The notes under the pieces: model-generated
Database searches by the model: none
Seen by the model: the letters and a program-made list of their open reading frames with translations, nothing else
Told to the model about the DNA's origin: nothing
Program-made: the position numbers and the translations under genes
IMG/VR virus record: IMGVR_UViG_3300042896_000338
Location: 1 to 25,050 of that record
Reading direction: 5' to 3' (one strand)
Source of the DNA: a virus
Length of the DNA stretch: 25,050 nt
Part shown: positions 1 to 25,050 of the stretch, piece after piece
Numbering within the stretch: the stretch's first letter is position 1
Layout: every line of letters starts with the position of its first letter

Positions 1-187
1 TTGGTGCAGCAAGTGCATCAGTTGTCCACTCTTTGTATGGATTGCCTGAAGTTTCAGTGCCAATCGCATCAGTAAATGGTAATGGGATTTTAGAAATATC
101 CCAAATTTGGTTCATTACATCTTCACGGATTAAACCGCCACGAACAACACCTTTAAGTGTTGCTGCATCTAAGTTAGCTGTACTCAT
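1..187 (-). CDS. major capsid protein, N-terminal part (cut by window edge)
   Basis: The minus-strand frame opens with ATG at 187-185 and stays open to the window edge, giving 62 residues. The start is supported by an AAAAGGG Shine-Dalgarno 7 nt upstream. The segment contains GLIREDVMNQIWDISKIPLP followed by YKEWTTDAL. That pattern (helix, 'DISKIPLPFTD', then 'EWTTD') resembles the N-terminus of DUF5309-type HK97-fold phage capsid proteins, as I recall the family. Its place directly downstream of the scaffold-like gene fits a major capsid protein. The C-terminal part lies outside the window, so identity rests on a short segment plus context. Confidence 0.7.
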   Translation of the reverse strand, partial: MSTANLDAATLKGVVRGGLIREDVMNQIWDISKIPLPFTDAIGTETSGNPYKEWTTDALAAP

Positions 188-207
188 TTCGATACCCTTT
201 TAAAAAA

Positions 208-1293
208 TTAATTATATAATCCACCGAGCAACTCTGCTACGGCATCTGTTTCAGCATTACGTTTTTGATACCCATTGGAAGATTTTGCAATCTTTGTTAG
301 TTTATCAAGTTTAGTAACTGCTTTGGTTGTCTTGCCTGTACTCTTTTGATACTTTGGTAAGTTCACATCAAGTTTAGTCTTAACATTTTTTATACTTGAT
401 CTATATTTCATGGCATCTTTTACCACTTCTAATAGTCTAGCATCTTGTATGCCACCAAACTCTTCTTGTGTAAAACCATAAGCATCTGCTACAAAATCAG
501 TCATCTCTACTAAAGCCTTTTTGAATACTTCAGGTTTTGCCCATGAAGGATTTTTCTCTAAGACCTTATCAGCCTGACTCTTAATATACTCTTGTTGAAT
601 AGCCTGTTGCTCTGCGGTAATTTGTTGACCAATGCCCTGCATTTCATTATTTACTGCACTTGAAATTTGTTCTATTTCACTGTTGCGTAAATTGAAATCT
701 TGAACCATTGCAGCGTATTCACCAGGATTATCAACTCTAAGTCTATTCCAATCAACATCCTTATAACTCCCCATTAAGGTATCTTTAAGATGCTGTGTCA
801 GTTTATTAACTGTTTCTATCTTGCTTACATATTCATTAGCAACAGCGTTCTTAATATTGTCAAAATCTCGCCTATCATCAGCAAGTTGTTTTGACTTATT
901 AGTATTGCTCTTATTGCTTTGGTATCCAGCAATTAAGTCTTTAACTCCAACTGTACTTACCTTTCCATCAACTTTTACATTGATTCCAGCTAAGTTACCT
1001 TCTTCGTCAAGGACTACATTTTTTTCGTCAATGCCAAGTGTATTTGCCCAAGTGACATCTTCGTCAGAATCAGTTTCTTCAACGTCATCTGTTTCCTCAT
1101 TATCTGCATCTTCCATCTCTTGGGTAGAATCGTCTGGTTGGGTATCATCCTCCTCTGATTCTTCAATTACTGGTTTCTTAACAGATTCTTTTTCTGGTTC
1201 ACCTGATAACAGGTTAGCAATTTGATCCACCATATTTACGCTTCCAGCTTCGCTTGATAGCTCTGCCGTTGAAGTAGTATCTTGGTCTGACAT
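208..1293 (-). CDS. putative capsid scaffolding protein (361 aa)
   Basis: Candidate internal scaffold for procapsid assembly. Residues roughly 30-80 are very acidic (runs of E/D such as EESEEDD and DADNEETDDVEET). The middle (about 120-270) is helical, charged and Gln-rich. The C-terminal 40 residues are basic (Lys-rich around TGKTTKAVTKLDKLTKIAK). An acidic N-terminus, helical centre and basic C-terminus is the usual scaffold layout, the basic tail contacting the coat. It lies between the portal block and the capsid gene, the standard scaffold slot. The ATG at 1293 has an AGGAAA Shine-Dalgarno 8 nt upstream, inside the end of the preceding gene. No catalytic motif is visible; scaffold sequences diverge, so the call relies on composition and position. 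Confidence 0.65.
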   Translation of the reverse strand: MSDQDTTSTAELSSEAGSVNMVDQIANLLSGEPEKESVKKPVIEESEEDDTQPDDSTQEMEDADNEETDDVEETDSDEDVTWANTLGIDEKNVVLDEEGNLAGINVKVDGKVSTVGVKDLIAGYQSNKSNTNKSKQLADDRRDFDNIKNAVANEYVSKIETVNKLTQHLKDTLMGSYKDVDWNRLRVDNPGEYAAMVQDFNLRNSEIEQISSAVNNEMQGIGQQITAEQQAIQQEYIKSQADKVLEKNPSWAKPEVFKKALVEMTDFVADAYGFTQEEFGGIQDARLLEVVKDAMKYRSSIKNVKTKLDVNLPKYQKSTGKTTKAVTKLDKLTKIAKSSNGYQKRNAETDAVAELLGGLYN

Positions 1294-1295
1294 TT

Positions 1296-1532
1296 TTAAT
1301 TTCCTTTTTGTAGTTGAGCTAGTCGCCCAGTTTCTATATCTGAAGTTATATCATTCTCAATAATTTGTAATGCCTTTTGTTGAGCCTTTATCAATTTTAA
1401 ACTTTCTATATCATCTGTAAACAAAAACTGCCTATATAAGTCTGCATTTTTATTAATAATATAATCAGCTAAATAAGTTGAGTAAGCTCTACTTGCCTTA
1501 TTCCCTAACTCTATTTCATCTTCAACCGTCAT
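1296..1532 (-). CDS. small conserved-position virion-module protein (78 aa)
   Basis: Unrecognised small helical protein between portal and scaffold. I chose the ATG at 1532 (MTVEDEIELGNKASRAYSTY...) rather than the ATG at 1565, because AGGAA sits about 7 nt before it while the upstream ATG has no good ribosome site. This start overlaps the portal stop by 11 nt, suggesting translational coupling. Predicted as mostly alpha-helix (KLIKAQQKALQIIENDI). Small proteins in this slot are common in P22/SU10-like head modules, but no function can be read here. The stop lies 2 nt before the scaffold start. Confidence 0.7.
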   Translation of the reverse strand: MTVEDEIELGNKASRAYSTYLADYIINKNADLYRQFLFTDDIESLKLIKAQQKALQIIENDITSDIETGRLAQLQKGN

Positions 1533-3678
1533 ACATATTGTTCCTGTTCTGCTCATAATTAACATCTTGAGATGTATTTGATGATGCTTCCAACTCTGTT
1601 AATTTAAGTGCTGTTTGAGCATACAACTGGTCATACTTGAACTTTATATCCTCTAAATCTTTTTCAGCTATCTGTACAGCCTTAGCTTTGTCTAATTCAG
1701 CCTTTAACTGTTCCAGTTGAATCTGAAATGATTGCTTTTCCATTTCACGTTGATGCTTACCTAACTCAACCTGCCCTTTGATAGCCACATTCTGCATTTG
1801 AGCTTCTGCTGTAGTCGTTGCTGACTTAGCCAATTCAGCTTGCATACGCATCTGTTCAAGTTGTGCTTGTTGTGCTTCCTGCTGTTGTTGCTGTTGTGTT
1901 TGTTGTGCTTGTTGTGCTGCTTGTTGACCTTCTTGACTTGATGGATCAACAAAATACTTGTTAGCTGAATCTAATCCTGAGAACTTACATAAGTCATCTA
2001 TAGTTGCGTATATTTTGGTAGGATTAGTTAGTACCTGCCCTGGTATTGCCATGACCTTTTCTTGCAACATCTGAACCTGTTGTATGGCTGCAAGTTTAGC
2101 TCTAGTGTCACCAGTTCCAGTTCCAACACGCACAGAACTTTTTGTACGTTCTTCCCACTCAGCTGGATTAACCTTTACCCATTGCCCACGAAACTTAAAG
2201 TCTTGTACTGTATCAACGTGCATTGTTACAAGATCACGAATTTTGTTGCATAAAGGTTTGATGCCAGTTTCACAGATAACACGAATGATTAAGCCCACCA
2301 ATTCTTCTTTGGCGTTCATCATACGCTCAACGCCTTGTGAGCCAACTGCATTACCAATGTTTTCAGGTGAAGCAGTACCATCACCAGATACACCTGTACG
2401 ACCTGCCTTAACTTCATCAAGATATTGCATCATTGTGAAAGCAGCGTCACCTATAGCAGGTGTTTGCAATGGCATAATTGCATCTGTTCGTTTTACACGG
2501 ATTAAACCACCAGGTCTTGATACCAAAAGGTCATCAAGATTAACCTGACCTTCAAGTACGACATTACGCTGATTGTTTTGCAAATACATGTTATCCATGA
2601 TGTTACGGATAATTGCAGTCTTGTTATCTTGGATAGATTTCAGACGGTCAAATATAGATAGACCTTGAAACTTATGCGACATTAAGATAGCGGTAGTTGA
2701 TATCCAAGGAACGCTGTCTATTTCTTCTTTGTTTAAGATAACAGTTGGAGTTTCAACACCAGCTACTGTAATCTTCATTAACTCAGCTATACCATCACCA
2801 TTAACATCAAGTTTCAAGTAGCACTCAGTAACCTCTACTAATCTGTTAGCATCATCTGAACTTAATACAGATGGAACTTGTGTTGGTTCGTTCTGGTAAT
2901 TAAACCTGTAAGCAGACCTAAGTAGATCAGAACTTACTAAGTTTTCAATATCTTCGTCCTTGTATCCTTCTTCCCTTAAATCAGATATAGTTTTATTAAC
3001 TATATGGCATGTAAATCTAGCATTAACTAAGCTAATGCTGTTGTGCTGTGTATTAACCCTAAACTCTTCTGGTGCTACAGGATCAATACAAATCTTCCCA
3101 CACTTCTCTGTTACCTTAATTTTAGCACTATAAGTAACAGGTTCTTGTTCTAATGGATTTTCTGATTGACTTTCATCTTCAGTTAATTCTAGTATCTCAG
3201 TATCTTCATCCATCAAGGCAACAGCTAACTGATCTTCTGTTAAGCCTGAATAATTGTATGTGGTTATCTTTTCATCATCTTCATAATAAACTTTCAACAT
3301 TCCATTACGTTGCATAAGAGCATCTTTCACAAATTGATGGATTAAAGTAAACCCATCATTTTGCTTCATCAATACATCATATACATACTCTGATTCAATC
3401 TGCGCTTGTAATTCATCAGCCTCATTAACAGCATCAAAAACCACCACCTCATTATTCTGAGTAAATGACTTCATGATCTGAGGCATTATCCATTCAATAG
3501 CATCAGCAACATCCGTTGATACCAATGAAGAACGTCCTTCCTGCTCATTGCCTAACGGAAGCCCAAGATAATATCTTAGCGGTTCTTGCAATGAAGGAGA
3601 TGAAGTTGTGCTTATATCAGCATTAGCCATTTCATTCTGGATAATTGCCAATATCTCTGAATCAGTCATTTTAGCCAT
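1522..3678 (-). CDS. portal protein (718 aa)
   Basis: Dodecameric head-tail connector through which DNA is packaged and ejected. At 718 residues it matches the large P22/SU10-type portals rather than short HK97-type ones. Recognisable parts are an N-terminal stem-loading region, a central stretch with FDRLKSIQDNKTAIIRNIMDN and 'SRPGGLIRVKRTDAI' (wing/stem), and GRTGVSGDGTASPENIGNAV, a pattern typical of this portal family. The C-terminus is a long helical, Gln-rich coiled coil (about residues 590-700: QQAAQQAQQTQQQQQQEAQQAQ is part of it), fitting the barrel helix region of P22 gp1. It lies directly downstream of the large terminase and one tiny gene. The start ATG follows AAGG by about 9 nt. 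Confidence 0.88.
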   Translation of the reverse strand: MAKMTDSEILAIIQNEMANADISTTSSPSLQEPLRYYLGLPLGNEQEGRSSLVSTDVADAIEWIMPQIMKSFTQNNEVVVFDAVNEADELQAQIESEYVYDVLMKQNDGFTLIHQFVKDALMQRNGMLKVYYEDDEKITTYNYSGLTEDQLAVALMDEDTEILELTEDESQSENPLEQEPVTYSAKIKVTEKCGKICIDPVAPEEFRVNTQHNSISLVNARFTCHIVNKTISDLREEGYKDEDIENLVSSDLLRSAYRFNYQNEPTQVPSVLSSDDANRLVEVTECYLKLDVNGDGIAELMKITVAGVETPTVILNKEEIDSVPWISTTAILMSHKFQGLSIFDRLKSIQDNKTAIIRNIMDNMYLQNNQRNVVLEGQVNLDDLLVSRPGGLIRVKRTDAIMPLQTPAIGDAAFTMMQYLDEVKAGRTGVSGDGTASPENIGNAVGSQGVERMMNAKEELVGLIIRVICETGIKPLCNKIRDLVTMHVDTVQDFKFRGQWVKVNPAEWEERTKSSVRVGTGTGDTRAKLAAIQQVQMLQEKVMAIPGQVLTNPTKIYATIDDLCKFSGLDSANKYFVDPSSQEGQQAAQQAQQTQQQQQQEAQQAQLEQMRMQAELAKSATTTAEAQMQNVAIKGQVELGKHQREMEKQSFQIQLEQLKAELDKAKAVQIAEKDLEDIKFKYDQLYAQTALKLTELEASSNTSQDVNYEQNRNNMYDG

Positions 3679-3680
3679 TA

Positions 3681-3746
3681 TTAGCAGCCTTTTTTCTTAC
3701 CAGGCATCATCGGAGATGGAGCTTTTTTTGATTTAGACTTAGCCAT
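3681..3746 (-). CDS. 21-residue basic peptide between terminase and portal
   Basis: Tiny ORF, ATG at 3746 and TAA at 3681, preceded by a good AGAGGA ribosome site about 7 nt upstream. It reads MAKSKSKKAPSP, then MMPGKKKGC, so one third of the residues are Lys. It ends 2 nt before the portal ATG, so it may couple portal translation. I recall similar Lys-rich micro-peptides beside portal genes in other podoviruses, but I cannot check this. The function is unknown; a nucleic-acid or portal contact is possible from charge alone. The strong ribosome site and exact fit in the gap support a real gene. Confidence 0.6.
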   Translation of the reverse strand: MAKSKSKKAPSPMMPGKKKGC

Positions 3747-3762
3747 TTTTAATCCTCTGTTG

Positions 3763-5028
3763 TTAAATTATACCGCTTTGTATATATGAATAATCTAATG
3801 CTCCTGAACCCCAAGAGTCATTGGTCATATTCTGTTCTGCCATAGCAAGATACCTAAAGCAATCTGCACCATGAGAGCTATCATCATGTAAAGGCGCACC
3901 GAATGTGCCTGTACTTTGATTTTGTGTACGTCTATAGCGTTTGATCTGGTTAAGTAGTTCAGATGCTTTATTGTCAATCCAAACTCTACCAAACATCATC
4001 CTTGCCATCTTAATTCCTTCTTCTATATCTTCACGACCTAGTACATTAACAGTACGACCTAACGCCATTAATATTTCTTCAGTAGACTTTCCAGACTTAA
4101 AATCTCTGCTTCTGCCATCATGAGGAATATAATCTGTGCCGTAATTGTAACCCTTTGATCTTAATTCATCAATATAACTATCTAAAGTACGATGTGAATC
4201 TTCAATATAGTCGATAATCCTAACTTCACCAGAGCCTGATCGTTGCGCCATCAATATAGACATTGAATCGTTCCAACCTAAATCCCAAACTGTATGAACC
4301 TTTAACAGTGGATCGTATGGAGCATTACCAAGTCTACGTTCCAGATGAAGTTTAGTTATCTCATTAACATAGATAGCACCTTCAACGGCAGGTCTACATT
4401 CTCCGTCCCAAACTGTCTTGTATCCTTCAGGATCACGTTTTAACCAGTTTAATCTTTCCTTCTCAAGTTCGTCAGGAAACCAAGGATTATCTGAATAGTT
4501 GCATTTTATAACAACAGCTTCTTCATTATCTGTCAATACAAATCTTTTGTACGTTTCATCAGTATCAAGTTCTGGATTGAAAGTTATCCATATCTCACTG
4601 CCAGGCTTTCTAATTGTTGGTATTAAAACGTCCCATGACTTCTTAGTACAAACCTGTGCTTCCTCAACCCAGCATATATCAACACCTTCAAATGACTTTA
4701 AGTTTGTAATACCTTGTTGACGAATACCTGCAAAACTAAACTCAGAGCCATTGATGCCAATTATCTTTGTTTCAAGTACAGTAAACATGTGCTGTAAACC
4801 AAGCATATCAATCTGATCTTTCAGTAACTTATGTACTGATTCTTGAATAGACTTTTGCGTTTCACGAGCGCATAACACTCTTATCGGCTCATTAACTGCT
4901 TTAATAATTAAAGCTCTTGCACAACTCCAAGACTTTCCTGATCCTCTTCCGCCATAAATGACTTTATATCTTTTAGGCTTGAAAAGGTCTTTTAAGTTAG
5001 GAGGAAATTTAGCCTTAATCGTCGCCAA
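3763..5028 (-). CDS. terL: terminase large subunit, P22/Sf6/PBSX-like (421 aa)
   Basis: DNA-packaging motor with ATPase and headful nuclease. The N-terminal ATPase shows Walker A GGRGSGKS at residues 26-33 and Walker B with catalytic Glu in VDICWVEEA (116-124). The coupling motif region WITFNP is at 147-152. The C-terminal RNase-H-fold nuclease shows Asp249 in VWDLGWND, Asp304 in IPHDGRSRD and Asp389 in SHGADCFRY. The first 150 residues are close to Sf6 gp2 (same GGRGSGKSW, RILCARE, SLEGIDICWVEEA style). The start is a TTG at 5028-5026 with GAGG 6 nt upstream; there is no nearby ATG. It overlaps the small terminase gene by 14 nt. Sf6-like large subunits suggest headful packaging and circularly permuted ends, which is inference. 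Confidence 0.95.
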   Translation of the reverse strand: MATIKAKFPPNLKDLFKPKRYKVIYGGRGSGKSWSCARALIIKAVNEPIRVLCARETQKSIQESVHKLLKDQIDMLGLQHMFTVLETKIIGINGSEFSFAGIRQQGITNLKSFEGVDICWVEEAQVCTKKSWDVLIPTIRKPGSEIWITFNPELDTDETYKRFVLTDNEEAVVIKCNYSDNPWFPDELEKERLNWLKRDPEGYKTVWDGECRPAVEGAIYVNEITKLHLERRLGNAPYDPLLKVHTVWDLGWNDSMSILMAQRSGSGEVRIIDYIEDSHRTLDSYIDELRSKGYNYGTDYIPHDGRSRDFKSGKSTEEILMALGRTVNVLGREDIEEGIKMARMMFGRVWIDNKASELLNQIKRYRRTQNQSTGTFGAPLHDDSSHGADCFRYLAMAEQNMTNDSWGSGALDYSYIQSGII

Positions 5029-5311
5029 ACGAAACCTCTATTCTGTGGACTATTGCTCCACCATCTGCACCAGTTACAGTGTTATCAGTTCTTGCTAACT
5101 TTGGAACATGATATTCAATAACACTTTGGAATAACTGAAAGGCACGTTCTGGATTTGTTTCAGCCACTTGATCAAGCCATCCGGTTAATCTATGCGCATT
5201 GCCATCAACAAAGTCTGCAATAGCTTGTCTTGCTTGCACAGTTGCAACATTTTGCACACCTTTTTGACGACCACCTGTTTTTTCTCCACCTGCTTTTCCT
5301 AATGTTGCCAT
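5015..5311 (-). CDS. putative terminase small subunit (98 aa)
   Basis: Probable DNA-recognition subunit of the packaging terminase. The N-terminus is basic and glycine-rich (GGEKTGGRQKGVQN, residues 8-21), like the GGRPKGxxN leader of DUF5681-type phage proteins. The middle is helical (RQAIADFVDGNAHRLTGWLDQV), and a helix rich in aromatic residues ends in YHVPKLART. The 'L..W...V....P..AF.L...V.EY..PKLART' pattern recurs in genes directly upstream of large terminases. It overlaps terL by 14 nt. No consensus ribosome site lies at the usual spacing before ATG 5311 (AAGAAG is 14 nt away), so the start is less certain than the frame. A candidate promoter and operator lie at 5341-5400. Confidence 0.72.
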   Translation of the reverse strand: MATLGKAGGEKTGGRQKGVQNVATVQARQAIADFVDGNAHRLTGWLDQVAETNPERAFQLFQSVIEYHVPKLARTDNTVTGADGGAIVHRIEVSFGDD

Positions 5312-5354
5312 ATCTAATTTTGTCTTCTTTAGACAACTCCTTATCTAAAATTTA

Positions 5355-5377
5355 TATAATGTTTGTATCACATTATA
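5355..5377 (-). promoter_or_regulatory. inverted repeat (TATAATGT / ACATTATA) upstream of small terminase
   Basis: Perfect 8-bp arms at 5355-5362 and 5370-5377 with a 7-nt spacer. Both arms contain a TATAAT-like hexamer when read on the minus strand, so the site would overlap a -10 element of the promoter that starts the packaging/head operon. This suggests an operator or a symmetric promoter, about 45-65 bp before the gene start. The repeat is directly visible; the function is inferred. Confidence 0.45.
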
Positions 5378-5434
5378 AAAGTTTTGTAAATAAATATTGG
5401 TAAATCATTTTTATTTAAATTCCGCGAGTTATAC

Positions 5435-5481
5435 CTAACTAACCTAACCCACACTTAGAGTGTGTGGGTTAGGTTAGTTAG
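5435..5481. repeat. 20-bp perfect hairpin with 7-nt loop
   Basis: Left arm 5435-5454 (CTAACTAACCTAACCCACAC) is exactly complementary to the right arm 5462-5481; the loop is TTAGAGT. A T-run follows on the plus strand at 5486-5490. It is the longest perfect stem in the window. Plus-strand termination here would have no obvious gene to serve, so a structural DNA role (cruciform, protein site, origin or pac) is also possible. Confidence 0.85.
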
Positions 5482-5571
5482 TTAGTTTTTAACTTTTCAA
5501 CTAGGTTAACCTAATACCTAACCTAAGGTTAGGTTAAACAAGTCTTGGTATTCCTAGCATGCACACTTGTA

Positions 5572-5674
5572 CTAACCTCTAACCTAACCCCTAACCTTAG
5601 GTTAGGTTAGGTAAAATGTAATATTTTACCTAACCTCTAACCTAACCCCTAACCTTAGGTTAGGTTAGGTAAAA
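5572..5674. repeat. 45-bp perfect direct repeat, two copies (5572-5616 and 5630-5674)
   Basis: The two copies are identical over 45 nt, with a 58-nt period. Each carries the CCTAACC-TTA-GGTTAGG hairpin core. The 13-nt spacer between them helps form another inverted repeat (ATTTTACCTAACCT opposite its complement around 5617-5621). The second copy overlaps the last three codons of the primase-helicase (TTT ACC TAA). Confidence 0.9.
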
Positions 5675-7500
5675 ACAGATAATAAAATTCCATCTTTTTC
5701 TTCTAAAACTTTTTCTTTTATAAGTTTGTTTAATGCTTTTGTAATATTAACACGAGTAGAGTAAATTTTTAAATTATGGATAATGTCGACATTTTCCTCA
5801 TATGTTTTTCCAGATATTATAACTTCTAATGTTTTTTCCTGAAGATCAGTAAGTTTCCTTTTGGATTTAAATGATCTATCAGATATTTCAAACTTACAAT
5901 ACCATATAGCGACTTCTTGTGATATACCCCAAGGAGTAGAAATAATGTGGTGATATAATGTTCCTGTTGATACAAGTTCTATAAATTTAGGAGTATGTCT
6001 ACATTTTCCTAAAGTGATATATCTTTCTGCATTTTCTCCAATAGTCAATGACATAGTACCTTGCACATCGGTTTCCCATGCGGCAGCACCAATGGATGTT
6101 AATGACGTTGGATTTGATACATCTTTATTACCTTTAGCAATATGACGAATAAACCAAACAGGAGTTCTATGTCCACTTGCTTGACGAACAGCAGCTATCA
6201 TACCACTAGCTTCACCATTATGGTTAATGTCATTTACTTCCATACAAGCATTAGTGGTATCTAAAATAATTAAAGGTTCTACTAAATATTCTGTAGTTTC
6301 ACCAAAGTCTCCTATAACACTTTGTACATATTGATATTTACCTCTTAAATTTTTTACAAATTCACCTATGTTTGCTTTAGACATTCTTGCTGCAGGAATT
6401 ACATGAAACCATTCAGAAAATTCATGAGATGATATTTCATAATCTCCATGAGTTTTTATTGAAAATAAAGATTGATTAACTTGTTTAACATCTTCTGCTA
6501 TATAAATAACTTTTCTTCTTAATACGGGTTTTAACCAATCGTTTTCAGCACATAACCATGCAACTTTTGCAGCTAAAGGTACTAATTGGGTTGTTTTACC
6601 AAATCCTGCCCAACCAGATAATGTGATAGCACCTACTTCTATGAAATTATCAATTACAAATTCAGTAGGTTGGAGTTCTTCAATTCCTCCTGATATAATA
6701 GCAAAATCATCAAGATTCATAGGACGATAATCAATCCATCCTGCTTCTTTTGCTATATTGAATATAGCATCAATATTTGGTGTTGCACCTTCAGCACTTC
6801 TCCAAACTCTCATAGCATCAACAGGATCATATTTTTCTGATAATTGACCCCATGAAAGCCATAAACCTAAACCAATATCTCCATATCCGTATAAATGAAA
6901 TGATGCTTCTTGCCAAATTTTTCTATCGTCACAACCAATATAATTTAAAGCATCTCTAAGTTTAAGTTGTTCATCTGCTGTTATTTCATAAATTTCTTGA
7001 GTTGATTCAGATTTTTTCTTTTTAAATTTTCCTAAAATCTTTTCTACAAAAGGTTTAATATCTACAATGTCATCATCTCTAACAATATGGCCTGTAAAAG
7101 TAAAATATCTACCGTGAGAATAAACCTCTATACCATCATTTGACCATGATTCAAACTTTTCACCATATCCTATAGAATGATAACCTTTTCCTGAAGGACT
7201 AACTTCTACATAACTAGGAAGAGTATTTTTTAATTCTTCCATAATTTTAGGATTCAATTTATCATCAAGATCTATGCCTTGCCAAAACTTACCTGTTCCA
7301 TCATCACCTAATGCAAAACCAAGTCCTGTATATTCTAAATCTAAAGCTTTATAAGCTTCTTCATATGATACTAATTTGTCATTATCATTATATAAATCAG
7401 ATCTTCTAGTACCATTAACATAATAAGGAACCTTACTAGGTTTAGTTTTACCAGGCATCCATTCTTCTTTCCAAAGTAACCATCTTTTTGCTAATTTCAT
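5665..7500 (-). CDS. primase-helicase: AEP-like primase/polymerase domain plus RepA/RecA-type helicase (611 aa)
   Basis: Replicative protein joining primer synthesis and unwinding. Residues about 1-155 resemble archaeo-eukaryotic primase/PrimPol domains in phages. They show the metal-binding D-x-D in GIDLDD (77-80), SPSGKGYH (101-108), and the VYSHGRYFTFTGH strand (126-138). Residues about 175-256 resemble a PriCT-type helical domain (ALNYIGCDDRKIW, WRSAEGATP). Residues about 280-470 form a RecA-fold ATPase with Walker A GWAGFGKTT (296-304) and Walker B LIILDTT (Asp414). The C-terminal part looks winged-helix-like. The gene starts with an ATGA overlap after a ribbon-helix-helix gene. It lies on the strand opposite the other replication genes. 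Its stop codon is inside the CCTAA repeat array. Confidence 0.85.
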   Translation of the reverse strand: MKLAKRWLLWKEEWMPGKTKPSKVPYYVNGTRRSDLYNDNDKLVSYEEAYKALDLEYTGLGFALGDDGTGKFWQGIDLDDKLNPKIMEELKNTLPSYVEVSPSGKGYHSIGYGEKFESWSNDGIEVYSHGRYFTFTGHIVRDDDIVDIKPFVEKILGKFKKKKSESTQEIYEITADEQLKLRDALNYIGCDDRKIWQEASFHLYGYGDIGLGLWLSWGQLSEKYDPVDAMRVWRSAEGATPNIDAIFNIAKEAGWIDYRPMNLDDFAIISGGIEELQPTEFVIDNFIEVGAITLSGWAGFGKTTQLVPLAAKVAWLCAENDWLKPVLRRKVIYIAEDVKQVNQSLFSIKTHGDYEISSHEFSEWFHVIPAARMSKANIGEFVKNLRGKYQYVQSVIGDFGETTEYLVEPLIILDTTNACMEVNDINHNGEASGMIAAVRQASGHRTPVWFIRHIAKGNKDVSNPTSLTSIGAAAWETDVQGTMSLTIGENAERYITLGKCRHTPKFIELVSTGTLYHHIISTPWGISQEVAIWYCKFEISDRSFKSKRKLTDLQEKTLEVIISGKTYEENVDIIHNLKIYSTRVNITKALNKLIKEKVLEEKDGILLSVFT

Positions 7501-7634
7501 TTTAAATCTCTATTTTTAAGGAAAAAAGCAATTGCCTCTCTAATTACATCAGAAAAATTTCTACCTTCATTTTCGCATATTTTTCTAAGTTGGTTTGCAA
7601 TATCTTGTGTTAAACTCAAATTATATCTAAACAT
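7497..7634 (-). CDS. ribbon-helix-helix (CopG/Arc-type) regulator (45 aa)
   Basis: Small DNA-binding protein. It reads MFRYNLSLTQDIANQLRKIC, then ENEGRNFSDVIREAIAFFLK and NRDLK. This is the RHH pattern: a beta strand with alternating residues (FRYNLSL), helix A (DIANQLRKICENEG), turn with Asn, and helix B (FSDVIREAIAFFL). ATG at 7634 follows GGGA by about 6-7 nt. Its stop TGA overlaps the primase-helicase ATG (ATGA), so the two are translationally coupled. It faces a divergent promoter region with GTATAC palindromes, so autoregulation is plausible. Other RHH proteins act as copy-control or antitoxin factors; no toxin gene is adjacent. Confidence 0.8.
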   Translation of the reverse strand: MFRYNLSLTQDIANQLRKICENEGRNFSDVIREAIAFFLKNRDLK

Positions 7635-7750
7635 TTTTATTCCCAGATTATATAGTAAAGATACATATTAACACAGATATAATTATTTTGTGTACATTTT
7701 TTTTAAATATAAGTATACTATGATTTCTTATAACAAAACGAGTATACGCT
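7635..7750. promoter_or_regulatory. divergent promoter region between primase-helicase and replication operons
   Basis: This 116-nt gap separates leftward and rightward operons. On the plus strand TGTACA (7691-7696), 17 nt, then TATACT (7714-7719) makes a plausible sigma70 promoter for the 7751 gene. The palindrome AGTATACT (7712-7719) overlaps its -10 and AGTATAC recurs at 7741. On the minus strand TATAAT (complement of 7647-7652) is a strong -10, but it would start transcription too close to the RHH ribosome site, so the true minus promoter may be farther upstream. The GTATAC and TGTACA palindromes are candidate RHH operators. Confidence 0.5.
7737..7750 (+). promoter_or_regulatory. shared leader AACGAGTATACGCT directly before ATG
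   Basis: The last 14 nt before the 7751 start match the leaders of the 9224 and 17877 genes (AACGAGnnTACG). No consensus AGGAG is present, so ACGAG may be the ribosome-binding element, with spacing of about 8 nt. Confidence 0.5.
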
Positions 7751-8056
7751 ATGAATATTGAAATGATAAACGCACTTTTAAAAATATCTGAAGGTATTGC
7801 TGAATTTGCACATGCTGCTTCGGAGATTACAACTGTTAATACTACAGTTCCTGAAGTTATGGTTCCTGAAGTTAAGACCAATGATGATACAACTCAAATT
7901 GATTTTGATACACTTAAAGTGATCATTATGAAATATGCTTCTTTAAATGGTAAAGATAAAGCTATTGAAATTTTAAAGTCTATTGCTGGTGTTGATAAGA
8001 TTAAAGATATAAATTCGATATATTACACGTCAGTTTATAAGGAGTTTACAAAATGA
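7751..8056 (+). CDS. small protein heading the replication operon (101 aa)
   Basis: Unrecognised by name. The first 25 residues form a hydrophobic helix-like stretch without charge clusters (MNIEMINALLKISEGIAEFA). A linker rich in Thr, Val and Pro follows (residues 26-50). The C-terminal half (about 52-98) contains NGKDKAIEILKSIAGVDKIKDI, resembling a short helical motif seen at the C-terminus of small phage replication-associated proteins. It overlaps the DUF2800 gene by ATGA, so it belongs to the same operon and probably supports replication or recombination. Start ATG 7751 follows the AACGAG leader. Confidence 0.75.
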   Translation: MNIEMINALLKISEGIAEFAHAASEITTVNTTVPEVMVPEVKTNDDTTQIDFDTLKVIIMKYASLNGKDKAIEILKSIAGVDKIKDINSIYYTSVYKEFTK

Positions 8057-9162
8057 AGCATGCAATGTTATCGGCATCAGGATCTAGTAGATGGCTTAAT
8101 TGTTTAGGATCTGTTATTTTAAGTAAAGATATTCCTAAACAACCTTCATCTCCAGCGGCGGAGTATGGCACTAGAGGTCACGAAATTGCAGAACACTTTT
8201 TAAAAAATGATTTAAATATTTCTGATATAGACACTGGAAAAATTAAATGGTTTCCATTAACTATTAAAGAAAAATTAATAAATTTTGATGAAGAGGATTA
8301 TGATTTTTTAACACACATACAATTTTATGTCGATGTTATACGAAGTATGGATATTCCTTTTGTTGTAGAACAGAAACTTCCGTTAGAGTTTATTACAAAT
8401 GAAAGCAACGCAGAAGGTACTGCTGATGCTATTTTATTTGCAAAAGATAGATTGATTGTTGTAGATTTAAAAATGGGATTAAGTAGAGTTGAGGTTAAAG
8501 ATAATACTCAATTGATGCTTTACGGGTTATCAGCATGGCATGAATTTGGTTTAATTCATGATTATCAAATAGTTGAATTAATCATTGTTCAACCTAGACT
8601 TGGTATTGTTGATAGAATTGAATATTCTATAGAAGAACTTTCTAAATTTCATAAAGAAGTTATAAGTATCAGTTCTAAAATTCATGCCATGATAGCCAAG
8701 GCTATTCCTATAGAATATGCACCTAATCCTAAAACTTGTCAATGGTGTGAAGCTAAAGCATTATGTCCATCTTTGGCTAATAAAATGTTTGATGTTATTC
8801 AAGACAAATCTATAACGTTATCTGAGCTAGCACCATGGACTGATATTGCTAGAAAATGGGCAGATAGTATAGATATTCAAGTTTTTAATGAATTGTCTAC
8901 AGGAAATAACGTCGAAGGTTATAAATTAGTAAAAGGAAGGCGGGGTAATAGAAAATGGAAAGATGAAGACTTGGCAAAAGATTGGTTAACTATTAATATA
9001 GGTGAAAAAATGTATAAACACACAATTATTAGTCCTGCTGATGCTGATAAAATTTTAGGCAAATCTATACTTCCTAAAGAATTAACTTTACAAGAAGAAG
9101 GAAAAAATGTTGTTGCTTTAGAAAATGACAAAAGAGAAAAAATTGTTGTACAAATGTTCTAA
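8053..9162 (+). CDS. DUF2800 family PD-(D/E)XK nuclease (369 aa)
   Basis: Cas4/AddB-like exonuclease expected to resect DNA for recombination-dependent replication. Motifs are GTRGHEIAEHF (39-49), EGTADAIL with Asp125, and VVDLKMG with Asp138 and Lys140 (the D-x-K of the nuclease core), then QLMLYG (motif with Gln153). Four cysteines (Cys17, Cys229, Cys232, Cys238; CQWCEAKALC) are placed like the iron-sulfur staple of AddB/Cas4 proteins: one near the N-terminus and three after the nuclease core. The ATGA overlap with the upstream gene and the DUF2815 gene downstream are the standard context for this family. Length is normal. Confidence 0.9.
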   Translation: MKHAMLSASGSSRWLNCLGSVILSKDIPKQPSSPAAEYGTRGHEIAEHFLKNDLNISDIDTGKIKWFPLTIKEKLINFDEEDYDFLTHIQFYVDVIRSMDIPFVVEQKLPLEFITNESNAEGTADAILFAKDRLIVVDLKMGLSRVEVKDNTQLMLYGLSAWHEFGLIHDYQIVELIIVQPRLGIVDRIEYSIEELSKFHKEVISISSKIHAMIAKAIPIEYAPNPKTCQWCEAKALCPSLANKMFDVIQDKSITLSELAPWTDIARKWADSIDIQVFNELSTGNNVEGYKLVKGRRGNRKWKDEDLAKDWLTINIGEKMYKHTIISPADADKILGKSILPKELTLQEEGKNVVALENDKREKIVVQMF

Positions 9163-9166
9163 AACA

Positions 9167-9180
9167 TTTACAATGGTAAA
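9167..9180 (+). promoter_or_regulatory. TTTAC-N4-GTAAA site 1 (upstream of DUF2815 gene)
   Basis: TTTACAATGGTAAA, 44 nt before the 9224 start codon. One of four matches to the same palindrome in this window, all just upstream of plus-strand genes. Confidence 0.6.
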
Positions 9181-9203
9181 TAATAAACAATTTTGTTTAT
9201 TAT
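9180..9203. repeat. 11-bp perfect palindrome, 2-nt centre
   Basis: ATAATAAACAA (9180-9190), TT, then TTGTTTATTAT (9193-9203). It adjoins TTTAC site 1 and overlaps TATAAC (9201-9206), a possible -10 for the DUF2815 gene. No T-run follows, so it is more operator-like than terminator-like. Confidence 0.6.
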
Positions 9204-9208
9204 AACTT

Positions 9209-9223
9209 AACGAGATTACGCTA
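9209..9223 (+). promoter_or_regulatory. shared leader AACGAGATTACGCTA before ATG
   Basis: Second copy of the AACGAGnnTACG leader, ending at the start codon of the 9224 gene, nearly identical to the leader of 7751. A conventional Shine-Dalgarno is absent. Confidence 0.5.
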
Positions 9224-9751
9224 ATGGAAATTTTAATAAATAACGCTAGACTTTCATATCCTCATCTTTTTAAAGCCTCTGCTTTTGCTCCGGGTCAAGA
9301 AGAAAAATTTAGTGCTACATTCTTATTAAATAAAGACGATAAACAAATGTTAGCAATTCAAAAGGCAATGCTTGAAGCTGCTGAAGCAAAATGGCCTAAT
9401 AAAGGTCAAAAAATGTTAGATTCTTTTGATAATAGAAATAAAGCTGTTAAAGATGGTGACAAAATCCGTCCTGATGATAACGTATATGAAGGCAAAATTG
9501 CTATTTCTGCAAGTAATAAATCAAGACCTTTAGTTGTTGATAAAAAACGTATTTCATTAACAGAAGAAGATGGAGTTATTTACGCAGGTTGCAGAGTTAA
9601 TGCAAAAATTAGATTTTTTGCTTATGATAACGTGAGTAAAGGAATATCAGCTTCATTATTAGGAGTTCAATTTGCAGGAGATGATAGTCCTTTAGGAGGT
9701 GTTTCAACGGCAAGTGTTGATGATTTTGATGATTTGGATGACGATCTTTAA
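9224..9751 (+). CDS. DUF2815 family ssDNA-binding-like protein (175 aa)
   Basis: Expected OB-fold single-stranded DNA-binding protein of the DUF2800/DUF2815 replication cassette. The N-terminus has NARLSYPHLFKASAFAPG, typical of the family, then EKFSATFLL. The centre has YEGKIAISASNKSRPLVVD. The C-terminus contains FFAYDNVSKGISASLLGVQF and ends in a very acidic tail (DDFDDLDDDL), the type that single-strand-binding proteins use to recruit partners. A terminator-like hairpin follows the stop. Its stop codon is in the same frame as the polymerase start 33 nt downstream. Confidence 0.88.
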   Translation: MEILINNARLSYPHLFKASAFAPGQEEKFSATFLLNKDDKQMLAIQKAMLEAAEAKWPNKGQKMLDSFDNRNKAVKDGDKIRPDDNVYEGKIAISASNKSRPLVVDKKRISLTEEDGVIYAGCRVNAKIRFFAYDNVSKGISASLLGVQFAGDDSPLGGVSTASVDDFDDLDDDL

Positions 9752-9757
9752 GGATTT

Positions 9758-9780
9758 AAGGGAGCGAAAGCTCCCTTTTT
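9758..9780 (+). terminator. hairpin with GAAA loop and T-run between DUF2815 and polymerase genes
   Basis: AAGGGAGC (9758-9765), GAAA tetraloop, GCTCCCTT (9770-9777), within a T-run 9776-9780. It has the features of an intrinsic terminator but lies only 7 nt before the polymerase ATG. It may attenuate transcription into polB. Folding it would also bring AAGGA (9750-9754) to about 10 nt from that ATG. Confidence 0.8.
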
Positions 9781-9784
9781 AATT

Positions 9785-11431
9785 ATGAATTTATTTTTTG
9801 ATGTTGAATTAATACCAAGTTTATTTTTAGTAGGATTTATGAATGAACAAGGTGTTTATAGAAAATATGGTTTGGAGGATAAATCCCAAATCAAAAGATT
9901 ATTGACTACAAGACGTATTATTGGCTACAACTCTCAAAACTATGATTTACCTATACTTGAAGCTGTTATTCAAGGTGTCAGTTTAGAAAAATTAAATGAA
10001 TTGTCTAATAAAATAATATCAGGAGAAAAGATTTGGCCAAAAGGTAAATACGACCATATCGATTTAATACAAATAGCTCCTGGTTTAAAAATAAGTTTAA
10101 AACTTTACGCAGGACGCATGCATTTTAAAACAATGCATGAATTAGAATGGACAGGCGACGTTTCTGCAATTGAATCATATAATTTAAACGATCTTAAAAT
10201 TACTCAAGAACTATACAATCAAGTAAAAGATAAAATTGATCTTAGAGATAGTATGAGTTATAAAACCTCAATGATTTCTAAATCAGATGCTCAAATTGCA
10301 GAATACGTATTCAGAGAAATGATTCCTGACTATTCTATTCCTATAATAAGCCCTGGAACTGTCTATAAATATAATCCTGTTGACTGGTTACCATGTCTTG
10401 ATTTTGTTAAAGATTCAGAATTTATTGTAACAGATTCAGGTTCTATTGCTCTTCCTAAAGAGATGAAACAGACCATTAAAATTGGTAACACTGTTTATAA
10501 AATGGGAATAGGAGGTTTACATTCTCAAGAAAAAAATATTGATTATATTGATGTTGAAGATTGGGATGTAGCTTCATTTTATCCTTCGTTAATTATGGCA
10601 TTAGGTTTATACCCTGAAGGTTTAGGTCCTATATTTTTACACCATTACCAACAATTGATTGATAAAAGACTTATTGCCAAGCGTGTGGGTGATAAAACCA
10701 CTAATGAAACATTAAAAGTGACAATAAACGGGTCATTTGGAAAATTAGGTAGTAAATATTCTTGTTTATATTCTCCTCAACTAATGATTCAAGTTACCAT
10801 TACTGGTCAATTAGTCTTATTAGAATTGATAAGACTTCTTGAAGAACAAGGAATTAATGTTGTTAGTGCTAATACGGATGGTATTGTTGTTAAAGGAGAT
10901 GCTAGACGTGTTATCGCAGGATTTGAATTATTAACAGGTTTTGATTTTGAATGTACTAAATATAAACGTTATTTTGGAATAAATTGTAATAATTATGCGG
11001 CTATTAAATATGATAATAGTGTAAAAACTAAAGGTAGTTTTTCTAAATCAAGTCTTATTAAAAATCCTGATAATGCGATTATTGCAGAAGCTGTTATACA
11101 AAGTTTATTAGGAGTTAACGGAGAAACTTACATTAGAAATTGTAAAGATATTACTAAATTTTTGCAAGTAAGAACTGTAAAAGGAGGAGGTATTTATAAT
11201 GGTGAATACATTGGAAAAGTCGTAAGATATTATCATTCAACAATAAGTAAAGGCAACATTCAATATAAAACTAATGGAAATAAAGTACCAAAATCGGATG
11301 GTTGTGTTCCTTTAATGGACATATCTGATTTTCCTAATGATATTGATTATGACTATTATATTAATGAGTATTATTCATGGTTAGAGAATCGGAAATTGAA
11401 AAAGACTATTGTAACCAAGTCAAAAAGATGA
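9785..11431 (+). CDS. family B DNA polymerase with 3'-5' exonuclease (548 aa)
   Basis: Phage replicative polymerase. Exonuclease motifs: Exo I FFDVEL (Asp6, Glu8), Exo II YNSQNYD (Asn49, Asp54) and Exo III YNLND (Tyr132, Asp136). Polymerase motifs: A DVASFYPSL (Asp261), B KVTINGSFG (Lys311-Gly319) and C SANTDG (Asp365). Motif C reads NTDG rather than DTDS; the metal-binding second Asp is kept. GIGGLHS (241-247) before motif A is typical of a compact phage PolB group, as I recall it. At 548 residues it is shorter than T4-like PolB (about 900). The ATG has no adjacent ribosome site; an AAGGA across a hairpin may serve. The C-terminus overlaps the VRR-NUC gene by 55 nt. Confidence 0.92.
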   Translation: MNLFFDVELIPSLFLVGFMNEQGVYRKYGLEDKSQIKRLLTTRRIIGYNSQNYDLPILEAVIQGVSLEKLNELSNKIISGEKIWPKGKYDHIDLIQIAPGLKISLKLYAGRMHFKTMHELEWTGDVSAIESYNLNDLKITQELYNQVKDKIDLRDSMSYKTSMISKSDAQIAEYVFREMIPDYSIPIISPGTVYKYNPVDWLPCLDFVKDSEFIVTDSGSIALPKEMKQTIKIGNTVYKMGIGGLHSQEKNIDYIDVEDWDVASFYPSLIMALGLYPEGLGPIFLHHYQQLIDKRLIAKRVGDKTTNETLKVTINGSFGKLGSKYSCLYSPQLMIQVTITGQLVLLELIRLLEEQGINVVSANTDGIVVKGDARRVIAGFELLTGFDFECTKYKRYFGINCNNYAAIKYDNSVKTKGSFSKSSLIKNPDNAIIAEAVIQSLLGVNGETYIRNCKDITKFLQVRTVKGGGIYNGEYIGKVVRYYHSTISKGNIQYKTNGNKVPKSDGCVPLMDISDFPNDIDYDYYINEYYSWLENRKLKKTIVTKSKR

Positions 11432-11637
11432 AAGGTCTAGCAATTAAATTAACATCAATGGCAGGACTTCCTGACCGATTAATAATTATACCAAATGATA
11501 TTTATTTTGTTGAGTTTAAAGCACCAGGTGAAAAACCAAGACCTTTACAACAATTTGTAATAAACAAATTAAGATCTTTAGGAGCAAAAGTTTATGTCAT
11601 TGATTCGTTTACACAATTACCAAATATTAGCAGTTAA
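11377..11637 (+). CDS. VRR-NUC domain nuclease (86 aa)
   Basis: Short structure-specific nuclease of the PD-(D/E)XK superfamily. Conserved pieces are an N-terminal helix with Glu residues (ESEIEKDYC), the motif MAGLPDRLII with Asp33, FVEFKAPG with Glu46 and Lys48, and PLQQ with Gln58. This is the whole VRR-NUC fold; 86 residues is normal for phage stand-alone members. The frame overlaps the polymerase by 55 nt and the helicase by 44 nt, so the three are coupled. Stand-alone VRR-NUC next to an SNF2 helicase is a recurrent phage pair, which supports joint action on branched replication or recombination intermediates. Confidence 0.9.
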   Translation: MVRESEIEKDYCNQVKKMKGLAIKLTSMAGLPDRLIIIPNDIYFVEFKAPGEKPRPLQQFVINKLRSLGAKVYVIDSFTQLPNISS

Positions 11638-12940
11638 TCATCTTATTAAAAATAAACGATGTGCTTTATTTATGTCAATGGGAGGTGGTAAAACATTAAG
11701 TACATTGACAGCATTGGATATATTAACTCTAGATGAAGAAGTCTACCCTGTATTAATTGTAGCACCTTTAAGAGTTGCTAAATGCGTTTGGCCAGTTGAG
11801 GTTTTAAAATGGTTTCCTAAATTAAAAGTTAATGTTATTACAGGAAGTCCTAAACAAAGACAACAGATTTTAAATAAAAACGCTGATATTTATACTATTA
11901 ATTATGAAAATTTAGAATGGTTATCATTACAAGATAACCTTAATTTTAAAACCATAGTTGTGGATGAATCATCAAAACTTAGAGGATTTAGACCAAGACA
12001 AGGAACTAAATCAACTAAGGCTTTACATAAAATTGATAAAGCCAATAGATTTATTGAATTGACAGGAACTCCTGCCCCTCAAGGGTTAATAGATTTATTT
12101 GGTCAATTGTTTTTTATAGATGAAGGTTTAAGATTAGGTAGAACTTATAGCGCATTTATTTCCAGGTTTTTTACATCACATCTAATGCCAGGCGGTTGGT
12201 CTAAGATAACCCCATATCCTCATTCTTTTAATATGGTCGTCAAACTAATAAAAGATGTATGTTTGACTATTGATGTTAAAGATTACATGCCAGTCGATGA
12301 ACCTATAGTAACTATTATAGATGTAGAACTTGATTTAAAAACAATGAATTTATATAAAGAATTAGAGCAAAACATGTTGATTGAAATAAAAGATTTACCT
12401 ATTTCTGCTACAAGTGTCGCAATAGTTTCTAATAAATGCCTTCAAGTTGCATCTGGTGCTATTTATGATGATGAAAAAACTTGGCACAAAATACATGATG
12501 AAAAATTAATAGCATTAGATTCTATTTTGGAAGAATGGTGCCATAGACCTATTATTGTTGTTTATTGGTTTAAGTCATCTCTTGAAAGATTAAAACATAA
12601 ATTTAAACATGGATTAGCGTTAGACAGTAATCCTAAAACTATTGACGATTTTAATGAAGGTAAAATACCATTGTTATTTATTCATCCACAGTCTGCAGGA
12701 CATGGTTTAAATTTAGCTGAAGGTAGTAATGTTATAGTATTTTTTGATATTAATTGGAATCTTGAATTATATCAACAGGTTATAGAAAGAATAGGTCCTA
12801 TTAGACAAAAACAAGCAGGATTAAATAGACAAGTTTATGTTTATTATTTATTAGCTAAAAATACAATAGACTTTAAAGTCATAAAAGTTTTAAAAGATAA
12901 GATGTCAATCCAAGACGCATTATTAAATGGTTTACAGTAG
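11594..12940 (+). CDS. SNF2-type superfamily 2 helicase (448 aa)
   Basis: ATP-dependent DNA translocase, probably remodelling recombination or replication forks. Motif I MSMGGGKT (27-34), Ia IVAPLRV, II VVDESSK (Asp124, Glu125), III LTGTPAPQG (157-164), V SAGHGLNL and VI QVIERIGPIRQ. Motif VI keeps both arginines (ERIGPIRQ), in a form I recall from phage SNF2 proteins rather than the usual ARxHRxGQ. ATG 11594 has GGAG 9 nt upstream and overlaps the VRR-NUC gene. The stop TAG lies inside the TTTAC-N4-GTAAA site at 12931, so the operator of the next gene extends into this coding end. Confidence 0.92.
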   Translation: MSLIRLHNYQILAVNHLIKNKRCALFMSMGGGKTLSTLTALDILTLDEEVYPVLIVAPLRVAKCVWPVEVLKWFPKLKVNVITGSPKQRQQILNKNADIYTINYENLEWLSLQDNLNFKTIVVDESSKLRGFRPRQGTKSTKALHKIDKANRFIELTGTPAPQGLIDLFGQLFFIDEGLRLGRTYSAFISRFFTSHLMPGGWSKITPYPHSFNMVVKLIKDVCLTIDVKDYMPVDEPIVTIIDVELDLKTMNLYKELEQNMLIEIKDLPISATSVAIVSNKCLQVASGAIYDDEKTWHKIHDEKLIALDSILEEWCHRPIIVVYWFKSSLERLKHKFKHGLALDSNPKTIDDFNEGKIPLLFIHPQSAGHGLNLAEGSNVIVFFDINWNLELYQQVIERIGPIRQKQAGLNRQVYVYYLLAKNTIDFKVIKVLKDKMSIQDALLNGLQ

Positions 12941-12959
12941 TAAATTTATAAGTTATAAT
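12931..12959 (+). promoter_or_regulatory. strong sigma70 promoter for the HTH gene; contains TTTAC-N4-GTAAA site 2
   Basis: TTTACA (12931-12936), exactly 17 nt, TATAAT (12954-12959). The -35 is the left half of TTTACAGTAGTAAA (12931-12944). The expected start of transcription, about 7 nt past the -10, falls at or one base before the ATG at 12967, so the mRNA would be leaderless. A protein bound to the palindrome would cover the -35 element. Confidence 0.7.
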
Positions 12960-12966
12960 CGCATTT

Positions 12967-13137
12967 ATGAAAAATCAAAAATTAATAAAACTAATGAAAG
13001 ATTACGGCTTGCGCGTTAACGATGTTGCAAGGATTCTTAATGTATCTCCAATGAGTGTTAGAATTTGGAGGTGTAAATCTGAAAGGAGTATAACTGAAAA
13101 TAATTTAAGATTGTTAGAACTAGAACTAAAAAAATAA
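12967..13137 (+). CDS. small helix-turn-helix DNA-binding regulator (56 aa)
   Basis: It reads MKNQKLIKLMKDYGLRVNDV, then ARILNVSPMSVRIWRCKSER and a short helical tail ending in LELKK. The segment NDVARILNVSPMSVRIWRC (18-36) is a clear HTH: helix 2 (DVARILN), a turn (VSP) and recognition helix (MSVRIWR), as in Cro/MerR-like regulators. The predicted transcript begins at the start codon, as for lambda cI from PRM, and there is no ribosome site upstream. A palindromic site lies over its promoter and another before the next gene, so it is the leading candidate for the TTTAC-N4-GTAAA binding protein. This is inference. Confidence 0.75.
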   Translation: MKNQKLIKLMKDYGLRVNDVARILNVSPMSVRIWRCKSERSITENNLRLLELELKK

Positions 13138-13156
13138 ATTTTTTTGCCTATTAATG

Positions 13157-13170
13157 TTTACGGATGTAAA
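13157..13170 (+). promoter_or_regulatory. TTTAC-N4-GTAAA site 3 (upstream of MazG-like gene)
   Basis: TTTACGGATGTAAA, ending 2 nt before the ATG at 13173 and covering the ribosome-binding region. A protein bound here would block transcript elongation or initiation rather than a -35 element. Confidence 0.55.
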
Positions 13171-13172
13171 TT

Positions 13173-13574
13173 ATGATAAAAGATGTGTGGGATTTTCAAA
13201 TTAAATTTGGTCAAATAACAAATAGTACACCAAGTCATTTAACTAAAAGAAAGTTAAATGAAAGAGTTGAGTGCATGCAAGAAGAATTAGATGAGTTCAT
13301 TCAAGCATGTGAACTACAGGATCTTTCAGGTCAAGCCGATGCTTTGGTAGATTTAGTTTATTTTGCTTTAGGAACAGCAAATATGCTAGGACTTCCTTGG
13401 CAAATCCTATGGAATGATGTCCATGAGGCCAATATGAGAAAAGTCGCAGGAATAACAAAAAGGGGTCATAAAGTAGATTGTATAAAACCAGAAGGTTGGA
13501 TAGGTCCTATTACTTCTAAGATTTTAATCAATGCAGGATATAAAGGTCATAATTTGGAGCAAGATGATGAGTGA
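13173..13574 (+). CDS. MazG / PRA-PH-like nucleoside triphosphate pyrophosphohydrolase (133 aa)
   Basis: All-alpha NTP pyrophosphatase fold. The metal site is visible as EELDEF (Glu37, Glu38, Glu41) followed by the QADALVDLVY helix (Asp56, Asp60), the E-E-x-x-E / D-x-x-x-D pattern. The segment LPWQILWNDVHEANMRKV (74-91) is characteristic of phage members of this family. The reaction would hydrolyse an (d)NTP to the monophosphate and pyrophosphate. In this operon that could supply a dNMP to the downstream TS-fold enzyme and deaminase, or destroy an unmodified dNTP so that it is not incorporated. The 3' end overlaps the DUF6378-like gene by 8 nt. Confidence 0.85.
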   Translation: MIKDVWDFQIKFGQITNSTPSHLTKRKLNERVECMQEELDEFIQACELQDLSGQADALVDLVYFALGTANMLGLPWQILWNDVHEANMRKVAGITKRGHKVDCIKPEGWIGPITSKILINAGYKGHNLEQDDE

Positions 13575-13830
13575 AATAGATAAAACATTACAAGAACGTG
13601 GTAATAGATATGGAACCTTTGTTGATAACGCGATAATGTGTCAACTATTTAAAAATATTATTCGTCAAAGTCCACAACTTGAAGGTTACCATATTGAAGC
13701 ATTAGATATGATAACTCATAAGATTGCTAGGATTTTAAACGGTGATCCAAATTATGATGATTCATGGAGAGATATTGCAGGATATGCCATGTTAGTTGTA
13801 AAACATTTAGAGGAACAAAATAATGGCTAA
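13567..13830 (+). CDS. DUF6378-like phage protein (87 aa)
   Basis: Small helical protein with ERGNRYGTF (10-18), then ALDMITHKIARILNGDPNYD, then SWRDIAGYAMLV. This matches the 'ERGxRYGxF...HKIARILNGDPxxxDSWxDIAGY' signature of a common phage protein I associate with DUF6378; its activity is not known to me. I start it at ATG 13567 (MSEIDKTL), which has GGAG 7 nt upstream; the ATG at 13564 and another further upstream fit less well. It overlaps both neighbours (8 nt each), so it is part of the nucleotide operon. The conserved His, Asp and Arg pattern hints at a nucleotide-handling enzyme, but that is inference. Confidence 0.8.
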   Translation: MSEIDKTLQERGNRYGTFVDNAIMCQLFKNIIRQSPQLEGYHIEALDMITHKIARILNGDPNYDDSWRDIAGYAMLVVKHLEEQNNG

Positions 13831-14566
13831 TCCAATCGACATTGTATGGCATAATCAACTAAGTAAAGTTTTGACTTATGGTAAAGATATAGCTCCTAGA
13901 GGTCAAAATACTAAAGAATTAGTAAATCAAGTATTTGAAGTTAATATGAAATATCCAGTTTTGATTTGCCCTGAAAGAAGATTATCTTATAAATTCATGG
14001 CAGCAGAAGCATTATGGATATTATCAGGAGATAATAAAGTAGAAACTATTGCTCCATATAATAAAAATATAAAGCAATTTTCTGACGACGGTATTATTTT
14101 CCAAGGAGCTTATGGTCCTAGAATTATAAGTCAACTTGACTATGTTATTGAGAGTTTAAGAAAAGATAGAGAATCAAGACAAGCTGTATTAACAATATGG
14201 AATCCTAATCCTAAACCTAGTAAAGATATTCCATGTACGGTATCTATAACGTTTCAAATTAGAGACAATAAATTAGATTGCTTTGTATTTATGAGGTCAT
14301 CTGATTTATTTTTAGGAATCCCTTACGATGTATTTAATTTTAGTATGTTATCTCATTTAGTATGTTCTGAACTAGATAACGTAACTCCTAGAACTTTATA
14401 CTTAACTGCAGCATCATCTCATTTATATGAAACAGACTTTGAAAAAGCAATTAATTGTTTAAAATATGATTATACGTCATCAGATCCTATTCCTAAGTTA
14501 ACAAAAACTGAAATATTTAATGTTCTTCATGAGATAAGACTGACGGGTCAAGGTTGGTGGATATGA
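13823..14566 (+). CDS. thymidylate-synthase-fold enzyme, probable dCMP hydroxymethylase (247 aa)
   Basis: One-carbon transfer to C5 of a deoxypyrimidine monophosphate using methylene-tetrahydrofolate. Catalytic Cys138 is in DIPCTVSITFQI. Glu62 (AAEALWIL), the DRESRQAV phosphate loop (115-122), Arg158 (MRSSD), His200 and Tyr202 (SSHLY) match TS active-site positions. The TS residue that reads the uracil ring is Asn177 in E. coli (LGLPFN, 31 residues after the catalytic Cys); here the exact position is Asp169 in LGIPYD. Asp there is the hallmark of T4 dCMP hydroxymethylase and of TS mutants that act on dCMP. The family normally needs about 245-265 residues. Whether it adds CH3 or CH2OH needs testing. 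GAGGAA lies 7 nt before the ATG. Confidence 0.82.
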   Translation: MANPIDIVWHNQLSKVLTYGKDIAPRGQNTKELVNQVFEVNMKYPVLICPERRLSYKFMAAEALWILSGDNKVETIAPYNKNIKQFSDDGIIFQGAYGPRIISQLDYVIESLRKDRESRQAVLTIWNPNPKPSKDIPCTVSITFQIRDNKLDCFVFMRSSDLFLGIPYDVFNFSMLSHLVCSELDNVTPRTLYLTAASSHLYETDFEKAINCLKYDYTSSDPIPKLTKTEIFNVLHEIRLTGQGWWI

Positions 14567-14988
14567 GACCTGATTTAGATCAATGGGCAATGGAAATTGC
14601 AAAAGTAACAGCTTCTAGAGCTACATGTGTTAGACGCAAAGTCGGTTGTGTTTTGGTTAATAATAAAGGTTATATATTGGCAACAGGGTATAACGGCGTT
14701 CCTAAAGGACTAAATCATTGTATAGCAAATGAATGTTCAGGTTCTAATGCTTCATCAGGAACAAGATTAGATGAATGTTTAGCTGTTCATGCCGAAATGA
14801 ATGCTTTATTACAATGTAATAACGTATTTGATATTCATACAGTATATGTAACGGTTTCACCTTGCATTCATTGTATTAAAGTGTTATTAAATACTTCTTG
14901 CAAAAGAATCGTATTTTTAGAAGAATATTCGGATATTAGATCTAAAGAATTATGGTTATCTGCAGGACTTGAATGGAGTTTATTATGA
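14563..14988 (+). CDS. deoxycytidylate (dCMP) deaminase (141 aa)
   Basis: Zinc enzyme converting dCMP to dUMP. HAEMNA (His76, Glu78) and SPCIHC (Cys101, Cys104) are the complete zinc/catalytic set; the N-terminus RPDLDQWAMEIAKVTASRATC and CVLVNNKGYILATGYNGVPKG are typical. I use ATG 14563, which overlaps the previous stop by ATGA; TTG and GTG codons upstream are less likely. Coupling with a TS-fold enzyme is normal in phages, but a dCMP-specific hydroxymethylase next to a dCMP deaminase means both draw on the same substrate. With its own MazG-like enzyme upstream, this suggests deliberate remodelling of the pyrimidine pool. Confidence 0.95.
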   Translation: MRPDLDQWAMEIAKVTASRATCVRRKVGCVLVNNKGYILATGYNGVPKGLNHCIANECSGSNASSGTRLDECLAVHAEMNALLQCNNVFDIHTVYVTVSPCIHCIKVLLNTSCKRIVFLEEYSDIRSKELWLSAGLEWSLL

Positions 14989-15863
14989 TTTTTAATCCTT
15001 TTACACCTATTCCAAAATCTGACAAATCCCATGTCAGAGGATGGGCACAACATTGGGCAGAATGTCTAGATGTATCGATTGCTGATAAAAGTACTAGTCT
15101 TAAAGGAGATTTATATTTAGACCATGGTGTAAACTTTGGAGGAACATTAAATTTATTTGGAGGAGTTAGTGATGAACTAGTTGATCGTATTATAGAAATG
15201 ATTGACTGTCCAGGAGAACTTTATAGTTTGGATATAGATATGCCTGATTATGATGGAATGTTACGAAAAAGAGGAGTCACTATCACAGGATTAAAGGAAA
15301 GATTAGAAAGAGCTATAACTCTTAAACAATCCAATTTTCACAATAAATATAAAGTATTTGGCGATAGTCATGCCACAGCATTTGCTCCTAAAAACTCTCA
15401 TATTATTAGAAATAATGGAATGACTTTATATAGAGCATTAGAAGATAATCTTATTCCAGAAGATACAGATTTAGTAGTATTAGGATCTATAGATATACGC
15501 CATCATATAGGTCGTCAAAAAGATTTATCAATCGTAGATCTTGCTGATAGACTTGCTATGTTTGTGTTTGACAACAACATGTCTGTAGCAGCACCTGTTC
15601 CTGTAGAATATGAAGCTCGTAAAATACCACAAACAGGATTTTATAAAGGACAACCTTTTACAGGGAAAAGACACGAACGACTTGCATGGACATTTTTATT
15701 TATAAATACACTTATAGATTTAGGAGTCAATGTGGTATCACCTCCTATGGAATGGTATACCATGGACCCTGAAGATTATGCTAAAGAGTATATGGAATTA
15801 AGTAGTTCTGTACATATTTCACCAAGACATTATAGAAGATACGGAGGATGGGATAATGTTTGA
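14985..15863 (+). CDS. SGNH/GDSL-like protein in the nucleotide operon (292 aa)
   Basis: Possible SGNH-fold hydrolase or transferase. Residues about 125-292 contain VFGDSHA (block I, nucleophile Ser), DLVVLGSIDIRHHIGR (block with GSID and R-H-H), and near the end SSSVHISPRHYR (block V-like His). The N-terminal 125 residues are a separate region (WAQHWAECLDVS, LYLDHGVNFGGTLNLFGG) that I do not recognise. Start ATG 14985 overlaps the deaminase stop (ATGA) and has GGAG 6 nt upstream; an in-frame ATG at 14973 is less likely. SGNH enzymes move or remove acyl groups; here the partner could be a modified nucleotide, DNA or a sugar. Function is inferred only from motif shape and operon position. Confidence 0.55.
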   Translation: MIFNPFTPIPKSDKSHVRGWAQHWAECLDVSIADKSTSLKGDLYLDHGVNFGGTLNLFGGVSDELVDRIIEMIDCPGELYSLDIDMPDYDGMLRKRGVTITGLKERLERAITLKQSNFHNKYKVFGDSHATAFAPKNSHIIRNNGMTLYRALEDNLIPEDTDLVVLGSIDIRHHIGRQKDLSIVDLADRLAMFVFDNNMSVAAPVPVEYEARKIPQTGFYKGQPFTGKRHERLAWTFLFINTLIDLGVNVVSPPMEWYTMDPEDYAKEYMELSSSVHISPRHYRRYGGWDNV

Positions 15864-16722
15864 AATAACTAAAGATACATCAAATAAAGATGCTTTATTT
15901 ACAAAAGATCAATATTTACGCATGCTCACAGGTTTTGAATCAAAAATTAATGAACCTGTTATTGAAAAATGGAATGATAGATATATTTTTAGAGGAGATT
16001 TATCAGCAACTAGTTTAAAAGGTTATGGTGCTGAACCTTTAATTTCAAGTATTAGAGAAAATGTATTGGTTTATTGTGCGCCAAGAGCAGGAGCTGCTGC
16101 TAATGCTGTAGCTACTATTGCCAAATTGTATAATAAAAAATGCATATTCTTTTGTCCAGCGTCTAAAGTTGCATCAGATCATCAAGCCTCATTAATGAAT
16201 TTTGATAATGTGGAACTTAGATTTGTAAAAATTGCAGCAATGCCTACTTTAAATATTTATGCTAAAAGATGGGCAGAACAAAAAGGAGCAAAATTTTTAC
16301 CATTTGGATTATCAGGAGTTCCTACAGTAACAGCAGGACTTATTTATACAGCATCACGCATGAATATTGATCCATCAGAAGTTTGGATGAGTGTCTCTAC
16401 AGGAACCGCAATACGCGCGTTTGAGATAGCGTGGCCTGACGCAAATATAAAAGGAATAGTAGTGGCTAGGAATATGAAACCAGGTGAGATAGGAAAGGCC
16501 GATTTGATGTCTGCTACTATTCCTTTTTTAAAACCTGCAAAAAATCTTCCTCATTTTCCAACAACTGTAGCTTATGACGGTAAAGCTTGGGAAAGATTTG
16601 AAAAAGAGTCTAAACCAGGGTCAATATTTATGAACGTATCGTGTGATGCTAATATATCAAAACCCTATAATGGGGTTATTGATTCTCATAGAGAATGGTA
16701 TGACTTTAAGGATTTAAGATGA
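15856..16722 (+). CDS. fold-type-II PLP-enzyme-like protein (288 aa)
   Basis: Resembles TrpB/ACC-deaminase-type pyridoxal-phosphate enzymes. The order of elements fits. FRGDLSATSLKGYGAEPL contains a candidate PLP Lys in SLKGYG. CAPRAGAAANAVATIAKLY resembles the substrate loop and helix. CIFFCPASKVASDHQA comes next, then KGAKFLPFGLSGVPTVTAGL, and VSTGTAIRAFEIAW is the position of the Gly-rich phosphate loop. Not a perfect match: the usual GGxxSN motif is replaced by APRAGAAAN. GGAGG lies 8 nt before the ATG, and the start overlaps the SGNH gene by 8 nt. PLP enzymes occur in phage pathways that tailor hydroxymethylated bases with amino-acid-derived groups, which would fit its neighbours. A phosphoribosyltransferase-like fold is an alternative. 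Confidence 0.6.
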   Translation: MFEITKDTSNKDALFTKDQYLRMLTGFESKINEPVIEKWNDRYIFRGDLSATSLKGYGAEPLISSIRENVLVYCAPRAGAAANAVATIAKLYNKKCIFFCPASKVASDHQASLMNFDNVELRFVKIAAMPTLNIYAKRWAEQKGAKFLPFGLSGVPTVTAGLIYTASRMNIDPSEVWMSVSTGTAIRAFEIAWPDANIKGIVVARNMKPGEIGKADLMSATIPFLKPAKNLPHFPTTVAYDGKAWERFEKESKPGSIFMNVSCDANISKPYNGVIDSHREWYDFKDLR

Positions 16723-17837
16723 ACATCGAAACCACGGTTTATTACGATGAGTTCCTTCGATATTATGAAATGGCAAAAATTCAACAAAAAGAATGTAATT
16801 TAGGTTTTATTCCTCATACGGAATCATCAATAAATGATGATCTTATGAAGAATGTTCATTTGTACGATGTGGTCAATAGAAAGTACGCAGGATTTAGTCA
16901 AATACTATTAGATATGTGGCACGGTTTAGATCTTGATCATCCATATTTTGGAAAACTTCATAATGTTAGACTTCCTATATGTGAAAAGTTTGGAAATCAA
17001 GAATGGGGTATTAAAGAATGGTTGTACGTGTTCATGGTGCATAGAGTTACAGGATCTGGTATTAACTACGCAAAAAATCCTAGTGGTTACCATAATACTA
17101 TTTTGCCTGAGTTTCATGATTGTGAAACAGTCGACGAAATGGTATCTAAAGTATGTCAATATAAAGGCGCTATGTATACGTCTGTTGGTTATCAATTTCC
17201 AGCTTTCCCAAAGCCTACTAGTTCATATAAAAGAGGTGGCGATTATTTTTTATGTGAATATGCTCCTAAACTTATTAATGATTTTTATAAATGGTTAGTT
17301 CCTGTTACGTCATTTAGGGATGCAATGGATTTTCTAGTAAACTGGAATAAAGATCAAGGATTAAGGGCGTTTAAATTTCAATATGCGGCATTTTTAGCAG
17401 ATGTTGCTGATTTTTATCCAGACTTAATAAATTCAGAATCTTTATTTTTTTACGGTACTAATGCTCGTGAATGTATTAAATACATGGCAAAACCTAAAGG
17501 GAAGATGAATGAACAAGACTTTTTAGATTTAGTGACAGAGAAAGCCTGTGAAGACACAGGAGGCATTCCCTATGATGTAGAAGACGTCATGTGCGATAGT
17601 ATTAGATGGATTGAGAATTATATTAAACCAGGTAAAGATTATGACCATATTTGTCGAGATTCTACATGGAATAGTTCTAAAATTAAAAATCACCCGTTTG
17701 GTCGTCAAAAGGCAATGTTAGAGTTAGGGTTAATAAAATCATTTAATAATTTAAATGTTCATCCTTCTGATGACTATATTTTAAAAATAAATGAAATTAA
17801 TGTTGAAAATTATGTTTACAAATGTAAATATTTATGA
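16719..17837 (+). CDS. uncharacterised helical protein, candidate base-hypermodification enzyme (372 aa)
   Basis: I do not recognise this protein with confidence. It is mainly alpha-helical and rich in Trp, Tyr and Phe. Notable segments are HTESSINDDLM (29-39), DVVNRKYAGF, FMVHRVTGSGINYAKNPSGY (128-147) with a GSG turn, and LRAFKFQYAAFLADVADFYP followed by FFYGTNAREC. Those last two are reminiscent of the glycosylase-like helical core of phage aGPT-PPlase or 5-hmdU-kinase helical domains, where a helix is followed by a 'GPGAR'-type loop. That comparison is weak and from memory. No P-loop is present, so it is not itself a kinase. It starts by ATGA overlap with the PLP-like gene, last of five coupled genes, so it very likely works with them. 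Confidence 0.45.
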   Translation: MNIETTVYYDEFLRYYEMAKIQQKECNLGFIPHTESSINDDLMKNVHLYDVVNRKYAGFSQILLDMWHGLDLDHPYFGKLHNVRLPICEKFGNQEWGIKEWLYVFMVHRVTGSGINYAKNPSGYHNTILPEFHDCETVDEMVSKVCQYKGAMYTSVGYQFPAFPKPTSSYKRGGDYFLCEYAPKLINDFYKWLVPVTSFRDAMDFLVNWNKDQGLRAFKFQYAAFLADVADFYPDLINSESLFFYGTNARECIKYMAKPKGKMNEQDFLDLVTEKACEDTGGIPYDVEDVMCDSIRWIENYIKPGKDYDHICRDSTWNSSKIKNHPFGRQKAMLELGLIKSFNNLNVHPSDDYILKINEINVENYVYKCKYL

Positions 17838-17843
17838 AATAAT
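17815..17843 (+). promoter_or_regulatory. sigma70-like promoter for the 17877 gene; contains TTTAC-N4-GTAAA site 4
   Basis: TTTACA (17815-17820), 17 nt, AATAAT (17838-17843). The palindrome TTTACAAATGTAAA (17815-17828) overlaps the -35, the same arrangement as at 12931. Transcription would start near 17850, leaving a leader of about 27 nt that ends in the AACGAG motif. The -35 lies inside the end of the preceding gene. Confidence 0.6.
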
Positions 17844-17861
17844 AGTCTCAACACTAACGAA

Positions 17862-17876
17862 AACGAGAATACGACA
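17862..17876 (+). promoter_or_regulatory. shared leader AACGAGAATACGACA before ATG
   Basis: Third copy of AACGAGnnTACG, ending at the 17877 start codon. Shared with the 7751 and 9224 genes. Confidence 0.5.
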
Positions 17877-18335
17877 ATGAATACATTTACAAAAAAGATA
17901 GAATCAATTTTAAAAGAATTTGATGATAAAGAAATTGAGAGCGTTATTGCTAGCATACCAACAAGAAGGCAATCAAGACGTAATAGTATAGATAAACAAG
18001 TTAGAGGAAGTTTCAATTATCCTGAAGTTTGGGCATCATGCGGTGGTAAAGGTTGGTACAAACTTTTAGAGTGGTGCGATAAAGATTTAATTGAAATTTT
18101 AAACAAAGATCACAAAAAGAAAGTATCTGAACGTAATGCTAAAATCTCTAAAAAACTCACTGATGCAGGAGTTAAAGAGATTATTGATGGAGTTGAACAG
18201 TATAAGCAAGGTGGATTTGAAGGAACATGGTTTTTTCAAACTGATGCTGGTAAAAAAAGAATTGAAATACAAGTAATATTGGCTGGGGGATATATTCAAT
18301 GCCTACATAACCGAGTTCTTGTAAAAATTAAATAA
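17877..18335 (+). CDS. unknown protein with charged helical N-terminus (152 aa)
   Basis: Not recognised. Residues 1-45 are helical and charged, with an Arg-rich segment (PTRRQSRRNS, about 28-37). The middle has a tryptophan-rich motif (YPEVWASCGGKGWYKLLEW), then a Lys-rich helix (DHKKKVSERNAKISKKL). The C-terminal 45 residues look like a small beta-rich domain: GFEGTWFFQTDAGKKRIEIQ followed by VILAGGYIQCLHNRVLVKI. The basic segments allow nucleic-acid binding, but no known fold is evident. It starts a new transcription unit just after the modification operon, with its own promoter, palindrome and shared leader, which suggests an early gene. Confidence 0.75.
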   Translation: MNTFTKKIESILKEFDDKEIESVIASIPTRRQSRRNSIDKQVRGSFNYPEVWASCGGKGWYKLLEWCDKDLIEILNKDHKKKVSERNAKISKKLTDAGVKEIIDGVEQYKQGGFEGTWFFQTDAGKKRIEIQVILAGGYIQCLHNRVLVKIK

Positions 18336-18379
18336 TAACCACAGCCTCAAGGACGAGGCATTAACTATAGGTAAATCAG

Positions 18380-18541
18380 ATGAAAACAAACATTTTTGCA
18401 ATTATACCTAATGCTAAAGTTTTAAAAAAACTTGGCAAGTTTTGTCATATTGTTGAATTAAATGCAGATAGTTTTGGTGTTTTTGCTTTTAGTTCAAGAA
18501 ATGCACACAAAAACCACATGGTTAAATTTAATTCTATATAA
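18380..18541 (+). CDS. small unknown protein (53 aa)
   Basis: ATG 18380 to TAA 18541. It reads MKTNIFAIIPNAKVLKKLGK, then FCHIVELNADSFGVFAFSSR, then a tail ending in MVKFNSI. It looks like a small alpha/beta protein; no motif is recognised. TAGG lies about 8 nt upstream. A short hairpin (GCCTC/GAGGC, 18344-18359) lies in the 44-nt gap before it. It follows the 17877 gene in the same orientation and is likely co-transcribed. Evidence is the ribosome site, protein-like composition and fit into an otherwise empty stretch. Confidence 0.55.
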   Translation: MKTNIFAIIPNAKVLKKLGKFCHIVELNADSFGVFAFSSRNAHKNHMVKFNSI

Positions 18542-18581
18542 CCAACATATTCAAAACAACTACAACTATAAAGATAACGAC

Positions 18582-18794
18582 ATGAACAACAAAACAGCAA
18601 TTATATTAATCCTATCTGCTTTTACATTAGGTGGTTTTATTGGCGCAACATACACCAATAACGATAAATCTAGCGTAATCCACAAAACCAGATCAGGCAG
18701 CTTCATCATTCAAAAAAATATAAAAGGTGAAGAACAGATTTACCAAGTTCTTGAACTTCCAAGTAACGTTACATCTTTTGTAACACCAAATTAA
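18582..18794 (+). CDS. small membrane-anchored protein (70 aa)
   Basis: Residues 4-23 (KTAIILILSAFTLGGFIGAT) are a single hydrophobic segment after a short basic start, so the protein is probably an inner-membrane protein with the remaining 47 residues in the periplasm. That part is polar and strand-rich (RSGSFIIQKN, GEEQIYQVLEL). I use ATG 18582; upstream codons in this frame overlap the previous small gene and have no ribosome site. The leader AAGATAACGAC partly resembles the AACGAG leaders. An intrinsic terminator follows. Function is unknown. Confidence 0.65.
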   Translation: MNNKTAIILILSAFTLGGFIGATYTNNDKSSVIHKTRSGSFIIQKNIKGEEQIYQVLELPSNVTSFVTPN

Positions 18795-18819
18795 ATAATC
18801 GCTCGAAGGGCAACCACTC

Positions 18820-18846
18820 GCCCTACTTCTGTAGGGCATTTTTTTT
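18820..18846 (+). terminator. intrinsic terminator after the 70-aa membrane protein
   Basis: GCCCTAC (18820-18826), TTCT loop, GTAGGGC (18831-18837), then ATTTTTTTT (18838-18846). Perfect 7-bp GC-rich stem with an eight-T tail. It ends the 17877-18794 unit, so downstream small genes need their own promoter or readthrough. Confidence 0.92.
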
Positions 18847-18855
18847 GAGGATAAT

Positions 18856-18969
18856 ATGAAAGATTATAAAAACAAACCCATACATCGATTTACTAAACAC
18901 CAAGAAATACAAATTTGGTGTTTATTAACCGCAGGAGTTGTGTTAGTTTTGGAGGCATGGTTTCAATGA
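18856..18969 (+). CDS. micro-protein with one membrane helix (37 aa)
   Basis: ATG 18856, TGA 18969, with GAGG 5 nt upstream. The first 20 residues are polar (MKDYKNKPIHRFTKHQEIQI) and are followed by a hydrophobic helix WCLLTAGVVLVLEAWFQ. The stop overlaps the next start (ATGA at 18966), so translation is coupled. A small membrane peptide of unknown role; a lysis or regulator accessory is possible but not shown. Confidence 0.55.
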   Translation: MKDYKNKPIHRFTKHQEIQIWCLLTAGVVLVLEAWFQ

Positions 18970-19415
18970 CATTAGAGGAAGAACGTAAAGAAAAACAAAG
19001 ACTTCGAATGCTTGAATATTATCACAAAAATAAGAAATATATCAATGAGCGTGTTAAAGCACAAAAAAGAGCTAAAAAATTGAATATTGTAGTTACAGTA
19101 AGTCAAAACAATATAACAAAAAAAGAGATAATGGGGTTAATAGGTGTTACAGCATTAGTTCTTGATAAAGTATTAAAAGATAAAAAATACAGTGCACCAA
19201 AACATATAGCGACATATATTGACGGAACAATGTTATTTAATAGAAAAGAAATTATGGAGTGGTTACCTTATGCCAGAGAATCATGCGCATTTATAAAAAA
19301 ACCAAAACTAATTAGACTCACGGGAATGGCGGTTCAGATTGTTGAGTTTATGCACAAAAATAAAGAGATTGAACTATATTGTAATGAGTTAAGACGCCAT
19401 GGCCCGAGACGTTGA
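18966..19415 (+). CDS. DNA-binding-like protein with AlpA/HTH_17-type winged helix (149 aa)
   Basis: I use ATG 18966 (MTLEEERKEKQRLRMLEYYH), ATGA-coupled to the previous stop and 10 nt after GGAGG; the ATG at 18957 is too close to that site. The N-terminal 40 residues are a basic coiled-coil-like helix. Residues about 55-105 contain TKKEIMGLIGVTALVLDKVL, then a Lys-rich wing and TMLFNRKEIMEWLP. That order (first HTH helix, recognition helix, wing, 'F.r.ei..WL') is the excisionase/AlpA winged-helix pattern. It may regulate the late small-gene cluster or act in DNA transactions. It overlaps the next gene by 17 nt. Confidence 0.65.
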   Translation: MTLEEERKEKQRLRMLEYYHKNKKYINERVKAQKRAKKLNIVVTVSQNNITKKEIMGLIGVTALVLDKVLKDKKYSAPKHIATYIDGTMLFNRKEIMEWLPYARESCAFIKKPKLIRLTGMAVQIVEFMHKNKEIELYCNELRRHGPRR

Positions 19416-19662
19416 CTACGCTTTAATGCTTCAAGTATTATACAGTAAAGGATACACTTTGTCAAGTATTGCTAAAGTTACCGGTGCAGCAGTAAGTACA
19501 TTATCGACAGTAAAACAAGAGTCAAAAGATGTACCAAAACATTGGCATGACGGATGGGAAGGAATGGTATTACAGGATTACTACCGTAAGGCAATAGGCA
19601 CAAACGTTCCTTTTGTTGGAGATTATATTGAATTAGGAGACTATAAGGATGCGGATACTTGA
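19399..19662 (+). CDS. small HTH-containing protein (87 aa)
   Basis: Residues 8-38 (ALMLQVLYSKGYTLSSIAKV then TGAAVSTLSTV) form a helix-turn-helix of the Cro/Xre type: 'YTLSSIAKVTGAAVSTLSTVK' includes the first helix, turn and recognition helix. The C-terminal half (PKHWHDGWEGMVLQDYYRKA) is Trp/Tyr-rich. It is probably a second DNA-binding protein next to the winged-helix gene. The ribosome site is weak (GAG about 9 nt before ATG), consistent with coupling to the overlapping gene upstream. The stop overlaps the next small ORF. Confidence 0.65.
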   Translation: MARDVDYALMLQVLYSKGYTLSSIAKVTGAAVSTLSTVKQESKDVPKHWHDGWEGMVLQDYYRKAIGTNVPFVGDYIELGDYKDADT

Positions 19663-19759
19663 AGTATTGATGTTAGGATTGTTTTGCTTAGTGATAATAA
19701 CTGTAAATATATTATTAGTCCCTTTATATATATTGACTAATATTAGGAGAAATAAATGA
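19649..19759 (+). CDS. micro-protein, single transmembrane helix (36 aa)
   Basis: ATG 19649, TGA 19759; it overlaps the previous gene by 14 nt and the next by ATGA. GGAG lies about 9 nt upstream. Almost the whole length is hydrophobic: MLGLFCLVIITVNILLVPLY (8-27), then a positive end NIRRNK that predicts a cytoplasmic C-terminus. Small phage membrane peptides of this kind can serve in lysis, superinfection exclusion or regulation; no specific role is visible. Confidence 0.55.
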   Translation: MRILEVLMLGLFCLVIITVNILLVPLYILTNIRRNK

Positions 19760-19956
19760 AAATAAGATATCCACTGCCGAATGAAAATGCACGTTGCTTA
19801 GGAAGCAACTGCGAAAAGAAAGAAAACTGTTCCAGATACCTTAGCATTGAGGTAGATACTAAAGATTACATGTGGCATGGTGACTTCAAGAAAGAACTAA
19901 AACAAATGGAATGTGACCTTTTTATAGATTTTAGAGACAATTACTATGGGCATTGA
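19756..19956 (+). CDS. small cysteine-containing protein (66 aa)
   Basis: Begins MKIRYPLPNENARCLGSNC, with cysteines in ARCLGSNCEKKENCSRYL (Cys14, Cys19, Cys25) and a further Cys near MECDLFIDF. The spacing C-x4-C-x5-C could bind zinc, or reflect an adapted version of a common phage protein 'RCxGxxCxxRxxCxRYL', which I recall but cannot verify. AGGAG lies 7 nt before the ATG; ATGA-coupled to the upstream micro-protein. The stop TGA is followed, in the same frame, by 109 more open codons after the (GA) tract. Confidence 0.7.
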   Translation: MKIRYPLPNENARCLGSNCEKKENCSRYLSIEVDTKDYMWHGDFKKELKQMECDLFIDFRDNYYGH

Positions 19957-20286
19957 GAGAGAGAGAGAGAGCTGCTTAAAAGAGTTATATCTGGAGATGA
20001 TGATGGTGATTTTTTCATTAGCCACAGACTATACAAAGACATTGAAACATTCCTAGCCCAACCTGAGCAAGATAACATCCAATACTTGCTAGATCAAGTT
20101 GCTAGATTAACAACAGAAAACGCCATGTTAAAAGAAAAATGGTCAACGCAAAAACGTGAGCGTATAAATCATGATGACATATTAGATCGTTCTATAACTG
20201 GAAGTTTTGAATATAGAGATGGATTTATGGATGGAGTTATGTTCGCTGAAAATCATCACGGTATTGGAGTAGATGATGAAAATTAA
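19946..20286 (+). CDS. frame-interrupted phage protein; start separated from body by (GA)8 tract
   Basis: The body reads ELLKRVISGDDDGDFFISHR, then LYKDIETFLAQPEQDNIQYL, LDQVARLTTENAMLKEKW, and ends GIGVDDEN. The LYxDIExFLAQPEQ segment is protein-like and common in phage small genes. It is open from 19957 to 20286 but has no good start: only TTG 20086 and ATG 20122 lie in frame, neither with a ribosome site. ATG 19946 (MGIERE...) is out of frame by one GA unit; removal of 2 nt from the GA tract gives MGIERERELLKRV. So the gene is phase-variable, broken, recoded, or mis-assembled. It also lies in frame after the TGA of the previous gene. Confidence 0.5.
19955..19970 (+). repeat. (GA)8 dinucleotide tract
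   Basis: Eight uninterrupted GA units at 19955-19970, overlapping the TGA stop of the 66-aa gene and the presumed start of the following gene. The longest simple-sequence tract in the window. Confidence 0.95.
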
Positions 20287-20410
20287 AAATAAGTGGTGTC
20301 GTATAGCATGGTTTTTAGAAGCTAAAAGAGAATGTAATAACTATAAATTTGAGTATATTCCACATAGTTTAAGGGCTACTAAAGCCATGCACAGCATGTA
20401 CTGGAGGTAA
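20276..20410 (+). CDS. small basic protein (44 aa)
   Basis: ATG 20276 with GGAG 6 nt upstream (an in-frame ATG at 20273 is also possible). It reads MKIKNKWCRIAWFLEAKREC, then NNYKFEYIPHSLRATKAMHS and MYWR. Basic with several aromatics; no fold recognised. It overlaps the end of the frame-interrupted gene by 11 nt and ends 3 nt before the next start, so it belongs to a tightly packed operon. Confidence 0.55.
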   Translation: MKIKNKWCRIAWFLEAKRECNNYKFEYIPHSLRATKAMHSMYWR

Positions 20411-20413
20411 TGA

Positions 20414-20557
20414 ATGATAAATGAAAAAGAAATAGAAGAATACGTATCTTCATTAAGATCGTCAGCTATTAGCGAGGAATACTATTCTGAAGAATGGGAA
20501 GAAGGTTTTGAAGATGGCGTTAGATGGGCAGAAAAACAACTGGAGAATAAGCAATGA
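20414..20557 (+). CDS. small acidic protein (47 aa)
   Basis: ATG 20414 with GGAGG 6 nt upstream, TGA 20557 overlapping the next ATG. It reads MINEKEIEEYVSSLRSSAIS, then EEYYSEEWEEGFEDGVRWAE and KQLENKQ. Strongly acidic with a helical 'EEWEEGFEDGVRWAE' core, a pattern seen in small phage proteins. Function is unknown. The strong ribosome site and coupling make it credible. Confidence 0.6.
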   Translation: MINEKEIEEYVSSLRSSAISEEYYSEEWEEGFEDGVRWAEKQLENKQ

Positions 20558-20655
20558 GCAAAGGTTCAGCACCACGTCCTATTTCTGATAGGAAAAAGTT
20601 TGATGAAAATTGGGATCGTATATTTGGTGATAAAAAGAAGGAGGAAAAGAAATGA
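20554..20655 (+). CDS. small conserved-type phage protein (33 aa)
   Basis: ATG 20554, TGA 20655; overlaps both neighbours by ATGA and has GGAG 9 nt upstream. It reads MSKGSAPRPISDRKKFDENW, then DRIFGDKKKEEKK. The MSKGSAPRP...F...WDxIFG pattern recurs in short proteins of many phages, as I recall. Function is unknown; the basic tail and coupling suggest a real gene. Confidence 0.7.
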   Translation: MSKGSAPRPISDRKKFDENWDRIFGDKKKEEKK

Positions 20656-20900
20656 AAAACATAATATTAATGCTATTACTAATTCCAACTATAGTGTTTG
20701 CTTGTGATGATGATACTGGCTATCAGTTAGCAGAAGAAGCAAGAACAAGCAGGATAACTAACGAGTTACGCCAACAACGTCAACATGCGGATTATAATGC
20801 TTATGTAAACGAACTTAACCAAGAGTGGCAAATACGTCAAGAAAGAACAAATGCTCTGCAAACACAAATGATATTACTTGATGGACAGTTCAGACGTTAA
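20652..20900 (+). CDS. exported protein, possible lipoprotein or spanin-like (82 aa)
   Basis: Residues 1-17 are a classic signal peptide: basic MKN, hydrophobic IILMLLLIPTIV, then FA before Cys18. IVFAC resembles a lipobox (small residue before Cys), so lipid attachment at Cys18 is possible. The rest is a polar, Gln/Arg-rich helix (SRITNELRQQRQHADYNA, NELNQEWQIRQERTNAL), which suits a periplasmic coiled coil. The last gene of the plus-strand cluster, next to the virion block: the context and shape allow an outer-membrane spanin subunit, but no partner is seen. GGAGG lies 8 nt upstream. Confidence 0.6.
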   Translation: MKNIILMLLLIPTIVFACDDDTGYQLAEEARTSRITNELRQQRQHADYNAYVNELNQEWQIRQERTNALQTQMILLDGQFRR

Positions 20901-20929
20901 TAAAAAAGGGAGTTGGTTAAACAACTCCC
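20901..20929 (-). terminator. intrinsic terminator for the right-hand virion operon
   Basis: Read on the minus strand: stem GGGAGTTG / CAACTCCC (20908-20915 with 20922-20929), 6-nt loop, then TTTTTTA (complement of 20901-20907). It faces the convergent end of the plus-strand small-gene cluster, and may terminate only minus transcription because no T-run follows on the plus strand. Confidence 0.9.
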
Positions 20930-20946
20930 AAGCTACAGAGCGCAAA

Positions 20947-21084
20947 CTATTTTTTCCTTTTAGCCTTATCAGCTTTAACAAACTCTTGAGCAACATCAAC
21001 TGGTATCTTTACTTTCTTTGCAAACTTAGGATTATGTGCCGCTGCTTGCATTAACTTTTCTTGTGCTTTTGATTTTGATGGCAT
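20947..21084 (-). CDS. small conserved-type phage protein (45 aa)
   Basis: ATG 21084, TAG at 20947; AAGGAA lies about 8 nt upstream. It reads MPSKSKAQEKLMQAAAHNPK, then FAKKVKIPVDVAQEFVKADK and AKRKK. The pattern MPSKSKAQ..LM.AAAHNPKFAKKV.IPV.VA.EF..ADK is one I recall from micro-proteins beside virion genes of many phages; function unknown. Very basic, last gene of the minus-strand virion operon before the terminator. Confidence 0.75.
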   Translation of the reverse strand: MPSKSKAQEKLMQAAAHNPKFAKKVKIPVDVAQEFVKADKAKRKK

Positions 21085-21096
21085 TATTTGTTTTCC

Positions 21097-23400
21097 TTAT
21101 TTATTTTGATATTGTGTTAATGCGCCATACAGAGCATTACGACCAGCAGCCGATTTCATATCAGTAGCTGGAGATAATTTATACTTTCGCATCAACATAG
21201 CTGCATATGCAGGGTCTAGTTCTGCTTTAGCTAATATGTCAGCAATCTCACCAGTTCTACCAGTAACATTTGATAAGCCTCTTGTTACTGGACGTAAAAT
21301 ATTAGATAAGATTCCAGGTTGATCTTTAACATCAGAACCAAGTAATGCTCTAGTAACATCATCAGAAATTAATTCATTCATTTTAAGGTTTTGCATAGTA
21401 TTTGACCCTCTAGCCATTCCCATGCTTCCTCTTGTCCCTGATGTTGCTGCTCTTTGTGCATTTTCAAAAATAGCTTGCTGATTAGGTGATAACTTACTCA
21501 TTGCTTTTTCATTAAGAATTTGAGTTCTTAAGTTAGCAGCGGACAATGGGAATACTTCCTCTTGAATACCTGTTCTATTACTAATAATTGGTGTTTTATT
21601 AGTTGCTTGGTTAATCATTTTTTCAGCTTGTTTAGATTGATTAAGTTGTCTTACACCAATAGCTTGTGTTTTTAAAAATTTACCAAATTCTGATTCAGTA
21701 TTTGTTAATGATTTTGCTAGTTCTGTTTTTACATTATTCAAAGCTGTTCCTGATTTTGCAATTTGCATTGAAGCAGGATCATCATATTTGCCACGCAAAG
21801 CATCATCAATATACTGTTTAAAATTATAAACTTCATTAAACCCAACATCGCCTTGAGGTATTTTCTCTTTAATACTTTGTAATGCACCTTCAATAGCTGG
21901 ATTTCCTTTGTTCTTAAGCAATGCGTTATCAATAGAATTTGTTACATTATCAATATTAGTCGGTAAGTTTCTATCTCTCATAGGTTTAGAAACTGTATTA
22001 ACAACATCATATAGATAATCTTGTTTTTTAGTTATGCTTGCATCAGAACCAATAGTTCTATTAACATAATCTTTTAATGACTTGGCATTGTTAAATAAAC
22101 GCTCACTTAATATTGTTGATGAATTAGGATCATTTTCAACAAACCTTGCAAGTGCAGATATACCAGCATTGCCAGCGATATCTGATGTTTTTGGTTTAAA
22201 TGCTAAAGGCGATTGACCAATATATTCTCCTTGAGCATTATATTGACCAGTGCCAAAAGGCTTAACTCCTGGTATTTCTCCTTTTTCTAATAAGTTAGCA
22301 ACAGTACCAGCTTCTGCACCAGCTTGACGATTTAACAATCTTCCTGCTAATGGTTCTAATGTGCCAAAACTACTTTGTCCTGTTCTTAATACTGCTCTTG
22401 ATGTTGGAGCAGCCATTCCTAATACACTACCAGCTCCAAGTCCAGTCAACATTCCAAAAAGACTTTGCTCCCATTCTGGCAGTCCTTTTTCTTTTGCCTT
22501 TTCAGTAGCATATTTGGATAAACCAGCAGTGATTGCAGTTGCTTTTGGAGCATTAGACCCAATCATTGTAGCTGCCATTGATGGAATGGACTTAATTTTA
22601 CTTAACATTCCTAATGGAACAGCAAATCCAGATATAGTTCTTGCAACTTCCATTGGAATTGCTTGCTCATTAGTAGGTTGTGGCAATCCTAAATAATCAG
22701 CTAACTTAGTGCCATACTGTTGAGTATTTATACTTTCTGGTGGTGTTAAGGGGGTTGTAGGTCTATTTTCAGGCATACCAATATTGCCTAAAGCACTAAC
22801 TGCATTATAAATACCAGCAGGAACTCCAGCGACACCTTCTAACATAGCCCGTCCACCAAGCCCAAACATAGATGATTTAGGTTTGTTTTCTTGTGCAGTA
22901 GATTTAATTTCTGATGAAGAATCCCATAATTTTTTTAAATTATCTTGTTCTGCATTATTCATTTTATTAGTAATGCTATTGGCATATTCTATTGTATTAG
23001 GAGCATTTGGATTTCTTGGGTCTGATACAGCTATTCCTTGTTCTGCTTTATTTATTGCATTTTGCCCACCATAATATCCAATAGCTGTCTTGTTTGCATC
23101 GCCACTATTAGCATCATATAGTTGGGAGCCATAACGTATTCCAGCCCTTGTGCTATGCTCAGGATTATTAATGTCCCATTCTTTATTAGCAACTGAATTA
23201 AATGTATTTGGCATTATCTGCATACCACCAACAGCTCCAGCATTAGAGGTATTTGTATTTTTTCCGCTAGATGATTCTTGACTATAAATAGCTTTTAACG
23301 TTGCCCCTTTATGTGAAGCAGGATCAATTCCTTCTTGAATAAGACGTGCGTCAAATGTATCAATAGGTTTAGCTTTATTCCATTCATCTTCTAAACTCAT
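21097..23400 (-). CDS. virion-associated lytic transglycosylase / internal virion protein (767 aa)
   Basis: Probably a large ejected or internal virion protein that opens peptidoglycan during infection. Residues about 30-145 are an Slt-type transglycosylase domain: IYSQESSSGKN (catalytic Glu42), GAVGGMQIMPNTF (55-67), the GIRYGSQLY helix and AIGYYGG. The rest (150-767) has Gly/Ala-rich stretches with membrane-like character near 285-335 (GMLTGLGAGSVLGMA), then long helical regions. The transglycosylase at the N-terminus of a large protein is typical of podovirus ejection proteins (T7 gp16-like). The start ATG overlaps the upstream gene and has AGGAGG 4-5 nt upstream. Confidence 0.85.
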   Translation of the reverse strand: MSLEDEWNKAKPIDTFDARLIQEGIDPASHKGATLKAIYSQESSSGKNTNTSNAGAVGGMQIMPNTFNSVANKEWDINNPEHSTRAGIRYGSQLYDANSGDANKTAIGYYGGQNAINKAEQGIAVSDPRNPNAPNTIEYANSITNKMNNAEQDNLKKLWDSSSEIKSTAQENKPKSSMFGLGGRAMLEGVAGVPAGIYNAVSALGNIGMPENRPTTPLTPPESINTQQYGTKLADYLGLPQPTNEQAIPMEVARTISGFAVPLGMLSKIKSIPSMAATMIGSNAPKATAITAGLSKYATEKAKEKGLPEWEQSLFGMLTGLGAGSVLGMAAPTSRAVLRTGQSSFGTLEPLAGRLLNRQAGAEAGTVANLLEKGEIPGVKPFGTGQYNAQGEYIGQSPLAFKPKTSDIAGNAGISALARFVENDPNSSTILSERLFNNAKSLKDYVNRTIGSDASITKKQDYLYDVVNTVSKPMRDRNLPTNIDNVTNSIDNALLKNKGNPAIEGALQSIKEKIPQGDVGFNEVYNFKQYIDDALRGKYDDPASMQIAKSGTALNNVKTELAKSLTNTESEFGKFLKTQAIGVRQLNQSKQAEKMINQATNKTPIISNRTGIQEEVFPLSAANLRTQILNEKAMSKLSPNQQAIFENAQRAATSGTRGSMGMARGSNTMQNLKMNELISDDVTRALLGSDVKDQPGILSNILRPVTRGLSNVTGRTGEIADILAKAELDPAYAAMLMRKYKLSPATDMKSAAGRNALYGALTQYQNK

Positions 23401-24587
23401 TTTGCCTCCTCTATAGAGCCGTCACTATATTTAATAAGAACCCTTCCATCTGGTGTTGTTCTTCTTTCTGCTTCCATCTTAGTACTATAATCTTTTGGAT
23501 AAAACTCTGGAGGTATTCCAAGCAATAATCCTTCTATTGCAGTTTTTCTTGCTGCAGCCTTTTGATCTAATAATTCCTGTGGATCATTTGGTCTTGGAAA
23601 ATATTGTCTTTCTCCAGTTGAAAATTCAGTATCCCCAATAACAGCTCCAGATTCAGGTCTTAATACAGAATTAAGAAGTTGGAGTTGAGCTTGCAAAACC
23701 TTTTGATCGTTTGTATCTAAATTAGCATAAGCTAAATCATCTACAAATGGCACATTTTCTAAAAATCTTGCAGCTTTTACAGCTGCTGGGCTGTAATTAG
23801 TACCAACTTGAGATAAAACTTTATCTGCTTTTATCATTCTTGTAGCAAAGTCTAAATCTTTTCTTTGCCAATCTTTTAATTCAACTGGTGCAGGAGCAGG
23901 TTTTATAATGCTTATTTTGCCAGATGGATCTACTTGCGCAACATCTTTTTCATGTATTCTAATAGCTTTGTTTTGCTCTGGTGTTAATATATTACCCATA
24001 GCACCAGTAGCACCTGTATTGATATTAATACCACCATCTGCTTTGTACGGTTCGCCAACTGGTACAGGTTGATTATTAGCATCAAGATAGAAATTAACTT
24101 TCCAACCAGGTTTATTAGGAACACCCATAGAATGTAGAGCAGGTTGTGGAGTTGGTTTTGACAAGTTAGTTATCATATCAAAACCTTGAGATGCTAAAGC
24201 TTTATCAGGAAGACCAGCAAGACCAATAGCAAAATCTTCTAAACTTCCACCTCCTCTAAGACCAGTTCCTTTAGTTGGCAATACAGCTCCTCTAAATGGT
24301 ATTGGAATATTATTACCTGGTGTGCCTTTAGTACCAATTAACTCCTGCAACTTTGCAAAAGAATCTTCCTGTTGCTTTTCTTGTCGTCTATTAGCAGAAA
24401 CTTGAGCTAACTCACTAAGACTTGCAGGACTCCATGATTGTCCTTGTTCAGATAATCTTGCAACAGGTTGGTTAGCACTTTGCATTAAGTATGAAAGCAT
24501 CTCACCAAGACCTGAGCTTGAATTTTGTTGAGGTTGTTGTCGCTGGACAATATCTCCTCTTAACATATCAACAATATTAAATGCCAC
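23397..24587 (-). CDS. putative internal virion / ejection protein (396 aa)
   Basis: Not assigned by a catalytic motif. The segment LQAQLQLLNSVLRPESGAVI, followed by GDTEFSTGERQYFPRPNDPQ and then LLDQKAAARKTAIEGLLLG, follows a pattern common in podovirus internal virion proteins ('LRxESGAxI...EF...YFPxPxD...QK..aR'), as I recall. The N-terminal half is Ser/Gln/Pro-rich and low-complexity. Start codon is GTG at 24587-24585, sharing one base with the stop of the upstream gene (TAGTG). Its stop overlaps the transglycosylase start. Structural role inferred from neighbours. Confidence 0.65.
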   Translation of the reverse strand: MAFNIVDMLRGDIVQRQQPQQNSSSGLGEMLSYLMQSANQPVARLSEQGQSWSPASLSELAQVSANRRQEKQQEDSFAKLQELIGTKGTPGNNIPIPFRGAVLPTKGTGLRGGGSLEDFAIGLAGLPDKALASQGFDMITNLSKPTPQPALHSMGVPNKPGWKVNFYLDANNQPVPVGEPYKADGGININTGATGAMGNILTPEQNKAIRIHEKDVAQVDPSGKISIIKPAPAPVELKDWQRKDLDFATRMIKADKVLSQVGTNYSPAAVKAARFLENVPFVDDLAYANLDTNDQKVLQAQLQLLNSVLRPESGAVIGDTEFSTGERQYFPRPNDPQELLDQKAAARKTAIEGLLLGIPPEFYPKDYSTKMEAERRTTPDGRVLIKYSDGSIEEAK

Positions 24588-25015
24588 TACGCACCCCCCA
24601 TTAATCTTCTAAATAATGACATCATATCTTCGTTTGGATGAATAGCACCAGGCATTTGAGGCATAGTAGCTTGTGGAATACCTGTCTGTGGAAGCTGTGC
24701 TACACCGACAGAAGTCATTGGTTGTCTTTGTTGTTGAGGCTGTTGTTGTTGCATAACCTGTTGCATCATTTGACCATACATAGGATTAGAAGGTTGTGCA
24801 GAAGCCAACCCAGCTGAAGTATCTATTGGTTGTGCAAACTTCTGCCAGTTTCCTCCTCCTTGTTGTTGCCCTCCTTGTTGTTGACCACCTTGTTGTGGTT
24901 GTTGTTGCATGTATTGATTAAAAGCATCAGTTGGATTTGCTAGTTTATTACCAAAGTTACTAGCCTGACTTCCAAGTTTCTTTAATATACTATCCCACAA
25001 GCTTGACTCGCCCAC
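24587..25015 (-). CDS. Gln-rich putative virion protein (142 aa)
   Basis: GTG start at 25015-25013 with AGGAGG about 5-6 nt upstream. The start (MGESSLWDSILKKLGSQASN) is followed by a Gln/Gly tract (QQPQQGGQQQGGQQQGGG, about 40-60) and a second Gln-rich block (QMMQQVMQQQQPQQQRQ). The last 30 residues (MPQMPGAIHPNEDMMSLFRR) are more ordered. Low complexity and position among ejection-type proteins suggest a small internal virion component. No motif identifies it. Confidence 0.6.
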   Translation of the reverse strand: MGESSLWDSILKKLGSQASNFGNKLANPTDAFNQYMQQQPQQGGQQQGGQQQGGGNWQKFAQPIDTSAGLASAQPSNPMYGQMMQQVMQQQQPQQQRQPMTSVGVAQLPQTGIPQATMPQMPGAIHPNEDMMSLFRRLMGGA

Positions 25016-25016
25016 A

Positions 25017-25050
25017 TTAACCTCCTAAAACACTTGCGCCAGCATTAGCA
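25017..25050 (-). CDS. C-terminal end of an upstream virion gene (cut by window edge)
   Basis: Only 10 codons are visible: ANAGASVLGG then TAA at 25019-25017, 1 nt before the GTG of the next gene; the ribosome site of that gene is inside this end. An Ala/Gly-rich terminus is common in phage tail and internal proteins, but no assignment is possible. Confidence 0.4.
   Translation of the reverse strand, partial: ANAGASVLGG

Follow-up and report, generated by a model that had tools for sequence, protein, structure and literature searches.

A conserved operon of uncultured phages predicted to direct amino-acid-type hypermodification of cytosine

To our knowledge, amino acid decorations of the kind considered here occur only on thymine-type bases. 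In phage M6, the gene for the PLP enzyme gp52, which we take to be a decarboxylase, adjoins the genes for the amino acid:DNA transferase (ADDT) gp51 and the radical SAM protein gp53, with HMUDK_hel gp55 encoded close by; the ADDT, aGPT-Pplase and HMUDK_hel enzymes form a group that decorates hydroxymethyluracil (hmU) DNA. The phage bases known to carry amino-acid-derived groups start from hydroxymethyl-uracil, and the known decorations of hydroxymethylcytosine (hmC) are sugars or carbamoyl groups (PMC8670742; PMC13390438). The operon described here, which appears to join hmC with amino acid chemistry, lies in a stretch of 25,050 nucleotides of the IMG/VR virus record IMGVR_UViG_3300042896_000338, referred to below as the window.

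Operon layout and gene linkage

Positions 13173–17837 of the window contain seven co-directional open reading frames on the + strand (Table 1). Neighbouring genes overlap by a few bases, as the sequence-only reading had stated and as is read directly from the DNA. The stop of the MazG gene at 13574 lies downstream of the ATG of the DUF6378 gene (13564/13567), and the ATG of the thymidylate synthase (TS)-fold gene at 13823 lies upstream of the DUF6378 stop at 13830. ATGA motifs are common to the TS and dCMP deaminase genes (14563–14566), the deaminase and SGNH genes (14985–14988), and the PALP and P7 genes (16719–16722), and SGNH overlaps PALP at 15856–15863. Because of the ATGA overlaps, the deaminase probably starts at 14563 rather than at TTG 14554, and SGNH at 14985 rather than at 14973; residue numbers of the SGNH protein are nevertheless counted from the ORF start at 14973. 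The earlier gene list holds for the genes it named and omits DUF6378, whose position in relatives is occupied by DUF6378 or other small proteins. A promoter scan of the operon gave none above shuffles, and a terminator scan at its end gave nothing convincing. P8 (17877–18335) was dropped from the system, its relatives being solely copies of the same phage.

Table 1. Genes of the operon, with the evidence for their assignment
Feature	Coordinates	Strand	Evidence
MazG-like nucleotide pyrophosphohydrolase (pool cleaning)	13173..13574	+	PF01503 3.5e-16, above cut-off; PHROG nucleotide pyrophosphohydrolase
DUF6378 protein	13567..13830	+	PF19905 1.5e-7, above cut-off; ORF from 13531, ATG 13564/13567 likelier
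TS-fold enzyme, dCMP type (predicted dCMP hydroxymethylase)	13823..14566	+	PF00303 (thymidylate synthase) 1.1e-28
dCMP deaminase	14563..14988	+	PF00383 4e-22; phrog_174 dCMP deaminase 1.5e-40; ATGA-overlap start
SGNH/GDSL-fold protein	14985..15863	+	AF2 and Foldseek; no Pfam match
PLP fold-type-II (PALP) enzyme, M6 gp52 homologue	15856..16722	+	phrog_7093 1.7e-43
P7, helical protein, 372 aa	16719..17837	+	AF2 and Foldseek fold match; no Pfam match

The SGNH, PALP and P7 genes form a real conserved module. On viral contigs, within 3 kb flanks, P7 is present in 40/40 SGNH-seeded loci and PALP and TS in 35/40 each, and 44 of the 47 PALP-seeded loci contain both SGNH and P7. Frequent companions of the module are c3, a paralogue of P7, and a dCMP-type TS; loci seeded with c3 contain SGNH and PALP in 29 of 30 cases and P7 in all 30. 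In nine phage-like contigs binned into MAGs, SGNH lies beside PALP in every one and P7 is found in eight. The neighbourhood search for SGNH–PLP–372-aa triplets with hydroxymethylases, which the sequence-only reading had proposed, was thus positive. Since conserved neighbourhoods with varied gene orders recur in more than 100 viral loci, the association of the operon genes is not due to chance. Carriers include unrelated contigs, T4-like and small phages, and the operon is widespread among uncultured phages; in a collection of 50,697 phage records, P7 had no match. Several observations weigh against the pathway proposed below: PALP, c3 or a nearby TS is missing from some loci, P7 and c3 stand alone within about 7 kb in 11/41 P7-seeded loci, and TS is absent from five records, four of them longer than 80 kb, which may be fragments.

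Substrate base and predicted folds

The TS-fold enzyme carries the nucleophile Cys138, and its Thr139 and Asp169 correspond to positions 147 and 177 of E. coli TS. The combination Asp177/Thr147 was found in 39/39 module TS of a first set and 38/39 of a second, as well as in a third deep lineage (L194); elsewhere, dTMP synthases have Asn/His at these positions, and the M6 and PaMx11 enzymes have Asn/Asn. The residue code of the window TS is that of T4 gp42, unlike that of dTMP synthases or dUMP hydroxymethylases. Asp at position 177, together with position 147, has been tied to cytosine-modified viral contigs (MetaGPA, PMC8670742). A profile of the module TS, composed mostly of gp42-type members, matches T4 dCMP hydroxymethylase at 2e-100, the next best match being at about 1e-23. 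In the tree, the TS of most relatives fall inside the gp42-type group (support 98/99), and those of the window and of loci L089 and L090 lie outside it. The idea that the dCMP-type TS lineages arose independently of one another was dropped, the tree being compatible with a single origin. The substrate base is most likely cytosine, and the residue code and the gp42-type relatives point to hmC; the window enzyme, not gp42 itself, could be a dCMP methylase.

The predicted structure of P7 (AF2 pLDDT 90.6) was compared with BFVD by Foldseek. Beyond its own close family, the matches were ADDT (E 9e-4, prob 1.00), aGPT-Pplase clade 1 (prob 1.00) and HMUDK_hel of phiW-14 (prob 0.97) and phiRSL1 (0.96), at identities of 9–14% and E values of 9e-4 to 0.08. 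In the PDB, the top match by probability was the PaMx11 5-PmdU glycinyltransferase (0.33, not significant). By its structural model, P7 has the fold of the ADDT, aGPT-Pplase and HMUDK_hel group; the structure search suggested earlier for this 372-aa protein therefore placed it with DNA-hypermodification enzymes. H108, G112, S113, K165, D228, G246, N248, E288, D289, C292 and R296 are invariant in 120/120 sequences. E288 and C292 would fit a C-terminal E-x-x-x-C motif, and visual inspection of ADDT and HMUDK sequences showed an E..C arrangement. Two results weigh against this placement. No Pfam model matched P7 at threshold, including PF18723 and PF18724, which likewise matched none of 30 members of the P7 alignment, and hhalign scores of P7 and c3 against ADDT and HMUDK_hel profiles did not exceed those of negative controls, or did so by very little; the link to these enzymes therefore rests on the fold. 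Pfam and PDB sequence profiles gave nothing usable for P7 or c3.

PALP and M6 gp52 matched each other in both search directions (hhalign 96%), and PALP members were the sole matches with gp52 as the query. Sequence comparison thus indicates that PALP is homologous to gp52, encoded beside the ADDT of M6. Its Pfam match is sub-threshold only (4.3e-4), and other Pfam and PDB profiles gave nothing usable. Lys55, invariant in 136/136 members including distant relatives, is the predicted Schiff-base lysine, judging by the alignment and a motif read by eye. In other phages, PALP homologues occur within or next to ParB-DNA methyltransferase genes; no match was found in Aeromonas phages. The gp52 homology of PALP and the fold of P7 place neither protein in ordinary salvage or in lipid or sugar metabolism.

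The SGNH protein was modelled with a pLDDT of 90.3, and Foldseek matched it to SGNH esterases (prob 1.0, E 2e-3); the model assigns it to the SGNH esterase fold, which agrees with the initial SGNH-like call. Residues G130-D131-S132-H133, D174, R176, H178, E275 and H281 are invariant in 144/144 sequences. Block I, GDS with the putative catalytic Ser132, is present as GDSH in all 144; in block V, His281 is invariant, and position 278, where Asp would be expected three residues before it, usually holds S, K, Q or G. The N-terminal part weakly resembles T4 beta-glucosyltransferase (BGT), with PF09198 at E 9e-5 and 0.003, below the cut-off, and hhalign at E 8e-4 against the N-terminal domain of BGT. 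No full-length GT domain was found, the remainder having the SGNH fold; no Pfam model matched at threshold, and Pfam and PDB sequence profiles gave nothing usable beyond the weak BGT signal. The counterpart of the catalytic Asp100 of BGT in the alignment is D87, a residue conserved in 117/144 members but not in all, and no glucosyl transfer is therefore claimed for SGNH.

Proposed pathway and alternative explanations

On balance, the operon probably encodes a cytosine-directed, amino-acid-type DNA hypermodification pathway as in M6 and ViI, moved to cytosine. We infer all its reactions from the observed gene content, conservation, linkage, residue codes and folds. MazG, DUF6378 and dCMP deaminase would shape the deoxypyrimidine pool. 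The TS-fold enzyme, as its residue code and relatives suggest, would convert dCMP to 5-hydroxymethyl-dCMP, to be copied into phage DNA as hmC. SGNH may then act on the hydroxymethyl group in DNA, speculatively most likely as an acyltransferase that activates this group in place of the DNA kinase of M6, and its N-terminal part may derive from an hmC-DNA-recognising domain like that of BGT. P7, sometimes with c3, would flip the base and join an amino acid or similar amine, as its fold indicates, and PALP would use PLP to rework the amino acid once attached, for instance decarboxylating it, the activity ascribed to its homologue gp52. The pathway would thereby yield a hypermodified cytosine, derived from an amino acid, that hides the DNA from host nucleases. 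The earlier proposal that the operon makes and then decorates a hydroxymethylpyrimidine is thus supported by the neighbourhoods, the predicted P7 fold and the gp52 homology, and is refined here to cytosine as the most likely base. No homologue of the M6-type P-loop hmdU DNA kinase (gp54) was found in the loci or in 14 module-bearing records, possibly fragments and searched without a positive control, so the activation step is left without an enzyme of the M6 type, which weighs against the pathway. That SGNH is an hmC-DNA acyltransferase making an ester leaving group, for which P7/c3 substitute an amino acid that PALP trims, is a tentative proposal and somewhat doubtful; if true, it would mark the first time that cytosine in DNA is modified with an amino-acid-derived group, and the first time that such bases arise without a kinase.

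A variant of T4/RB69-like glycosylation, in which the operon makes hmC plus a sugar that SGNH acylates or trims, with PALP and P7 supporting, appears rather unlikely. The BGT-like similarity, the UDP-glucose dehydrogenase and epimerase genes within the module in several loci, and the Aeromonas phage 25 SGNH homologue adjoining UDP-galactopyranose mutase agree with it. However, the window operon has no complete glycosyltransferase, the BGT similarity is confined to the N-terminal part of an otherwise SGNH protein, most loci lack sugar-nucleotide genes, and P7 and PALP indicate amino acid chemistry. It is improbable that the TS-fold enzyme uses dUMP supplied by the deaminase, or that, as in M6 and ViI, the finished base derives from hmU: although relatives of PALP and P7 are known from hmU phages, and M6 also encodes a putative dCMP deaminase, T4, a gp42 phage, has such a deaminase too, the TS relatives are of the gp42 type, and Asp177/Thr147 in nearly all module TS, three deep lineages included, contrasts with Asn in the two hmU phages.

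Slightly less probable still is a dCMP methylase producing 5mC, as in XP12, with the last three genes modifying, for example, adenine or guanine. The window TS is not of the gp42 type, an Asn177Asp change in a TS can yield 5mdCMP (PMC8670742), and the ParB-DNA methyltransferase contexts of PALP homologues would fit; most loci, however, pair the same trio with gp42-type hydroxymethylases, and the known attachment point of ADDT-type enzymes is a hydroxymethyl group. Ordinary nucleotide metabolism beside three unrelated accessory genes, adjacent by chance, is very improbable: MazG and dCMP deaminase are commonplace in phages, but the linkage is conserved in varied orders across the unrelated carriers, which already disfavours this explanation, and the folds are tied to DNA hypermodification. 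A module of the favoured cytosine-directed, amino-acid type would widen DNA chemistry, point to new hmC-labelling enzymes and suggest a counter-defence borne by many uncultured phages.

Comparison with known systems

In the 5hmC carbamoyltransferase system of viral contigs, a dCMP-type TS likewise has MazG and dCMP deaminase genes in its neighbourhood (MetaGPA, PMC8670742), but the system has a carbamoyltransferase where the operon has SGNH-PALP-P7 and no carbamoyltransferase domain detected by Pfam. Aeromonas phage 44RR2.8t, which bears gp42, encodes an SGNH homologue (ORF233, 795 aa, 30% identical) that, unlike the operon protein, is joined in one polypeptide with a part resembling HMUDK_hel below threshold. 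This fusion speaks for the proposed pathway, and no BGT match was found in phage 44RR. T4 shares with the operon a dCMP hydroxymethylase, gp42-type in the operon's relatives, and a dCMP deaminase. Its BGT is echoed by the N-terminal part of SGNH, although the operon lacks a complete glucosyltransferase, and the T4 pathway lacks the PLP and P7 enzymes. M6 (5-NedU; compare Salmonella ViI, 5-NeOmdU) and the operon have in common a TS-fold hydroxymethylase, an enzyme of the ADDT/HMUDK_hel fold and a PLP enzyme of the gp52 family. The M6 TS is of the dUMP type, with Asn at 177, whereas that of the operon is of the dCMP type, with Asp; M6 uses a P-loop DNA kinase in place of SGNH and has a radical SAM gene not seen for the operon, and P7 is distant from ADDT in sequence. 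Overall, the operon resembles the amino acid route of M6 and ViI more than T4 glycosylation.

Operon layout and linkage of its genes

The window, 25,050 bases of a virus record, carries structural genes (scaffold, portal, terminase) on the minus strand and most replication genes (exonuclease, ssDNA-binding protein, DNA polymerase, helicase) on the plus strand. Directly after the replication genes lies the run of seven genes with few-base overlaps described in the sequence-only reading, in which ATGA is present at three junctions. Pfam matches were obtained for MazG, DUF6378, thymidylate synthase and dCMP deaminase; the PLP fold-II enzyme (PALP) matched below the cut-off, and the esterase-fold protein (SGNH) and the 372-aa helical protein (P7) had no match in the Pfam search. 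In PHROGs, SGNH matches phrog_13881 of unknown function (5e-49) and PALP matches phrog_7093, "threonine dehydratase" (2e-43). A small HTH protein, a possible regulator, is encoded just upstream of the operon, preceded by a TTTACA-N17-TATAAT match of a kind not enriched relative to shuffled sequences.

Profile scans with SGNH and PALP alignments over 2.9 million viral contigs yielded more than 450 relatives of each, 80 being retained. In their neighbourhoods the genes for the TS-fold enzyme, dCMP deaminase, SGNH, PALP and P7 are co-located in variable order, both in T4-like contigs (recognised on visual inspection by genes resembling those for UvsX, helicase and family-B polymerase, with ThyX assigned by Pfam) and in smaller window-like phages. 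The triplet co-occurrence for which a neighbourhood search had been proposed was thus borne out: in locus counts that, like those below, include near-copies and are not independent events, P7 is present in 40/40 SGNH-seeded loci, PALP and TS each in 35/40, and SGNH together with P7 in 44 of the 47 PALP-seeded loci (at least 3 kb of flank required on each side for both seeds). Loci seeded with c3, which is paralogous to P7 (hhalign 87%, E 4.5e-6), contain P7 in 30/30 cases and SGNH with PALP in 29/30. Around P7 itself, SGNH occurs in 29 of 41 loci, and P7 and c3 stand alone within about 7 kb in 11 of 41. In one of the latter (L216) the upstream gene resembles, by eye, an HhH DNA glycosylase. 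The same association is seen in nine phage-like contigs taken from bacterial MAG bins; the bins of these contigs (L184-L192), from Rhodobacteraceae, Gallionella, Opitutales and others, are either possible host hints or binning errors.

Some loci carry additional genes. UDP-glucose dehydrogenase and/or NAD-dependent epimerase genes within the module suggest a sugar nucleotide in part of the family. Phage-encoded serine hydroxymethyltransferase (PF00464), found in the module or near PALP alone, could be a source of methylene-THF and glycine. UDG-superfamily proteins also occur in the module; gp48 of Pseudomonas phage M6, near its amino acid:DNA transferase (ADDT), is a sub-threshold match to this superfamily.

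Locations of the operon and related features
Feature	Position	Strand
Seven-gene operon	window 13173-17837	+
Small HTH protein	window 12967-13137	
TTTACA-N17-TATAAT match	window 12931-12959	
P7-c3 pair with neither SGNH nor PALP inside about 7 kb	L216:6128-9644	
UDP-glucose dehydrogenase and/or epimerase in module	L035:10838-12618; L037; L065; L067; L082	
Serine hydroxymethyltransferase	L051; L059; L135-L138	
UDG-superfamily proteins in module	L097:1365-1778; L160:6833-7339	
PALP loci tied to ParB/methyltransferase genes (ZS04, R6L, Mae-JY30)	L009:2326-4764; L007; L008:8207-10525	
Aeromonas phage SGNH loci (44RR, phage 25)	L005:6992-9379; L006:4767-8038	

The TS-fold enzyme and the predicted modified base

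In the window TS, the residues aligned with E. coli positions 146, 147 and 177 are Cys138, Thr139 and Asp169. Thr/Asp at 147/177 is found in 39/39 module enzymes of a first set and in 38/39 of a second, the odd one out being a canonical synthase. The dCMP hydroxymethylases (gp42) of T4 and Aeromonas phages have the same pair; the pair is His/Asn in T4-like dTMP synthases and Asn/Asn in the enzymes of M6 and PaMx11. In the MetaGPA study these two positions mark cytosine-modified viral contigs best, and MazG and dCMP deaminase are among the domains co-occurring there with carbamoyltransferase and TS (PMC8670742). The L194 TS, a third deep lineage, again has Thr/Asp; it lies in the record of L152, a 176-kb phage with the trio, and a sister record has a canonical synthase as its sole TS. 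The module-TS profile, mostly of gp42 type, matches T4 dCMP hydroxymethylase at 2e-100 (runner-up about 1e-23). Since the window TS forms a lineage of its own with those of L089 and L090 in the tree, it is from context that this enzyme probably hydroxymethylates rather than methylates. The tree is compatible with one or several origins of Asp at 177.

The SGNH, P7 and PALP proteins

The SGNH model (pLDDT 90.3) matches SGNH esterases (probability 1.0, E 2e-3). Among 144 members, Ser132, Asp174, Arg176, His178, Glu275 and His281 are invariant and the Asp that normally precedes the His is absent. The N-terminal part has a weak likeness to T4 beta-glucosyltransferase (BGT; Pfam E 0.0016 in two members, hhalign E 8e-4), and a BGT-profile search of 14 module-bearing records gave two matches in all (9e-5 and 0.003), both mapping by coordinates to the L134 and L106 SGNH genes. 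In Aeromonas phage 44RR an SGNH homologue is fused to a sub-threshold HMUDK_hel-like part, and in phage 25 an unfused SGNH lies close to UDP-galactopyranose mutase and a 358-aa protein without a name; the two phages have gp42 and lack a BGT match.

The P7 model is helical and confident (pLDDT 90.6). Its best viral-model match (51% identity) is annotated as an amino acid:DNA transferase domain, and the named matches outside its close family are ADDT (E 9e-4), aGPT-Pplase clade 1 and HMUDK_hel of phiW-14 and phiRSL1, with probabilities of 0.96-1.00. Against the PDB the top match by probability, PaMx11 5-PmdU glycinyltransferase, was not significant; sequence profiles alone did not reach significance, and P7 was found in 0 of 50,697 phage records.

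Lee et al. 2022 reportedly describes decarboxylation of the attached glycine by gp52 of M6. Used as a query on all module-locus ORFs, gp52 matched PALP-family members and nothing else, and the PALP profile in turn retrieves gp52; all 136 PALP members compared share the putative Schiff-base lysine. The genes next to that of gp52 encode ADDT (gp51) and a radical SAM enzyme; gp54 (a P-loop protein by its motif), a dUMP-type TS and HMUDK_hel gp55 are encoded nearby. PALP also occurs as a domain within a ParB-N6/N4 DNA methyltransferase gene of Erythrobacter phages ZS04 and R6L, and as a gene of its own, with ParB-like and methyltransferase genes next to it, in Microcystis phage Mae-JY30, perhaps another DNA-modification role of this PLP family.

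Proposed pathway and comparison with M6 and T4

As deduced from fold and homology, pool cleaning and the dCMP-type enzyme would lead to hydroxymethylcytosine in phage DNA, on whose hydroxymethyl group SGNH would then work; P7, with or without c3, would attach an amino acid, which PALP would rework. M6 DNA contains 5-(2-aminoethyl)-dU, thought to arise after a kinase phosphorylates hydroxymethyluracil in DNA (PMC6449724). Relatives of this kinase were detected neither in module loci nor in 14 module-bearing records, the latter searched without a positive control. SGNH is a natural candidate for an alternative activation, which would be the most speculative step of the pathway. A literature search, whose coverage missed key papers of the field, returned no account of such a system. 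Because defining features of the M6 system and of the T4 system, tested on the module, do not hold for it, the module is placed outside both and classed as a new form of phage DNA hypermodification.
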